This document shows positions 1-64,000 of a stretch of 64,000 nucleotides of DNA, piece by piece. The position numbers and the translations under genes are program-made. Numbering within the stretch: the first letter of the stretch is position 1; each line of letters opens with the position of its first letter. Source of the DNA: Mycolicibacterium madagascariense (lineage in GTDB: Bacteria > Actinomycetota > Actinomycetes > Mycobacteriales > Mycobacteriaceae); contig NZ_AP022610.1 of NCBI RefSeq assembly GCF_010729665.1, positions 3,844,001 through 3,908,000 on the forward strand. Direction: 5' to 3'. The notes under the pieces are model-generated. The model was not told the DNA's origin. It searched no databases and saw only the letters and a program-made list of their open reading frames with translations.

Positions 1-167
1 TGCACCTCTACGCCGAGGAGATCGAACCGCGCACCGGACGGCATCTGGGCAACTTCCCCCAGGCGTTCACCCACCTGGCGCTGATCAACGCCGTCGTGCA
101 CGTGATCCGGGCCGAGGAGGAAGCCGACAGCACCGGCGTCTTCCAGCCCGCCAACGCGCCAATGTAG
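1..167 (+). CDS. C-terminal end of a GH15 family trehalase/glucoamylase-like hydrolase (partial)
   Basis: Only the last 54 codons are inside the window, read in frame 3 and ending at TAG 165-167. The fragment contains LYAEEIEP and GNFPQAFTH, which is the conserved end of glycoside hydrolase family 15 proteins: a catalytic-base loop region followed by the last helices of the (alpha/alpha)6 barrel. In mycobacteria this family includes the cytosolic trehalase that cleaves trehalose to glucose. Its position just before lppR and lepA (10 kb later here) matches Rv2402 of M. tuberculosis as I remember it. Substrate is inferred from that synteny; other GH15 enzymes act on alpha-glucans. Confidence 0.7.
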
Positions 168-176
168 GTCTCGGCC

Positions 177-809
177 CTACCCGACGAGCGGCTTGCCCAG
201 GGGAAGTGCCCGACCGCCGGTCTCCTCCCACAGCGCCGCGACGTAGTAGTAGGCGACGAGACCGACGAAGGCGAAGACGAACCACCCGCCGGCCTTCGTC
301 AATGCCGTAGTGCCCGTGAGGTTTCCGATTAGCAGCAGCACCAACGCCACGTCGACGATGGCCAACAGCAGCGGGTAGGTCCACGGTAGGCGGAGGACCA
401 GCACCGTCAGCAGGCCTATCGTCAGCAACCAACTGCCGAGCCACAGTGCCGTCGTCTGGCCCACGTCGGCCGCGGCGATGCCGAACCAGCCGTGCACGAG
501 GCCCAGCGACAGCGCCGCGTAGCTTGCGTAGAAGCCGAAGAACACCCCGTAGACCGTGGCGTTGACGTTCTGGTTCAGCGCCGCCGCCCAGATGGTGGCC
601 AGCAGGAGTCCAATGGCCGTGGCAGACAACAGTATCGGCACCGCCGCGGCGGCCACGTCCACGATGCCGGTGTTGGTCAGGCCGAGGCCGAATCCGCCGG
701 CGATCACCAGTGGCAGCGCCAGTAGCCCGGGCTTGCCCTCCGTCGGGGTAGCCGGCGGAGCGACGGTTCGCTCGATGATGATGGGAGCCTCGATGGCAAG
801 GTCGGTCAT
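177..809 (-). CDS. GPR1/FUN34/YaaH (SatP-like) family membrane protein
   Basis: A 210-residue protein with six hydrophobic segments, the size and layout of the acetate/succinate channel family (AceTr). The segment FYASYAALSL resembles the family's conserved third-helix region, while the usual N-terminal NPAPLGL signature has diverged to KPGLLAL, so the substrate may differ from acetate. I chose ATG 809 because AAGAGG lies about 5 bp before it; an in-frame upstream start at 851 has no better ribosome site. It is the last gene of the island's minus-strand series and is separated from the monooxygenase by a tandemly duplicated 159-bp segment that probably holds its promoter. Role by context: import or export of a small carboxylate released by the island's catabolic enzymes. 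Confidence 0.65.
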   Translation of the reverse strand: MTDLAIEAPIIIERTVAPPATPTEGKPGLLALPLVIAGGFGLGLTNTGIVDVAAAAVPILLSATAIGLLLATIWAAALNQNVNATVYGVFFGFYASYAALSLGLVHGWFGIAAADVGQTTALWLGSWLLTIGLLTVLVLRLPWTYPLLLAIVDVALVLLLIGNLTGTTALTKAGGWFVFAFVGLVAYYYVAALWEETGGRALPLGKPLVG

Positions 810-943
810 TGCGCCTCTTCTCGGGTGGATTGACGAAACATAGGCCGTCATGCGCCCGCGCGTAGAGACTTGCGATCAGCCCGAAGGAATGACGCCGGGG
901 CGGGTCTGAAGGCATGATCCCGTCCGCAGGCGTCATCATTGGT

Positions 944-955
944 TGACGATCGTCA
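944..955. promoter_or_regulatory. Perfect 12-bp palindrome TGACGATCGTCA, copy 1
   Basis: The dyad sits in the conserved core of the first 159-bp repeat, about 135 bp before the YaaH-like start codon. It is a plausible dimeric-repressor site. No regulator gene is present in the island, so the cognate protein is unknown. Confidence 0.4.
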
Positions 956-1102
956 TCAATCGTTGACGCCCGCAGGGGGCATGACCCTTTCAGAGAGGCG
1001 CCGGCGTCATGCGCCTACGCGCAGAGACGTGCGTTCAGCCCGAGGGAATGACGCCGGGGCGGGTCTGAAGGCATCATCCCGTCCGCAGGCGTCATCATTG
1101 GT

Positions 1103-1114
1103 TGACGATCGTCA
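1103..1114. promoter_or_regulatory. Perfect 12-bp palindrome TGACGATCGTCA, copy 2
   Basis: Identical to the site at 944-955 and exactly 159 bp away in the second repeat copy. A related GATCGTCA half-site occurs at 4011-4018, in front of the small membrane protein that opens the YeiH operon, which hints at a shared regulator. Confidence 0.4.
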
Positions 1115-1156
1115 TCAATCGTTGACGCCCGCAGGGGGCATGGTCCTTTCAGAGAG

Positions 1157-1186
1157 GCGCCACTACACAGAGGAGCGCCACTACAC
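1157..1186. repeat. Short direct repeat GCGCCACTACAC, two copies 18 bp apart
   Basis: Copies at 1157-1168 and 1175-1186. The first begins at the right edge of the 159-bp duplication and the second overlaps the stop codon of the neighbouring monooxygenase gene. It looks like a slippage or junction scar next to the larger duplication. Confidence 0.6.
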
Positions 1187-2611
1187 GCGCGCGGGCACCG
1201 ACAGGGGCTGGGAGATCTCGTCGGCGAGCGAGGTGTCGGTGAACGCGCCGCGGTACTGTGCGGCGGGATGGGTGGCAGGCAGTCGGTCGGCTCCGCCACC
1301 GGAGAGCTTGTGCCGCAGCGTTCCTGACTTGTCGACGGTCAGCAGCCCGCGCTTGCGCAGCTCGGGAAACAGGTTCTCGGCGATGTCGGAGAACGTCCCC
1401 GGCCGGACGGCGTGGAACACGTTGACGCCGTCGATGCCCGCGTCGCGCCATTCCTCGAGCTTGTCCGCGACCTCCTCGGGCGAGCCCACGATGCGGCTGC
1501 TGCGTTCGAACGCGCGGCCGAGATCGGCGATCGTGGGATCGGTGGTTCCCGCTGCCTCTCCCGCGAACCGGGCCCACCCCTGCACCCCCTGCACCTCGCC
1601 GAGATCCGACAGTCGAGTGTCGAGCGGCAGGGCACCGGCGTCCACGCCCGCATCACCGAGGATGTGGCACAACACCCCCTCCAGCGAGACCAGTTCCTCC
1701 ATCCGCGCTTCCTTCTCCCTGGCCTCCTCGCTGGTGCGACCCACGATGAGTGACAGCCCCTGGAAGAACTTCACGTCATACGGGTCGCGGCCGTATTCGG
1801 CTGCGAGCGCACGGGTCTCGCCGATCAGGCCCCTGGCCGACTCCGGGTTCGGGCTCGAGATGAAGACGCCCTCGGCGTTGCGCGCCGAGAACCGTTGTCC
1901 CACAGGAGAAGCGCCCGCCTGGAACAGCACCGGCGTCCGCTGCGGCGACGGCGTGACGAAGTGCGGACCCTCCACCGAGTAGTGGGTGCCGACGTGGTTG
2001 ATCTTGTGAATCTTGGTGGGATCGGCGTAGACGCCTGCCTCCTTGTCGGCCCGCAGGGCGTCGTCGTCCCAGGAGCCCTCCCACAGCTTGTACGCCACGT
2101 CGACGTACTCCTGGGCGATCTCGTAGCGCAGGTCGTGTTCGACGAGCCTGTCGTGGCCGAAGTTGCGATAGGTGTTGTCGGAGAAGCTGGTCACGATGTT
2201 CCAGCCGACCCGGCCGTCGGTGTAGTGGTCCAGCGACGAGATGCGGCGGGCGAAGTCGAACGGCAGGCTCTGGGCGATCGAGCTGGTGTACACCAGGCCC
2301 AGGTGCTGGGTCGCGGTGGCCAGGGCCGAGATGAGCACCGACGGATCGTTGGTGGGGATCTGCATGCCCTGCTCGGCGACCAACCGGTAGGACCCGTTCC
2401 AGGGCGACCGCAGACCGGTGACGTCGGCGAAGAACATCTGGTCGTAACCCGCCTGGTCCAGGAACCTGGCGAGGTCGACCCAGTGCTTCAAGGAGTTGAT
2501 CTCGTGGTTGTCCGCCTGCGGATCGCGCCACAGTCCGTGGATGACGTGCGACGGCGTGTTCATCACGAACGCCGAGAAGTAGAGCGGACGGTCCTGCGCG
2601 GGCTTGGGCAC
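1181..2611 (-). CDS. FMNH2-dependent monooxygenase, NtaA/SnaA/DmoA (bacterial luciferase-like) family
   Basis: The 476-residue product is a luciferase-fold monooxygenase of the nitrilotriacetate/dimethylsulfide/dibenzothiophene-sulfone group. Family landmarks are the opening RPLYFSAFVMNTPSH, the FFADV strand, GWNIVTS, and KINHVGTHYSVEGPH followed by SPQRTPVLFQAG. Such enzymes use FMNH2 and O2 supplied by a separate reductase to break C-S or C-N bonds in the cytosol. I chose GTG 2611 because GAAGGAG lies 4 bp upstream and it leaves the family's short N-terminus; no ribosome site supports an earlier start. It follows the YeiH gene and a 29-codon frame on the same strand, so it is probably the last gene of that operon. 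A paralogue lies at 9440-10813. No flavin reductase is seen in the window. Substrate is inferred only. Confidence 0.8.
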   Translation of the reverse strand: MPKPAQDRPLYFSAFVMNTPSHVIHGLWRDPQADNHEINSLKHWVDLARFLDQAGYDQMFFADVTGLRSPWNGSYRLVAEQGMQIPTNDPSVLISALATATQHLGLVYTSSIAQSLPFDFARRISSLDHYTDGRVGWNIVTSFSDNTYRNFGHDRLVEHDLRYEIAQEYVDVAYKLWEGSWDDDALRADKEAGVYADPTKIHKINHVGTHYSVEGPHFVTPSPQRTPVLFQAGASPVGQRFSARNAEGVFISSPNPESARGLIGETRALAAEYGRDPYDVKFFQGLSLIVGRTSEEAREKEARMEELVSLEGVLCHILGDAGVDAGALPLDTRLSDLGEVQGVQGWARFAGEAAGTTDPTIADLGRAFERSSRIVGSPEEVADKLEEWRDAGIDGVNVFHAVRPGTFSDIAENLFPELRKRGLLTVDKSGTLRHKLSGGGADRLPATHPAAQYRGAFTDTSLADEISQPLSVPARV

Positions 2612-2646
2612 GAAGCTCCTTCGACGGGAGTGTTGCTGGGTGGGGG

Positions 2647-2736
2647 TCAGATGGTCGAGAACAGCGCGCCGCCCACGACGATGACGACCACGGCGAACGA
2701 CAGCGCGAGCCAGGGCCACCACGTCGGCGCGCTCAC
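2647..2736 (-). CDS. 29-residue single-span membrane microprotein coupled to the YeiH gene
   Basis: GTG 2736 overlaps the TGA of the YeiH-family gene (GTGA arrangement), the usual form of translational coupling here. The product begins [11 protein letters not shown] and then has one continuous hydrophobic helix (about residues 8-26) ending FSTI. It is too short for routine gene calling. The frame is different from that of the carrier, so it is not a read-through tail. A second small membrane frame precedes the carrier, which suggests accessory subunits in the style of KdpF or CydX. Function is unknown; expression has not been shown. Confidence 0.5.
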
Positions 2737-3851
2737 GCGTGCACTCCCCAGCCGAACACCCGCGAGGTTAGTAGGACCAGCCCCAGCGAGACGACGGCGA
2801 CGACGACCAGACCGATGACGGCCACCACCAGCGGACGCCACCCCGTCCGGGCCAGCTCGCGGATGTTGGTGTTGAGGCCGACGCCGGCGAAGGTCAGCAG
2901 GAAGGCCCACTTCGACACGTTCGCCAAATTGGCCACCTGCCCCTTCGACAGCCAGCCCGCCGTCGCGATCGCGGACACCGCGAGGAAGCCGAGCACGAAC
3001 TTCGGGAATTTGGTCCACACGAACCGGGCCTTGGCAGCGACTCCCGGGGCGACCTGGTCGGCCTCGCCGCGGGCCGCCCAGTAGAGCGCGAAGCCGAGGA
3101 CCACGAACCCTATGAGGGCGTTGCGGACCGACTTCACCAGGACGGCGACCTTGCCCGCCTCGTCGGAGAACAGGAACCCCGTCGCGGTGGTCTCGGCGGT
3201 GTTGTCGACGGCGAGACCCGCCCACAGCCCGAACTCGTGGTCGCTCAACCCGATGAGGTGCCCGAGCGGCGGGAGGGTAAACAGCGCCACGGCCCCCAGC
3301 GCGAGGATCGCGGCGATGGCGTAGCCGACGTCGGAGTTGCGCGCCCGGATGGCGCCCTTGGACGCGATGATGGCCGACACCCCGCAGATCGACGTGCCGA
3401 TGGCGAGCAGCGACCCCAGCTTGCCGGACAGCCCGAAGAGCCGGGCCGCGCCGAGGATGATCGCACCGGCCACCGTCATGTCGACGAGGATCTGAATCAG
3501 ACTGGTACCGCCCAGCTTGAGCACGTCGCCGAGGATGAACCGCGACCCGAGGGCCACGATCCCGATCTTCAGCCAGAACTCGTAGGTCTGCACACCGGGG
3601 CGGAAGATGCGATGCAGGCCAACGGTATTCGTGATCAGCAGCCCAATCAGAATCGCCCACAGCACGTATTCGATGTCGGGCACGGTCCAGTGCTCGTGCT
3701 TGGCCAACGCATTCCAGCCGATCTGGGCGTACTTGCCGAGCAGTCCCACGACGATCAGCAGGAGCACCCCCGGCACGTAGGCCAGCAGGTTGGTGGTGGT
3801 GAAGGTCGCCTCGGAGTAGTCCTCCTCGGGCGCAACGGACGTCGTGCTCAT
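2733..3851 (-). CDS. YeiH/UPF0324 family putative sulfate (sulfur oxyanion) exporter
   Basis: The 372-residue protein has about ten transmembrane segments and matches the Cons_hypoth698/YeiH family in length and in its motifs, such as [10 protein letters not shown] in the middle and the [11 protein letters not shown] loop, with GLNTNIRE near the C-terminus. Members are annotated as putative sulfate exporters and often sit beside sulfite- or taurine-releasing genes. It starts at ATG 3851, 4 bp after the stop of a 44-residue membrane protein, and its stop overlaps the start of a 29-residue one. Beside two sulfur-type monooxygenases, export of sulfite or sulfate made by desulfurisation is a reasonable inference. 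Transport has not been shown for this protein. Confidence 0.75.
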
Positions 3852-3855
3852 CGGT

Positions 3856-3990
3856 TCACCACGGAATCTTCGGTAGGAGGTCGACGACGGCGAGCGCGGC
3901 CACGGCGCCGGCGATGATGGTGGCCCACCAGTCGACGCCGACGCGCGCGTACCAGGGCTCGGAAGTCGGTTCGCGGGCGGGCTGGCTCAC
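3856..3990 (-). CDS. 44-residue membrane microprotein at the head of the YeiH operon
   Basis: GTG 3990 is preceded by GAGAGGAGCG, a good ribosome site at 5-7 bp. The product has a polar N-terminus, a [14 protein letters not shown] stretch and one hydrophobic helix up to about residue 36, then ends LLPKIPW. The stop lies 4 bp before the YeiH ATG, so the two are surely cotranscribed. The tryptophan-rich juxtamembrane region suggests an inner-membrane accessory subunit. It is not a signal peptide or a truncated part of the carrier. Function unknown. Confidence 0.55.
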
Positions 3991-4083
3991 CGGACGCTCC
4001 TCTCACGGTTGATCGTCAGTGAATGTTCGGTCCCGAGCCCAGCTGGCCACAAGAGATCGAATCGTCGTGATCGCTGGCCGCCC

Positions 4084-4097
4084 TACGTCGCGACGTA
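4084..4097. promoter_or_regulatory. Perfect 14-bp palindrome TACGTCGCGACGTA
   Basis: It lies in the 110-bp gap between the stop of the SfnB-like gene and the first gene of the YeiH operon. It could be a regulator site for the YeiH operon or part of a transcript end; it is not followed by a T-run, so a classical terminator is unlikely. Confidence 0.35.
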
Positions 4098-4100
4098 CGG

Positions 4101-5315
4101 TCAGAAGTAGCCGCTGCCCGGCAGTTTCGTACCCCGTACGTGGTAGGCGCCGATGGCCTGCGCCTTGTACGACGCGGGGTTGTGCGACGCCAGCGTGCGG
4201 ATGTTTCGCCAATGTCGGTCCAGCAGATGGGCGGTGCGCACGACCGAGGCGCCGCCGACGTCGAAGATCTGCGTGGCCGCCTTCTGCCCGAGTGCGTCGA
4301 CGACGACCTTGGCGTTGGCCGCGTGAAGGGACGCCGCGTGCGCCCACTCGAGCTCCGGGTCGGCACCGCGGGCAGCGGCGTCGAACGCGACGGCCAGCGT
4401 GTCGGCCGCCGCGAGCACCGTCGCCTCGGCGGCGAACGCCGCGGCGGCGATCTCACCGATCTCGCGCTGCAGCAGGGGGTCGTCCGGCGCCGACGGCGTC
4501 GGCGCCCACGCGAAGCTCCGCGACCGCTGGTGGACGTGGGCCACCGCATCGTCACGCAAGGCGTGTAGCACACCGGCCACCAATGCCGTCACGTACAGCT
4601 GAAAGAAGGCTCCCGACAGGTACATCGGGGCGGGTTCGGTGCCGCCGGCGGTCGACTCCACGCGCAGCACCTCGTCGGCGGCCACCGCGACGTCCTCGAA
4701 GATCGCGGTGCCGGTACCCGTGGCCCGCTGCCCCATGCCGTCCCAGTCGTCGAGCACCGTCACGCCCGTGCGGTCGGTCGGCACCAGCGCCAGCACCGTG
4801 ACTCCGTCCGGGTCGCTGGCCATCACCTCGGCGTAGTCGGCGTACAGCGTGCCCGTGGTGAAGTACTTCCTACCGTTCAAGCGAAAGCCGTCGCCGTAGG
4901 GCAGCAGCCTGGTCTGCCAGGCGAACTCACCGACCGTGGTCGTGCCGAGCTCGGTCGAGGCATTGCCGACGATCTTGCCGCTGAGCGCGAGGTCGATGGC
5001 GCGCCTGCGCTCGGCGGGATCGAGGCGCAGCCGCTCCTCCACGTGCGCGAAGTGCCCGCGCAGGATGTGCGCGACGTTCACGTCGACCCTCGCCAACGCG
5101 ACGACCGTCGCGAACAGCTCACGCAGGGTGGCTCCCCCACCCCCGTCCTCGGCAGGAACGCGTAGCGCACCCAGTCGCGCTCGTCGAACCAGATCGATTG
5201 CCGCATGGGGACGTTCACCGGAGCGCTCCCGCTCGAGGGCACCCGACCCGATGGCGGTGATGAGGTCGGCCAGTCGAACCGATCCTACGGTGACCGGAGA
5301 CGCGACTGCGGTCAT
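4101..5315 (-). CDS. SfnB/DszC-like acyl-CoA dehydrogenase-fold oxidoreductase
   Basis: The 404-residue protein has the acyl-CoA dehydrogenase fold: an N-terminal helical part, a middle beta domain with GRKYFTTGT, and a C-terminal helical domain ending PGSGYF. The absence of a clear acyl-CoA-dehydrogenase catalytic glutamate, together with the RKYFTTG motif, places it with flavin monooxygenases such as DszC and the SfnB sulfur-acquisition family, which act on organosulfur compounds. Its ATG overlaps the TGA of the ABC permease gene (ATGA), so it belongs to the transporter operon. It probably works on the imported substrate or on an intermediate made by the DmoA-like enzymes. The exact reaction cannot be read from sequence. 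Confidence 0.75.
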   Translation of the reverse strand: MTAVASPVTVGSVRLADLITAIGSGALERERSGERPHAAIDLVRRARLGALRVPAEDGGGGATLRELFATVVALARVDVNVAHILRGHFAHVEERLRLDPAERRRAIDLALSGKIVGNASTELGTTTVGEFAWQTRLLPYGDGFRLNGRKYFTTGTLYADYAEVMASDPDGVTVLALVPTDRTGVTVLDDWDGMGQRATGTGTAIFEDVAVAADEVLRVESTAGGTEPAPMYLSGAFFQLYVTALVAGVLHALRDDAVAHVHQRSRSFAWAPTPSAPDDPLLQREIGEIAAAAFAAEATVLAAADTLAVAFDAAARGADPELEWAHAASLHAANAKVVVDALGQKAATQIFDVGGASVVRTAHLLDRHWRNIRTLASHNPASYKAQAIGAYHVRGTKLPGSGYF

Positions 5316-6343
5316 TTCACGATCAGCTTCCGTTGCGAGGCCATCGTGAACACCGCGGCGACGATGATCACCAGACCCTTGATGATGGTCTGCGTGTAGT
5401 CGGCGGCCCCAATCTGGTTGAGCCCGTTCGACAACACGGTGAGGATGAGCACGCCGAGGACGGTCCGTCCGACGCCACCGACGCCACCGGAGAGCGCCGT
5501 GCCTCCGATGACGATCGCGGCGACGGAGTCGAGCAGGATCGTCGATCCCGTCGTCGGACCCGCCGCACCCAGTTGCGCCGTGAGCAGCAGGCCGGCCAGG
5601 CCCGCGGTGATGCCGGAGACGACGAGGATCACGACCTTGACCCTCCGGGTGCTCACGCCGGCGAGTTCGACGACCCGTTCGTTACCGCCGACCGCATACA
5701 CGTAGAGGCCGAACCTGGTGCGGCGGGCGAAGAACCACACGACGAGGAAGGCCACGATGGCGATCAGTGCCGCGTTCTGCACGTTGGGGATCAGCTGCCC
5801 GATCGCAAGGTCGCGGATGCCCTCGTCGGTGAAGTTGATCGTGCTGCCCTGCAGGATGGTCAGACCGATGCCGGCGAACAACGAGAGAGTGCCGAGGGTC
5901 GCGATGAACGACGGCACCCTACCGTAGGCGAACACCACCCCGTTCAGTAACCCGATGGCCGCGCCGACCCCAATGGCGATGAGCAACACCAGGATTGGAT
6001 TGCCGACGCCGGCGTTGATCGACGAGGCGAGGACGGCTCCGGTGAGCAGTGCGATGGATCCGACCGAGAGGTCGACGCTGCCCGCGACGATGACGAGCGT
6101 GGCGCCGAGCGAGGCGAGCAGCAGGATGCCCGCCTGACCGCTGATCAGTGTCAGGTTGGCCGCGCTGAGGAACGCATCGGCGCGGACGGAGAAGTAGGCG
6201 AAGAGGGCGAGCAGCGCGATCAACGGAAGTACGTCGCGAACGACGTTGATCCGCTTGCGGATTCCCACCGGCGATCGCAGACCGGCGTCCTGGTCCGCGG
6301 GTGCGTCGAGGGTGGGGGCAGCAGTGGTGAGTTCGGTGGTCAT
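5312..6343 (-). CDS. RbsC-type ABC transporter permease
   Basis: The 343-residue integral membrane protein has eight to ten hydrophobic segments, the VDLSVGS motif after the second or third helix and a cytoplasmic ALSGGVGGVGRT loop, all typical of carbohydrate-uptake class 2 (ribose/autoinducer-type) permeases. It follows the ATPase gene by 4 bp and overlaps the SfnB-like gene by 4 bp. It would form a homodimer channel with the neighbouring two-domain ATPase and receive substrate from the Tat-exported binding protein. The family normally moves sugars or purines; the sulfur-type neighbours suggest another cargo here. Confidence 0.85.
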   Translation of the reverse strand: MTTELTTAAPTLDAPADQDAGLRSPVGIRKRINVVRDVLPLIALLALFAYFSVRADAFLSAANLTLISGQAGILLLASLGATLVIVAGSVDLSVGSIALLTGAVLASSINAGVGNPILVLLIAIGVGAAIGLLNGVVFAYGRVPSFIATLGTLSLFAGIGLTILQGSTINFTDEGIRDLAIGQLIPNVQNAALIAIVAFLVVWFFARRTRFGLYVYAVGGNERVVELAGVSTRRVKVVILVVSGITAGLAGLLLTAQLGAAGPTTGSTILLDSVAAIVIGGTALSGGVGGVGRTVLGVLILTVLSNGLNQIGAADYTQTIIKGLVIIVAAVFTMASQRKLIVK

Positions 6344-6347
6344 GGCC

Positions 6348-7934
6348 TCATCCGACGGTGGTGGGAACGGTGGGTCGAGTGGCGCCGGGAATCATCCTGG
6401 CGACGAGGTCGTGCTCGTCCGGTTTCGCGCCGGGTGGGGCGTCGACGGTGGCGGAGATCCGTCCGTTCGTGATGACCACGATGCGGTTGGACAGCCCGAT
6501 CAACTCCGGCAGGTCGTCACTGACCAGGATCACTGCGGTGCCCGCCGCCGCGACCTGCCGCAGTAGGTCGTAGATGCCCTCGCGCGCACCGGTGTCGACG
6601 CCCTGGGTGGGTTCGTCGAGGATCAGCACCTGGGGTTGACGCAACAACCACTTGGCGATGAGGACCTTCTGCGCGTTGCCACCCGAGAGCGATGACACGG
6701 GGGCGTCGATGCCCTCGGCGACGATGCCGAGTTCGGTGACGTAGCGCTCGGTCGCCTTCCTGGCCAGCCCGACGGCCCACAGACCCACCCGCTTGGTGGC
6801 GAATCTGTCGTGCAGCGAGGCCAATTGGACGTTCTCGACGAGTGACGCCGACGTGATGAGGCCCTTCTCGGAGCGGTCCGGCGGCACGTAGGCGATGCCT
6901 GCCCGCACGTGGTCGCCGACGGAACCGGACACCTCTTCGCCGTTGACGAGCACCCTGCCCTCGGTGGGTCTCACGACCCCGGCGATGATCTCGCCAAGCA
7001 CGCGCTTGCCCGATCCCTCGGTACCCGCCAGCCCGACGATCTCGCCGGGTGCCACCTCGAGCGACGCGTCCGCGAGCACCCCCGCGCCCGCCACCCGGTC
7101 GACCACCAGGCGCGGCGGCGTGTCGGCCGCGACGTCGCGCTGGGCCTGTTCGCGGTAGTAGTTCTGCGTCCGCACGCGGCCCACCATCAGGCGGTGCAGT
7201 TCTCCCTCGTCAGTGCCTGCAGTCGGTCGATGTCCCACTGACTCACCGTCTTTGAAGACGGTGATCCGATCGGTCGTCTGCAGGATCTCCGGCAACCGGT
7301 GTGACACGAACACCACGGCGGCCACTCCGCGCAACCGCTGCAGCAGCCGCAGGAAGTTGTCCTCGTGCTCCTGGTCCAGGGCCGTGGTCGGCTCGTCGAA
7401 CAGCACTACGGGACGTTCGACCTCGAGCAGTTCTGCCAGCGCGGTCACCCGGGCGATGTCGACGCTCTGCTTCTGCCCCGGGGTGAGCGCACCGGTCGAC
7501 AGCGTGACGTCGATGCCGTCCACGCCGGCGGTGTGCAACGCCTCCTCCGTGATCCGCTTGAGGCGCCGACGGTCCAGACCGCCAGTGCGCGAACGGAAGA
7601 GGTGCTCCCAGCCGAAGAACGCGTTCTCGTAGACGGCCAGCGAGTCGATCAGCGCCGCGTCCTGGAACACCCGGAAGATGCCGAGCCGGTTGGCGTCCTG
7701 GTAGGTCTTGGGCGCGATCTCCCTGCCGTCCAGTCGCAACGAACCGGAGTCATACGGCAGCACTCCCGACACGATGTTCAGGATCGTGCTCTTGCCTGCG
7801 CCGTTCTCCCCGATCAAGCCGAGGACCTCGCCGTCGCCGACCACGAGGTCGACACCCTTCAGGGCGCGGTTGTTGCCGAACGTCTTGACGATGCCCGTCG
7901 CCTGCAGGCGCGGTTCCGTCGTGGGAGTGCTCAT
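6348..7934 (-). CDS. RbsA-type ABC transporter ATP-binding protein with two nucleotide-binding domains
   Basis: The 528-residue protein has two tandem ATPase domains. The first has Walker A GENGAGKST, a signature region LTPGQKQ and Walker B VVLFDEPT; the second has a degenerate Walker A GTEGSGKR, signature LSGGNAQK and Walker B LILDEPT. This pairing of one normal and one degenerate site is standard for RbsA/MglA. I chose ATG 7934 because it overlaps the stop of the binding-protein gene (TGATG); a GTG lies one codon earlier. It powers import through the adjacent permease. Confidence 0.88.
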   Translation of the reverse strand: MSTPTTEPRLQATGIVKTFGNNRALKGVDLVVGDGEVLGLIGENGAGKSTILNIVSGVLPYDSGSLRLDGREIAPKTYQDANRLGIFRVFQDAALIDSLAVYENAFFGWEHLFRSRTGGLDRRRLKRITEEALHTAGVDGIDVTLSTGALTPGQKQSVDIARVTALAELLEVERPVVLFDEPTTALDQEHEDNFLRLLQRLRGVAAVVFVSHRLPEILQTTDRITVFKDGESVGHRPTAGTDEGELHRLMVGRVRTQNYYREQAQRDVAADTPPRLVVDRVAGAGVLADASLEVAPGEIVGLAGTEGSGKRVLGEIIAGVVRPTEGRVLVNGEEVSGSVGDHVRAGIAYVPPDRSEKGLITSASLVENVQLASLHDRFATKRVGLWAVGLARKATERYVTELGIVAEGIDAPVSSLSGGNAQKVLIAKWLLRQPQVLILDEPTQGVDTGAREGIYDLLRQVAAAGTAVILVSDDLPELIGLSNRIVVITNGRISATVDAPPGAKPDEHDLVARMIPGATRPTVPTTVG

Positions 7935-9286
7935 CACACCCGCCCGTAGGGGGACGGACCGAGGACAGGCGTGCGGTAGTGCTCCCGGTAGAGCGCGCGA
8001 ATCCGATCGAAGTCACCATTGCGCCGAGCCTTGAGATACGCCTCGGGAAACTGAAATCCCTTGGGCTTGGGCACACCCGGCCAGATGAGATCCAGATTCT
8101 CGACGGGATACCCGTCGAACTGTAGGTCGAAGTCGTCGGGGTGTTCGGTGCGCGACAGCAGCGCGACGTCGAACGACTCGCCGATCGGTCGGTCCACGTA
8201 GCGGGCCTTGAACGCCTCGACGTTGGCGCGGGTGATGATCTCGGCGTGCCAGCCGTAGAACCGTTCGGCGGGTTCGGGTCTCCATCCGCGCAGGCGGTCG
8301 TGGAACTGCGCTAGGGTGACGAACGACGGGTAGGCGGGCACGTTTCCGGTGGTGGCCAACTGCTTGCCGGACAGCACGCGTTCGATGCCCGCGGTCGACC
8401 CGTTGGAGCCGGTGACGAAGACGTCCTTGCCGGGTACCTTGCCCGCCGCCTCGATGCCCGCGATCACACCGGTGGCGGCGTCGTCGTTGACCGCGACGAT
8501 GCCCCTGGTATCCGGGTAGCGCGCCAGCAGTGTGGCTGCGGCCTTGGCCGAGAGGTCGGCGTCGTACTTGGCGTGCAGCTCGCCGGCGAACGTGATCTTC
8601 GGGTATTTCTTCAGCGTGTCGTAGACCGCGACCCGGCGTTGGGTCTCGCACCCGTCGATCGACGGGTAGTACCCGCCCACGCGAACGATGGTGCCCTCTT
8701 CACCGATCTGCTTGGCCAGCACGTCGGTCGCCTTGCTGACCGACTCGTACTCGTCGGGCATGAGGAAGGTGTTGTACTTGTCCCCCTCGGCGTCGCTGTG
8801 CCATGGGGTGTACCAGGCCGGTGAATTCCAGGCCGCCTGGAAGAGGACACCGTTGTCGTTGGAGTCGTGCGCCATCGTCGGTAGGGCACCGGGGTCGTTG
8901 AGCCCGACGAAGATCGCCGTCGTCTTCTGCGTGAGCAGCTGATTGAACTGGTTGGACTGCACGGCCGCGTCGTTCTTGCCGTCCAGAACCACGCTCTTGT
9001 AACCCAGTTGGCTCGCGGCGTCCTTCCACGCCTTGGCCCACTGCACCTGGTAGTCCCCCGTCGAGGACCAATTCAGCAGGGCGAATTGGCCGTCGGTGTA
9101 GGCGACGGCACCGTTCGCGGCCCGCTTGTGCCCGCCGACCGCGGCCAGGGTGCCGCCCGCGGCGACCGCGACGCCGGCCCCCGCCAACAGCTTGACGAAC
9201 TGCCGCCGCCCGAGCCCGTAGGTGTCGAGGCGCTCGAGCAACGAGTCGACCACGCGGCGTTCGTCACCGCTTCCATCCGAGGTCAC
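7934..9286 (-). CDS. Tat-exported type 1 periplasmic (sugar-type) solute-binding protein
   Basis: The 450-residue product starts at GTG 9286, with GGAAGGGGG upstream. It has a twin-arginine signal, GRRQFVKLLAGAG then an Ala/Gly-rich hydrophobic stretch, about residues 20-45, with no lipobox cysteine. The mature part is a type 1 periplasmic binding fold (Peripla_BP_4) with GLNDPGALPT, GYYPSIDGCE and VNDDAATGVIAG. Folding before export through Tat suggests tight binding or a cofactor. It is the first gene of the transporter operon and diverges from the second monooxygenase across a 153-bp control region. Unusually long C-terminal tail, about 60 residues beyond the core fold. Confidence 0.82.
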   Translation of the reverse strand: MTSDGSGDERRVVDSLLERLDTYGLGRRQFVKLLAGAGVAVAAGGTLAAVGGHKRAANGAVAYTDGQFALLNWSSTGDYQVQWAKAWKDAASQLGYKSVVLDGKNDAAVQSNQFNQLLTQKTTAIFVGLNDPGALPTMAHDSNDNGVLFQAAWNSPAWYTPWHSDAEGDKYNTFLMPDEYESVSKATDVLAKQIGEEGTIVRVGGYYPSIDGCETQRRVAVYDTLKKYPKITFAGELHAKYDADLSAKAAATLLARYPDTRGIVAVNDDAATGVIAGIEAAGKVPGKDVFVTGSNGSTAGIERVLSGKQLATTGNVPAYPSFVTLAQFHDRLRGWRPEPAERFYGWHAEIITRANVEAFKARYVDRPIGESFDVALLSRTEHPDDFDLQFDGYPVENLDLIWPGVPKPKGFQFPEAYLKARRNGDFDRIRALYREHYRTPVLGPSPYGRV

Positions 9287-9316
9287 CGCCTGCACCCCCT
9301 TCCATGTCCATTGCGG

Positions 9317-9342
9317 CTCGACCGTAGTGCGACCCGGTCGAG
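9317..9342. promoter_or_regulatory. Inverted repeat CTCGACC-N12-GGTCGAG in the divergent control region
   Basis: Seven-base arms at 9317-9323 and 9336-9342 lie between the binding-protein gene (leftward) and the monooxygenase gene (rightward). A site here could control both transcription units. Regulator unknown. Confidence 0.4.
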
Positions 9343-9439
9343 TGGCCGACCCTCTCGCTCGTGCTGAGCGAATGCCCCTTCGGCTGCACCGTGATCGAAA
9401 CCCTTGGCAGCAGCCATGGTTCGAGCCAACTCTGGTCGA

Positions 9440-10813
9440 ATGTCGATCAGACCGCTGCACTTCTCGGCGTTCGTGATGAATACGACCTCGCACATCCTGC
9501 AGGGCGTGTGGCGTCGACCCGAGGCGGGCCAGACCAACTTCAACTCCCTGGACCACTGGGTGGAGTTGGCGAAGATCCTCGAGCGCGGGCGTTTCGACGT
9601 CATCTTCTTCGCCGACGTCATCGGTCTGTACGGCGACTACGGCGGCTCCTACGAGAAGTACGTGCACTCCGGGCTGCAGATCCCCAGCAACGACCCCAGT
9701 GTCATCGCCTCGGCGATCGCCTACAACACGACCGATCTCGGCATCGCGATCACCAGCTCGGTGATTCAGGAGCATCCGTTCAACTTCGCCCGCAAGATCT
9801 CGACACTGGATCACGCGTCCCATGGGCGGATCGCCTGGAACATCGTCACCAACGCACTTGCCAACGGCGCCCGCAACTTTGGCTACGACGAGCTGGAGGA
9901 ACACGACGAGCGCTACCGCTGGGCCGACGAGTACGTCGACGTGGCCTACAAGCTGTGGGAGGGCTCGTGGGACGACGGCGCACTACTGCAGGACCGGGAG
10001 CGCGGACTGCACGGCGACTACGCGAAGATTCACAAGATCAACCACGTCGGCACGCGCTACCGCGTCGAGGGTCCGCACCTGGTGGCCCCGTCACCGCAAC
10101 GCACCCCGGTGCTTTTTCAGGCCGGATCATCGCCTGCTGGACGGGATTTCGCGGCTCGCAACGCCGAAGCACAGTTCATCATCACCCCGGGACCGGAGCA
10201 GGCGCGCGTCCTCATCGACGACACCCGCCGCCGGGTCGTGGCCGCCGGGCGCGAACCCGGCGACCTGAAGTTCTTTCAAGGACTGCACTTCGTCGTCGGC
10301 AGCACCGAGGCCGAAGCGCAGCGCAAGGCCGGCGAGCTCGACGACGCCATCGACCTCGACGCCATGGTGGCCCATCTGTCGGGCGCGGTGGGGGTCGACT
10401 TCGGTGGCTACCCACTGGACACCCCACTGGGCGACATCGGCCACACCGACGGCGTCCGCAGCATCGTCGACTGGGTACAGCAGTCGGTCTCGGGGCGGGC
10501 GGCCACGATCCGCGATCTTGGTCTCCTGCAGGGCCGCAACTCGAGGGTGGTCGGCACCCCGGAGACCATCGCCGACCGGTTGGAGCAGTGGCGCGCTGCG
10601 GGTGTCGACGGCATCAACGTCGTCAACGCAACCATCCCCGGCAGTTACGCGGAATTCGTGTACCACGTGATCCCCGTCCTACAGGATCGCGGTCTGGCGC
10701 AACGCGAGTACTCCCCCGGCACGACGCGCAAGAAGCTCTTCGGGAGCGATCTACTGCCCGAACGTCATCCGGCCGCGGCCTACCGGGGAGCCTTCACACC
10801 CGTCAGGGCCTAG
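9440..10813 (+). CDS. Second FMNH2-dependent monooxygenase, NtaA/SnaA/DmoA family
   Basis: This 457-residue protein is a clear paralogue of the product of 1181-2611: RPLHFSAFVMNTTSH, IFFADVIG, IAWNIVTNA, KINHVGTRYRVEGPH and SPQRTPVLFQAG are all present in the same order. I chose ATG 9440 because it matches the short N-terminus of the paralogue; starts at 9416 or TTG 9404 are possible and none has a strong ribosome site. It is divergent from the transporter operon and convergent with lppR, whose end it overlaps by 11 bp. Two enzymes of one family in one island suggest successive oxidations, or oxidation of two related substrates. A separate FMN reductase must be encoded elsewhere. Confidence 0.8.
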   Translation: MSIRPLHFSAFVMNTTSHILQGVWRRPEAGQTNFNSLDHWVELAKILERGRFDVIFFADVIGLYGDYGGSYEKYVHSGLQIPSNDPSVIASAIAYNTTDLGIAITSSVIQEHPFNFARKISTLDHASHGRIAWNIVTNALANGARNFGYDELEEHDERYRWADEYVDVAYKLWEGSWDDGALLQDRERGLHGDYAKIHKINHVGTRYRVEGPHLVAPSPQRTPVLFQAGSSPAGRDFAARNAEAQFIITPGPEQARVLIDDTRRRVVAAGREPGDLKFFQGLHFVVGSTEAEAQRKAGELDDAIDLDAMVAHLSGAVGVDFGGYPLDTPLGDIGHTDGVRSIVDWVQQSVSGRAATIRDLGLLQGRNSRVVGTPETIADRLEQWRAAGVDGINVVNATIPGSYAEFVYHVIPVLQDRGLAQREYSPGTTRKKLFGSDLLPERHPAAAYRGAFTPVRA

Positions 10814-11519
10814 CCGGCGCCGCGCTCCTGTCCAGCATGTCCTTGGCGATGCGCACCGCCGCCGCCTGCGGATCCGGTTGGCGTTCACCCTTGGGCGTAA
10901 TGGCAAGGGACACTTCGACGATGGTGTTTCCCCGCATCCCGATGGCGCGTTCGTAGCGCGAGGTGGCCGTACCCGGCTGCCGTTGGGTGCGCACCGTCGC
11001 GGCCACCACGCCGTCCCTGCGGGCGACGTCGGAGATCGCGGCGTCGACGACCGTCCCCAGCACGTGCTTGACCACGGTGGTGCCCGCGCACTGCTGCCAC
11101 TGTCGCGCGAAGGATTCAAACGCGTCCCCGGTGGCGCTCGCGGTGGACAGTCGGATCACCGCCGCGTCCGCGCCCGAGGTGTCCACGCCCTCATCCCAGT
11201 TGAAGTAGCTCTCCCTGGCGGCCTCGAGGACCGGCAGGCGCTCGTAGACGATCCGCGGCGCGGTGTCGGTGACGGCGGCACAGCCGATGGGCGACGCGTC
11301 GGCGTCGGTGCGGAAGCCGTCGGGAAGGATCTCCGCACCGCCGACGAACGGTCGAAAACCGAACGTGCTCAGGGTATTACCCGCCACCGCGCTGATCTCG
11401 TCGTCGGTGGGCAGGATCTCCAGCGCCGACGTGGCGGGCACGGCGACGCCGTGCACGGTACTGGCGCAGCCGCTCAACAGGATGGCCGACACGGCGCAGC
11501 ACGCCAGCCATCGCGCCAT
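10803..11519 (-). CDS. lppR: Lipoprotein with PknH-like sensor domain (LppR-like)
   Basis: The 238-residue protein begins with a lipoprotein signal whose lipobox is LLSGC (cysteine 18). The rest resembles the extracytoplasmic PknH_C sensor-like domain found in several mycobacterial lipoproteins, with paired cysteines in IGCAAV and QQCAGTT likely to form a disulfide. It would be anchored on the outer face of the plasma membrane. The gene lies 2 bp before lepA on the same strand, as Rv2403c does in M. tuberculosis. Ligand and role are unknown. Confidence 0.75.
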   Translation of the reverse strand: MARWLACCAVSAILLSGCASTVHGVAVPATSALEILPTDDEISAVAGNTLSTFGFRPFVGGAEILPDGFRTDADASPIGCAAVTDTAPRIVYERLPVLEAARESYFNWDEGVDTSGADAAVIRLSTASATGDAFESFARQWQQCAGTTVVKHVLGTVVDAAISDVARRDGVVAATVRTQRQPGTATSRYERAIGMRGNTIVEVSLAITPKGERQPDPQAAAVRIAKDMLDRSAAPARP

Positions 11520-11521
11520 GG

Positions 11522-13450
<1,929 letters not shown>

Positions 13451-13464
13451 CTATGCTCGTCCTC

Positions 13465-14079
13465 ATGGCTGCGCAGTGGAAGACCTTTCAGCGCGTGGCG
13501 GAGCAGTTGGTGTTCCAAGAGGCGCCCAAGATCATCCGTCAGCTGCAGAGACCCGAGACCCGGCCGCGCACCCTGCAGGAGGGCCTCAAGCTGGGCCTGA
13601 ACGTCGGGATCAACGTCGGCCGCAGCGTGCTCGCCGGCGCACCCGCCGAGCCGCAGCGTGCCATCGCGGCCGGCCGGCCGATCACCAAGGACAGCGTGCC
13701 CACCGCCCACCGGGCTCGCCGGGTGTCCTATGCGCCGAACCTCGACGGGCGGGCCGACCCCGGCGAGATCGTGTGGACGTGGGTCGTCTACGAGGAGGAC
13801 CCCTCGCGCGGCAAGGACCGGCCCGTGCTCGTCGTCGGCCGCGACGGGTCGACGCTGCTGGGTCTGATGCTGTCCAGCCAGGAGCGCCACGTGTCCGACC
13901 GCAGTTGGGTCGGAATCGGTAGCGGCAGTTGGGATTACGAGGGGCGAGCGAGCTGGGTGCGGCTCGACCGCGTGCTCGACGTGCCGGAGGAGGGCATTCG
14001 CCGCGAGGGCGCCATCCTCGCCCGCGAGACGTTCGAGGTCGTCGCGCAACGGTTGCGCACCCAGTACTCCTGGAGCTGA
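13465..14079 (+). CDS. PemK/MazF-like domain protein with N-terminal extension
   Basis: This 204-residue protein has a C-terminal SH3-like PemK/MazF region starting near residue 98 (DPGEIVWTWVVYEEDP, then DRPVLVVGR and LGLMLSSQ). Before it is a basic, helical extension of about 95 residues that ordinary MazF toxins lack. No antitoxin gene is adjacent, and the gene is kept next to lepA across mycobacteria (Rv2405 position), so it is probably a housekeeping RNA- or ribosome-linked protein rather than an addiction toxin. ATG 13465 was preferred over ATG 13453, four codons earlier. Confidence 0.65.
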   Translation: MAAQWKTFQRVAEQLVFQEAPKIIRQLQRPETRPRTLQEGLKLGLNVGINVGRSVLAGAPAEPQRAIAAGRPITKDSVPTAHRARRVSYAPNLDGRADPGEIVWTWVVYEEDPSRGKDRPVLVVGRDGSTLLGLMLSSQERHVSDRSWVGIGSGSWDYEGRASWVRLDRVLDVPEEGIRREGAILARETFEVVAQRLRTQYSWS

Positions 14080-14084
14080 CCCCC

Positions 14085-14144
14085 GCGAGCAGCCGCAAAT
14101 CCGTCGCGACACGCCGCGTCGAGCGCACATTGGCGTCTGCTCGC
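14085..14144. repeat. Inverted repeat GCGAGCAG ... CTGCTCGC between convergent genes
   Basis: Perfect 8-bp arms at 14085-14092 and 14137-14144 flank 44 bp, filling nearly the whole gap between the MazF-like and GNAT genes. The long loop argues against a simple terminator. The GAGCAG(A)CGCAAA-type sequence resembles a motif often seen between mycobacterial genes, so it may be a small dispersed repeat. Confidence 0.4.
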
Positions 14145-14149
14145 CGGCC

Positions 14150-14755
14150 CTACCGCGGCCGACGCCACATCGGCACCAGGCTGGGCCCACCGCCGGGCAG
14201 CGGAATCTCCCCGGTGATCTCGAAGCCGAAACGCTGGTAGTAGGGCACGTTGACGGGGTTGCTCGACTCCAGATAGGCCGGGGCGTGCTCGTCGTCGCAG
14301 CGGTCCAGCCGGGACCGCATCAGCGCCTGTCCGAAGCCCGTGCCACGGACGTCGGGATCGCTGCCGATGACCGCCAGGTACCAGTGCGGCTCCTCGGGGT
14401 GGGCGGCCTTCATGAGCTCCTCGACGATGCTGCCGCGGCGCAGGGACGCTCCGAACGACCACAGCAGCGACGGCAGGGCGCGCCACTCCTCGGCGCGGGT
14501 CTGACGCCACTGGCCGGGCGGGTCCCATAGCGCGGCGGCGCCGATCCCGTCGCTTGCGGTCGCCACCTCCACCCCGCCGCGCGACAGATGGTGATGGCGG
14601 GTCAGCGACTCGAAGAGCCGGTGCAGCCTGCGACGGCGCACCCGGGCGTCGGGCAGCATCCAGCACATCACGGGATCGTCGAAGAAGGCCCGGCCCAGCG
14701 TCGTCGACAGCGCGGGGACGTCGGTCCGGGTCGCGGGTCTGACCTGCACGCCCAC
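14150..14755 (-). CDS. GNAT family N-acetyltransferase
   Basis: The 201-residue protein has the GNAT fold: an N-terminal strand VQVRPATRTDV, the acetyl-CoA binding strand and pyrophosphate loop around YLAVIGSDPDVRGTGFGQAL, and the C-terminal YYQRFGFEI motif. It would acetylate a small amine or a protein N-terminus. GTG 14755 gives the expected N-terminus; GTG 14749 is an alternative. It diverges from the aldo-keto reductase gene. Substrate unknown. Confidence 0.75.
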   Translation of the reverse strand: MGVQVRPATRTDVPALSTTLGRAFFDDPVMCWMLPDARVRRRRLHRLFESLTRHHHLSRGGVEVATASDGIGAAALWDPPGQWRQTRAEEWRALPSLLWSFGASLRRGSIVEELMKAAHPEEPHWYLAVIGSDPDVRGTGFGQALMRSRLDRCDDEHAPAYLESSNPVNVPYYQRFGFEITGEIPLPGGGPSLVPMWRRPR

Positions 14756-14846
14756 GATGCTCTCACGGCGGAGGCGTCGGCAGGGGAACACTGAAGCGCG
14801 GGCGCCGGTTGGTAGCCGAAGATCCGAACGACACGAGGGGAGCACC

Positions 14847-15857
14847 ATGACCGAAACCGTCACGCTCGGCGACGACCTGACGGTCAGCGCGGTGGGGTTC
14901 GGCGCCATGGCGCTGACGCCGGTCTACGGCGGCGTCGACGACGCAGAGTCCCTGCAGACGCTGCACCGGGCGCTCGACCTGGGCGTCACGTTCATCGACA
15001 CCGCGAACGTCTACGGTGGCGGCGCGAACGAGCGACTCATCGCGCACGTGCTCGCCGACCGGCGCGACGAGGTAACGCTGGCCACCAAGTTCGGCATCGT
15101 CGGCAACCCCGCCGACCGCGCCCCCGACGCCACGCCGACCGCGCGCGGCGACGCCGCCTACGTCCGGCAGTGCATCGACGAGAGCCTGCAACGGCTGCAG
15201 ACCGACGTCGTCGACCTCTACTACATGCACCGGCGCGACCTGACCGTGCCGATCGAGGAGACCGTCGGGGCGATGGCCGAACTCGTCGCCGCGGGCAAGG
15301 TCCGCCATCTCGGCCTGTCCGAGGTGACGGGCGACGAGCTGCGCGCCGCCGTCGCGGTCCACCCGATCGCCGCCGTGCAGAGCGAATGGTCGATCTGGAG
15401 TCGTGACGTCGAGAACCAGGTGGTGCCGACGGCGGCCGAACTGGGCATCGGCTTCGTGCCCTACTCGCCGCTGGGCCGCGGCTTCCTGACGGGCACGCTC
15501 ACGTCGGTCTCGGACTTCACCGAGTCGTCGGACTTCCGGCGCAACATGCCGCGGTTCTCCGACGAGGCGCTGGCGAAGAACCTCGCCGTCGTGGAGGTGA
15601 TCCGCTCCGTCGCCGAGGAACGGGAGGCCACCGCGGCCCAGGTCGCCCTGGCCTGGCTGCGCTACCGGGCCGACGACTTCGGGGTGGCGTCGGCGCCCAT
15701 CCCCGGCACCCGACGCGCCGCCCGCGTACAGGAGAACTTCGATTCCCTGGACGTCGCGCTGAGCGATGCCCAGCTGGCCCGCCTGGACGCTGCGGCCGCC
15801 ACGGTGTCGGGCACCCGGATCGCGAACCTGGCGTGGGTGTCGGCCGGCCGCGAGTGA
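14847..15857 (+). CDS. Aldo/keto reductase
   Basis: The 336-residue protein is an AKR-superfamily TIM-barrel NADPH oxidoreductase. The tetrad is visible: Asp and Tyr in DTANVYGGG (about residues 47-55), Lys in ATKFG and His in MHRRD. The NADPH-phosphate site is IPGTRR near the C-terminus. ATG 14847 follows GAGGGGAGC. It likely reduces aldehydes or ketones in the cytosol. It stands alone between divergent and convergent neighbours, so no pathway is indicated. Confidence 0.85.
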   Translation: MTETVTLGDDLTVSAVGFGAMALTPVYGGVDDAESLQTLHRALDLGVTFIDTANVYGGGANERLIAHVLADRRDEVTLATKFGIVGNPADRAPDATPTARGDAAYVRQCIDESLQRLQTDVVDLYYMHRRDLTVPIEETVGAMAELVAAGKVRHLGLSEVTGDELRAAVAVHPIAAVQSEWSIWSRDVENQVVPTAAELGIGFVPYSPLGRGFLTGTLTSVSDFTESSDFRRNMPRFSDEALAKNLAVVEVIRSVAEEREATAAQVALAWLRYRADDFGVASAPIPGTRRAARVQENFDSLDVALSDAQLARLDAAAATVSGTRIANLAWVSAGRE

Positions 15858-15882
15858 CGCAGGCGGCTGAACGGTTGAACGG

Positions 15883-16722
15883 CTACGCCAGCCGGGTGAT
15901 CTCCACGACGACGTCGAGGTCGGTCGACCCCTCCCCCGAGTAGATGCCCTTCAGCGGCGTCACGTCGTGGTAGTCACGGCCGACGCCGACGCTGATGTAC
16001 TGCTCGTTGATCGCCTTGTCGTTGGTGGGGTCGTAGTTCCACCAGCCGCCCGTCCACGCCTGGATCCACGCGTGGCTCTGACCGTCGATGGTGTCGCCGA
16101 CCTTGGCCTTGGCGTTCGGATGCAGGTAGCCCGACACGTACCGGGCGGGAATTCCCATGCTGCGCAACAGGATCAGCGTGAGGTGGGCGAAGTCCTGGCA
16201 GACGCCCTTGCCCTCGCGCAGCGCGTCGAGTCCCGAGGAGTGCACGCCCGTGGTCCCCGGCACGTACGCCAGTTCGGTGTGCACCCACTGGGCCGCCTCG
16301 ACGATCGCCGCCTGCGGATCGTGGTACTTGGCGATGCGCTGGCCCACCCGGTGCATGCGTCTGCTGCTCGGCGCGTAGTCCGAGGACGCCAGGTACTCGT
16401 CGAACTGGTCCTTGACCGCCTCGCTGGCGAGCTCGTCCCACGTCAGCTTCTCCGTGGGCTCCTCGTCCCGGTCGGTCTCGACGACCGAGGACGCCGTCAC
16501 CTCGAGTTCGGTGTGCGGAGCGTGCAGGTCGAACGCCGTGACGGCCGTGCCCCAGTAGTCGACGTAGCGGTAGGACCGCGTCGCGGGGACCGTCTCGACC
16601 CGGTTGAGCACGACGTTTTGCCGCGAGTCCGACCGCGGCGTCAACCGCGCCTCGTTGAACGACGCGGTGACCGGCGACTTGTAGGCGTACCCGGTCGCAT
16701 GGATGACCCGCATGCGCCACAT
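15883..16722 (-). CDS. Transglutaminase-like cysteine protease-fold protein
   Basis: The 279-residue protein has an N-terminal beta domain and a transglutaminase-core domain with a complete triad: Cys in GKGVCQDFAH, His in GQSHAWIQ and Asp in NYDPTND. Such bacterial members are probably amidases or peptidases. It is third in a three-gene operon with an alpha-E protein and a circularly permuted ATP-grasp, the order of Rv2411c-Rv2410c-Rv2409c. That set has been proposed to make and cleave a peptide or amide tag, with this protein as the hydrolase. No substrate is known to me. Confidence 0.8.
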   Translation of the reverse strand: MWRMRVIHATGYAYKSPVTASFNEARLTPRSDSRQNVVLNRVETVPATRSYRYVDYWGTAVTAFDLHAPHTELEVTASSVVETDRDEEPTEKLTWDELASEAVKDQFDEYLASSDYAPSSRRMHRVGQRIAKYHDPQAAIVEAAQWVHTELAYVPGTTGVHSSGLDALREGKGVCQDFAHLTLILLRSMGIPARYVSGYLHPNAKAKVGDTIDGQSHAWIQAWTGGWWNYDPTNDKAINEQYISVGVGRDYHDVTPLKGIYSGEGSTDLDVVVEITRLA

Positions 16723-16755
16723 CAGTTGCTTCCCTTCGCGCGAGCGCTCATCGGC

Positions 16756-17733
16756 TCAGACCTCGCCTTCCTCGATCACCAGCGACCCGGCCCGGCCGGC
16801 ATCAGTCCAGGCCACCCACGGCGCGGAGTAGAAGTACTCCACCGCCAGCGCCTCACCGACGTCCGCGCACGTGGTCTGCAGCGCGCCAAGGGTCTCCTCG
16901 AGGGACTCCAGCAGCACACCCGGTCGCAGGAACTCCAATTCGCTTCTGGCACGGCCGAGTAGACGCTGCGCCTCGGCGGTCGCACCCACCCGGTTGAGCC
17001 TGCGGTGGTGCAATTCGTCGAGGCTGTGCTCGGCCAACCGCAGCGAGTACATCACCGACCGCGGGAACAGCCGGTCGAGCATCATGAACTCCACGACGCG
17101 GCCCGCGTCGAGCACGCCGCGGTAGGTGCGCAGGTAGGTGTCATGGGCGCCCGCCGAGCGCAGCACCGTCACCCAGGCCGGCGACGACGCGCTGTCACCG
17201 ACGCGCGACAGCAGCAGCCGTACGATCATGTCGACGCGTTCGACGGCCCGGCCCAGCACCATGAAGCGGTAGCCGTCGTCGCGCGACAGCGTCGAGTCCG
17301 CGAGGCCGGCGAACTGCGCGGCGCGCCCCTCGATGTAGGACAGGAACTCGTGCGGGCCGAGGCGCTTGGCTGCCCGTTCGCGCTCGGGCAGGGCGTTGTA
17401 GGTGGTGTTGAGGCACTCCCAGATCTCGGTCGAGGTGACTTCGCGTGCGCCGCGGGCGTTTTCGCGCGCCGCGGAGATGGAGTCGACGATCGAGCAGCCG
17501 CCCTGGGTGTCGCGGCTGAACGCGACCAGGTCGGTCAGCGACCACAGGTCGAGTTCGGTGTCCGGCGGTTCGATGCCGAGCACCCGCAGCAGCGTGCGCG
17601 ACGCATGGTCGGGGTCGACGCTGGAGTCCTCCAGCAGCTGGTGCACGGTGACGTCGAGGATGCGGGCGGTGTCGTCGGCGCGTTCGACGTAGCGACCGAT
17701 CCAGTACAGCGATTCCGCGTTGCGCGCGAGCAT
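16756..17733 (-). CDS. Alpha-E domain protein
   Basis: The 325-residue, mostly helical protein begins MLARNAESLYWIGRYVERAD, the hallmark of the alpha-E (DUF403) family. Its ATG overlaps the stop of the ATP-grasp gene (TGATG), so production is coupled. Alpha-E proteins have no assigned reaction; they always accompany a circularly permuted ATP-grasp and often a transglutaminase-like protease. It may supply the acceptor or a scaffold for an amide-forming reaction. Confidence 0.8.
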   Translation of the reverse strand: MLARNAESLYWIGRYVERADDTARILDVTVHQLLEDSSVDPDHASRTLLRVLGIEPPDTELDLWSLTDLVAFSRDTQGGCSIVDSISAARENARGAREVTSTEIWECLNTTYNALPERERAAKRLGPHEFLSYIEGRAAQFAGLADSTLSRDDGYRFMVLGRAVERVDMIVRLLLSRVGDSASSPAWVTVLRSAGAHDTYLRTYRGVLDAGRVVEFMMLDRLFPRSVMYSLRLAEHSLDELHHRRLNRVGATAEAQRLLGRARSELEFLRPGVLLESLEETLGALQTTCADVGEALAVEYFYSAPWVAWTDAGRAGSLVIEEGEV

Positions 17734-19499
17734 CAGCGCACCACCTGCCGCTGCTGCTGTAGTTGCTGCTGGCCCATCGAGCGTTGTTGCTGCTGCTGTT
17801 GCTGCTGGCCCATCGACTGGGACTGCTGCTGCTGTTGCTGCTGTTCCTGCGGGCCCATCGCCTGGGACTGTTGCTGCTGGGAGTCTCCGTTGCGGTCGGC
17901 AGACTTGCCGTTCTTGCCGAGCTTGGGCAGCGCGCGGACGACCTCGGCCGCGCCGAGCTCGCGATCGGCGACCGACGCGCGCGACGCCAGCACCCAGGTG
18001 TCCTTGGACCCGCCGCCCTGGCTGGAGTTCACCACCAGCGATCCCTCGGGCAGCGCGACGCGGGTCAGGCCGCCCGGCAGCACCCACACGTCGTCGCCGT
18101 CGTTGACCGCGAAGGGTCGCAGATCGACGTGGCGCGGTGCGAGCGCATCGTCGATTTGCGTTGGCACGGTGGACAATTGGACGACCGGCTGCGCGATCCA
18201 GCCGCGCGGATCACTGCGGACCTTCTTGGTGATGGCGGCCAGTTCCTTCTCCGACGCGTCGGGCCCGAACACGATGCCGTACCCGCCGGAGCCCTCGACG
18301 GGCTTGATGACGAGTTCGTCGATCCGGTCGAGCACCTCTTCGCGCTCGTCGTCGAGCCAGCACCGGAACGTGTCGACGTTGGCGAGCGACAGCTTCTCGC
18401 CCAGGTAGTACTCGACGATCGTCGGGACGTAGCAGTAGACGAGCTTGTCGTCGCCGACGCCGTTGCCGACGGCGCTGGAGATCACGACGTTGCCCGCGCG
18501 GGCCGCGTTGAGGATGCCCGCCACGCCGAGCACCGAGTCGGGCTTGAAGTGCATGGGGTCGAGGAATTCGTCGTCGATGCGGCGGTAGATGACGTCGACC
18601 TGCCGCTCCCCCTCGGTGGTCCGCATGTAGACGGTGTTGTCGCGGCAGAACAGGTCGCGCCCCTCGACGAGTTCGACGCCCATCTGACGGGCCAGCAGCG
18701 AATGCTCGAAGTAGGCCGAGTTGTAGACGCCGGGCGTGAGCACGACGACCGTCGGATCGGCCTCGTTCGAGGCCGCCGCGTTGCGCAGCGCGCGCAGCAG
18801 ATGCGAGGAGTAGTCACCGACCGAGCGGACGCGGTGCGTCGCGAACAGATTCGGGAAGACCCTCGCCATCGTGCGGCGGTTCTCCATGACGTAGGACACC
18901 CCCGACGGCGAGCGCAGGTTGTCCTCGAGCACCCGGAACGTGCCCTGGCCGTCGCGCACCAGATCGATTCCCGCGACGTGAATCCGCACGCCGTTGGGAG
19001 GGATGATGCCCGCGGCCTCGCGGTGGAAGTGCTCACACGAGGTGATCAGCCGGCGCGGGATGACCCCGTCGCGCAGGATCTCCTGCTCGCCGTAGATGTC
19101 GTCGAGGAACATCTCGAGGGCCTTGACGCGCTGCTTGATGCCGCGCTCGAGCCGCGACCACTCCGCCGCCGAGATCACCCTGGGCACCAGGTCCAGCGGG
19201 AACGGCCGCTCCTGGCCGGACAGCGAGAAGGTGATGCCCTGGTCGATGAACGCGCGGCCCAGCGCCTCGGATCGCGCCGCGAGCTCGGAGGCGTCCGAGG
19301 GGGCCAACTCGGCGAAGATGCCCTTGTACGGTCCCCGGACGTTGCCCTGGGCGTCGAACATCTCGTCGAACGCCTTGGCGTAATTGCCGACGTCGTTGTA
19401 CCCGCCGAAGATGCCGTCGTGACGTTTTGAGGAGGACGCGGCCTTGCGCCCCGATCGGGCGCCGTCCGCGGGCAGTGTTCGAAGGCTCACCCGTGACAT
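17733..19499 (-). CDS. Circularly permuted ATP-grasp protein with poly-glutamine tail
   Basis: The 588-residue protein is the type 2 circularly permuted ATP-grasp family. Landmarks are FRVLEDNLRSPSGVSYV, DVIYRRIDDEF, the glycine-rich ATP loop EGSGGYG and the terminal region NSSQGGGSKDTWVL. It should ligate an amine to a carboxylate using ATP. The last 49 residues are low-complexity glutamine-rich sequence with three S-x-MG-like units, absent from the catalytic fold. It heads the operon with the alpha-E and transglutaminase genes. Confidence 0.82.
   Translation of the reverse strand: MSRVSLRTLPADGARSGRKAASSSKRHDGIFGGYNDVGNYAKAFDEMFDAQGNVRGPYKGIFAELAPSDASELAARSEALGRAFIDQGITFSLSGQERPFPLDLVPRVISAAEWSRLERGIKQRVKALEMFLDDIYGEQEILRDGVIPRRLITSCEHFHREAAGIIPPNGVRIHVAGIDLVRDGQGTFRVLEDNLRSPSGVSYVMENRRTMARVFPNLFATHRVRSVGDYSSHLLRALRNAAASNEADPTVVVLTPGVYNSAYFEHSLLARQMGVELVEGRDLFCRDNTVYMRTTEGERQVDVIYRRIDDEFLDPMHFKPDSVLGVAGILNAARAGNVVISSAVGNGVGDDKLVYCYVPTIVEYYLGEKLSLANVDTFRCWLDDEREEVLDRIDELVIKPVEGSGGYGIVFGPDASEKELAAITKKVRSDPRGWIAQPVVQLSTVPTQIDDALAPRHVDLRPFAVNDGDDVWVLPGGLTRVALPEGSLVVNSSQGGGSKDTWVLASRASVADRELGAAEVVRALPKLGKNGKSADRNGDSQQQQSQAMGPQEQQQQQQQSQSMGQQQQQQQQRSMGQQQLQQQRQVVR
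17736..17882 (-). repeat. CAG/CAA-rich repeat encoding a poly-glutamine C-terminal tail
   Basis: The segment codes for runs of 4, 7, 8, 3 and 3 glutamines interrupted by SQAMGPQE, SQSMG, RSMG and L residues. On the plus strand it shows as CTG/TTG triplets. Unit similarity points to growth by slippage or unequal exchange. Length is likely to vary between strains. Confidence 0.85.
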
Positions 19500-19542
19500 G
19501 CTGCCGCACGTGTCGAATTTCGGCAGGCCACGACCCGCTGCT

Positions 19543-19572
19543 TTGGGTATTTACCCGGCGCGCTGGTAACCT
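19543..19572 (+). promoter_or_regulatory. Candidate SigA promoter of rpsT
   Basis: TTGGGT (19543-19548) and TAACCT (19567-19572) are separated by 18 bp, upstream of rpsT in the gap after the divergent ATP-grasp gene. The -10 fits the TANNNT rule of mycobacterial promoters. The leader would be about 70 nt. Confidence 0.45.
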
Positions 19573-19650
19573 GAATTCTCGCTGCCCGGTGTCGGGCGCC
19601 CCCGAAACCTTTGGTTATCACCCAAGCTGACATGTAGAAGGAACTGACGC

Positions 19651-19911
19651 GTGGCCAACATCAAGTCGCAGCAGAAGCGAATCCTCACCAACGAGCGCGC
19701 CCGGCTGCGCAATCAGTCGGTGAAGTCCGCCCTGCGCACGGCCGTCCGCGGTTTCCGCGAGGCGATCGACGCCGGCGAGAAGGACAAGGCCGCTGAGTTG
19801 CTGGCCACCACGAGCCGCAAGCTCGACAAGGCCGCCAGCAAGGGTGTCATCCACAAGAATCAGGCCGCCAACAAGAAGTCGGCTCTGGCCAGCGCGCTGA
19901 ACAAGCTCTGA
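19651..19911 (+). CDS. rpsT: Small ribosomal subunit protein bS20
   Basis: The 86-residue, lysine- and arginine-rich protein begins [21 protein letters not shown] after GTG initiation and matches S20 throughout. AGAAGGA precedes the start by 9 bp. S20 binds 16S rRNA in early 30S assembly. It is the only plus-strand gene in this stretch and converges with holA. Confidence 0.96.
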
Positions 19912-19915
19912 TCCG

Positions 19916-20866
19916 CTAGCCCCCGGCCAGCTCGGCCACCCTGCGCACCGCCGACTCCAGGGCGTAGTCCGCGTCCGCCGCGGCGCCCTTGACGTCGGCG
20001 TTGAGCGCCGCCACCAATCGCATCGCCTCGGCCACTGAATCGCGCGTCCAGCGCCTGGACTGCTTCTGCGCCTTCTGGATCCGCCATGGCGGCATGCCCA
20101 GCTCTCCCGCCAACCGGTACGGATCACCGGAGATCGGCCCCACCCTGGCGATCGTGTGCACGGCCTCGGCCAGTGCGTCGGCGAGTACGACGTGCGGTTC
20201 CCCGCCGATCATCGCCCAGCGCAACGCCTCTGCCGCCCCGGCGACGTCCCCGGTGACCGCCTTGTCGGCGATGTCGAAGCCCTTCACCTCCGCCTTGCCG
20301 CTGTGGTAGCGCCGCACGGCGGCCGCGTCGACCTCGCCGCCGGTGTCGGCGACGAGCTGCGAGCAGGCGGCGGCCAATTCACGGATGTCGGACCCCACGG
20401 CGTCGAGCACCGCGGTCACGACGTCGTCGCCGACCTTGACCTTGAGCGCGCGGAACTCGCGCCGGACGAAGTCGGCCCGCTCGCCGGCCTTCGCGATCTT
20501 GGCGCAGGGGTGGACCTCGGCACCGAGGGTCTTCAGCTGATCGGCCAGGGCCTTGGCGCGACCCGCGCCGGAGTGCACGACGACGAGCACCGTTCCCGGT
20601 TGTAGGTCACCGGCCGCGTCGGCGATCAGCGCCACGGCGTCCTTGCCCGCCTCGGCCGCGGCCTCCAGCACAAGGACGCGTTCGTCGGCGAACAGCGAGG
20701 GGCTGAGCAGCTCGGCCAGTTCGTTGGTGCTGACCTCGCCGGCGCGCATGCGGTCCACGGGCACGTCGTGGGTACCGGACTGCTTGCGCGCGGCCCGCAG
20801 GACACCGGCGATCGCGCGCTCGACGAGCAGTTCCTCATCACCGAGCACGAGGTGCAATTGACTCAC
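19916..20866 (-). CDS. holA: DNA polymerase III delta subunit
   Basis: The 316-residue protein matches actinobacterial HolA, opening [17 protein letters not shown] and containing the AAA-like lid and the C-terminal helical collar domain with [11 protein letters not shown]. Delta opens the beta sliding clamp within the clamp loader. It starts at GTG 20866 and lies downstream of comEC, as Rv2413c does. Confidence 0.9.
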
Positions 20867-20897
20867 GCCCCGATGGTGTCACGACCCACCGACCGAT

Positions 20898-22433
20898 TCA
20901 CACCTCGTCCCGGCCGGACGACGTCAGCGCCCACGCGACCAGGCAGGCGACGGCCGCGAGCACGACGATCCGTCCTCGCCGCACGCGCCACAGCCCCACC
21001 CCGGCGACGCCCACGGCCGCCACGATCGCGACGCCGGGCCACCCCGACGGCACCGACACCGTGGCGCCCGGCACCGCCGCCGCCCAGCGCGCGACGTGCA
21101 GCAGCCACCACAGCTCGGGCCCGGTGAACCTGATCGCCAGCTCCGCCGCCCACGGCCACGGCACGGCCAGCGTCGCCGCCGCGGTGCCGATCACCGTGAT
21201 CGGCGCGACCACGACCGACACCGCGACGTTGGTGACCACCGACACCAAGCTGACGGAGCCCGACAGTCCCGCGACCAGCGGTGCGGTGACCAGTTGCGCG
21301 GCACCGGTCACGCTCACGGCGGCCGCGAGCGGGGCCGGCCAGCCGCGGTCCCGTAGGCGGTGCGTCCACGCCGGTGCGACGACGACGATCGCGGCCGTCG
21401 CCGACACCGACAGCGCGAACCCGGCGTCCACCGCCAGCTCCGGGGCCGCGGCCAGGAGCAGCAGGACGCACGCCGACAGTGCGGGAATCGGTCGCCGCCT
21501 GCGCCGCACGATCACCGCGAGGAGCGCGATGGCCCCCATGGCGGCGGCGCGGAGCACGCTCGCCGACGGTTGCACTACCACCACGAAGGCGACGAGCACC
21601 ACCGCGGCCAGGGCCACCGCGATCCGCGGACCGAGCAGGCCTGCCGTCAGCAGCACCGCCCCGCACACGATCGTGACGTTGGCCCCCGAGACGGCCGTCA
21701 GATGCGTCAACCCGGCGCTGCGAAACTGCGCCGACGTGTCCTGGTCGACGGCCGACGTGTCACCGAGCACCAGCGCGGGCAGCATCGCCGCCTCGTCGGC
21801 GGGCAGCACCGCCCGCGCCGCCTCGGCGAACCGCGTACGGACGGCCTGCGCCGCCCGCTGCGCCGTGCTGGCCGTCCCGAGTCTCGGTCGGCCCGTTGCG
21901 GTCAGCACCGCCACCGACAGGTCCCGCCGGGTGGGCCGCGACACTCGGGCGCGAAACGTCGCGGGGCGTCCCGCGGTCACGTCGGCGAAGTCGAATGCGG
22001 GCGCGAACACCACGACGCGGCCGTCGCTGCGCTCCCCGTCGACGTCGATCAGGTTGGCGCGGAACATCATTCGGCCGTTGACGTAGCGGGGGGACTCGGT
22101 CGGCGCCACCGTCACCGTCGCACCGTGGCGCGACGCGATCGGATGGTGGTGGACACGGTCCACCCGCAGCGCCACGGCGACTGCGAAGCCGATGCCGATC
22201 ACCGCGACGGCGAGCACGGCGCTCGTCGACCCCGCCGGTAGCCGCCAGGCCACGACGGCCGCCACGACCACCGCCGCGACGGTCACGACGATCGCGCCCG
22301 AGGAGCCCCACACGATGCCCGCCGCGGTGACGGCCCAACCGGTCACCGCCGCCGGTACCAGGCGGACGTCCGGGGCGACGGCGTCCGTCGGTGCCGCTGC
22401 TGGTGCTGACGTCGGTGCCGACACCGTCGTCAC
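20898..22433 (-). CDS. comEC: ComEC/Rec2-type membrane protein
   Basis: The 511-residue polytopic protein has an N-terminal multi-helix block, an OB-like extracytoplasmic part, and the competence domain with THLTAVSGANVTIV. It lacks the C-terminal metallo-beta-lactamase domain found in many ComEC proteins, which is normal for the mycobacterial form. It is predicted to conduct single-stranded DNA across the membrane; competence has not been generally shown in mycobacteria. GTG 22433 overlaps the comEA stop. Confidence 0.88.
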   Translation of the reverse strand: MTTVSAPTSAPAAAPTDAVAPDVRLVPAAVTGWAVTAAGIVWGSSGAIVVTVAAVVVAAVVAWRLPAGSTSAVLAVAVIGIGFAVAVALRVDRVHHHPIASRHGATVTVAPTESPRYVNGRMMFRANLIDVDGERSDGRVVVFAPAFDFADVTAGRPATFRARVSRPTRRDLSVAVLTATGRPRLGTASTAQRAAQAVRTRFAEAARAVLPADEAAMLPALVLGDTSAVDQDTSAQFRSAGLTHLTAVSGANVTIVCGAVLLTAGLLGPRIAVALAAVVLVAFVVVVQPSASVLRAAAMGAIALLAVIVRRRRRPIPALSACVLLLLAAAPELAVDAGFALSVSATAAIVVVAPAWTHRLRDRGWPAPLAAAVSVTGAAQLVTAPLVAGLSGSVSLVSVVTNVAVSVVVAPITVIGTAAATLAVPWPWAAELAIRFTGPELWWLLHVARWAAAVPGATVSVPSGWPGVAIVAAVGVAGVGLWRVRRGRIVVLAAVACLVAWALTSSGRDEV

Positions 22434-23248
22434 ACCGTGACCAGGGCACGCAGCTTCTCCAGCCGGGCGGGGCCGATGCCGTCGACGTCGCCGAGTTGGT
22501 CGACCCCGGCGAACCGCCCGTTGGCGTCGCGGAAGGCGACGATCGCCGCGGCGGTGACCGGCCCGACGCCGGGCAGGGCGTCGAGCTGTTCGAGCGTCGC
22601 GGTGTTGAGGTTCACCGCGCCCGTCGACGCCGTCGGCGTCACACCCGGTGCCCGCTTCGCAGGCGAGGCGCCCGGCGCGGAGGTGACGGAGCTGCCCATG
22701 GCCGGTGGCGCGCCCGGCGGAGAGGCGATTCCGACGACGATCTGCTCGCCGTCCTCGACGCGGCGCGCCATGTTGAGCCCGACCACGTCGGCCCCCGGTA
22801 GGGCGCCCCCGGCCGTGCGCAGCGCATCGGCGATGCGCGCCCCGGGATCCAGCGTCACCAGGCCGGGCTGATGCACCAACCCGACGACGCTGACGATCAC
22901 CGGCCCGGCGGGCGGCGGCGCGCCGGGACCGGCCGCCGGGGCAGACGACGTAACCCTCTGCACGGGAGGCAGTTTCGCCGAGGACACGGCGGGCCCGTCG
23001 TCGCACATCAGGGTGAAGACCGTCACCAGGACCGCGATCGCGCCGACGATGCCCAGGCCGAGCACTCCGGCCCGGCCCGGGTCGGCCCGCAGCGAGGCCA
23101 GCCAGCCGGACGGCCCGCCCGCGGTGGCCTCGGGCAGCCAGCGCGACAGCGTGGTGTCGGACTCCTCCCCCTCGTCGACGTCGTCCCCGGCACTGCGCGG
23201 CCCGGCCAGGCGGCGCTCCACCCGGTCGGCCAGTCGTTCGGTGTTCAT
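22430..23248 (-). CDS. comEA: ComEA-like DNA-binding membrane protein
   Basis: The 272-residue protein has a cytoplasmic N-terminal tail, one transmembrane helix (about residues 65-85), a proline/alanine-rich linker, an SLBB domain (VVGLVHQPGLVTL) and a C-terminal helix-hairpin-helix pair (VNLNTATLEQLDALPGVGP). The HhH part should bind double-stranded DNA outside the membrane and hand it to ComEC. ATG 23248 was chosen because earlier in-frame codons have no conservation signal. Confidence 0.88.
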   Translation of the reverse strand: MNTERLADRVERRLAGPRSAGDDVDEGEESDTTLSRWLPEATAGGPSGWLASLRADPGRAGVLGLGIVGAIAVLVTVFTLMCDDGPAVSSAKLPPVQRVTSSAPAAGPGAPPPAGPVIVSVVGLVHQPGLVTLDPGARIADALRTAGGALPGADVVGLNMARRVEDGEQIVVGIASPPGAPPAMGSSVTSAPGASPAKRAPGVTPTASTGAVNLNTATLEQLDALPGVGPVTAAAIVAFRDANGRFAGVDQLGDVDGIGPARLEKLRALVTV

Positions 23249-23310
23249 GCCGCGACGGTAGGCCCGGCCCTCGACGCCACCCCGCCCCCGCACCGGCCTC
23301 CGATCACGAC

Positions 23311-23339
23311 CTGTGGATGAATCTCCCCCTGTGGATGAA
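23311..23339. repeat. Two direct copies of CTGTGGATGAA, resembling DnaA boxes
   Basis: Copies at 23311-23321 and 23329-23339 are 18 bp apart in the comEA upstream region. TGTGGATGA differs by one base from a DnaA box in the TGTGGATAA orientation. Two copies in phase could bind DnaA or another regulator of comEA-comEC-holA. Confidence 0.35.
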
Positions 23340-23340
23340 C

Positions 23341-23745
23341 CTATGTCCAGCCATCGAAACGCCAAGCCACCCAATCGATCTCGACCAGCGCACCGACGGC
23401 CAGACCCGTCACGCCGACGCAGGTCCGCGAGGGCAGCCGGTCGGGGAACCAGGCGGCGTAGGCGACATTGAAGGCCTCATAGTCGGCCCAGTCGATGAGA
23501 TAGGCGCGCACCGCCACCACGTCGGCCAGCGCGCCGCCGCAGAGTTCGGTGACGCGCAACAGGTTTCGCATCACCTGGTCGGTCTGGGTGGCGACGTCGG
23601 TGCCCACCACGGAGCCGTCGACGTCGGTGGGCATCTGGCCCGTGACGTAGAGCGTCTGGCCCGCGGCGGTGGCGTGCGCGAACGGCGCCACCGCGGGCGG
23701 CACGCCGTCCTCGGGGGTGAAGCGGTACGCCGTGATGCCCGTCAT
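23341..23745 (-). CDS. RidA/YjgF family protein
   Basis: The 134-residue protein has the RidA/YER057c fold with YVTGQMPTD, the QTDQVMRNLLRV helix and the ending VGALVEIDWVA. It carries the C-terminal V-E-I-(D/E) motif, but the usual catalytic arginine region reads SRTCVGV, which fits. Its ATG overlaps the amidase stop (ATGA). Likely role is hydrolysis of a reactive enamine/imine or of a carbamate-like product next to the amidase. Confidence 0.8.
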   Translation of the reverse strand: MTGITAYRFTPEDGVPPAVAPFAHATAAGQTLYVTGQMPTDVDGSVVGTDVATQTDQVMRNLLRVTELCGGALADVVAVRAYLIDWADYEAFNVAYAAWFPDRLPSRTCVGVTGLAVGALVEIDWVAWRFDGWT

Positions 23746-24770
23746 GCGGCGAGCGGCCAGCGCGGGAAGCAACGCTTGTCGATGCGGCCGTGGACGCCCT
23801 GGCGCTGGTCGACGACCTGCGTGACCGTGAAGTCCACGGCGACCGACATGAACGAGTACGCGTCCTTGCTGCTCAGCCCGAAACAGCGCACCAGCACGTC
23901 CAGGGTGCGCAGCGCGGCGGCCTTCATCGCCGCGTCGAGGGTGTCGCCGAACCCGTGCACCAGGAGCTCCGTCGCGGTCTCCAGGACGGGAACGGTGAAC
24001 GGCAGATCGCGCCGAATGGTCAAGCGCAGCATGCCGTTCAACGATGACTCCAGGGCCGTGCCGCTGATCTCGCCGTCGCCCTGCGACACGTGCGGGTCGC
24101 CCACCGAGAGCAGCGCGCCGGGCACCTGCACCGGGTAGTACATCCGCCCGCCCGCGCCGATGCGCCAGTTGTCGACGTTGCCACCGTGGTCACCCGGCGG
24201 GACCGACGAGACCCGCTCCGGCTCCGCGGGCGCGACCCCCGTCGTGCCGAAGTGCGGCCGCAGCGGGACCACCACGCCGGGCAGTGCGGGCTCGCGGGCC
24301 GCCGGGTCGGGCGCCACGACGGTGCCGGGCTGATCGGCCAGCGCGGTGGCGGTCCAGTCGTAGCCGAACACGGCGCGGCCCAGCTGGGCGTCGGCGTCGA
24401 ACTCGTAGATGGTGACGCGCTCGCCGGGGATCTCGCCGTAGAGGTGCCCCCAGTGCGCGGCGAGGTTGGACCCGTAGGGCAGCCGCGGGACGGCCGTCAG
24501 GATGTCCACCTGCAGGACGTCTCCGGGCTGGGCGCCCTCGACGGCGATGGGACCGGTGAGCAGATGCGGCCCCGGCCCACGATCGGTCACGCTGTCGAAC
24601 ACCTCGGTGATGCCGGCGTCCATCAGCAGATCGGGGGCATCGCCGGCGTGGTGGGTGAGCGTCTCGATCTGCACCAGGTCACCCGAGGCGACGGTGAGCA
24701 CCGGCGACAGCCGCGGGTCGAAGAAGCCCCAGTGCACCGTCGACGACGTGGCGGGGAGGAAGTGGTGCAT
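23742..24770 (-). CDS. Acetamidase/formamidase family amidohydrolase
   Basis: The 342-residue protein matches the FmdA_AmdA family, with an N-terminal strand HHFLPATSSTVHWGFFD, VPPGDHGGNVDNW and GDPHVSQGDGEI carrying the metal-binding histidine and aspartate residues. These enzymes release ammonia from formamide, acetamide or related short amides in the cytosol. It leads the two-gene operon with RidA. Exact amide unknown. Confidence 0.88.
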   Translation of the reverse strand: MHHFLPATSSTVHWGFFDPRLSPVLTVASGDLVQIETLTHHAGDAPDLLMDAGITEVFDSVTDRGPGPHLLTGPIAVEGAQPGDVLQVDILTAVPRLPYGSNLAAHWGHLYGEIPGERVTIYEFDADAQLGRAVFGYDWTATALADQPGTVVAPDPAAREPALPGVVVPLRPHFGTTGVAPAEPERVSSVPPGDHGGNVDNWRIGAGGRMYYPVQVPGALLSVGDPHVSQGDGEISGTALESSLNGMLRLTIRRDLPFTVPVLETATELLVHGFGDTLDAAMKAAALRTLDVLVRCFGLSSKDAYSFMSVAVDFTVTQVVDQRQGVHGRIDKRCFPRWPLAA

Positions 24771-24792
24771 CCGGCGATCATGCCAGCGTTGC

Positions 24793-24851
24793 CGACTGTG
24801 CGCCCTGCCGTCGACGATCGCCGGGATTCTCGACGAGATGCCGCACAGTCG
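24793..24851. repeat. Inverted repeat CGACTGTGCG ... CGCACAGTCG
   Basis: Perfect 10-bp arms at 24793-24802 and 24842-24851 flank 39 bp in the divergent gap between the amidase and the DapB-like gene. It could be a REP-like mycobacterial element or a pair of half-sites for a regulator. The right arm is 25 bp before the plus-strand start. Confidence 0.45.
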
Positions 24852-24876
24852 ACACTTTCACCAATAGTGTTCACCC

Positions 24877-25926
24877 GTGACTTCCTCCAGACCCCTTCGG
24901 GTGATTCAGTGGACCACCGGCAACATCGGGCGACGGTCCCTGCACGCGATCATCGGCCGCGACGACATGGAACTCGTCGGGGTCTACGCCCACGGTGCGG
25001 ACAAGGTCGGCGTCGACGCGGCCGAACTGGCCGGCCTGACCGAACCCACGGGCGTCACCGCCACCGACGACGTCGACAGGCTGCTCGCGGTGGCGCCCGA
25101 CGCGTGCTGCTACAACCCGCTGTGGCCCGACGTCGACGACCTCGTCAGGCTGCTCGAGGCCGGTGTCAACGTGTGCTCCAGCGCCGCCTGGATCACTGGC
25201 GGCAAGCAGACCCCCGAAGATCGCGACCGCATCCAGAAGGCCTGTGCGACAGGCAATTCCACCATCTTCGGCAGCGGCGCCCACCCCGGCATGACGAACA
25301 TGGTGGGCATGGTGCTCTCCGGCGCGTGCGAGGACGTCACCGAGATCCGGATCACCGAGTCGGTGGACTGTTCGACCTACGAGTCGGCGGGCACGCAGGC
25401 CGCGATGGGCTTCGGCCGGGACCCGGCCACCCCCGACCTGGCCGAGAGCGTGCGGCGCGAGAGCGAGGTGTTCGCCGAGTCGGCGGCGATGATGGCCGAC
25501 GCGATCGGGGCGCCGCTGGACCGGATGACCTTCGACGTCGAATTCACCGCCGCGACGGGCGACAGCGATCTGGGCTTCATGCGGATCCCCGCGGGCAGCG
25601 TCGGCGGCGTGTACGGCTACCACCGTGGATGGGTCGGTGACCGCAACGTCGTCAGCGTGGGCTTCAACTGGACGATGGGCGACCACGTCACACCGCCCAA
25701 GCCCCTCGAACACGGGCACGTCATCCAGGTCTTCGGCACGCCGAACATGCGCACGGTCCTGCACTGCCTGCCGCCGAAGGGTTGGGCGGAGCCGGGTTTC
25801 ATGGGCCTCGGCATGATCTACACCGCCATGCCGGTCACCAACGCCGTACCCGCCGTGGTCGCCGCGGCGCCGGGGATCGTCACGCTCAAGGACCTGCCGC
25901 CGGTCGCGGGACGCTTCGCGGGTTAG
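24877..25926 (+). CDS. DapB-like NAD(P)-binding dehydrogenase/reductase (dihydrodipicolinate reductase-type)
   Basis: The 349-residue protein has an N-terminal Rossmann fold with VIQWTTGNIGRRSL and a C-terminal alpha/beta domain; it resembles the mycobacterial DapB_N family of unknown specificity, such as the 2,4-diaminopentanoate dehydrogenase-like proteins. GTG 24877 is the likely start. The stop interlocks with the stop of the convergent beta-lactamase gene. It is not the lysine-pathway DapB, which is shorter. Substrate unknown. Confidence 0.7.
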   Translation: MTSSRPLRVIQWTTGNIGRRSLHAIIGRDDMELVGVYAHGADKVGVDAAELAGLTEPTGVTATDDVDRLLAVAPDACCYNPLWPDVDDLVRLLEAGVNVCSSAAWITGGKQTPEDRDRIQKACATGNSTIFGSGAHPGMTNMVGMVLSGACEDVTEIRITESVDCSTYESAGTQAAMGFGRDPATPDLAESVRRESEVFAESAAMMADAIGAPLDRMTFDVEFTAATGDSDLGFMRIPAGSVGGVYGYHRGWVGDRNVVSVGFNWTMGDHVTPPKPLEHGHVIQVFGTPNMRTVLHCLPPKGWAEPGFMGLGMIYTAMPVTNAVPAVVAAAPGIVTLKDLPPVAGRFAG

Positions 25927-26804
25927 GACCCCGAGGCGATCCTGGCCGCCTCGGCGATGACGCGGTGCACGTCGTCCGCCGCGAGGTGCGGGTCGACGGG
26001 CGCGACGTAGATCGCGATGAGCAGCGGGGGCCGGTTCGGCGGCCAGGCGACGGCGACGTCGTTGCCCTCGCCCTGCGCGCCGCTGCCGGTCTTGTCACCG
26101 ACGACCCAGTCCGATGGCAGCCCGGCCCGAATCGTCTGCGCCCCCGTGGTATTCGCCTTCAGCAGATCGGTCAGCCGCTGCCGCGAGTCGTCCGCGAGCC
26201 CGTCGCCGAGGACCAGCGTCTGCAGGTCGAGCGCCATCTGCCGCGGGGTGGAGGTATCGCGGGGGTCGCCGGGGGTGGTGACGTTGAGATCCGGCTCGAG
26301 CCGGTCGACGCGCGTGACGCCGTCGCCGATCCCGCGGGCGAACGCCGTCACCGCGGGCGGGCCACCCAGGAGTTCGACGAGCAGGTTGGCGGCCGTGTTG
26401 TCGCTGACGGTGATCGCGGCGTCGCACAGCGCCGCCACGGTCATGCCATCGGTCACGTGCTGCGACGTGACCGGCGCGTAGGCCAGGACGTCGGACGGCC
26501 CGTAGGTGATCACGCGGTCGAGCAGACCGGGATCGGTCTCACTGCGCTTGAGGATGGCAGCGACGTCGAGCACCTTGCCCGTCGAGCAGAGCAGGAAGCG
26601 TTCGTCGGCGCGGTAACCGGTGCTCGCCTGCGTGGCGGTGTCGAGGGCGAACACGCCGAGTCGGACCCGGGCGCGCGCCTCGAGTTGGGCCAGCGCATCC
26701 TGCGCCCGGGGGCCCTGCGCGGCGGCGGGTGAACCCGTAACTACGGCGCCGACACCGGCCATGGCGACGCCCAACAGCGTGCGCCGGTTGATCGAGTTCG
26801 TCAT
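25923..26804 (-). CDS. Class A beta-lactamase, Tat-exported
   Basis: The 293-residue precursor begins TNSINRRTLLGVAMAG, a twin-arginine signal (residues 7-30). Class A landmarks are all present: Ser74-Thr-Gly-Lys77 (nucleophile and general base), Ser134-Asp-Asn136, Glu170-x-x-Leu-Asn174 of the omega loop and Lys238-Thr-Gly240. The STGK motif differs from the usual STFK of BlaC-type enzymes. It should hydrolyse penicillins and some cephalosporins in the periplasm. The divergent LysR gene 72 bp away resembles the AmpR/AmpC layout. ATG 26804 is fixed by the signal peptide. Confidence 0.9.
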   Translation of the reverse strand: MTNSINRRTLLGVAMAGVGAVVTGSPAAAQGPRAQDALAQLEARARVRLGVFALDTATQASTGYRADERFLLCSTGKVLDVAAILKRSETDPGLLDRVITYGPSDVLAYAPVTSQHVTDGMTVAALCDAAITVSDNTAANLLVELLGGPPAVTAFARGIGDGVTRVDRLEPDLNVTTPGDPRDTSTPRQMALDLQTLVLGDGLADDSRQRLTDLLKANTTGAQTIRAGLPSDWVVGDKTGSGAQGEGNDVAVAWPPNRPPLLIAIYVAPVDPHLAADDVHRVIAEAARIASGS

Positions 26805-26876
26805 GGCGACGACTAGACCATCCCGGGCCGACGGGTGTCCAAGATTGAATCGCCGAACGGTCGATACCATGGCGAT
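26805..26876. promoter_or_regulatory. Divergent promoter region between beta-lactamase and LysR genes
   Basis: This 72-bp gap must hold both promoters and any LysR site. I see T-N11-A-type spacing in the AT-richer stretch AAGATTGAATCG near 26840-26855, but no clean dyad, so no site is claimed. Confidence 0.35.
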
Positions 26877-27788
26877 ATGACCGGTGCTCAGCAGCGTATC
26901 GACCTGCTCAGACACCTGGAGTTCTTCGTTGCCGTGGCCGACGAACTGCACTTCGGCCGCGCCGCCGAAGCGGTTGGCGTGCGCCAGCCGCCGCTGTCGC
27001 AGGGACTGCGCCGACTGGAACGCAAACTCGGCTCGGCCCTGTTCGAGCGCGGCGCCAAGGGCGTCACGCTCACCGAGGCGGGTGCCGCACTGCTCCCGCG
27101 CGCCCGCCGCCTGCTCGGTGACGCGGCATTACTGCTGGCGGCTGCCGACGACGCTCGGCGCGAACCGGTGGGCCTGCGTCTCGGCGTGCCGCCCCAGCTG
27201 CCGGTGAGCGCGGTGGCGGCCCTGCTCACGAGCGCGCGGCGGGTACTGCCGGGCCAGCGCGTCGAGCAGACCACCGCGCCGACCACGGCGCTGCTGCAGA
27301 TGGTCGTCCGGGGTGGCCTCGACGTCGCCGTCGTCGTCCATCCCGCGCCGGTGGCGGGTCTGCACGCCGGGCCCGTCACCCGGATGGCGCGGCACGCCTT
27401 GATCGCCGCCGATCACCCTCTGGCGCAACGCCGTTCGACGAGTGTCTCGGTGCGGGAGCTGGTGACGTCGCTGCCGTTGGCGCTGCCGCCGCGTCGACAC
27501 CATCCCGCCGCGCACGACGACCTCCTCGACGCCTCGGCACGGTTCGGGCTCCGCGTCAGCACCCGCCACGCCGAGGACGACAGGGCCGCGATGCTCGCCG
27601 CGGCGTCGGGGACCGTGGCGGCGCTGACCGCCGATCCCGACCTCCGCTCGGCGAGCGTGGCCAACCTGGCCATCACCACAGACCCATTTCCGTTGCGGCT
27701 GAGGCTCGTTCGGGCGACGAGCCCCGACCGACCGATCGAGCCGGCGGTCGTCGACGCCGTCCAGAGCGCGTTGGCGGGCGGACGGTGA
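26877..27788 (+). CDS. LysR-type transcriptional regulator
   Basis: The 303-residue protein has an N-terminal winged helix (LEFFVAVADELHFGRAAEAV, then QPPLSQGLRRLE) and a C-terminal periplasmic-binding-like effector domain. ATG 26877 was chosen as the start at the head of the HTH; an in-frame ATG 26835 would add 14 residues and overlap the promoter. It diverges from a beta-lactamase and its own stop overlaps the start of a second SxxK hydrolase gene (GTGA), so it likely regulates both. Confidence 0.85.
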   Translation: MTGAQQRIDLLRHLEFFVAVADELHFGRAAEAVGVRQPPLSQGLRRLERKLGSALFERGAKGVTLTEAGAALLPRARRLLGDAALLLAAADDARREPVGLRLGVPPQLPVSAVAALLTSARRVLPGQRVEQTTAPTTALLQMVVRGGLDVAVVVHPAPVAGLHAGPVTRMARHALIAADHPLAQRRSTSVSVRELVTSLPLALPPRRHHPAAHDDLLDASARFGLRVSTRHAEDDRAAMLAAASGTVAALTADPDLRSASVANLAITTDPFPLRLRLVRATSPDRPIEPAVVDAVQSALAGGR

Positions 27789-28681
27789 CCGACGTCGGTG
27801 ACCGCATCGCGGCGGTGTTCGCCGACGCCGGTGCGACGGGCTGGCTGCACGCCGTGGCCGTCGACGGTTCGAGCACCGGGGAGGTGAACGTCGATGGCGA
27901 TCGGCCGGTGGCGCTGGCGTCGGTCTACAAGCTGCCGCTACTGGTCGCGATGATGCGCATGGTCGACGGCGGGCGTCTCGATCTCACCGAGAGGGTGACG
28001 CTGCGTCCCACCGACCGCACCGCGGGCCCGAGCGGAATCTCGGCGCTGCTCGACGACGTCACGATGTCGTGGCGTGATCTCGCCGCGATGATGATGAGCG
28101 TGTCGGACAACGCCGCCGCCGACGCGATCCTGCAGCGCGTCGGCGTCGACGAGGTCGCCGACGCGTTGAGTGCCCTCGGGCTGACCCGCAGTCGCATCCT
28201 CGGGGGCACCGCGGACGCCTACCGCCTTCTGCACGTCGACACCGGCACCACGAATCTGGCGGCCGCGCTCGACGCACTCGCCGACGCCGACCGGCCGCCG
28301 GACCCCCGCGCCTATGATCCGCTGCAGTCCAGCTCGGCCACCGCGCGGGAGATGACGACGCTGCTGCGCACCATCTGGACCGACGTCGCCGCCAGTCCCG
28401 CGAGTTGCGCGACGATCCGGCGCCTGATGAGCCTGCAGGTGCGAAGCAACCGCATCGCCAGCGGCTTCGCGTTCGCGGGGGTGTCGGTGGCGGGCAAGAC
28501 CGGCACGATGGGCGCGCTGCGTCACGACGTCGGGGTCGTGCGATTCGACGGCGAGAGACCCTACGCGGTCGCGGTATTCACCCAGTCGGCACGGGCGACG
28601 CCGATTCAGCCCCGCATCGACGCCGCGATCGGGCAGGCCGCCCGCCTCGCCGTCGACCACCTGCGGGGCATCGGCGCCTGA
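27785..28681 (+). CDS. SxxK serine hydrolase of the class A beta-lactamase fold, no signal peptide
   Basis: The 298-residue protein has Ser46-Val-Tyr-Lys49, Ser107-Asp-Asn109 and Lys238-Thr-Gly-Thr241, the three catalytic motifs of class A beta-lactamases and DD-peptidases. The Glu-x-x-Leu-Asn omega-loop motif needed for rapid deacylation is not seen, and there is no export signal. It is therefore more likely a cytosolic esterase/amidase or a drug-binding protein than an efficient beta-lactamase. Translation is coupled to the LysR gene. Confidence 0.78.
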   Translation: MTDVGDRIAAVFADAGATGWLHAVAVDGSSTGEVNVDGDRPVALASVYKLPLLVAMMRMVDGGRLDLTERVTLRPTDRTAGPSGISALLDDVTMSWRDLAAMMMSVSDNAAADAILQRVGVDEVADALSALGLTRSRILGGTADAYRLLHVDTGTTNLAAALDALADADRPPDPRAYDPLQSSSATAREMTTLLRTIWTDVAASPASCATIRRLMSLQVRSNRIASGFAFAGVSVAGKTGTMGALRHDVGVVRFDGERPYAVAVFTQSARATPIQPRIDAAIGQAARLAVDHLRGIGA

Positions 28682-28684
28682 GGG

Positions 28685-29107
28685 CTATTCGACGACGAAG
28701 ACCGGAATCTGGCGGGTGGTCTTGGTCTGGTACTCGGCGTAGGGCGGGTACGCCTCGACGGCCAGCTTCCACCAGTGCTCGCGCTCGTCACCGCTGACCT
28801 CGCGGGCGTGGCCGGTGAAGACCTTCTCGCCGTCCTGGACCGTCACCTCGTCGTTGGCCAGCACGTTGAAGTACCAGCTGGGGTGCTTGGGGTCGCCGCC
28901 CTTGGAGGCCACCATCGCATAGTGGCCGTTCTCCTCGACGCGCATGAGCGGCACGTACCGCTTCTTGCCGGACTGCGCGCCCGTCGTCGTGAAGAGCACG
29001 ATCGGCCGGTCGAGGACCTCGACGCCGTCGGTGGTGCCCTGCTCCAGGATGCGCTTGGTCTGGTCTCGTACCCAGTCGGTCGGACTCAGTTCGGCTTCTT
29101 CGCTCAC
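28685..29107 (-). CDS. Nitroreductase family deazaflavin (F420)-dependent oxidoreductase
   Basis: The 140-residue protein is in the Ddn/FDOR-A group: WVRDQTKRIL, TTTGAQSGKKRYVPLMR and HPSWYFNVLANDEVTVQ, the motifs that bind F420 phosphate and line the active site. These enzymes use reduced F420 to reduce quinones or nitroaromatics, often at the membrane. GTG 29107 gives the usual N-terminus; ATG 29140 would add 11 residues. Confidence 0.85.
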   Translation of the reverse strand: MSEEAELSPTDWVRDQTKRILEQGTTDGVEVLDRPIVLFTTTGAQSGKKRYVPLMRVEENGHYAMVASKGGDPKHPSWYFNVLANDEVTVQDGEKVFTGHAREVSGDEREHWWKLAVEAYPPYAEYQTKTTRQIPVFVVE

Positions 29108-29148
29108 GAACCCATTGAACACCACGCGCCGCCAAAACATTTCCGCGT

Positions 29149-29766
29149 TCAGAGCCGGGCGGCGAGCTTCCCGACGCCGGGCCCGTCGAGATCGGCCAGG
29201 GCCGCGCGCCGGCCCGCCATCACCAGCAACAGCGCCTCCCCCGGGCCGCGAACGTCGGGGCCCGTGCCGAAGGACCAGTCCACGTCGGTCGCGGCGAGCC
29301 GGACCCCGCGTGCGAGCCACGCGCCCCGCAGGGTGGGGGCGTACCGCGCGAAGTCCAGTGCCACCGTCAACCGCTCGGCGGGGATGCGGCGCTGCAGTCC
29401 CAGCGGACGGCGGATGTCCTGTTGGTGGATCATGTTGTCGGTCAATGCCACTCGACCACCGAACCCCGCACCGAGACCATGCGGGGTGGCGTTGTCGCGC
29501 AGCAGGGCGATCAACGCGTCGGTGGATCGGTCGGCCAGGGCCGCGACGGCGATCGCGTTGGTGCGGTCGGTCTGCAGCCGTCCCCGCAGGAACCGCGCGG
29601 CCAGTTCGGTCGCGGACAACCCCTCGAAGCTGACGCAGTGCGCGGCGACGTCGCGCACGGACCACCCGGCACACAGCGACGGCCGCTGCCACTGCTCCGC
29701 AGTCAGGCCGGCCAGCACGTCGGCGAAGTCCTCCCGTTCGGCGCGGGCCAGTTCGACGTACGTCAC
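29149..29766 (-). CDS. Mycothiol-dependent maleylpyruvate isomerase-like (DinB-fold) protein
   Basis: The 205-residue protein has the MDMPI N-terminal fold: the opening helix, LCAGWSVRDVAAHCV with the metal-binding His, and NMIHQQDIRRPLG with the second His. Such proteins usually act as mycothiol S-transferases or isomerases. Its start overlaps the degV stop (ATGA), so it is cotranscribed downstream of degV. Substrate unknown. Confidence 0.75.
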   Translation of the reverse strand: MTYVELARAEREDFADVLAGLTAEQWQRPSLCAGWSVRDVAAHCVSFEGLSATELAARFLRGRLQTDRTNAIAVAALADRSTDALIALLRDNATPHGLGAGFGGRVALTDNMIHQQDIRRPLGLQRRIPAERLTVALDFARYAPTLRGAWLARGVRLAATDVDWSFGTGPDVRGPGEALLLVMAGRRAALADLDGPGVGKLAARL

Positions 29767-30602
29767 GGCGCGTCCACCGTCACGCAGACGCCGACGGCGC
29801 CACCACCGACGTGCACGGACAACACCGGCCCCATGTCGCTGATCGACATCGCGTCCACGTGCGGCAGGCGTTCGCCGAGCGCGGCGCCGATCTCCGCTGC
29901 GCCGTCATGGTTGTCGACGTGGTGCACGGCCAGCGTCGCGGGCGCATCGCCGACGACCTCGGCCACCGCGTCCACCAGGGCGGCGTGCGCCTTGGACGCC
30001 GTGCGGATGCGCTGGGACAGGACGAGGCGACCGTCGACGTCGAGTCGCAGGAGCGGCTTGAGGGACAGCGCCGTCCCCAACCACGAAGCGGCAGTGCCGA
30101 TTCGGCCGCTGCGCCGCAGGTTGTCGAGGCGGTGCACGACGATGAAGGCGTGCCCGCGCGGCACCGCGGCGCGCGCCGCGGCCTCGACGGCGTCGAGATC
30201 CGCGCCGTCGGCTGCCGCCCGCGCCGCGGCCTGCGCGACGAACCCGACCCCGGCCGCCGCGGACCGTGAGTTGACCACCCGCACCGCCGCGCCGAACTCG
30301 CGCGCCGCGCCGACGGCGGAGCTGAACGTGCTCGACAGCGCCGCCGACAGGTGCACGGCGACGACGCCGTCACCACCGCTGACGGCGAGTGCCCGCCGGT
30401 AGCACTCCGCGAGGTCGGCGGGCGTGGCGCCCGCGGTGGTGACGTGGGCGTGCGCGTACACGTCGGAGGGCACCTGGTCCACCTCGTCGAGCAGATCGAG
30501 ACCGTCGACCAGGACGTGCAGGGGCACCTGCTGAATTCCCCACCGCGCCAACACTTCCGGTTCCAACCGCGCCGACGAGTCGGTCACCACCGTGACGGCC
30601 AC
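29763..30602 (-). CDS. DegV family fatty-acid-binding protein
   Basis: The 279-residue protein has the DegV/FakB fold: VTVVTDSSARLEPE at the N-terminus, the H-L-S-A-A-L-S-S-T fatty-acid head-group pocket and the C-terminal AVHHVDNHDGA region. Family members present fatty acids to FakA-type kinases in Firmicutes; the actinobacterial role is unclear. GTG 30602 lies 3 bp from the octT stop. This is the Rv2417c position. Confidence 0.85.
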   Translation of the reverse strand: MAVTVVTDSSARLEPEVLARWGIQQVPLHVLVDGLDLLDEVDQVPSDVYAHAHVTTAGATPADLAECYRRALAVSGGDGVVAVHLSAALSSTFSSAVGAAREFGAAVRVVNSRSAAAGVGFVAQAAARAAADGADLDAVEAAARAAVPRGHAFIVVHRLDNLRRSGRIGTAASWLGTALSLKPLLRLDVDGRLVLSQRIRTASKAHAALVDAVAEVVGDAPATLAVHHVDNHDGAAEIGAALGERLPHVDAMSISDMGPVLSVHVGGGAVGVCVTVDAP

Positions 30603-30604
30603 CC

Positions 30605-31381
30605 TCAGCCGCCCGGGCCCGCGACCGTGACGCCCGCCTCGGCGAGCCCCTTCATCATCAGCTCGGCCACCGCGCGGTGCGCCTCGAAGTTCCAGTGGAT
30701 GCCATCGGGGTTGCCGCGCCCGCTGAGCACCTCGTCGCCGACGGCGGCCTTGAGATCGACGATCGGCACGTCGTGCGCGGCGCCCCACGCCGTGATGGCC
30801 GCGGCCGTGGCATCGCGCCAGCGGTGTGAGTTCCCGTAGGTCTCGGCCCGGTGCACCGATGGGATCGACGCGACGAAGGGGATGCCCGGACGGTTGTAAT
30901 CGATGGCGGCACGGGTCATTTCGAGATACTCGACGCTGAGGTGAGCGGGCAGGGCGGGGCGGGCGATCGAGGCCAGTCGCGGCTGCACCCAACCGTAACC
31001 GTCGCGCGCCCACCGCCGCAGCAGCGGCGGCCGGACGTAGCGGATGAGCTCGCGCAGCGCCGTCGGCAACGGCGAGGGCAGGGAGTCCATGCCCGACGTC
31101 GCGAACACGACCGCGCCCGCCCGCGGCAGCGCCGCCCACGACCGCGGGTCCTGGATGGCCGCCCACCAGACGTCGCGACACGTCCAGCCGATGCGTCCGA
31201 TCAGTTCCAGATCCCAATCAAGTTGCGCAGCAACGAGATTGGGCCAGATGCGCGCATCGTCGGCCGGCAGGCCGCCCGTCGGACCGTAGTAGGACAGGGA
31301 GTCGCAGAAGACGAGCAGGGTCCGGCGGGCAGGAGCGGAGCGACCCGGGGAATCGATGCGGCGGGACTCGTCAGAGGACAT
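30605..31381 (-). CDS. octT: Diglucosylglycerate octanoyltransferase-like SGNH protein
   Basis: The 258-residue protein has an SGNH-hydrolase layout: block [10 protein letters not shown] with the nucleophile Ser and block V PDGIHWN with the catalytic Asp/His. It occupies the slot of Rv2418c (OctT), which adds octanoate to diglucosylglycerate on the route to methylglucose lipopolysaccharide, next to gpgP, which makes the glucosylglycerate precursor. ATG 31381 overlaps the end of gpgP by 11 bp. Confidence 0.82.
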
Positions 31382-32051
31382 CGTTGGCGACCTGTGCCGA
31401 GGCGTTCCACACGTCGAGGCGCCACCGGACGTCCCCCGGCGCCGCGTCGTCGGCGGAGTGCCCGGACAGCTGCACCCAACTCGCATTGCCCATCCCGCCC
31501 AGCACGGGCCAGTTGTCCACGGGCAGGTCGAGCAGGGCGGCGGTCAGCGCGGCGATGAGCCCGCCGTGCGCCACCAGCACCACCGGGCGGTCCGAGGCGT
31601 CACCCGCACCGTCGGTGCCCCACTCGTCGAGCCGGGCGAGCAACTCGTGGACCAGCGGAACGCTGCGCTCGGCAACGTCGACGCGGCTCTCCCCGCCGTG
31701 CGGTGCCCAGCGCGCATCGTCGCGCCATGCCAGCCGGGCGCCCGGCGCGATGGCGTCGACGTCGAGGTGCGTCAGGCCCTGCCAGTCGCCGAGGTGGGTC
31801 TCGCGCAGCCGGGTGTCCACGGCGACCGGCTCGCCGCACCGCTCGGCCAGCGCCGTGGCCGTGTCGAGCGCGCGGCGCAGGTCGGAGGACACGATCACCA
31901 GCGGCTGCCGCTTGGCCAGCACCTCGGCCGCGGCCTCGGCCTGCTGGCGGCCCAGTTCGCTGAGATCGGTGTCGAGCTGGCCCTGCATCCGGCTCTCGGC
32001 GTTGTACTCCGTTTGGCCGTGCCGCAGCAGCACCAGGCGACGGACCCTCAC
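31371..32051 (-). CDS. gpgP: Glucosyl-3-phosphoglycerate phosphatase (histidine phosphatase family)
   Basis: The 226-residue protein has the phosphoglycerate-mutase-like motif RHGQTEYN, with the phospho-acceptor histidine, and the second histidine in [20 protein letters not shown] supplies the catalytic glutamate. In mycobacteria this enzyme removes phosphate from glucosyl-3-phosphoglycerate in methylglucose lipopolysaccharide synthesis. GTG 32051 overlaps the rsfS stop (GTGA). Confidence 0.88.
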
Positions 32052-32416
32052 GACGGACCGTCCAGGTCGATGGGGACCAGCGGGCAGTCCCGCCACAGCC
32101 GGTCGAGGGCGTAGAAGTTGCGCTCGTCCTGGTGCTGGATGTGGGCGACGATGTCGACGTAGTCGAGCAGGACCCAGCGACCCTCACGGGTGCCCTCGCG
32201 GCGGGCGGGCTTGTAGCCGGCCCGGCGCATCTGCTCCTCGACCTCGTCGACGATCGCGTTGACCTGGCGGTCGTTGTTCGCCGAGGCGATGACGAAGCAG
32301 TCGGTGATGACGAGTTCGCCGGACACGTCGATCACGACGACGTCGTCGGCGAGCTTGTCGGCGGCCGCCCGCGCGGCGATGGTGGCCATCTCGATGGCCT
32401 CGGCTGTGGCACTCAC
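32048..32416 (-). CDS. rsfS: Ribosome silencing factor RsfS
   Basis: The 122-residue protein is the Iojap/RsfS family, with [33 protein letters not shown] and [13 protein letters not shown]. It binds ribosomal protein uL14 and keeps subunits apart under starvation. GTG 32416 overlaps the nadD stop by the GTGA pattern, so the four genes nadD-rsfS-gpgP-octT form one tightly coupled unit. Confidence 0.93.
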
Positions 32417-33051
32417 GGTGTGCGCTCCCCTGTCGAGAGGACGGATGCGGGATACAGTCCACGCTTGGTCACGTACTGGACGACCCCGTCGGGCACCAGA
32501 TACCAGATGGGTCTGCCCTGGGCGGCCCGCCAGCGGCAGTCGCTCGAGGAGATCGCCAGGGCGGGCACCTCGACGAGCTGGAGCGCCTCGTCGGGCAACT
32601 CCTTCATCGCCGCGGCGATGTGCTCGCCGTCGAGCTCGTAACCCGGGCGGCTCACGCCGATGAAGCGGGCCATGGAGAACAGGTCCTCCCAGTTCTGCCA
32701 GGACAGGATCGAGCCGAGGGCGTCCGCGCCGGTGATGAAGTACAGGTCGGCGTCGGGGTTGAGGGCACCGAGATCGCGCAGGGTGTCCTTGGTGTAGGTC
32801 GCACCGCCGCGGTCGATGTCGACGCGACTGACCGAGAAGCGCGGGTTGGCCGCCGTGGCGATGACCGTCATGAGGTAGCGGTCCTCGGCGGCGGTGACGG
32901 CGCGCCCCCGCTTCTGCCACGGCTGACCCGTCGGCACGAATACCACTTCGTCGAGGTCGAATCGGTCGGCGACTTCGCTGGCGGCCACCAGGTGGCCGTG
33001 GTGGATGGGATCGAACGTCCCGCCCATCACCCCCAGCCTGCGTCGAGTCAC
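32413..33051 (-). CDS. nadD: Nicotinate-nucleotide adenylyltransferase
   Basis: The 212-residue protein has the nucleotidyltransferase HxGH signature in [13 protein letters not shown] and the C-terminal ISSSDCR motif. It converts nicotinate mononucleotide and ATP to deamido-NAD, the step before NadE (encoded at 43196-45238). GTG 33051 is the only upstream start close to the motif. Confidence 0.94.
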
Positions 33052-33084
33052 GAATAGGCAGCTTACGGGAGCGAACGCAAGAGC

Positions 33085-34530
33085 TCAGACGGGCAGCAAC
33101 TGGTCGATGACCGCGGCCAGCTGCTTGGCCGACCGGCATTCGTGCATGGGGATGACGTCGGTGTAGCGCGGCACCGCCGAGTCGCCGCTACCCCACAGGT
33201 GCTTGGGCTCGGGGTTGAGCCAGTGCGCGTGGCGGCTGGCGTCGACCATGTGCGTCAGCAGCCCGACCTCGGGATTGCGGTAGTTGTTGCGGGCGTCGCC
33301 GAGCACCAGCAGCGAGCTGCGCGGCGACAGGGCGGTCGGGTACTTGTCGAGGAACGACACGAACGCGTGGCCGTAGTCGGAGTGACCGTCGCGGGTGTAG
33401 ACGGCCGCCTCCCTGGTGATCCGTTGCACGGCCACGGCGAGGTCGGCGTCGGCGCCGAACATCTCGGTGACCTCGTCGGTGGTGTCGATGAAGGCGAACA
33501 CGCGCACGCGGCTGAACTGTTGGCGCAGCGCGTGCACCAGCAGCAGCGTGAAGTGGCTGAACCCGGCGACCGACCCCGACACGTCGCACAGCACGACGAG
33601 TTCGGGGCGGGCCGGATGGGGCTTCTTCAGCACGACGTCGATCGGCACCCCGCCGGTGGACATCGACTTGCGCAGCGTCTTGCGCAGGTCGATCTCGCCG
33701 GCGCGCGAACGCCGTCGCCGCGCCGCCAGTCGCGTGGCCAGCGTCCTGGCCAGCGGGGCGACCACGCGGCGCATCTGCCGGAGCTGTTCCCCCGAGGCCC
33801 GCAGGAACTCCACGTTCTCGGCGAGCTGCGGGATCGAGTAGGTCTGCACGTGCTGGCGGCCCAGCCGCTCGGCGGTCCGGCGCTTGGTCTCCGCCTCGAC
33901 CAGCTGGCGCAGCTGCGCGATGCGCTTGCCGGCGATGGCCTTGGCGATCTGCTCCTGCGTCGGCGTCGGCTCCTCGCCGTACGGGGCGAGCAGCCCGGCC
34001 AGCAGCCTGCCCTCCAGCTCGTCGAGCGCCATGGCCTTGAGCGCCTGATACGACGAGTAGGACGGGCCGCGGCTGGAGTCGTACCGGCCGTAGGCCTCGA
34101 CGATCTGGGCGATCATCGCGGCCAGCCGGTCATCGAGTCTGGCCATGTCCTCGTTGTTGGACAGCAACTGAACGAGGGCGTCGCGCAGGCCCTCGACGTC
34201 CTGGCTCGGCAACCGGTCCTGGGCCGCGTCGGGATCGTCGTCGTCGGACACCACGGTGCGCGCGCCGAGCGCCGCGGGGAACCACAGGTCGAACATCGCG
34301 TCGTAGGTGTCGCGGTGGTCCGCGCGCCGCAGCACCGCGCACGCCAACCCCTCGCGGAGCACCTCGCGGTCACCGAGGCCGAGCACCGTCAGCACCCGGC
34401 CCGCGTCGACCGTCTCCGATGGCCCGACGGCAATCCCCACCCCGCGCAGCGCCTCGACGAATTCGACCAGATGTCCTGGAATCCCGTGCGGCGCAAGGGG
34501 TTGCGGTGCTGACGTACGGCGGGCGGGCAT
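33085..34530 (-). CDS. VWA domain protein of the CoxE/MoxR-partner type
   Basis: The 481-residue protein has a helical, arginine-rich N-terminal half and a C-terminal von Willebrand A domain (from about residue 310) with the metal-ion-dependent adhesion motif D-V-S-G-S and a later TRDGHSDYG. Its ATG overlaps the stop of the MoxR ATPase gene. MoxR-VWA pairs act as chaperones that insert metals or remodel partner complexes. Target unknown. Position matches Rv2425c. Confidence 0.82.
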   Translation of the reverse strand: MPARRTSAPQPLAPHGIPGHLVEFVEALRGVGIAVGPSETVDAGRVLTVLGLGDREVLREGLACAVLRRADHRDTYDAMFDLWFPAALGARTVVSDDDDPDAAQDRLPSQDVEGLRDALVQLLSNNEDMARLDDRLAAMIAQIVEAYGRYDSSRGPSYSSYQALKAMALDELEGRLLAGLLAPYGEEPTPTQEQIAKAIAGKRIAQLRQLVEAETKRRTAERLGRQHVQTYSIPQLAENVEFLRASGEQLRQMRRVVAPLARTLATRLAARRRRSRAGEIDLRKTLRKSMSTGGVPIDVVLKKPHPARPELVVLCDVSGSVAGFSHFTLLLVHALRQQFSRVRVFAFIDTTDEVTEMFGADADLAVAVQRITREAAVYTRDGHSDYGHAFVSFLDKYPTALSPRSSLLVLGDARNNYRNPEVGLLTHMVDASRHAHWLNPEPKHLWGSGDSAVPRYTDVIPMHECRSAKQLAAVIDQLLPV

Positions 34531-35417
34531 CAGTTGAGCCTCAGCTCCCCGCTCGCCTTCACCTGATCGGACTGATGCTTGAGCACCACGCCCAGCGTGG
34601 CGGCGATCAGCTCGTCGTCGATGGTGTCCATGCCGAGCGCCAGCACGGTGCGGCCCCAGTCGATCGTCTCGGCCACCGACGGGACCTTCTTGAGCGCCAT
34701 GCCGCGCAGCACCCCGACGATGCGGACGAGTTCCTCGGCCAGCTTCTCGGGCAGTTCCGGCACCCGGGACAGCAGGATGCGCCGCTCGAGGTCGGGGTCG
34801 GGAAAGTCGATGTGCAGGAACAGGCAGCGACGCTTGAGCGCCTCGGACAGCTCGCGGGTGGCGTTGGACGTCAGCAGGACGAAGGGCGTCCTGGTCGCGG
34901 TGATGGTGCCCAGTTCGGGCACGGTGACCGCGAAGTCGGACAGCACCTCCAGCAGCAGACCCTCGATCTCGATGTCGGCCTTGTCGGTCTCGTCGATCAG
35001 CAGGACGGTGGGGTCGGTGCGCCGGATCGCGGTCAGCAGCGGCCGCTGCAGCAGGAACTCCTCGCTGAAGACGTCGGTCTTGGTCTGATCCCAATCACCC
35101 TGTCCGCCTTGGCTTCCGGTCTGGATGCGCAGGATCTGCTTGGCATGGTTCCACTCGTAGAGCGCACGGGCCTCGTCGACGCCCTCGTAGCACTGCAGGC
35201 GCACCAGACCCGATCCGGTGGATTGGGCGATGGCGCGGGCCAATTCGGTCTTGCCGACGCCGGCGGGCCCTTCGACGAGCAGCGGCTTGCCGAGGCGGTC
35301 GGCCAGGAACACCGCCGTGGCCGTCGCGGTGTCGGGCAGATACCCGGTCTCGGCGAGGCGCTGGGCGACGTCGTCGATGTCGGTGAAGAGTGGGGCTGGG
35401 CGGGCGGGAACGCTCAC
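34530..35417 (-). CDS. MoxR family AAA+ ATPase
   Basis: The 295-residue ATPase has Walker A EGPAGVGKTE, Walker B VLLIDETDKAD, a sensor 1 region VLLTSNATRE and sensor 2 near the C-terminus. It forms hexamers that work with the VWA protein encoded immediately downstream. Position matches Rv2426c. Confidence 0.87.
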   Translation of the reverse strand: MSVPARPAPLFTDIDDVAQRLAETGYLPDTATATAVFLADRLGKPLLVEGPAGVGKTELARAIAQSTGSGLVRLQCYEGVDEARALYEWNHAKQILRIQTGSQGGQGDWDQTKTDVFSEEFLLQRPLLTAIRRTDPTVLLIDETDKADIEIEGLLLEVLSDFAVTVPELGTITATRTPFVLLTSNATRELSEALKRRCLFLHIDFPDPDLERRILLSRVPELPEKLAEELVRIVGVLRGMALKKVPSVAETIDWGRTVLALGMDTIDDELIAATLGVVLKHQSDQVKASGELRLN

Positions 35418-35436
35418 TCGGGGTGCTTCTCCTAGG

Positions 35437-36684
35437 TCAGGACGGCCGAATCTGGCCGTCTCCCCACACGATCCACTTGGTGGAGGTCAATTCCGGCAGG
35501 CCCATCGGGCCTCTGGCATGGAGCTTCTGCGTGGAGATGCCGATCTCGGCGCCGAAGCCGAACTGCTCGCCGTCGGTGAACGCCGTCGACGCGTTGACCA
35601 TCACGGCCGCCGCATCGACGCGTTCCGTGAAGCGTTGGGCCGCAGCAAGATCGGTCGTGACGATGGCCTCGGTGTGACCGGTGCCGTACTCGTCGACGTG
35701 GGCGATGGCGCCGTCCACCCCGTCGACCACCGCGACCGCGATGTCCATCGACAGGAATTCGGCGCGCAGGTCGTCCTCGCTGGGGTCGAGGTGCACCGTC
35801 ACCCCCGCGTCCTGCAGCGCGGCCACCAGCCGCGGCAGCGCGTGATCGGCGATGGCGGCGTCCACCAGCAGGGTCTCGGCGGCGTTGCAGACGCTGGGCC
35901 GACGGACCTTGGCGTTCAGCACGATTCGCTCGGCGACGTCGAGATCGGCGGCCGCATGCACGAAGACGTGACAGTTGCCGACACCGGTCTCGATGGTGGG
36001 CACGGTGGCGTCGCGCACGACCGCGTCGATGAGCCCGGCCCCACCGCGCGGGATGACGACGTCGACGAGGCCCCGCGCCTGGATCAGGTGCGTGACGCTG
36101 GCGCGGTCGGCGCTGGGCAGCAACTGCACGGCGTCCTCGGGCAGGCCCTCGGCGAGCAACGCGGCCCGCAGCGCGAGCACCAGCGCCTCGTTGGACCGCC
36201 GCGCCGACGAACTCCCCCGCAGCAGCGCGGCGTTGCCGGACTTCAGCGTCAGGCCGAAGGCGTCGACGGTGACGTTGGGCCGACCCTCGTACACCATGCC
36301 GACCACGCCGAGCGGGACCCGCTGCTGGCGAAGGCGCAGCCCATTGGGCAGGGTGCGTCCGCGCAGCACCTCGCCCACCGGATCGGGCAGGCTCGCCACC
36401 TGCCGCAGACCTGCGGCGATGCCGTCGACCCGCTGCGGGTCGAGCGCCAACCGGTCGAGCATGGCGTCGGGAGTGCCTGCGGCCCTGGCCGCGTCGAGGT
36501 CGGCGGCGTTGGCCGCCAGCACGTCGTGGACCCGCGCCAGGACCGAGTCGGCCGCGGCGTGCAGGGCCCGGTTCTTCGTCTCGGTGCTGCACGTGGCGAG
36601 GATGCGGGCCGCGACGCGCGCCCGCCGGGCGTCGTCGTGCACCCGTTCGCGCACATCACTGATGGGGCGAGCCTCAACGCTCAT
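35437..36684 (-). CDS. proA: Gamma-glutamyl phosphate reductase
   Basis: The 415-residue protein matches ProA in length and motifs ([27 protein letters not shown] and the catalytic cysteine in [13 protein letters not shown]). It reduces gamma-glutamyl phosphate with NADPH to glutamate semialdehyde in proline synthesis. The kinase ProB is encoded 15 kb away at 51976-53088. ATG 36684 is the family start. Confidence 0.95.
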
Positions 36685-36784
36685 CGGGCCAGCGTATCGA
36701 CTTATCCCGGATCGGGCGCCCTCGGGGTTACGGTAGCGCGCGCGGCGGAGATGCACCGCACGCCGCCACGATCGAGGAGACCAC

Positions 36785-37603
36785 GTGACCGCTCCCGCAC
36801 CGCGCCCCCCGGACGGCGACTGGCTGGGCACGCCGTTCCTGCGTTTCGAGCGCCAGGGCCCCTTCGGCGTGGTGACGCTGGACCGCCCGCAGGCGCGCAA
36901 CGCGATGTCGCCCGCGATGTACTTCGGCATCGGCTACGCGGTCAAGCACGTCGCCGCCGACGACGACCTCGCCGGGCTGCTCATCACCGGCACCGGCGAC
37001 GTGTTCGCCCCGGGAGGCGACCTCGGCGGCGCGGGCGGTGACGCCTGGATGGACTTCTCGTCGCTGTCGATGGAGGCGCTGCTCCCCTTCGACGCGCTGC
37101 GCACGTCGAGCAAGCCCGTCGTGGCGGCGGTCAACGGGTTGGCCCAGGGCGGCGGCCTGCAGATCGCGATGTGCAGCGACATGGCGGTCGTCAGCGATCG
37201 CGCAACGTTCCGGGTGCCCGAGCTGTACCGCGGCATCGCCGACACCTATTACAGCCACGTGCTCGCGCGGTCGATCGGACCCGTGCGAACCCGCGACCTG
37301 ATGTTCACCGGGCGGACGCTGACCGCTCAGGAGGCCGCCGACTGGGGCATCGTCGCCCGGGTCGTCCCCCACGAGGTGTTGATGGCCAGTGCGCTCGAGA
37401 TCCTCGCGCAGTGCTGCCGCACCGCGCCCGCCGCGCGGGCCGTCGTGAAGTCCAGCCTCGACGGCTACCTGGGTCTGTTCGACCGGATCGGGATGACGTC
37501 GAGCCTCGGCGGGCCGGAGGCGATCGAGGGCTTCCTGGCGTTCAAGGAACGGCGTTCGCCGAACTGGGTCCACCCCGACCTGAGGCTCGACGGACGGCTC
37601 TAG
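36785..37603 (+). CDS. Enoyl-CoA hydratase/isomerase (crotonase) family protein
   Basis: The 272-residue protein has the crotonase fold. The oxyanion-hole loops are FAPGGDLGG and [16 protein letters not shown]. The first catalytic glutamate of hydratases (in GGGCELA) is replaced by Gln, while the second is present in VPELYRGI. Such substitutions occur in isomerases, dehalogenase- or DpgD-like members. GTG 36785 follows CGAGGAGA. It converges with the GntR gene; their stop codons interlock. Confidence 0.8.
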
Positions 37604-38406
37604 CTCGTCGGCCTGCGCACGTCGTGGGCGATCGTCATGCTGCCGCCCGCATCGGCGGCCATCGACGTCTGGTGCAGCACGACGCGACTTCGGTTGGGCG
37701 ACAAGGCCGTCGACAGCACGTGGTGCGCAGCGCCACCGGCGAAGGCCACGCGGTTGACGCGGATCAGCGGGGCGCCGATGGTGGTGGCGAGTAGGGATGC
37801 CGTTCGGGGACCGGCGATCTCGGCGGTCATCTCGTGGTCGACGCGGTCCAGGTGCACGCCGGCATCGGCCAGCAGCCGGTAGAGCGGGGCGTGCGCCAGC
37901 GCGGACTCGGTGACCGCGTCGGCGAGTTCGGCGGGCAACCAGGCCTCGGTGATCATCAGTGGCTCGCCGGTGCGCCGTTCGCGTCGCACCCGCAGCACGT
38001 ACAGCGCGACGTCGCGACCGTCCCACCGCGCGCCGACCGTCACCGGCAGCGGTCGGACGCCGAACTCGACGACGTCGACCTCGGTCTCGAACTGGACCTG
38101 CCGCAGCTCGTCGAGATACGTGCCACCCGCGACCGTCCGGCCGGCCGGCGGACGTTCGGTGACGAACGAGCCGACGCCGTGGCGCCGTTCGATCAGCCCG
38201 GCCTCGGCGAGATCGGCCAGCGCGCGCCGGACCGTGATGCGCGAGACGCCGAACTGTTCGCAGAGGGACTGCTCGGTCGGCAGCGCGTCGCCGGGGCCGA
38301 GCGCGCCGCGGCCGATCTCGTCGTGCAGGACGAGGTAGAGCTGGCGGTGCAGGGGCACGCCGGCGTCCGCGCTCACCAGCGCGGCGCCGTCGCGAGGATC
38401 CTCCAC
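37600..38406 (-). CDS. GntR/HutC family transcriptional regulator
   Basis: The 268-residue protein has an N-terminal GntR winged helix (LPTEQSLCEQFGVSRITVRRAL) and a C-terminal UTRA ligand domain with DELRQVQFETEVDV and LMITEAWLPAEL. GTG 38406, preceded by GGGAGG, places the start 80 bp from the divergent MmgE/PrpD gene; an upstream in-frame start would run through the operator. It most likely represses the MmgE/PrpD-to-LeuD operon through the palindrome at 38452-38473, with a pathway acid as inducer. Confidence 0.85.
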   Translation of the reverse strand: MEDPRDGAALVSADAGVPLHRQLYLVLHDEIGRGALGPGDALPTEQSLCEQFGVSRITVRRALADLAEAGLIERRHGVGSFVTERPPAGRTVAGGTYLDELRQVQFETEVDVVEFGVRPLPVTVGARWDGRDVALYVLRVRRERRTGEPLMITEAWLPAELADAVTESALAHAPLYRLLADAGVHLDRVDHEMTAEIAGPRTASLLATTIGAPLIRVNRVAFAGGAAHHVLSTALSPNRSRVVLHQTSMAADAGGSMTIAHDVRRPTS

Positions 38407-38451
38407 GTCGACGAGCCTCCCACAGCGGAGCCTTGCGCTCGACGGGATGGT

Positions 38452-38473
38452 GTTGTTATATACATATGACAAC
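38452..38473. promoter_or_regulatory. GntR/HutC operator: imperfect 22-bp palindrome
   Basis: GTTGTTATATACATATGACAAC is symmetrical at 18 of 22 positions, and its AT-rich centre stands out in this GC-rich region. HutC-subfamily proteins bind GT-N-TA-TA-N-AC-type dyads. It sits 14 bp before the MmgE/PrpD ATG, covering the likely -10 region, which fits repression by the divergently encoded GntR protein. Confidence 0.65.
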
Positions 38474-38486
38474 TACGGAGGTGACG

Positions 38487-39908
38487 ATGTCGACCGAAGC
38501 CCCGACCGATCCGCACGGCCCGACGGGCCTTCTCGCGCAGTGGGTGTCCGACCTCGTCACCGCCGACGTCCCGCAAATGGTCCTCGACCGCGCCGCCCAC
38601 CTGCTGCTCGACGGCATCGGATGCGTGCTGATCGGCGCGGGCCTGCCGTGGTCGCGCACGGCGACAGAGGCGGTGCTCGCCATGGAGGGCGACGGGGACA
38701 CGGTCGTGATCGGCACCGGCCGCACCACCGCCGCCCCCGCGGCCGCCGTCCTGAACGGAACCTTCATCCAGGGTTTCGAACTCGACGACTTCCACCCGCT
38801 GGCGCCGTTGCACAGCTGCTCGCTCCTCATCCCCGCACTGCTGTCGACCGTCTCGGTGCGCCCGGGGGCGACCACGGGTGCGGACCTCCTGCTGGCCGCC
38901 GTCGCGGGATTCGAGGTCGGCCCGCGCGTCGGCTACACCCTGCACGGGTCCCAAATGCTGGATCGCGGTTGGCATTCGGGGTCGGTGTTCGGCACGCACA
39001 GCGCCGCCATGGCGGCCGGCAAGCTGCGCGGCCTGACGCCGGCCCAGCTGGAGGATGCACTCGGTCTCGCGGGCACGCAGTCGGCGGGCCTGATGGCCGC
39101 GCAGTTCGAGGCGATGAGCAAGCGGATGCACCACGGCCTGGCCTCGCGCAACGGCTTCTACGCCGCCGGGCTGGCCGCAGCCGGATACACCGGCATCAAG
39201 CGCGTCTTCGAGCGCGACTACGGCGGCTACCTCAGCGTGTTCGGCGAAGGCCACGACCCCGACGCCGCGCTGCTCACCGGTCAGCTCGGTGAGCGATGGG
39301 AGACCTCGACCATCATGGTGAAGTCCTACGCTGCGATGGGCGGCCTGCACGGTGCCATCGACGGCGCGCGTCGGCTGCGCGGAATGCTTGTCCCCCAAGC
39401 CATCTCGCACGTCGACATCACCGTCGGCGAAACCGTCTACAAGCACGGCTGGTGGCGGCCGCAGCGACCGCTCACCCCGATCGGCGCCCAGATGAACATC
39501 GGCTACGTCACCGCGGCCGCGCTCCTCGACGGCAACGTCCTCCCCGAGCAGTTCACGCCGCAGCGGCTCGACGCCGACGACGTGTGGCGCCTCGTCGACG
39601 CCACCGACGTGCACCTCGACGGGGCCCTGGCCACCGCGCCGGTCACCGAGCGCTTCCGCACCGACCTCGTCGTGACCATGGCCGACGGGACCGTGCACCA
39701 CGAGCGCGTCGACCAACCCCATGGCGCCCCAGGCGATCCCGTCACCAACGACGACATCGTCGCCAAGTTCCACGCCCTCGCCGACCGCGTCACCACCAGG
39801 AGTCGCGCCGCGGCGATCGAGTCGGCCGTCCTCGGGCTGGCCGACCTCGACGACGTCGCCTCACTGATCGACCTGCTCGCGCCAGCCGTCGCGGGCGCTT
39901 TGGACTGA
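38487..39908 (+). CDS. MmgE/PrpD family dehydratase-like protein
   Basis: The 473-residue protein is a full-length MmgE/PrpD member, with the N-terminal helical domain (LDGIGCVLIGAGLPW), the FELDDFHP motif region, and KSYAAMGGLHGAIDGA. The family includes 2-methylcitrate dehydratase, cis-aconitate decarboxylase and epimerases. ATG 38487 follows GGAGGTGA at ideal spacing. It is the first gene of an operon with an isocitrate-lyase-type enzyme and LeuCD-like subunits, so it probably dehydrates (or epimerises) the entering acid. No methylcitrate synthase is present. Confidence 0.85.
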   Translation: MSTEAPTDPHGPTGLLAQWVSDLVTADVPQMVLDRAAHLLLDGIGCVLIGAGLPWSRTATEAVLAMEGDGDTVVIGTGRTTAAPAAAVLNGTFIQGFELDDFHPLAPLHSCSLLIPALLSTVSVRPGATTGADLLLAAVAGFEVGPRVGYTLHGSQMLDRGWHSGSVFGTHSAAMAAGKLRGLTPAQLEDALGLAGTQSAGLMAAQFEAMSKRMHHGLASRNGFYAAGLAAAGYTGIKRVFERDYGGYLSVFGEGHDPDAALLTGQLGERWETSTIMVKSYAAMGGLHGAIDGARRLRGMLVPQAISHVDITVGETVYKHGWWRPQRPLTPIGAQMNIGYVTAAALLDGNVLPEQFTPQRLDADDVWRLVDATDVHLDGALATAPVTERFRTDLVVTMADGTVHHERVDQPHGAPGDPVTNDDIVAKFHALADRVTTRSRAAAIESAVLGLADLDDVASLIDLLAPAVAGALD

Positions 39909-39921
39909 CGGGAGAATCGAC

Positions 39922-40791
39922 GTGCCCACCACACCGCAGCGACGTGCGCTGCGCACCCTGCTCGACTCGGGCGAACTCATCGTCGCCCCCGGCGTCTACG
40001 ACGGCATCTCCGCTCACCTGACCAAGCGCACCGGTCACGTCGCGGCCTACCTGACCGGAGCCGGTGTCGCGGCGTCGGGTTTCGGGCTGCCCGACATCGG
40101 ACTGGTGACCGGCAGCGAGATGGCCGAGCGCGCCCGGGTACTGGCCGACGCGCTCGGCGAGGTCCCCCTGATCGCGGACGCCGACACCGGCTACGGTGCG
40201 CCGATCAACGTGGTGCGCACCGTCCGCCAGTACGAGGCGGCGGGGGTGGCCGCAATTCAGTTGGAGGATCAGGCCTTTCCGAAGCGCTGCGGACACCTGC
40301 CCGACAAGCAGGTCGTCGACGCCGACGTCTTCGAGCAGACCCTGGCCGCCGCGCTGGACGCCAGGTCCGATGCCGGCCTGCTGGTGGTGGCCAGGACCGA
40401 CGCCCGCGCGTCGCACGGACTCGACGCCGCCATCGAGCGGGCCCACCGCTACGCCGCCGCCGGTGCCGACGTCATCTTCGTCGAGGCGCCGCAGGGTGTC
40501 GACGAGATCGAGCGCATCGCCCGCGACGTCGAGGCCCCGCTGCTGATCAACCTGGTGCAGGGCGGTCTGACCCCCATCGAGTCGGCGCGGCGGCTGCAGG
40601 AATTGGGGTACGCCATCGCCATTCACCCCAGCGACCCGCTGGGACGCGCGACGTTCGCGATGCTCGAGGGCCTCTGCGCGCTCAACGGCACCGACGTCGC
40701 CGACTTCCTGCCCACCTCGCCCGCCGAGTTCTTCGACCTCGTCGGCATGGCCGAGTGGTCCGCACTCGACACCAAACTCGCCACGACCTAG
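39922..40791 (+). CDS. Isocitrate lyase/PEP mutase superfamily lyase (PrpB/dimethylmalate-lyase type)
   Basis: The 289-residue protein has the short TIM-barrel form of the superfamily: PGVYDGIS, the metal-binding DADTGYG and the catalytic-loop motif KRCGH, which carries the lyase cysteine. The loop is intact, so C-C bond cleavage of a 2-hydroxy di- or tricarboxylate is expected, as in methylisocitrate lyase or 2,3-dimethylmalate lyase. It follows MmgE/PrpD by 13 bp and precedes the LeuC-like gene by 9 bp. Confidence 0.87.
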   Translation: MPTTPQRRALRTLLDSGELIVAPGVYDGISAHLTKRTGHVAAYLTGAGVAASGFGLPDIGLVTGSEMAERARVLADALGEVPLIADADTGYGAPINVVRTVRQYEAAGVAAIQLEDQAFPKRCGHLPDKQVVDADVFEQTLAAALDARSDAGLLVVARTDARASHGLDAAIERAHRYAAAGADVIFVEAPQGVDEIERIARDVEAPLLINLVQGGLTPIESARRLQELGYAIAIHPSDPLGRATFAMLEGLCALNGTDVADFLPTSPAEFFDLVGMAEWSALDTKLATT

Positions 40792-40800
40792 GGACCAGCC

Positions 40801-42047
40801 ATGGGCATGACCATCGTCGAGAAGATCTTCGCGCGCAAGGCCGGTCTGGAGTCGGTCGCACCCGGTGACACCGTCGTCGTCGACGTCGACATGACGGTGC
40901 TGATCGATCTGCAGTTCGCGACGATGTGGCTGCAGCCCTTGAGAATTCACGACGCCGACAAGCTGGCGATCGTGATGGACCACGCCGTGCCCGCCCCCAC
41001 GATCAGGGACGCGGCGGGCGGACCACGCGCCCGCCAATTCGCCGCCGAGTTCGGCATCGAACGCTTCTACGACGTGGGACGCCACGGGATCTGCCACCAG
41101 GTCATCGCCGAGAACGGCCTCGCCCGGCCGGGAGAAGTGTTGGCGTGCACCGACTCCCACACCTGCGCAGGCGGGGCGTTCAACACCGCGGCCCGCGGAC
41201 TCGGCCCCGCCGAGGTGTACTCCATCATGTGCACCGGCAGCACCTGGTTCCAGGTATCCCCCACGATCCGCTACGAACTGGTGGGCATCAAGCCCGACGG
41301 CATCAGCGGCAAGGACGTCTTCCTGCACGTCGCCGACGCCTACGGCGACACGGCCAACCTCAACCTCGAATACGGCGGCCCCGGGTTGGCCAGCATCCCC
41401 ATGCACGACCGCCGCACCATCGCCACCCAGGGCGCCGAGGTCTCGGCGGACTTCAGCATCTTCGAGCCCGACGACGTCCTCGACGCCCATCTCGCCGCGC
41501 GCGGTGTCACGGGATACGCGAGCGCGGCCCCCGACGCCGACGCCCGGTACCGCGACGTCCGGCGGGTCGATCTCGACGCGCTGGAGTCCTACGTCGCCAA
41601 GCCGGGCACCGTCAGCCACAACGGGTCCCCGTCTCCCGACTCGGCAGGCAGAAGATCGACCAGGCCTTCATCGGATCGTGTGCCAACGGCCAGCTCGAAG
41701 ACCTCGAGATCGCGGCAAAGGTGTTGCGCGGCAACGTCGTGGCACCAGGGGTGCGGCTGCTGGTGACCCCGGCGTCGCAGGCCGTCTACCGCGAGGCCAT
41801 GCGGCTCGGATACCTGCAGGACATCGCCGACGCGGGGGGCGTGGTCACCAATTCGACGTGCGGCGCCTGCTTCGGCTACCACATGGGCGTGCTCGGCCCC
41901 GGCGAGGTGTGCATCACGTCGAGCACGCGGAACTTCACCGGGCGGATGGGGAGCACCGAGGCCGAGATCTTCATGGCCTCCCCCGCCACGGTGGCCGCGT
42001 CCGCGGTCGCCGGATACATCACCGAGGCGAGGAGCGTGACCGCGTGA
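40801..42047 (+). pseudogene. LeuC/aconitase-type hydratase large subunit, broken by a one-base frameshift
   Basis: The first 274 codons (frame of 40801) give an aconitase-family large subunit with [12 protein letters not shown]; the frame then runs out of homology and stops at 41766. The correct continuation, [19 protein letters not shown], is found in another frame from 41625 and runs to TGA 42047, with all three 4Fe-4S cysteines (GSC and STCGAC). A single missing base in the GGG at 41623-41625 explains the break. All other features are healthy and the LeuD-like gene is intact and coupled, so either the mutation is very recent or it is a sequence error. If functional, with the LeuD-like subunit it would isomerise or hydrate an alkylated dicarboxylate. 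Confidence 0.85.
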
Positions 42048-42604
42048 GTCTCAGCGTCAGCGGCAGGGCGTGGGTGTTCGGCGACGGCCTCAACACCGAC
42101 GACATGTACCCCGCGTTCGCGATGAAGATGGATCCGCCGGAGGCGGCGCGCCACGTCTTCTACGAGGTCCGCCCCGGTTGGACCGACGAGGTGTCCCCCG
42201 GGGACGTCGTGGTGGCGGGCCGCAACTTCGGCGTCGGCTCGTCACGGCCCGTCGCGGCGCTGTTCGTCGAACTGGGCGTCGCGGGCCTCATCGCCGAGGA
42301 GTTCAACTCCCTGTTCTTCCGCAATGCGGTCAACGCCGGCCTGCCCGCCCTGACGCTGCCCCGCGCCACGTCGATCTTCACCGACGGGGACACCGCGACG
42401 TTCGACCTGTCCGACGGGACCTGGCGCAACGAGACGACCGGGGCGTCGGGCGAGGTGCCCACCCTGCCCGACCTCATCCTCGACATCGTCGCCTCCGGTG
42501 GCGTGATGCCGCGGCTCGCCGCCCAGGGCTACCTGCCCGCCGAACTCGCCGACACCCTGCGGTCCAGTGCGGTGGCCATGCGCGGCGCCGGGAGCGGAGC
42601 GTGA
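42044..42604 (+). CDS. LeuD/aconitase-type hydratase small subunit
   Basis: The 186-residue protein has the swivelling-domain motifs [28 protein letters not shown] and [14 protein letters not shown]. It is the small-subunit partner of the LeuC-like protein, and its GTG overlaps that gene's stop (GTGA). The set resembles LeuCD but also dimethylmaleate hydratase DmdAB, which also pairs with a lyase of the PEP-mutase type. No leucine genes are nearby. Confidence 0.87.
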
Positions 42605-43146
42605 CCGGCATCGGCGGTCTGCTGAAGGGCATTCGCTCCTCCGGGGCTCGAAGCCCCTTGGCCAGAACGGAATTCGAGGCACCCGGGACCATCGTCGTCA
42701 CCAGCCCGGCGTTCGAGGACGGCGCACCGATCCCGCGCAGGCATGCCGGTAGGGGCGTCGGAGACGACGTGTCCCCCGAATTGTCATGGGAGGGCGTGCC
42801 GCCGAGCGCCGCCGCGCTGGTCGTACTCCTCGACGACGTCGACGTGCCGCTGCCACGCCCGCTGTGGCACAGCGCCGCCGTGCTCGATCCCGGTCTGAGT
42901 GGTCTCGCCGAGGGCGGATTCACCACGGGGACGCCGGGCGTCCGCATCGTCCCGACCATGCTCGGCCGGCACGGCTACAGCGGCCCCCGGCCGATCCCCG
43001 GACACGGCGCCCATCACTACCGCTTCCACGTGCTGGCCCTCGACCGACCGGTCCCGTCGGCGGCCACCTCGGTGAAGGCCGTGCTCGCGGCCGCCGCCGG
43101 TCACGTGCTGGCCCGCGGCACCCTCACGGGCACCTACGAACGCTGA
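42601..43146 (+). CDS. YbhB/YbcL (PEBP) family protein
   Basis: The 181-residue protein has the phosphatidylethanolamine-binding-protein fold with [13 protein letters not shown], the LDDVDVP pocket strand, LWHSAAVL and [11 protein letters not shown]. Bacterial members have no agreed function. GTG 42601 overlaps the LeuD-like stop, so it is the last gene of the operon. A long hairpin follows 3 bp after its stop. Confidence 0.82.
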
Positions 43147-43148
43147 GC

Positions 43149-43197
43149 GATTCGTGTCGTTTCAGGAGCGCCGACCGCTCCCAAACCGACACGAATC
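43149..43197. terminator. Bidirectional hairpin between convergent PEBP and nadE genes
   Basis: The arms GATTCGTGTCG (43149-43159) and CGACACGAATC (43187-43197) pair perfectly for 11 bp, and an inner GGAGCG/CGCTCC pair extends the stem after a small internal loop; the tip is CCGAC. The hairpin lies exactly between the two stop codons, overlapping that of nadE. It lacks a long T-run, as is common for mycobacterial terminators. Confidence 0.6.
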
Positions 43198-45238
43198 ACG
43201 CGTCGGGGACCTCGCGCTCGATCTCGTCGAGCCACACCCGCGCCGACATGTCCGACGGCGCCCGCCAGTCGCCGCGCGGGGACAGCGCGCCGCCCGCGGA
43301 CACCTTGGGCCCGTTCGGCAGCGCCGAGCGCTTGAACTGGCTGAACGAGTAGAACCGCTGCACGAACACCTGCAACCAGTGCCGGATTTCCGTCAGCGAG
43401 TAGACCGGTCGCTCGTCGACGGGGTAGCCGGCGGGCCAGTCGCCGCGTGAGGCGTCACTCCATGCGTGCCAGGCCAGGAACGCGACCTTCGACGGCCGGA
43501 AGCCGTAGCGGAGCACCTGGAACAGCGAGAAGTCTTGCAGCACATAGGGACCCACCTTGGCCTCGCTGCTCTGGATCTCCTCGTCCTCACCGGTGGGCAC
43601 CAACTCGGGGGTGATCTCGGTGTCGAGCACCGACTGCAGGATGGCGTTGACGTCGTCGGTGAACTGACCCGAGGAGATCACCCAGCGAATCAAGTGTTGG
43701 ATCAACGTCTTCGGCACGCCGCCGTTGACGTTGTAGTGCGACATCTGGTCGCCGACACCGTAGGTCGACCATCCCAGTGCCAGCTCGGAGAGGTCACCGG
43801 TGCCGAGCACGATGCCGCCGCGCTGGTTGGCGAGCCGGAACAGGTAGTCGGTGCGCAGCCCGGCCTGCACGTTCTCGAACGTGACGTCGTAGACCTTCTC
43901 ACCGCGGCCGAACGGGTGGTCCATCTCCGCGAGCATCAGCGATGCGGTGTCGCGAATGTCGAGTTCCTCGAACGTGACTCCGAGCGCCTTGCCGAGTGCG
44001 ACGGCGTTGCCCTTGGTGTGGTCGCTGGTCGCGAAGCCCGGCAGCGTGAAGGCGAGGATGTCGCTGCGTGGGCGCTGCTCGCGGTCCATCGCGCGGGCCG
44101 CGACGATGAGCGCGTGCGTCGAGTCGAGTCCGCCCGAGACGCCGATCACGACCGTCGGATAGCTCAGCGCCCGCAGCCGCTGCTCGAGGCCTGCCACCTG
44201 GATGCTGTAGGCCTCATAGCAATCCTGTTGCAGCCGTTGCGGATCCGACGGCACGAAGGGAAACCGTTCGACCGCGCGCCGCAGCCCGATGTCGCCCGCG
44301 GGCGGATCGACGACGAACTCGACGCGACGAAAGCGGTCGGTCAGCTCGCGGTGGTGGCGGCGGTTGTCGTCGAACGTGCCCATGCGCAGTCGCTCGGCGC
44401 GCAGCAGTCCGGTGTCGACGTCGGCGATCGACATCCGCTCGCCCTTGGGGAAGCGCTCGGATTCGGCGAGCAGCACCCCGTTCTCGTAGATCATGGTCTG
44501 GCCGTCCCAGGCCAGGTCGGTGGTCGATTCGCCCTCCCCCGCCGCCGCGTACACGTAGGCGGCCAGACACCGCGAGGACGCCGAGCGCGCCAGCAGCTTG
44601 CGGTCGTCGGCGCGGCCGATCGTGATGGGGCTGCCCGACAGGTTGGCCAGCACCGTCGCACCCGCCAGCGCGGCCTCGGCACTGGGTGGCACCGGCACCC
44701 ACATGTCCTCGCAGATCTCCACGTGCAGGACGAAACCGGGCAGGTCGGTCGCGGTGAACAGCAGGTCCGGGCCGAACGGCACCTCGGCGCCCCCGAGGCG
44801 CAGGCAACCGCCCTGGTCGTCGCCGGGCGCCACCTGGCGGCGCTCGTAGAACTCGCGGTAGGTCGGCAGGTAGGACTTCGGCACGACGCCGAGCACCGTG
44901 CCGCGATGGATGACGACCGCGGTGTTGTAGATGCGGTGCCGGTGGCGCAGCGGCGCCCCCACCACCAGCATCGGCAACAGGTCGGCGGAGGCGAGCACCA
45001 GGTCGTCGAGGGCGGCCTCGACGGCGTCGAGCAGCGTCTCCTGCAGCAGGATGTCCTCGAGCGAGTAGCCGCAGAGCGTCAGCTCGGGGAAGACCGCGAG
45101 TGCGACGCCCGCGTCGTGGCAGTCGCGGGCCATCCGCAGCACCGACTCGGCGTTCGCCGCGGGGTCGGCCAGGGTCGCGTGGTGCGTGCACGCAGCCACC
45201 CGCACGTAGTCGTGCCGGTAGGCGGAGTAGAAGTCCAC
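43196..45238 (-). CDS. nadE: Glutamine-dependent NAD+ synthetase
   Basis: The 680-residue protein has an N-terminal nitrilase-fold glutaminase with Glu52, Lys121 and Cys176 (VEICED) in the same numbers as in M. tuberculosis NadE, and a C-terminal synthetase with the SGGLDS ATP-pyrophosphatase loop. It makes NAD+ from deamido-NAD, using ammonia channelled between domains. GTG 45238 gives the [14 protein letters not shown] start that matches the family. Confidence 0.96.
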
Positions 45239-45273
45239 GCAGTCATTCTCGCAAATGGCGTCGCTGCGCCGGC

Positions 45274-45299
45274 ATTCACAACGCCGTCGATGTGAATGT
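45274..45299. promoter_or_regulatory. Inverted repeat CATTCACA-N10-TGTGAATG in the nadE/aminotransferase divergent region
   Basis: Perfect 8-bp arms at 45274-45281 and 45292-45299 lie 35 bp upstream of the nadE start and about 78 bp before the aminotransferase start. The spacing suits a dimeric regulator. A CCCCCGGGGG palindrome follows at 45317-45326. Confidence 0.45.
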
Positions 45300-45376
45300 G
45301 GACGCAACGGGTGTTTCCCCCGGGGGCCCCGCACGCCTCATCATGACGGCAGGACGATCCTTCGAAGGAGGTCGAC

Positions 45377-46621
45377 GTGACGACAGCCGCCGCGGTCCAC
45401 AGTGCCGACGTCGCCTTGAGCCACCGCGCCGCCCGGGTCATTCCGGGCGGCATGTACGGACACCAAGCCGTCCGCCACCTGTCGCCCGCCTACCCGCAGT
45501 TCTTCGCCGGCGGTGAGGGCGCGCTGATCACCGACGTCGACGGCAGGGAGTACGTCGACCTGATGTGCAGCTGGGGTCCCATCGTCCTCGGCCACCGCGA
45601 CCCCGTCGTCACTGCGGCGGCGCGCGCCCAGATGGACCTCGGCGACTGCCTCGACGGGCCGGGCCCGGTGCTGGTGGACCTCGCCGAGACCATGGTCGAC
45701 GCCATCGCCGACGCCGACTGGATCCTGTTCGGCAAGAACGGAACCGACGCCACCACCGCATGCCTCACCATCGCGCGGGCCCACACGTCGCGGTCGGTGA
45801 TCCTGGCGGCGCGCGGCGTCTATCACGGTGCGGCGCCCTGGTGCACGCCCGTTCCCACCGGAACGCTGGCCTCCGACCGGGCCGCGATGGGCTACTTCGA
45901 CTACAACGACGTCGACGACTTCGACCGCGCCGTGCAGGCCGCCGGGCCCGACCTCGCCGGTGTGCTGCTGACGCCGTTCCGCCACGTCGAGGGCGAGGAT
46001 CAGCAACTCGTCGACGAGGACTTCGCCCGGCACGTCAGGCAGCGGTGCGACGATTCGGACGCGTTGCTGATCCTGGACGACGTGCGCTGCGGCTTCCGGC
46101 TCGCCTACGGCGGCAGTTGGGAGGCGCTCGGGGTGCCCGTGGACCTCAGCGCCTGGAGCAAGGCGATCGCGAACGGTTACCCCCTGGCGGCCGTCACCGG
46201 TCGCGAGGCGCTGCGCGACACCGCGTCGACGGTGTTCCTCACCGGCTCGTTCTGGATGAACTCCACGCCCATGGTGGCGGCGCTGGCGACAGTGCGCCGC
46301 CTCGCCGAGATCGACGGGGTGGCCCTGATGCAGCGGGCGGGCGCCCGGCTGCGGGCCGGCATCGAGGCGCAGGCTGCCGACTGCGGACTCGCCATCCGGT
46401 ACACGGGGCCCGACGTGATGCCGTATCTGACGTTCGCCGGCGACGACGACCGCAGTCGGATGACGTGCTTCGCCGAAGCCGCCCTCGCAGCCGGGGTCTA
46501 CCTGCACCCCAAGCACAACTGGTTCATGTCCTGTGCGATGGACGATTCCGTCGTCGACCGGGCCCTGCGCGGCACCGAGATCGCGTTCGCCGCGGTGCGA
46601 CGGCACTTCGGTACCCCGTGA
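45377..46621 (+). CDS. Class III (PLP-dependent) aminotransferase
   Basis: The 414-residue protein is a fold type I aminotransferase related to glutamate-1-semialdehyde aminomutase. The Schiff-base lysine is in LSAWSKAIANGYP and the PLP-pyridine Asp in LILDDVRCGFR, where the usual DEVxTGF is altered. GTG 45377 has a strong AGGAGGT site. It lies 31 bp before an APC-family permease, so the pair likely imports and transaminates an amine or amino acid. Identity of the amine is unknown. Confidence 0.82.
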   Translation: MTTAAAVHSADVALSHRAARVIPGGMYGHQAVRHLSPAYPQFFAGGEGALITDVDGREYVDLMCSWGPIVLGHRDPVVTAAARAQMDLGDCLDGPGPVLVDLAETMVDAIADADWILFGKNGTDATTACLTIARAHTSRSVILAARGVYHGAAPWCTPVPTGTLASDRAAMGYFDYNDVDDFDRAVQAAGPDLAGVLLTPFRHVEGEDQQLVDEDFARHVRQRCDDSDALLILDDVRCGFRLAYGGSWEALGVPVDLSAWSKAIANGYPLAAVTGREALRDTASTVFLTGSFWMNSTPMVAALATVRRLAEIDGVALMQRAGARLRAGIEAQAADCGLAIRYTGPDVMPYLTFAGDDDRSRMTCFAEAALAAGVYLHPKHNWFMSCAMDDSVVDRALRGTEIAFAAVRRHFGTP

Positions 46622-46652
46622 GCCCGTCCACCCACTCGCCGAGGAGAACTCC

Positions 46653-48152
46653 ATGACGGTCGACCAACCCGCCGGCGAGCGTGCGGGAGCGCCGCCTGCA
46701 CCGAACCCCAACGACGCGACGGTGGCGTCGTTCGGCTATCCGCAGGAACTCAAGCGGACCCTGCGCTTCTTCTCGCTGTTCGCCATCTCGTTCTCGATCG
46801 TCTCGATCTCGACCGGCATCTTCCTCAACTACGGCTTCGCCATCAACCAGTTCGGCGGTGCGTCGATCTGGACGTGGCCCATCGCGGCCGTGGGACAGAT
46901 CGTCATGGCGCTGCTCATCGCCGAGTTGAGCACCAAGATCCCGCTCGCGGGCTACGCCTACCAGTGGGGCGCGCGCCTGGTCGGCTCCGGATACGGTTGG
47001 TACACCGGCTTCTTCGGCCTGCTGTACATGAGCATCACCGGCGGCGCGATCATCCTGCTCGGTGCGACCCCGCTGCTGTTCGAGGCGATGGGCCTGACCC
47101 CGCCCAGCGGCGTGGTGCTGACGGTCGCCATCGTCATCCTGCTGTTCACCATCGTCGTGAACATCGTTGGCGTGCAATTGGCGGCGCGGGTCAACAACAC
47201 CGCGGTGGTCGCCGAGATCATCGGTACCGTCCTGCTGGCGGTGACCGTCATCGTCGCCTTCGGCCTCTACACCGGCACGGGCGGCGGGTCGGTCGCCAAC
47301 CTGACCAACGGCACCGGCACGGCGGGCTCAGGAATCGGCCACTTCGTCCTGGCCGGCCTGCTCGGCATCTACACGATGGTGGGGTTCGAGCTCTCGGCCG
47401 ATCTGACCGAGGAGGCCGTCGACTCCCAAACAGCCGTTCCCCGTGGGGTTCTCGTCGGGGTGATCGGCTCGGCGGTGCTCGGCATGCTGGCGCTGATCTG
47501 CTTCACCGTCGCCATGCCGGATCTTGGCGCGGCCCAGGCGTCGTCGGCGCCGATCGTCACCATCGCCGAGTTCTATCTGCCGACCGCCGTGGTCAAGGTC
47601 TTCATCGTCGTCGTGGCGTTCTCGATGATCGCGCTCGTCGTCGCCAACCAGGCCGCCCAAGCGCGACTGCTGTACTCGATGGGCCGCGATGACATGCTGC
47701 CGTTCTCGCGCCACTTCCGGCTCGTCAACCCCCGTACGCAGACCCCGCTGCGCGCCCTGGTGATCGGCGGCATCGTCAGTGTGGCGTTCATGATCTACGG
47801 CTTCCTGCAGACGGATTCGTTCACCACGCTCGTCGGCGCCACGTCCATCGCGCCGTATCTGGTGTACCTGCTGATCGTCGGGTCCTACATGCGCAGGCGA
47901 CCGACGCTGGCCGCCGCCCCGGGGGCGTTCAACCTCGGCTGGTGGGGCGTTCCGCTGATGGTCGTCGGGCTGGTCTGGATCGTGACCGCCCTGCTGATCC
48001 TGACCATTCCGCCCGACTTCCACGGAGCGGTGAAGGTCGTGGCGGGCGCCGCGGTGCTCGCGGTGCTGTGGCACGTGCTGGTGCTGCGGGGCCGCATCGC
48101 GCGCGGTGAGGCCGGGGTCGCGCGGTTCACCGACTCGTCGACTGGACGGTGA
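46653..48152 (+). CDS. APC superfamily amino acid/amine permease
   Basis: The 499-residue protein has about twelve transmembrane helices, with the family's early FFSLFAISFSIVSISTGIF segment and the VGFELSADLTEEA motif of helix 6. These match the amino-acid-polyamine-organocation transporters, including GABA- and choline-type permeases. ATG 46653 follows GAGGAG. It is downstream of and probably cotranscribed with the aminotransferase; its end overlaps the convergent LysR gene by 26 bp. Confidence 0.85.
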   Translation: MTVDQPAGERAGAPPAPNPNDATVASFGYPQELKRTLRFFSLFAISFSIVSISTGIFLNYGFAINQFGGASIWTWPIAAVGQIVMALLIAELSTKIPLAGYAYQWGARLVGSGYGWYTGFFGLLYMSITGGAIILLGATPLLFEAMGLTPPSGVVLTVAIVILLFTIVVNIVGVQLAARVNNTAVVAEIIGTVLLAVTVIVAFGLYTGTGGGSVANLTNGTGTAGSGIGHFVLAGLLGIYTMVGFELSADLTEEAVDSQTAVPRGVLVGVIGSAVLGMLALICFTVAMPDLGAAQASSAPIVTIAEFYLPTAVVKVFIVVVAFSMIALVVANQAAQARLLYSMGRDDMLPFSRHFRLVNPRTQTPLRALVIGGIVSVAFMIYGFLQTDSFTTLVGATSIAPYLVYLLIVGSYMRRRPTLAAAPGAFNLGWWGVPLMVVGLVWIVTALLILTIPPDFHGAVKVVAGAAVLAVLWHVLVLRGRIARGEAGVARFTDSSTGR

Positions 48153-49086
48153 ATCGCACACCGCTGAACGGGTTTTCGATCGCCTCGACCGTCGCGACCT
48201 CGCGGTCGCGCACCTCCTGGGCGAGGCGGTTGAACGCGACCGCCAGCGGTGACACCCGGTCCCGGCGCCAGGCGATCGCCACGGTCGAGCCGGGGACGTC
48301 GACGATCGGGATGTAGCGCACCCCGGCGTGCGGGATGTAGCGCATGATCGCGGCGGGATTGACCGTGCAGGCGAGGCCCGCCGCGATCATCTCGATCTCC
48401 TCGGTGTTGCTCGTCGACGGCGTCAGCAGCGGTTCGGTCATCCCCGACCGGAAGTCCTGCAGGCTCCAGAAGCGGCGGTACTCCTCGTCGGTGGAACGCC
48501 CGACCGCCAGTGGCACGTCGAGGATGTCGGCCACCGAGACGGTGTCGCGCCGGGCGAGCGGGTGGCGAATCGAGACGGTCAGCACGCGCGGCTCCTCGAA
48601 GAGCACGTGCGCGACGATGTCCGGATCGGCCAGCGGTGGCCGGATGATGGCGACGTCGGCCCAGTGCTCGGACAGCCCCGCGCTCTGGTCCGGCAGCCCG
48701 AACTCGCGCATCTCGATCTCGACGTTCGGATAGTGCCGGGAGAACTCCTCGACGATGAAGGGCGTCAGCTCCAGCGCCGCGCCGAGGCCGAAGCCGATCC
48801 GTAGCTGGCCAACCTCGCCGGCGTCGTGCCTGCGGGCCTCCTCGATGCCCGCGTCGAGGCTCGCCAAGGCCGACCGGACGCCGGCCAGGAAGGCCTCGCC
48901 CGCCGGGGTCAGTGCCACCGACCTGGTGGTTCGGTAGAACAGCTGCGCGCCGACCTCGTCCTCGAGGTCGCGGATCTGACGGGACAGCGACTGCTGCGCG
49001 ACGAACAATCGGGCCGCCGCCCTGGTGAAGTGACGCTCCTCGGCGACCACGACGAAGTAGCGCAACTTCCTCGTGGTGAGGTCCAT
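48127..49086 (-). CDS. LysR-type transcriptional regulator
   Basis: The 319-residue protein starts MDLTTRKLRYFVVVAEERHF and has QQSLSRQIRDLE as its recognition helix, then a periplasmic-binding-like effector domain. ATG 49086 fixes the start at the winged helix. It is convergent with the permease and divergent from a sirtuin gene, so its target may be the aminotransferase/permease operon or itself. Confidence 0.87.
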   Translation of the reverse strand: MDLTTRKLRYFVVVAEERHFTRAAARLFVAQQSLSRQIRDLEDEVGAQLFYRTTRSVALTPAGEAFLAGVRSALASLDAGIEEARRHDAGEVGQLRIGFGLGAALELTPFIVEEFSRHYPNVEIEMREFGLPDQSAGLSEHWADVAIIRPPLADPDIVAHVLFEEPRVLTVSIRHPLARRDTVSVADILDVPLAVGRSTDEEYRRFWSLQDFRSGMTEPLLTPSTSNTEEIEMIAAGLACTVNPAAIMRYIPHAGVRYIPIVDVPGSTVAIAWRRDRVSPLAVAFNRLAQEVRDREVATVEAIENPFSGVRFTVQSTSR

Positions 49087-49153
49087 GGGGGGACCATAAC
49101 GCGGTTGGCCGTCGCCGACACCCGTTCGCCGACCGGGGGCCCGCCTATCCTGG

Positions 49154-50014
49154 ATGGGGATGAACGTCCCCGAGGCCCCCGAACTGGTCAACCTGCTGAA
49201 CGGTCGACGCCTGGCCGTGCTGACCGGCGCAGGCCTGTCGACCGATTCGGGCATCCCCGACTACCGCGGGCCGGACTCACCGCCCAGCAATCCCATGACG
49301 ATTCGCCAGTTCACGTCCGACCCGGCGTTCCGGCAGCGGTACTGGGCCCGCAACCACGTCGGCTGGCGGCACATGCACGCGACGCTGCCCAATGCCGGGC
49401 ACCGCGCGCTCGCGCAGTTGGAGCGGGCAGGCGTGGTGACCGGTCTCATCACCCAGAACGTCGACCTGCTGCACACCAAGGCGGGCAGCGAGGCCGTGGT
49501 GAACCTGCACGGCACCTACGCGCAGGTGATCTGCCTGGAGTGCGGTTTCACGCTCAGCAGGCAGACGCTGGCCGACGAGCTGGAGGCGCTGAACCCCGGG
49601 TTCCTCGAGCGGGCCGATGCGGTCGGTGGCATCGCCGTCGCGCCGGACGCCGACGCGATGGTCACCGAGACGTCGTCGTTCCGCTACCTGGACTGCCCGC
49701 GCTGCGGCGGCATGCTCAAACCCGACATCGTGTACTTCGGCGAGAGCGTCCCCAAAGAGCGCGTCGCGCAAGCCTATTCGATGGTCGACGACGCCGACGC
49801 CCTGCTCGTCGCCGGGTCGTCCCTCACGGTGTTCTCCGGTCTGCGGTTCGTCAGGCACGCGGCGGCCGCGGGCCTGCCGGTGGCGATCGTCAACCGCGGC
49901 CCGACGCGCGGCGACGGTCTGGCCACGGTGAAGGTCCACGCGGGCTGTTCGGAACTGCTGGTCCTGCTCGCCGACGAGCTGACGTTGGAACCCTCACGCC
50001 CGCAACGTCATTGA
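49154..50014 (+). CDS. NAD-dependent protein deacylase (Sir2 family)
   Basis: The 286-residue protein has the sirtuin motifs GAGLSTDSGIPDYRG, TQNVDLLH and the catalytic His in NLHGTYAQ. The zinc site is CLECG and CPRCGG. It removes acyl groups from lysines using NAD+. Start is ATG 49154 or ATG 49160, two codons later. Neighbouring NAD-making nadE is separate and not an operon partner. Confidence 0.9.
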   Translation: MGMNVPEAPELVNLLNGRRLAVLTGAGLSTDSGIPDYRGPDSPPSNPMTIRQFTSDPAFRQRYWARNHVGWRHMHATLPNAGHRALAQLERAGVVTGLITQNVDLLHTKAGSEAVVNLHGTYAQVICLECGFTLSRQTLADELEALNPGFLERADAVGGIAVAPDADAMVTETSSFRYLDCPRCGGMLKPDIVYFGESVPKERVAQAYSMVDDADALLVAGSSLTVFSGLRFVRHAAAAGLPVAIVNRGPTRGDGLATVKVHAGCSELLVLLADELTLEPSRPQRH

Positions 50015-50027
50015 ACGACGCGCGCCG

Positions 50028-51284
50028 CTAGAACGTGATCGGCATCGACCTGATGCCGTGAATGAAGTTGCCCGCCAGGTACACCGGGTCACCGGTCTCG
50101 AACCCCGGCAACTGGGTCAGCAGCTCGCCGAAGACGGCCCGCAGCTGGGCGCGCGCCACGTGCGCGCCGAGACAGAAGTGCCGTCCGCCGCCGCCGAAGC
50201 CGAGGTGGGGGTTGGGCTTGCGCGCCAGGTCGAAGCGCTCCGGTGCGTCGAAGGCCGCGTCGTCGAAGTTGCCCGACGAATAGAACATCACGACCTTGTC
50301 CCCCGCGGCGATGTCCTGGTCGCCGAGCCGGGTGTCGACCGCCGCCGTGCGGCGAAACGTCATGACCGGTGTCGCCCAGCGGACGAATTCCTCCACGGCA
50401 CTGCCGATCCGGTCGTCGAAGTCGGCGGCCAGCCAGGCCCGCTGATCGCCGAAGTCGGTGAGCGCCTTGGCCGCATGGCTCGTCGTCTGCCGGGTGGTGT
50501 CGTTGCCCGCGACGGCGAGGAGCACGAAGAAGGCGGCCACCTCGAAGTCGGTCAGCCGGTCGCCGTCCACCTCGGCGTGGACGAGGCTGCTGATGAGGTC
50601 GTCGCCGGGGTGCTGGCGGCGATCGGCGGCCAGCGCGCCGGCCACCTGGTGCAGGTACATCTGACTTCCGACCAAGACCTCCAACGGGTTTCGTCCCGCG
50701 AGGAACACCGGGTCGCCCAGTGACACCATGGCGTCGGCGGCCTCGGCCACCTGGACGCGGTCGGCCTCGGGGATGCCGACCATGTCCGACAGCGTGCGCA
50801 GCGGCAGCTCCTTGGAACAGTGCTCGACGAAGTCCGCGCCGCTGCCCGCCTCGCGCAGTTCGGCGACGATGGTTCTGGCGTTCGACTTGATCGAGTCCTC
50901 GATGCGGCGGACCTGGCGTGGCGTGAACGCCGCGTGCACGACCTTGCGAATCAGGGTGTGCCGCGGGGCATCCATCGCCAGGAAGGATTGCGACGCCTCC
51001 AGCAACTCCTCGGGCACGTTCTCGAACAGCACGCCCCGGCCGGAGAGGAACGTGTCGCTGTCGCGGCTGACGGTGACGATGTCCGCGTGGCGCGTCACGC
51101 CCCAGTGACCGGGGTCGGTGGGGTCGTGCATCAGGGAGTCCTCGACGGGTGGTTGCCACGAGATCGGGCGCTCGGCGCGCAGGACGGCGAACGACGCCTC
51201 GCGTTCGGCGGCGGTGGCGGAGCAGAACGCCCGCGACGACAGGTCGATCGCGTCGTAGGGACGTGTGAGCGGCGACACAGTCAT
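50028..51284 (-). CDS. Cytochrome P450 monooxygenase
   Basis: The 418-residue protein has the I-helix motif AGNDTT (259-264), the ExxR pair Glu299-Arg302 and the heme loop FGGGGRHFCLGAH with Cys371 as thiolate ligand. It resembles soluble actinobacterial P450s that oxidise terpenoids, steroids or fatty acids and need ferredoxin partners; none is adjacent. ATG 51284 lies 12 bp from a perfect operator, so the divergent TetR protein is its likely repressor. Confidence 0.92.
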   Translation of the reverse strand: MTVSPLTRPYDAIDLSSRAFCSATAAEREASFAVLRAERPISWQPPVEDSLMHDPTDPGHWGVTRHADIVTVSRDSDTFLSGRGVLFENVPEELLEASQSFLAMDAPRHTLIRKVVHAAFTPRQVRRIEDSIKSNARTIVAELREAGSGADFVEHCSKELPLRTLSDMVGIPEADRVQVAEAADAMVSLGDPVFLAGRNPLEVLVGSQMYLHQVAGALAADRRQHPGDDLISSLVHAEVDGDRLTDFEVAAFFVLLAVAGNDTTRQTTSHAAKALTDFGDQRAWLAADFDDRIGSAVEEFVRWATPVMTFRRTAAVDTRLGDQDIAAGDKVVMFYSSGNFDDAAFDAPERFDLARKPNPHLGFGGGGRHFCLGAHVARAQLRAVFGELLTQLPGFETGDPVYLAGNFIHGIRSMPITF

Positions 51285-51296
51285 GGCCTGACGATA

Positions 51297-51319
51297 TGAC
51301 TAGACAGTGTGTCTAGTCA
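51297..51319. promoter_or_regulatory. TetR operator: perfect palindrome TGACTAGACA-GTG-TGTCTAGTCA
   Basis: Ten-base arms with a 3-bp centre lie between the P450 start (12 bp away) and the TetR start (30 bp away). The symmetry and position are typical of autoregulated TetR repressors controlling a divergent gene. Confidence 0.8.
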
Positions 51320-51349
51320 AGGTCGCGTCGATGCCGCTAGGCTGCCCCC

Positions 51350-51979
51350 ATGCCGTCGGTGACGAGGAAGCCGCAGGCCAAGCGGCAGGAGCGGCGCCAG
51401 CAGTTCGAGCGTCGCCTGCTGGACGCGACCGAGCGGCTGATGGCCACCGGCGCATCGTTCACCGAGCTCAGCGTCGACCGCCTGGCGACCGAGGCGGGCA
51501 TCTCGCGGGCGAGCTTCTACGTCTACTTCGAGGACAAGGGTGATCTGCTGCGGCGCCTCGCCGGTCAGGTGTTCGCCGACCTCGCCGACGCCGCCGGGCA
51601 GTGGTGGAACGTGTCCCGGCGCCGCGACCCGGCCGACGTCAACGCCGCCATGACCGGACTCGTCGCCAGCTACCGACGCCATCAGCCGCTGCTCGTCGCG
51701 CTCAACGAGATGTCGGCCTACGACGCGGCGGTCGGCGCCACCTACCGCGACATCCTCACCGCGATCTCGGACCGGTTGGCCGCGGTCATCGAGGAGGGCC
51801 AGAGCGACGGCGTCATCCGGCCCGAACTGTCGGCGGCGACCGCGGCGAGCACGCTCACGTGGATGGCCGAGCGGACCTGTCAGCAGAATCTGCCGGGGCG
51901 GCCCGAGTCCTATGACGCCGAATTGGCCGCCACCCTGACCCAGATCGTCTGGGGCGCACTGTATCTGGAAGCGCCCTAG
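51350..51979 (+). CDS. TetR/AcrR family transcriptional regulator
   Basis: The 209-residue protein has a TetR-type helix-turn-helix at about residues 25-65 ([22 protein letters not shown]), and an all-helical ligand domain. It diverges from the P450 gene across the palindrome at 51297-51319 and likely represses both genes until a ligand binds. The end overlaps proB's stop by 4 bp. Confidence 0.9.
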
Positions 51980-53088
51980 ACCGCGACCAGGTCGTCGGCG
52001 TGCACGGCGGGACGCCGCATCTCGGCCGGCAGGTCCTCGCGCGACCGACCGACCACGGCGGCCAGCTCCGCCGCGTCGTAGGCCACCACGCCCCTGGCGA
52101 CCACCGTCCCGTCGAGGCCGCGCAGCTCGACGACGTCGCCGCCGTGGAACCGGCCCGACACCTCGGTGATGCCGGCGGGCAGCAGCGATCGGCGCCGCTT
52201 CACCACCGCGTGCACGGCCCCGTCGTCGAGCATCAGCGCGCCCGTCGACTCGGCCGCGTAGCGGACCCAGAACCGGCGCGACGACATCCGTTCCGGCCGT
52301 GGGGCGAACACCGTGCCGACCGACGCGTCGGCGAGCGCGGCACCCGCGTCGGCCGCGGCGGCCAGGAGCACCGGCACGCCCGCATCGGCGGCGAGCAGCG
52401 CCGACGACAGCTTGGACGCCATGCCCCCGGTGCCCAGCCTGCTGCCGCCCCCGGCGATCACGCCGTCCAGATCGTCGGTGCCGGCCACCTCGGAGATGAA
52501 GTGCGCGTTGCCTTTTCGGGGATCGGAGTCATACAGCCCGTCGATGTCGGAGAGCAGCACGAGGGCATCGGCACCGACGAGGTGCGCGACGAGCGCCGAG
52601 AGCCGATCGTTGTCGCCGAACCGGATCTCGTTGGTGGCGACGGTGTCGTTCTCGTTGACGATCGCCACCGCGTGCAGCGCACGCAACCGGTCCAGGGTGC
52701 GCTGAGCGTTGGTGTGCTGCACCCGCATCGAGATGTCGTGCGCGGTCAGCAGCACCTGCCCGACAGTGCGGTCGAACCGGTCGAATGCCGCGGTCCACGC
52801 GTTCACCAGCGCCACCTGGCCCACGCTCGCGGCGGCCTGCTTGGTCGCCAGATCGGTCGGTCGCCGCGACAGGCCGAGCGGTTCGATGCCTGCGGCGATC
52901 GCGCCCGAGGACACGATGACGACGTCCGAGCCCGCCCTCATCCGCGCCTCGATGGCCTCGGCCAGCGCCGCGACGCGCGTCGCATCGAACATGCCCTTCG
53001 CGTCGGTCAGCGCGGTGGTGCCGATCTTGACGACCACGCTGCGGGCCGTCCGGACGCCCTCCCGGTGCGGACTGGGCGCGCTACTCAT
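51976..53088 (-). CDS. proB: Glutamate 5-kinase
   Basis: The 370-residue protein has the amino-acid-kinase domain ([41 protein letters not shown]) and a C-terminal PUA domain. It phosphorylates glutamate as the first step of proline synthesis and is normally inhibited by proline. ATG 53088 overlaps the end of obg by 8 bp, as in other mycobacteria. Confidence 0.95.
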
Positions 53089-54538
53089 CGGAGTCGGAGT
53101 AGTCGCGACTCTCCCGCCGCTGCTTGCGTGCGATCTTGCGCTCGTCGGCCCGGACCCGCTGATCCTGTTCGAGCCGCAGATCGGTGCCGCGCCCCGACAT
53201 CGTCACGTCGACACCCGCGGGCGTCTGCGGCTCCCAGTCGAACGTCATCGCCCCGATCGTCACGGCGCATCCGGGCTTCGCGCCGAGCTTGAGCAACTCG
53301 TCCTCCACGCCGAGGCGCGCGAGCCGGTCACCGAGGTAGCCGACCGCCTCGTCGTTGGTGAAGTCCGTCTGACCGATCCACCGTTCCGGGCGTCGCCCGC
53401 GCACGATGAAGCCGCCCTCGCCGTCAGAGGTCACCGAGAAGCCGCTCTCGTCGACCGGGATGGGCCGGATCACCGGGCGACGCGGCGCGACGACGGGCTG
53501 CGCCGCACGGTACGCCGCGACCATGTCCCACAGCGCAAAGGTCAACGGACGCAAGCCATCTCGACTGACGGTGGACACTTCGAACACCGGCCAGCCGTAC
53601 TTGGCGGCCACTTCCTCGCGGACGAAGTCGGCGAGCTCGCGCGCGTCGGGCACGTCGATCTTGTTCAGCACGACCGCCCGCGGCCGGTCGGCGAGATCCC
53701 CCAGCGACGAATCACCTTGCAGCGTCGGCACGTACGCCGCCAACTCGGCCTCCAGCGCGTCGATGTCGGAGATCGGATCGCGCCCGGGTTCCATCGTCGC
53801 GCAGTCGACGACGTGCACCAGCACCGCGCAGCGTTCGATGTGACGCAGGAAGTCCAGACCCAGACCCCTGCCGGCGGAGGCACCGGGAATCAGACCGGGC
53901 ACGTCGGCGACGGTGAACGTGTGCTCCCCCGCCGCGACCACGCCGAGGTTGGGCGCCAGGGTCGTGAACGGATAGTCGGCGATCTTCGGCTTGGCGGCCG
54001 AGATGACCGACACCAGCGAGGACTTGCCCGCCGACGGGAATCCGACGAGGCCGACGTCGGCGACGGTCTTCAGTTCCAGGGTGAGGTCACGAGCTTCGCC
54101 CGGCTCGCCGAGGAGCGCGAACCCCGGAGCTTTGCGCGCCCGGGAGGCCAACGAGGCGTTGCCCAGACCGCCCCGGCCACCCGCCGCGGCCTCGAAACGC
54201 GTTCCCGCACCGGTCAAGTCGGCGAGCAGACGACCGTTCTCGTCGAGGACGACGGTGCCGTCGGGCACCTTGAGTTCGAGGTCTTCCCCGAAGGCGCCGT
54301 CGCGGTTGTTGCCCATCCCCTGCTTGCCGGACGGCGCGTCGACGTGGGGGTGGAAGTGGAAGTCGAGCAGCGTGTGCACCTGCGGATCGACGACCAGCAC
54401 GATGCTGCCGCCGCGACCACCGTTACCGCCGTCGGGACCGCCCAGCGGCTTGAACTTCTCACGGTGCACCGAGGCACAGCCCCGGCCCCCGCTGCCTGCG
54501 CGGGCGTGGATGACGACGCGATCGACGAAACGAGCCAT
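53081..54538 (-). CDS. obg: GTPase Obg/CgtA
   Basis: The 485-residue protein has the glycine-rich Obg fold ([18 protein letters not shown]), a GTPase domain with [10 protein letters not shown] and NKIDVP, and an OCT C-terminal domain. It associates with 50S subunits and links growth with ribosome assembly. It is downstream of rpmA after an 89-bp spacer that contains a hairpin. Confidence 0.95.
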
Positions 54539-54558
54539 CGGACTTCCTCTCCGTCGAA

Positions 54559-54603
54559 TGTGAAGCTGGCCAGGACGAGTCGAGAACTCGCGGCTGCTTC
54601 ACA
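54559..54603 (-). promoter_or_regulatory. Nested hairpin in the rpmA-obg spacer
   Basis: Outer arms TGTGAAGC (54559-54566) and GCTTCACA (54596-54603) enclose an inner CGAGT/ACTCG pair. On the transcript this is a cruciform-like structure between rpmA and obg; it may be a partial terminator or a processing site that lowers obg expression relative to the ribosomal proteins. Confidence 0.5.
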
Positions 54604-54627
54604 CTCGCGGGAGCTGTCCTCGAACTA

Positions 54628-54894
54628 CTAGGACTCGATGCGTGCGGTGCGGACGATGTTGACCGTCTTGCGACCGCGCTTCTCGCCGAACTCGACGGCA
54701 CCGGGGGCGGTGGCGAAGAGGGTGTCGTCGCCGCCGCGGCCGACGTTGATGCCCGGGTGGAAGTGCGTGCCGCGCTGACGGACGATGATCTCGCCCGCCT
54801 TGACGACCTGACCGCCGAACCGCTTCACGCCGAGGCGCTGAGAGTTGGAGTCGCGACCGTTGCGTGAGCTGGATGCGCCCTTCTTGTGTGCCAT
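54628..54894 (-). CDS. rpmA: Large ribosomal subunit protein bL27
   Basis: The 88-residue protein begins [20 protein letters not shown] and carries the conserved [18 protein letters not shown] core. L27 lies near the peptidyl-transferase centre of the 50S subunit. It follows rplU by 15 bp in the standard rplU-rpmA-obg order. Confidence 0.97.
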
Positions 54895-54909
54895 GGTTCG
54901 CTCCTCTAC

Positions 54910-55221
54910 TTAGGAAATGCCCGTGACCTTGACGACCGTCAGCTTCTGACGGTGGCCCTGGCGCTTGTGGTATCCGGTCTTGTTCTTGAACTTGTGGATG
55001 CGGATCTTCGGGCCCTTGGTGTGCTCGAGGACCTCGGCGGTCACCGCGACCTTCTCCAGATCGTTCGCAGCGGTGGTGACGTTCGCACCGTCGACGACCA
55101 GCGCGACCGGAAGCGACACCGAGTCACCGGCCTCGAGCTCCAGCTTCTCGACCTTGACTATGTCTCCGACCGCGACCTTGTACTGCTTGCCGCCGGTCTT
55201 GACGATTGCGTAAGTCGCCAT
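54910..55221 (-). CDS. rplU: Large ribosomal subunit protein bL21
   Basis: The 103-residue protein matches L21: [17 protein letters not shown] at the start and [17 protein letters not shown] near the end. L21 binds 23S rRNA in the 50S subunit. It is the first gene of the rplU-rpmA-obg operon, with a 159-bp leader containing two strong hairpins. Confidence 0.97.
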
Positions 55222-55251
55222 CGTGTGCGTCTTCCTCTGCTTTGCTTGCGG

Positions 55252-55309
55252 GCGCGCACCACCCGAGGGTGGCGTGCGCGGGTCTGGGGTGCGGGGACAG
55301 CCGCCCCGC
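55252..55309 (-). promoter_or_regulatory. Two GC-rich hairpins in the rplU leader
   Basis: Hairpin A (55252-55280) pairs CGCGCAC...CACCC with GGGTG...GTGCGCG around a GAG loop with a small bulge. Hairpin B (55291-55309) pairs GCGGGG with CCCCGC around seven bases. In the leftward rplU transcript both precede the ATG and could form an autoregulatory leader or an attenuator for the operon. The upstream AT-richer stretch with TTGCAC and TAACGA near 55325-55355 is a candidate promoter. Confidence 0.45.
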
Positions 55310-55380
55310 GTGTCACGGGCTCAGTCGTTACGAAAGCCTGCAAACAACTGTGCAAGGTTACGTGACCAGCGGGTAGAAGA

Positions 55381-58053
55381 TCAAACTGGCGGACCCGCCG
55401 GACGTGCGGCGGCGCGCCGCCGGCGCGGGCGTCCCACCGCGGCGACCATCGGCTCGTCGTCCTCGTCCTCGTCCGAGTCGTCTTCGTCGTCGGAGTCCTC
55501 GTCCGAATCTTCCTCGTCGGAGTCCTCGTCCGAATCTTCGTCGTCCGAGTCGTCCTCGTCGTCGAGGTCGTCGTCGTCGATGACTTCGATGTCCTCGTCG
55601 TCATCGTCCGAGTCGTCGTCGTCCTCGTCCGAGTCGTCGTCGTCCTCGTCCGAATCGTCCTCGTCGTCGAGGTCGTCCTCGGCCAGCACCTCCTCGGCCG
55701 ATTCGGCGGACGCCAGGTCCTCCGAACCCCCGACGACGGCGTCGTCGGCCGCGTCGGTGCCTTCGGCGTCCTCGGTGTCGTCGGCGTCCTCGTCGCGCCC
55801 GGTGGCCGCGGCCATCGCGCGGAACATCGGGTGCTCACCCGCCGCGTGCACGGGCACCTTGGCCACCTGAACCTCGTCCTCGGTGCGGCCACCCTTCTTG
55901 CCGCGCTTGCTGCGACGCCCCGTGCCGGGTTCGCTCCGGCGGCCCGCGGTGGAGTTGGAGTCCACCGGGTCACCGTGCAGCACCAGACCGCGGCCCGCGC
56001 AATGCGGACACGTGGTCGAGAAGGCCTCGATGAGACCCGTGCCGAGCTTCTTCCGGGTCAGCTGGACCAGTCCCAGCGACGTCACCTCGGAGACCTGGTG
56101 ACGGGTGCGGTCCCGCGCGAGCGCCTCGGTCAGGCGGCGCAGGACCAGATCGCGGTTGGACTCCAGCACCATGTCGATGAAGTCGATGACGATTATGCCG
56201 CCGATGTCGCGCAACCGGAGTTGGCGCACGGTCTCCTCGGCGGCCTCCAGGTTGTTGCGGGTGACGGTCTGCTCGAGGTTGCCGCCGGAGCCGGTGAACT
56301 TGCCGGTGTTGACGTCGACGACCGTCATCGCCTCGGTGCGGTCGATGACCAGCGTGCCGCCCGAGGGCAGCCACACCTTGCGGTCCATCGCCTTGGTCAG
56401 CTGCTCGTCGATGCGGTGCACCGCGAACACGTCCGGTCCGTTCTTGGCAGCGGGCTCGTACTTCGTCATCCGCGGGAGGAGCTCCGGAGCCACCGACGTC
56501 ACGTAGTCGTTGATGGTGTTCCACGCCTCGTCACCGGACACGATCAGGCCGCTGAAGTCCTCGTTGAACAGATCGCGGATGACCTTGACCAGCACGTCGG
56601 GCTCTTCGTAGAGCGGCACCGCGGCACCGGCGGCCTTGGCCGTGATCTCCGCGCCCTTGGCCTCGATCTGGTTCCACCGCTCCTGCAGCCGGGTGACGTC
56701 ACTGCGGATGTCCTCTTCCTTCACGCCCTCCGACGCGGTGCGGATGATGACGCCCGCATCGTTCGGCACGACTTCGCGCAGGATCTCCTTCAGACGCTGC
56801 CGCTCGGTGTCGGGCAGCTTGCGGCTGATACCGGTCGAGGACGCGCCGGGCACGTAGACCAGGTACCGCCCGGCGAGGGACACCTGCGTGGTGAGCCGGG
56901 CCCCCTTGTGGCCGACGGGATCCTTGCTGACCTGGACGATGACGTAGTCGCCCGGCTTGAGCGCCTGCTCGATCTTGCGCTGCGCGCCGCCGAGGCCCGC
57001 CGCCTCCCAGTTCACCTCACCGGCGTAGAGCACGCCGTTGCGGCCGCGGCCGATGTCGACGAAGGCCGCCTCCATCGACGGCAGCACGTTCTGCACGATG
57101 CCGAGGTAGACGTTGCCGACGAGGGACGCCGACGACGCGCTGGTGACGAAGTGCTCGACGACGACGCCGTCTTCGAGGACGGCGATCTGGGTGTACCGGG
57201 AGCCCTCGTGCGGCGGCTCGGTGCGGATCCTGTCGCGCACGACCATGACGCGCTCGACGGCCTCGCGCCTGGCCAGGAACTCGGCCTCGCTCAGGATGGG
57301 CGGACGGCGTCGGCCCGCGTCGCGTCCGTCGCGGCGACGCTGGCGCTTGGCCTCCAGCCGCGTGGACCCGGCGATGCCCTGGATCTCGTTGTTCTCCTTG
57401 GCGGGCTTCTTCTCCCGCGGCTGACGCTCGTGGACGACCGTGTTGGGCGGGTCGTCGGGCGACGCCGCGTCGTCGCCGTCACCGTCGCCCCCACCGGTCT
57501 TGCGCCGCCTGCGCCGCCGGCGCCGACGGGTCGCGCCGTCACCGCCCGCACTCTCGTCGTCGGGCCCGTCCTCGTCGTCACCGTCGTCGTCCGAGCCGTC
57601 CTCGGACGTGGCCTGCTCGGAGTCGTCGCCGTCGCCGTCGCCCTCGTCGTCGGAGCTCTGCTCGCCGCGTCCACGTCCGCGACCCCGGCGGCCCCGGCGG
57701 CGGCGGCGGTTGGCCGGCCGATCGCCCTGGTCGTCGTCGGCGTCCGAATCGTCCTCGTCGTCGTCCTCGTCGTCGTCGGCGTCCTCGACGTCCTCCACCA
57801 CGCGGGGCGCGACGAAGGCGACCGGCTGGGGCGCGACGAACAGCGGCATGTAGGCCGCCGGCGCCGTGGTGGGCGGCAGCGGTTCCGGCACGGGCGGCGG
57901 CTCCGGTTCGACCTCCAGTGCCTGTGCCGACTCGGCGACGGGCACCGCGAACACGTCGGCGACGTAGTCCTGGCTCAGCGGCGCTGGCAGGCCCTCGTCG
58001 CGCCGAGGCGCTTCCGGAAGGTCGAATGGGGCGGCAAAATCATCGTCGGCCAC
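55381..58053 (-). CDS. rne: Ribonuclease E/G with low-complexity acidic and arginine-rich tails
   Basis: The 890-residue protein has a long disordered N-terminal part with alternating aspartate/glutamate blocks and arginine runs (to about residue 230), an S1 domain (VGNVYLGIVQNVLPSMEAAF), the DNase-I-like domain with metal-binding Asp residues in VVDVNTG and IVIDFIDM, and the zinc-link CPHCAGRG. A C-terminal tail of about 80 residues is almost all aspartate, glutamate and serine. RNase E starts mRNA decay and matures rRNA. GTG 58053 follows TGAGGAG. This is the Rv2444c position. Confidence 0.93.
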   Translation of the reverse strand: MADDDFAAPFDLPEAPRRDEGLPAPLSQDYVADVFAVPVAESAQALEVEPEPPPVPEPLPPTTAPAAYMPLFVAPQPVAFVAPRVVEDVEDADDDEDDDEDDSDADDDQGDRPANRRRRRGRRGRGRGRGEQSSDDEGDGDGDDSEQATSEDGSDDDGDDEDGPDDESAGGDGATRRRRRRRRRKTGGGDGDGDDAASPDDPPNTVVHERQPREKKPAKENNEIQGIAGSTRLEAKRQRRRDGRDAGRRRPPILSEAEFLARREAVERVMVVRDRIRTEPPHEGSRYTQIAVLEDGVVVEHFVTSASSASLVGNVYLGIVQNVLPSMEAAFVDIGRGRNGVLYAGEVNWEAAGLGGAQRKIEQALKPGDYVIVQVSKDPVGHKGARLTTQVSLAGRYLVYVPGASSTGISRKLPDTERQRLKEILREVVPNDAGVIIRTASEGVKEEDIRSDVTRLQERWNQIEAKGAEITAKAAGAAVPLYEEPDVLVKVIRDLFNEDFSGLIVSGDEAWNTINDYVTSVAPELLPRMTKYEPAAKNGPDVFAVHRIDEQLTKAMDRKVWLPSGGTLVIDRTEAMTVVDVNTGKFTGSGGNLEQTVTRNNLEAAEETVRQLRLRDIGGIIVIDFIDMVLESNRDLVLRRLTEALARDRTRHQVSEVTSLGLVQLTRKKLGTGLIEAFSTTCPHCAGRGLVLHGDPVDSNSTAGRRSEPGTGRRSKRGKKGGRTEDEVQVAKVPVHAAGEHPMFRAMAAATGRDEDADDTEDAEGTDAADDAVVGGSEDLASAESAEEVLAEDDLDDEDDSDEDDDDSDEDDDDSDDDDEDIEVIDDDDLDDEDDSDDEDSDEDSDEEDSDEDSDDEDDSDEDEDDEPMVAAVGRPRRRRAAARPAGPPV

Positions 58054-58357
58054 GTACTCTCCTCAAGCCCCCGGGCGCGTCGTGATGACGCGGCCACGCG
58101 AGGGCTTCCGCTATGGACCCGTGGAACTCTTCCCGGGCTTGTCATGGTCTCGCTCCGAGCGGCTCGTGCAGAACCCTCGGTGCCTGGCTGAATGACGACT
58201 GGAACTCCGCGCCGCACTCGGAAACGTCCTAGAGGGTCGCGCTCGTCCAAGTCTTCATCCGGGCGTCCTGCGACGTTATGAAGCAGGTCACCCTCGGCCA
58301 GTATCCCACATCGCGCCGAGGAATCCGACGAGGTGCCATCGGCCGTACCTCGGGCAG
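58054..58357 (-). other. Long non-coding leader and promoter region of rne
   Basis: This 304-bp gap separates ndk (whose stop is at its right end) from rne. No convincing reading frame is present. An AT-richer stretch CATAAC near 58275 (leftward strand) could be a -10, giving a leader of about 220 nt, compatible with autoregulation of rne through its own 5' untranslated region. No terminator for ndk is obvious. Confidence 0.4.
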
Positions 58358-58768
58358 CTAACTGCCGGGGAACCAGAGCTCGATTTCGCGGGCCGCCGAA
58401 TCGGGCGAATCGGACCCGTGCACCAGGTTGTCCTGGGTGACGAGGGCCAGGTCACCGCGGATCGTGCCGGGTGCGGCCTTCTCCACGGGATCGGTCCCAC
58501 CGGCGATCTGCCGGAACGCCGCAACGGCCCGCGGACCCTCGACGACGGCCGCGACCACGGGGCCCGAGGTGATGAACTCCAGCAGCGACGGGAAGAAGGG
58601 CTTGCCCTCGTGCTCGGCGTAGTGCTTGCGGGCCAGCTCCTCGGTGACGTTCTTCAGCTCGAGGGCAGCGATCGTCAGACCCTTGCGTTCGATCCTGCCG
58701 AGAATCTCGCCGACGAGGAGGCGCTGCACGCCGTCGGGCTTGACCAAAACCAGCGTCCGCTCAATCAC
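58358..58768 (-). CDS. ndk: Nucleoside diphosphate kinase
   Basis: The 136-residue protein starts [13 protein letters not shown] after GTG 58768 and carries the phospho-histidine motif NLVHGSDS. It equilibrates nucleoside di- and triphosphates. Length matches the mycobacterial enzyme exactly. Confidence 0.97.
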
Positions 58769-58779
58769 GGGGACGGAGC

Positions 58780-59187
58780 CTACCCGTCGGTAGGCGGTGG
58801 CTGCTGACCGGGCAGCAGGCCGCGGTCCTGACGCCGCTTGACCTCGGCCCGCAGGTACGCGATCAGCAACCAGACCGCCGCGAAGACCACGCCGATGAAG
58901 CCGACGGCCGGGTGGATCACGACGCCCGCGATCAGCACCACCTGCACGGCGAGGTCCACCTTGAGCGCCCACGGCCTGCCCTGCACGCCCGCCAGCAGGA
59001 CGAGGACGCCGGCGATCCCGACGAGGAAGCCGCCGCTGGTCCACGTCAGGCCATCGCGCGCGAACGACACCACCGGCAGCGCGAGGAGCACCACGATGGC
59101 CTCCAGGACGAGCGTGCCCGCCATGACGCCGCGGAAGCTCTTCCACGGGTCCGGCGGGGCGGGTGTCTGCTCGACGGGCTCGGTCAT
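58780..59187 (-). CDS. DUF4233 family membrane protein
   Basis: The 135-residue protein has four hydrophobic helices and a short polar tail, the pattern of the DUF4233 family found downstream of folC in actinobacteria (Rv2446c). Its ATG overlaps the folC stop (ATGA). Function unknown; the fixed link with folC and ndk suggests a membrane role coupled to nucleotide or folate metabolism. Confidence 0.82.
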
Positions 59188-60602
59188 GCCGGATCACGTC
59201 CGAACAGGGTGCGGGCCGCGCCCGCGGTCACGACCGACCCGGTGATGACCACGCCGGTGCCCGAGAACGCGCCCGGGGCGTCCGCGTCGTTGCCGCCGTC
59301 CTCGGCGAGGGCGATCGCCGTCTCGATGGCGTCGGGCAGCGTCTGCGCGATGATCACCCGGTCCTGGCCGAAGTGCTCCTCGGCCCGGATCGCCAGGCTC
59401 TCCACGTCGAGGGCGCGCGGGGATCCGTTGTGGGTCACCACCAGTTGGTCGAAGGCGGGCTCCAGCGCCGCGAGGATGCCGTCGACGTCCTTGTCCCCCA
59501 TCACCGACACGACGCCGACGAGGTGGCGGAAGTCGAACTCCGCGGCGAGCGCGTCGGCGAGCGCGGCAGCTCCCGCCGGGTTGTGGGCCGCGTCGACGAA
59601 TACCGTTGGGGCACTGCGCATCCGCTCCAATCGACCGGGGCTGGTGGCCGCCGCGAAGCCCTCCCGCACCGCGTCGACGTCGAGCTGGCGGTCGGCCCCG
59701 GCGCCGAAGAAGGCCTCGACCGCGGCGAGCGCGATGAGCGCATTGTGGGCCTGATGCTCGCCGTGCAGGGGCAGGAACACCTCGGGGTAGACGCCGCCGA
59801 GCCCCTGCAGTTCCAGGAGCTGTCCGCCGACGGCCACCTGGCGGCGCAGCACGGCGAATTCCGAGCCCTCGCGGGCCACGGCGGCGTCGGCGCGAACCGC
59901 TTGCGCGAGAATGACTTCCATCGCCTCGGGCTGCTGCTGACCAATGATGACGACGGTGTCGGTGCCCGGCCCCTCGGCGTCGCGCTGGACGATGATGCCC
60001 GCCTTCTCGCCCGCGATCTCGGCGAGCGTGTCGCCGAGGTACTCGGTGTGGTCGATGCCGATCGGCGTGATGACCGCGACGGGAGCGTCGACGACGTTCG
60101 TGGCGTCCCACCGGCCGCCCATGCCGACCTCGATCACGGCCACGTCCACCGGCGCGTCGGCGAAGGCCGCGAACGCCATCGCTGTGACGACCTCGAACTT
60201 GCTCATCCGCGGACCGCCGGCCGCCTCGGACTGCTCGTCGACCAGCTCGACGAACGGCTCGATCTCGCGGTAGGTCTCGACGTAGCGCGCCGGTGTGATC
60301 GGCTCGTTGTCGATGGCGATGCGCTCGACCGCGGACTGCAGGTGCGGGCTGGTCGCGCGGCCCGTGCGCCGGTGCAGGGCGGTCAGCAGCGCGTCGATGA
60401 TGCGCGTCACCGACGTCTTTCCGTTCGTGCCCGCGACGTGGATGCTCGGGTAGGCCCGCTGCGGCGACCCGAGCAGCTCCATGAGAGCGACGATGCGCGC
60501 GGTGCTCGGCTCGAGCTTGGTCTCCGGCCACCGCTGGTCCAGCAGATGCTCGACCTGCAGCAGCGAGGCGATCTCGTCGGGCGTTGGCTCCGGGTTGCTC
60601 AT
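59184..60602 (-). CDS. folC: Folylpolyglutamate/dihydrofolate synthase
   Basis: The 472-residue Mur-ligase-like protein has the ATP loop [13 protein letters not shown], the [19 protein letters not shown] region, and DAAHNPAG of the C-terminal domain. It adds glutamate to dihydropteroate and to folates. Its start overlaps the valS stop (ATGA) and its stop overlaps the DUF4233 start. Confidence 0.94.
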
Positions 60603-63265
60603 GACAGGCTGGCGAGGCGCGCCGTGATGCGCTCCACCTCTTCCCCGGCGACCTGCTGGCGGCCCCGAATCTTGGCGACGACGGCGTCGGGCGCCTTGGC
60701 GAGGAACTCGGCATTGCCGAGCTTGCCCGCGGTCTGCGCCAGTTCCTTCTGCGCGGCGGCCAGATCCTTCTCGAGTCGCCTGCGCTCGGCCGCGACGTCG
60801 ACCGTGCCCGAGGTGTCGAGCTCGACCAGCACCGTGCCGCGCGAGAGCCGCACCTCGACCGCGGCCGACGGGGTGAAGCGGTCGGCCGGTGCGGTCAGCC
60901 AGGCCAGCGAGGTGACGGCCGCGACCTGGCTGCTCAGATCGGCCTCGGCGACGCCGACCAACCGCGCGGGCACCCGCTGCCTGTCGTTGAGGCCCTGGTC
61001 ACTGCGGAACCGGCGGACCTCGGTGACGAGCTTCTGCATGTCGGCGATGCGCTCGCCGGCGAGGCCGTCGAAGGTCAGTTGCGACGGCTGCGGCCAGTCC
61101 GCGATCACCAGGGACTCGCGGCCGGTCAGTGCCTTCCACAGCGTCTCGGTGACGAAGGGCATGACCGGGTGCAACAGGGTGAGCAGGGTGTCGAGCACGG
61201 CCGCCAGGACCGCGTTGGTCGGCCCGTCGGGCCGGTCGGCGAGCTGTACCTTGGCTAACTCCAGGTACCAGTCGCAGAACTCGTCCCACGCGAAGTGGTA
61301 GAGCGACTCGCACGCTTTGCTGAACTCGTAGGCCTCGAACGCCGAATCGACTTCGGCGCGAACGTCTTCCATCCTGCCGAGGATCCACCGGTCGGCGTCG
61401 GTCAGCTCCTGCGCCGCGGGCAGCGGTGCCGGGGCCGCCCCGTTCATGAGCGCGAACCGGGTGGCGTTGAACAGCTTGGTGGCGAAGTTGCGCGACGCGC
61501 GGGCGTGGTCCTCGCCGATCGACATGTCGCCGCCGGGGTTGGCGCCGCGGGCGAGGGTGAAGCGCAGCGCGTCCGCCCCGAAGGCCTCGACCCAGTCCAG
61601 CGGATCGATGCCGTTGCCCTTGGACTTGCTCATCTTTCGGCCGAACTCGTCACGGATCAGGCCGTGCAGGAAGACGTTCTCGAACGGCACCTGCGGGCCC
61701 CGGGTGCCACCGGCGGTGATCGCGTCGTCGTCGCCGACGAAGGTGCCGAACATCATCATCCTGGCCACCCAGAAGAAGATGATGTCGTATCCGGTGACGA
61801 GAACGCTGGTGGGATAGAACTTCTCGAGGTCGGGCGTGCGGTCGGGCCACCCCATCGTCGAGAACGGCCACAGCGCCGAGGAGAACCACGTGTCCAGCAC
61901 GTCGGGGTCCTGTTCCCAACCCTGCGGCGGGGTCTCGTCGGGTCCGACGCAGACCTTCTCGCCGTTCGGGCCGTGCCAGATCGGAATCCGATGGCCCCAC
62001 CACAGCTGGCGCGAGATGCACCAGTCGTGCATGTCGTCCACCCAGCCGAACCAGCGCGGCTCCAGACTCTTGGGGTGAATCACGGTGTCGCCGTTGCGAA
62101 CTGCGTCACCGGCCGCCTTGGCCAGCGAGTCGACCTTCACCCACCACTGCAGCGACAGCCGGGGTTCGATGGGCTCGCCACTGCGCTCGGAGTGCCCGAC
62201 GCTGTGCAGGTAGGGCCGCTTCTCCTCGACGATGCGACCCTCGGCGGCCAGCGCCTCCCGCACCGCGACCCGCGCCTCGAAGCGATCCATGCCGTCGAAC
62301 CGGGTGCCGGTGCCCGCGATCCGGCCGCGGGTGTCCATGATCGACGGCATCGGCAGGTCGTGCCGCAGGCCGATCTCGAAGTCGTTCGGATCGTGCGCGG
62401 GCGTGACCTTGACTGCGCCCGTTCCGAATTCGGGGTCGACGTGGGCGTCGGCGACCACCACGATCTCGGTGTCCAGGAACGGGTGGGGCAGCTTCTGCCC
62501 GACGAGGTGGCGGTAGCGTTCGTCGTCGGGATGCACGGCGATCGCGGTGTCGCCGAGCATCGTCTCGACGCGGGTCGTGGCCACCACGAGGTGCGGTTGC
62601 GCGTCGTCCATCGAGCCGTAGCGGAAGGACACCAGCTCGCCCTCGACGTCCTCGTACTTCACCTCGAGGTCCGAGATCGCCGTCTGCAGCACCGGGGACC
62701 AGTTGACCAGCCGCTCGGCCTGATAGATCAGCCCGGCGTCGTAGAGCCGCTTGAAGATGGTCCGCACGGCGCGCGACAGCCCGTCGTCCATGGTGAAGCG
62801 GTCGCGGCTCCAGTCGACACCGTCACCGAGACGGCGCATCTGCCCGCCGATGGTGCCACCGGACTCGCGCTTCCAGTCCCACACCTTGTCGACGAACAGC
62901 TCGCGACCGAAGTCCTCCTTGGTCTTGCCGTCGGCGGCGAGCTGCTTCTCCACGACGCTCTGGGTGGCGATGCCCGCGTGGTCCATGCCGGGCAGCCACA
63001 GCACCTCGTATCCCTGCATGCGCTTGCGGCGGGTCAGCGCGTCCATCAGCGTGTGGTCGAGCGCATGGCCCATGTGCAGGCTGCCGGTCACGTTGGGCGG
63101 CGGAAGCACGATCGAGTACGGGGGCTTGTCGCTGGTGGCGTCGGCGGTGAAGTAGCCCGCGTCGACCCAGCCCTGGTACAGCTCGGTCTCTACCGCAGCC
63201 GGATCCCACGACGTGGGCAGCGACTGCGCCCCTGGGCTTTCTGCGGATTTCGGGCTGGCGGTCAC
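60599..63265 (-). CDS. valS: Valyl-tRNA synthetase
   Basis: The 888-residue class I synthetase has the HIGH motif as HMGH in [15 protein letters not shown], the KMSKSKGN loop, the editing insertion between them and a C-terminal coiled-coil arm. It charges tRNA-Val and edits threonine. GTG 63265 gives the normal N-terminus. It opens the valS-folC-DUF4233 operon. Confidence 0.96.
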
Positions 63266-63304
63266 CTGAACAGTCTAGGAACCACCCAACGAGCAGTCAC
63301 GAAA

Positions 63305-63331
63305 GGCCCTCGATCGGGGCATTTCAGGGCC
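63305..63331 (-). terminator. Candidate hairpin terminator upstream of valS
   Basis: GGCCCT (63305-63310) and AGGGCC (63326-63331) pair around a 15-base loop; leftward, the stem is followed by TTTC. It lies after the stop of the saccharopine-dehydrogenase-like gene and before valS, so it may end that transcript. Confidence 0.4.
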
Positions 63332-63360
63332 GTTTGCGTCTGGTCGCCGGGGGGTGCAGA

Positions 63361-64000
63361 TTAGAGCCGCTCGGTCTGCAACGTCACGCCCGAGTGCGGG
63401 AAGCGCGCCAGCAGCGCGTCGCCCATGGCGGCCGCGGGCGTCAGCACCCCGCGCAGATCCGAGAGCTCGTCGCGGTCGAAGGCCAGCGCGAGCGCGCACT
63501 CCCCGAGCAGGACCGACGTCGCCTTGTAGCCGGGGTCGCCCTGTTGGGACATCGTCGCGCGGTAGCGGGCGCCGGTCGACGTCGTCGTGTAGGTCTCCAC
63601 GCGGTAATGGCCGTTCTCGCGGGCCTTCTCGCTGGGACCGCTGCCCGACTTCGGCAGCACCCGGTCCAGCAGCGGGCGTGGCAGCTTGTCGAAGTACCGA
63701 GTGCCCAGGCCCAGCATGGCGGCGTTCACCGCGGTGTCCAGCGCGGCGGCGACCGGAGCGACGAACGAGGAGCCCATGCTCATCTGCTCCGAGTACCGGA
63801 ACCGCCGGCCGTAGCTCCAGTCCAGCAGCGCGTTGCTGCGCCGCACGGTGCGGGTATTGGGCGCGGCCATCGGGAAGGCGCCCGTCCACACTCCGTTCAG
63901 CTCGGGCGCGATGTCGCGTCCCCGCCGCCACGGCGTGTCGGACTGGTGGCCGAGCTCGGGTTCGGCGCCGCGGTCGGTGCTCAGCGTGTAGGGGTCCTCG
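63361..64000 (-). CDS. Saccharopine dehydrogenase-like (trans-acting enoyl reductase type) protein, partial
   Basis: The visible 212 residues are the C-terminal half; the frame continues through the window edge (EDPYTLSTDRG at the far end). Motifs TGAFPMAAPNTRTVRRSN and YRATMSQQGDPGYKATS match the mycobacterial saccharopine-dehydrogenase-like family (Rv2449c position), which includes the trans-acting enoyl reductase of phthiocerol/phenolic glycolipid synthesis. The start and NAD-binding domain are outside the window. Confidence 0.8.
   Translation of the reverse strand, partial: EDPYTLSTDRGAEPELGHQSDTPWRRGRDIAPELNGVWTGAFPMAAPNTRTVRRSNALLDWSYGRRFRYSEQMSMGSSFVAPVAAALDTAVNAAMLGLGTRYFDKLPRPLLDRVLPKSGSGPSEKARENGHYRVETYTTTSTGARYRATMSQQGDPGYKATSVLLGECALALAFDRDELSDLRGVLTPAAAMGDALLARFPHSGVTLQTERL

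Follow-up and report, generated by a model that had tools for sequence, protein, structure and literature searches.

Dimethylmaleate hydratase (DmdAB) and 2,3-dimethylmalate lyase take part in the nicotinate fermentation of Eubacterium barkeri and are, together with the methylcitrate cycle, among the described systems closest to the locus presented here. In this study, a 64,000-nucleotide stretch of the genome of Mycolicibacterium madagascariense (NZ_AP022610.1, positions 3,844,001 to 3,908,000; referred to as the window) was found to contain an operon in which a hydratase and a lyase of related families stand beside an MmgE/PrpD-family protein and a phosphatidylethanolamine-binding protein (PEBP)-family protein. 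We consider it somewhat probable, judging from sequence, that the operon is catabolic and self-contained and acts on a small branched dicarboxylic acid, which would be cleaved to a 2-oxo acid and a short acid. It looks like an undescribed route, shared by many soil bacteria, by which small branched acids are broken down to two pieces that the cell can use, and a full-text literature search, judged by titles, returned no title describing this operon.

The features of the locus are listed in Table 1. The gene families were assigned with Pfam and NCBIfam profiles, which agree with the families proposed in the first-pass annotation; the divergent GntR/UTRA gene, the KRCGH motif of the lyase, and the tight packing of the genes were likewise borne out, with intergenic gaps of 13, 9, -4, and -4 bp from MmgE through the lyase, LeuC-like, and LeuD-like genes to PEBP. 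The MmgE gene more likely starts at ATG 38487, behind the GGAGG sequence, than at ATG 38466, which falls within the dyad (38452-38473); the same protein is 473 amino acids long as a database entry, in agreement with the start at ATG 38487.

Table 1. Features of the operon and its control region (positions in the window)
Feature	Position	Strand	Evidence
Putative GntR/UTRA repressor, divergent from the operon	37600..38406	-	PF00392 72.9 bits, PF07702 55 bits; below HutC cut-off
Predicted operator, 22-bp dyad	38452..38473	no strand	Commonest form among relatives GTTGTTATATGTATATAACAAC
GGAGG ribosome-binding site of the MmgE gene	38477..38481	+	Read from sequence
MmgE/PrpD-family protein, uncharacterized subfamily	38487..39908	+	PF03972 201 bits, PF19305 121 bits
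ICL/PEP-mutase-superfamily carbon-carbon lyase; KRCGH, NLV-GG signature	39922..40791	+	PF13714 145.8 bits
LeuC-like hydratase large subunit, frame broken	40801..42047	+	N part P0004, C part P0005
LeuD/DmdB-family small subunit; GSSRPVA, MYP-x-F-AMK loop	42044..42604	+	TIGR02087 130 bits
PEBP-family protein	42601..43146	+	PF01161 77.5 bits

The regulator carries the GntR and UTRA domains in Pfam; its earlier naming as a HutC-type protein did not hold, as it scores 97.7 bits against a cut-off of 220 bits for the HutC equivalog. The dyad noted upstream of the operon is confirmed, with 18 of its 22 positions self-complementary. The predicted operator is matched at 17 or more of the 22 positions in 38 of the 40 intergenic stretches between a GntR gene and the operon. 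The dyad is far beyond chance: a search of the 5.94-Mb genome with up to 3 mismatches gave no second site, and none was given by the reversed control. In each of the 22 mycobacterial genomes examined, it is present a single time, always at this operon. A search of the regulon for a remote transporter thus brought up no second target. The repressor would hold its single palindromic operator until released by an acid inducer, and such an inducer should be easy to look for because the operator is unique.

Comparison of the operon composition across genomes shows that the gene set recurs in relatives and is conserved beyond mycobacteria. Among 71 loci (L035 and 70 named loci; tblastn with the window proteins, E <= 1e-8), some of which are cut by contig ends and a few of whose hits are weak or fragmentary, MmgE is present in 50, the lyase in 61, the N-terminal part of LeuC in 65, LeuD in 69, PEBP in 42, and GntR in 39. 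Plasmid-borne loci of Paraburkholderia (L130) and Caballeronia (L136) keep the lyase (46-47% identity), MmgE (54-55%), and GntR (36-39%), and the latter also has PEBP (37%), whereas their LeuCD proteins belong to another subfamily, which passes the cut-offs for bacterial isopropylmalate (IPM) dehydratase (tested in L130). Since homologous lyase, MmgE, and GntR are paired here with a different LeuCD, the lyase and a LeuCD-type hydratase look like the core of the system, fed by MmgE in the window and perhaps by PrpF-type isomerases elsewhere. No PrpF-family (methylitaconate isomerase) gene was found in 78 loci with the PrpF-family protein of this genome as a query (E <= 1e-3), and such genes were seen only in the variant clusters of Streptantibioticus and Variovorax (L131 and L143). 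In Variovorax, Skermanella, Methylobacterium, and Arthrobacter, the lyase and LeuCD genes adjoin genes for TTT or ABC transporters.

The LeuC-like gene had been read as single and intact; it is in fact divided between two frames. Its N-terminal part lies in an open reading frame at 40801-41766 and its C-terminal part in a frame ending at 42047, and P0004 and P0005 match adjoining stretches of the same profiles, so that one split gene is present, with the frame change between about 41600 and 41630. Either the route is therefore inactive in this strain, or the frame change stems from an error in sequencing. That the whole locus is a relic, i.e., a decaying operon without current function in a pathway being lost, appears unlikely, if a serious possibility. 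Such decay would account for this break and for those in three relatives (L058, L074, and L089, the last being M. lepraemurium, which has further breaks), for six mycobacterial loci that retain GntR, lyase, and LeuCD but no MmgE, and for the patchy occurrence of the LeuD-like gene, which is present in only 10 of 301 genomes of the family. However, the remaining genes of the window and the operator look intact, 61 of 65 relatives carry the LeuC-like gene in a single frame (of the others, 3 are broken and 1 is cut by a contig end), and a lone break in an assembly may be an error. The small subunit is a member of the LeuD/DmdB family (cut-off of TIGR02087, 108.95 bits), and position 28 in its loop is Lys in 62 and Arg in 4 of 66 sequences.

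Under the preferred reading, a branched-acid pathway, the entering acid would be dehydrated or isomerized by MmgE to an alkylmaleate-type unsaturated diacid. The LeuC/LeuD-type hydratase, judged by its family and by the gene swap described above, would add water across the alkylmaleate double bond, and the lyase, judged by its signature residues, would cleave the alkylmalate thus formed, yielding a 2-oxo acid (most probably pyruvate) along with a short monocarboxylic acid, e.g., propionate. The PEBP protein would have an accessory role. Propionate could enter metabolism via methylmalonyl-CoA mutase, and this genome has hits to that family.

The lyase residue at position 212, which we take from isocitrate lyase structures to be the contact of the distal carboxylate, is Val in 60 of 61 operon lyases (one gap), as it is in the dimethylmalate lyase 3fa3; it is Ile in the petal death protein 1zlp. 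All 15 PrpB controls have T212-E-F-G at this site, and the window lyase lacks this TEFG signature. Pro236 is present in 61 of 61 operon lyases, which thus lack the Ser that presumably marks oxaloacetate acetylhydrolases; this Ser is seen in the oxaloacetate hydrolase 3lye, which also has Val at position 212, and in 1zlp. Among solved structures, 2,3-dimethylmalate lyase is the best match of the Paraburkholderia lyase (1e-61); the window lyase shares V212 and P236 with 3fa3, yet does not group directly with dimethylmalate lyase in the tree. A search of 396 genomes of the phylum (E <= 1e-75) found close lyases in five, namely, this genome, two more from the same genus, and a further two, whose proteins are 51-53% identical and correspond to the below-cut-off lyases L165 and L166. 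A fold prediction from the single lyase sequence was poor (mean pLDDT, 40.8) and was not used. Several observations in the window run against the preferred reading: its lyase is nearest to the petal death protein (the top solved match, with dimethylmalate lyase third), the best NCBIfam model of that lyase is prpB, below its cut-off, and the hydratase is broken here.

The first-pass annotation had proposed conversion of a dialkylmalate or an alkylcitrate to pyruvate and a shorter acid. The core of this idea fits, and an alkylmalate is favored over an alkylcitrate because of the signature residues of the lyase and because LeuCD can be exchanged for one of the IPM-dehydratase type. In the alkylcitrate version, which we hold to be rather unlikely, MmgE would dehydrate an imported alkyl- or homocitrate, LeuCD would form the alkylisocitrate, and the lyase would release succinate or a homologue and a 2-oxo acid. 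The order of reactions would then be that of PrpD, aconitase, and PrpB, the conserved Lys/Arg28 of the LeuD loop could bind the extra carboxylate, and prpB is the best model of the lyase, below its cut-off; on the other hand, the lyase has no TEFG signature, MmgE falls below the PrpD equivalog cut-off, and the hydratase is swapped elsewhere as noted. In Rhodospirillum rubrum and Variovorax WS11, according to excerpts of two papers (PMC8471276, PMC9804861), a 'dimethylmalate lyase', so called by name alone, lies beside methylcitrate genes, so lyases of this type may cleave methylisocitrate too, which is a point against the preferred reading.

The nearest solved relatives of MmgE include cis-aconitate decarboxylases and Bacillus MmgE, and His116, Lys219, and Lys286 are retained in 48 of 48 sequences, which would be consistent with a decarboxylase that makes or degrades itaconate-type acids, with LeuCD and the lyase acting on citraconate and citramalate. 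This is quite improbable: those solved relatives are only distantly similar, and Glu105, Phe109, and Met291 of MmgE (numbered from ATG 38466) replace the Asp, Thr, and His at the aligned positions of the cis-aconitate decarboxylase 7br9, which we take to be Asp93, Thr97, and His277 of the active site of human IRG1. As a further point against the preferred reading, the MmgE step may be dispensable or different, since six mycobacterial loci lack it.

An ordinary methylcitrate cycle with its synthase encoded at a distance is very improbable and was rejected: PrpD-, aconitase-, and PrpB-like folds do occur in one place, but three citrate synthase queries found no such gene in 78 loci (some short or with only part of the operon), the only two citrate synthase genes of this genome are separated from each other by about 3 kb and from the operon by nearly 1 Mb, no PrpB hit was obtained in this genome at E <= 1e-90, and the lyase, devoid of the PrpB signature, and MmgE score 253.2 against 354.4 bits (TIGR02317) and 26.6 against 950 bits (NF042438; no further NCBIfam model at E <= 0.01). 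The same queries found a citrate synthase adjoining PrpB in 11 of the 15 PrpB control loci, and the earlier statement that the operon is without a methylcitrate synthase thus stands, with prpC in 0 of the 78 loci.

In the PEBP protein, Asp79, Asp81, His90, His138, and Tyr140, which presumably line the ligand pocket, are shared by at least 95% of the 44 sequences in the alignment. The position 3' of LeuD is occupied by PEBP alone in 41 of the 70 named loci, by a metallo-β-lactamase (MBL)-fold hydrolase alone in 9, and by both in 1, whose MBL gene lies on the opposite strand and matches weakly; this exclusivity is confounded by taxonomy, with PEBP found mainly in mycobacteria and Nocardia. Dialkylmaleic acids readily close to anhydrides, and for this reason PEBP could be an enzyme and, with the MBL protein, one of two perhaps interchangeable hydrolases that open an anhydride or lactone ring in one pathway. 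We regard this as a long shot; if true, it would give a catalytic function to the large bacterial PEBP family, and the operon offers a testable lead to the function of a bacterial PEBP protein.

The locus is a self-regulated operon conserved in many actinobacteria, with parallel proteobacterial versions, whose database names come from the methylcitrate and leucine pathways. If our reading is right, the operon encodes a route of its own for branched dicarboxylic acids, with a core of lyase and LeuCD and in which the hydratase, the entry enzyme, and the sixth protein are exchangeable, and these annotations would be corrected.

Compared with the leucine-pathway LeuCD, whose type replaces that of the window in Paraburkholderia and Caballeronia, the operon hydratase has the same fold, whereas the LeuC pieces (73.0 and 89.7 against 560.25 bits) and the LeuD-like protein (21.7 against 116.25 bits) are far below the leuC and leuD equivalog cut-offs, and the genome has another LeuC-sized gene besides that of the operon. 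The petal death protein and the fungal oxaloacetate hydrolase share the hydrophobic residue 212 with the operon lyases and differ from them in the Ser in place of Pro236. The methylcitrate cycle (PrpBCD, AcnD/PrpF) resembles the operon in combining three fold families, but PrpC was not found, and neither the lyase nor MmgE reaches its curated cut-off. The DmdAB-dimethylmalate lyase system is similar in its LeuD/DmdB-family hydratase, its ICL/PEPM lyase with V212 and P236 as in 3fa3, and, in two variant clusters only, a PrpF-family gene; relative to the E. barkeri system, the operon has MmgE instead of the methylitaconate isomerase and adds GntR control and a PEBP protein.

The six genes are arranged as listed in the table below, and the intergenic gaps from the MmgE gene through the PEBP gene are, in order, 13, 9, -4, and -4 bases. 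GGAGG precedes the MmgE start at 38487, and the other candidate start, an ATG at 38466 from which MmgE residue numbers are counted here, falls within the operator dyad; in a database entry, the same protein is 473 residues long. The five plus-strand genes and the divergent GntR gene of the first-pass annotation stand, but the LeuC-like gene is not the single intact frame assumed there. In this assembly, its N-terminal part lies in an ORF at 40801-41766 and its C-terminal part in a frame ending at 42047; the two parts align to neighbouring segments of the same profiles, and the frame change, which may be real or an assembly error, falls between about 41600 and 41630. A single stop-free frame extends from the N- to the C-terminal match in 61 of the 65 relatives with a LeuC match, a set in which the frame also changes in L058, L074, and L089 and the gene of L093 is cut by the contig end. 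The operon of L089 (M. lepraemurium) has frame breaks in several genes. An enoyl-CoA hydratase/isomerase gene (window 36785-37603) is convergent with the GntR gene, and ORFs of like size and strand adjoin GntR in the relatives L037 and L051.

Genes of the operon and its divergent regulator (window positions)
Gene	Position	Strand	Remark
GntR/UTRA gene	37600-38406	-	
MmgE/PrpD	38487-39908	+	first of five same-strand genes
Lyase, ICL/PEP-mutase superfamily	39922-40791	+	
LeuC-like gene	40801-42047	+	split between two frames
LeuD-like gene	42044-42604	+	
PEBP-family gene	42601-43146	+	

The dyad at 38452-38473 (GTTGTTATATACATATGACAAC) is self-complementary at 18 of 22 positions. A site matching it at 17 or more of the 22 positions is present in 38 of 40 GntR-operon intergenic stretches, which include second fetches of L045 and L046 (L029 and L031) and omit L083, which has no such stretch; the site of L037 is cut by the excerpt edge, and no dyad-like site was found within the excerpt of L039. 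No other site with up to three mismatches to GTTGTNATATNNATATNACAAC was found in the window's genome, and GTTGTTATANNNNTATAACAAC, with up to two mismatches, occurs exactly once in each of 22 operon-bearing mycobacterial genomes (22/22), always at the operon when coordinates were compared by hand. Given this one-site pattern, the repressor probably controls only its own operon and itself, and we regard the operon as a real, conserved single-operon regulon.

A scan with the LeuD protein gave 70 named loci, a few of them fragments, mostly from Mycobacterium and its relatives; the other hosts are Nocardia, Amycolatopsis, Streptomyces, Streptacidiphilus, Kutzneria, Catenulispora, Dactylosporangium, Solirubrobacterales, and a betaproteobacterial MAG. 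The LeuD-like gene has a patchy distribution in the family, with matches in 10 of 301 genomes (E <= 1e-20). By tblastn (E <= 1e-8) over locus L035 and the 70 named loci (n = 71), MmgE was present in 50, the lyase in 61, the LeuC N-terminal part in 65, LeuD in 69, PEBP in 42, and GntR in 39. Six loci (L069, L071, L072, L076, L079, and L096) lack MmgE and keep GntR, the lyase, LeuC, and LeuD, and the adjacent regulator in three non-GntR/UTRA loci is of the AsnC (L082), IclR (L077), or FCD-GntR (L099) type. After LeuD, 41 of the 70 named loci carry only PEBP, 9 only an MBL-fold protein in its place (L070, L078, L082, L084, L085, L086, L087, L095, and L099; same strand, immediately behind the LeuD match or at most about 270 bases from it), 1 both (the MBL gene being a weak match on the opposite strand), and 18 neither, 7 of which had too little sequence; 1 has no LeuD match. 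Both MBL sequences inspected (L085 and L099) contain HxHxDH, and in an alignment of 44 PEBP proteins, D79, D81, H90, H138, and Y140 are kept in 95% or more.

Plasmids of Paraburkholderia sp. 22B1P and Caballeronia sp. SBC2 carry the lyase (46-47%), MmgE (54-55%), and GntR (36-39%) together with an MFS transporter and a LeuCD of the bacterial IPM-dehydratase type; the Paraburkholderia LeuCD scored above both the leuC and the leuD cut-off, and that of Caballeronia is 65-69% identical to it. A PEBP gene (37%) is present in the Caballeronia cluster, and none was found in that of Paraburkholderia. The lyase and LeuCD also lie beside TTT transporter genes (Skermanella, Variovorax), beside ABC transporters (Methylobacterium, Arthrobacter, Rhodococcus USK10), and with PrpF-family genes (Streptantibioticus, Variovorax); in a Halomarina record, the lyase adjoins LeuDC on opposite strands, and in Roseomonas and Comamonadaceae records a related lyase is next to TctC genes without LeuCD. 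From this exchange of LeuCD and the variety of clusters, the lyase and LeuCD appear to form the core, for which MmgE or PrpF may serve as the entry enzyme. A Haloferax cluster (L133, 3477-7480) combines a CoA transferase, an HMG-CoA-lyase-type gene, and LeuCD, possibly a CoA-dependent alternative to the lyase.

The absence of a methylcitrate synthase, claimed from the first reading, was borne out: queries with this genome's two citrate synthases and E. coli PrpC matched in 0 of 78 loci (of which at least four repeat a named locus and some have only a partial operon) versus 11 of 15 PrpB control loci. The two citrate synthase genes of the genome lie about 3 kb apart, nearly 1 Mb from the operon. 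The genome gave no PrpB match at E <= 1e-90, the window lyase scored 253.2 against the prpB model (cut-off, 354.4), and MmgE scored 26.6 against actinobacterial PrpD (cut-off, 950). These results, from the 78 loci and this genome, argue strongly against a METHYLCITRATE cycle. Since the genome has three methylmalonyl-CoA-mutase-family matches, it could use propionate without the methylcitrate cycle.

The operon MmgE clusters with the Paraburkholderia and Caballeronia proteins (support, 0.974), and H116, K219, and K286 are conserved in 48 of 48 sequences. The D, T, and H of the aligned cis-aconitate decarboxylase 7br9 (D93, T97, and H277 in human IRG1 numbering) are replaced by E105 (48/48), F109 (47/48), and M291 (41/48), which makes decarboxylation less likely; the reaction would instead be dehydration or isomerisation. 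L073, L084, and Streptantibioticus carry MmgE of a second subfamily, and two different MmgE/PrpD genes stand in tandem upstream of the lyase in L073 (3954-6868) and L084 (3971-6861). Elsewhere in the window's genome (L009, G000 C1:1900000-1916000), another MmgE/PrpD is accompanied by an alpha/beta hydrolase and a gene of the PrpF/oxalomesaconate-tautomerase type, with a UbiD-family decarboxylase encoded nearby, possibly a second undescribed acid pathway.

Most likely, the operon would hydrate an alkylmaleate and then cleave the resulting alkylmalate; we infer each reaction step, as well as a small branched acid as the substrate class. LAN[L/I/M]TEFG was read in all 15 PrpB controls above the curated cut-off and is absent from four lyases below it. 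In the FastTree phylogeny, PrpB sequences form a separate clade, four proteobacterial module lyases cluster with dimethylmalate lyase and oxaloacetate hydrolase (support, 0.942), and the window lyase group is apart from both. Among solved structures, 2,3-dimethylmalate lyase is the best match to the Paraburkholderia lyase and petal death protein (1zlp) to the window lyase, for which dimethylmalate lyase ranks third. Position 212 is V in 60 of 61 operon lyases, with one gap; in a comparison of 24 lyases of the operon or related clusters (the window, 12 operon loci, and 11 from plasmid records), 21 have V there, 3 have A, and none has T. E. coli PrpB, 3eoo, and 4iqd have T at this site, where the S/T of ICL and PrpB presumably contacts the far carboxylate of succinate; loss of this contact suggests products that lack this group. 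Dimethylmalate lyase (3fa3) and oxaloacetate hydrolase share V at position 212, whereas petal death protein has I; at position 236, P is found in all 61 operon lyases, in contrast to the S of oxaloacetate hydrolase (3lye) and petal death protein.
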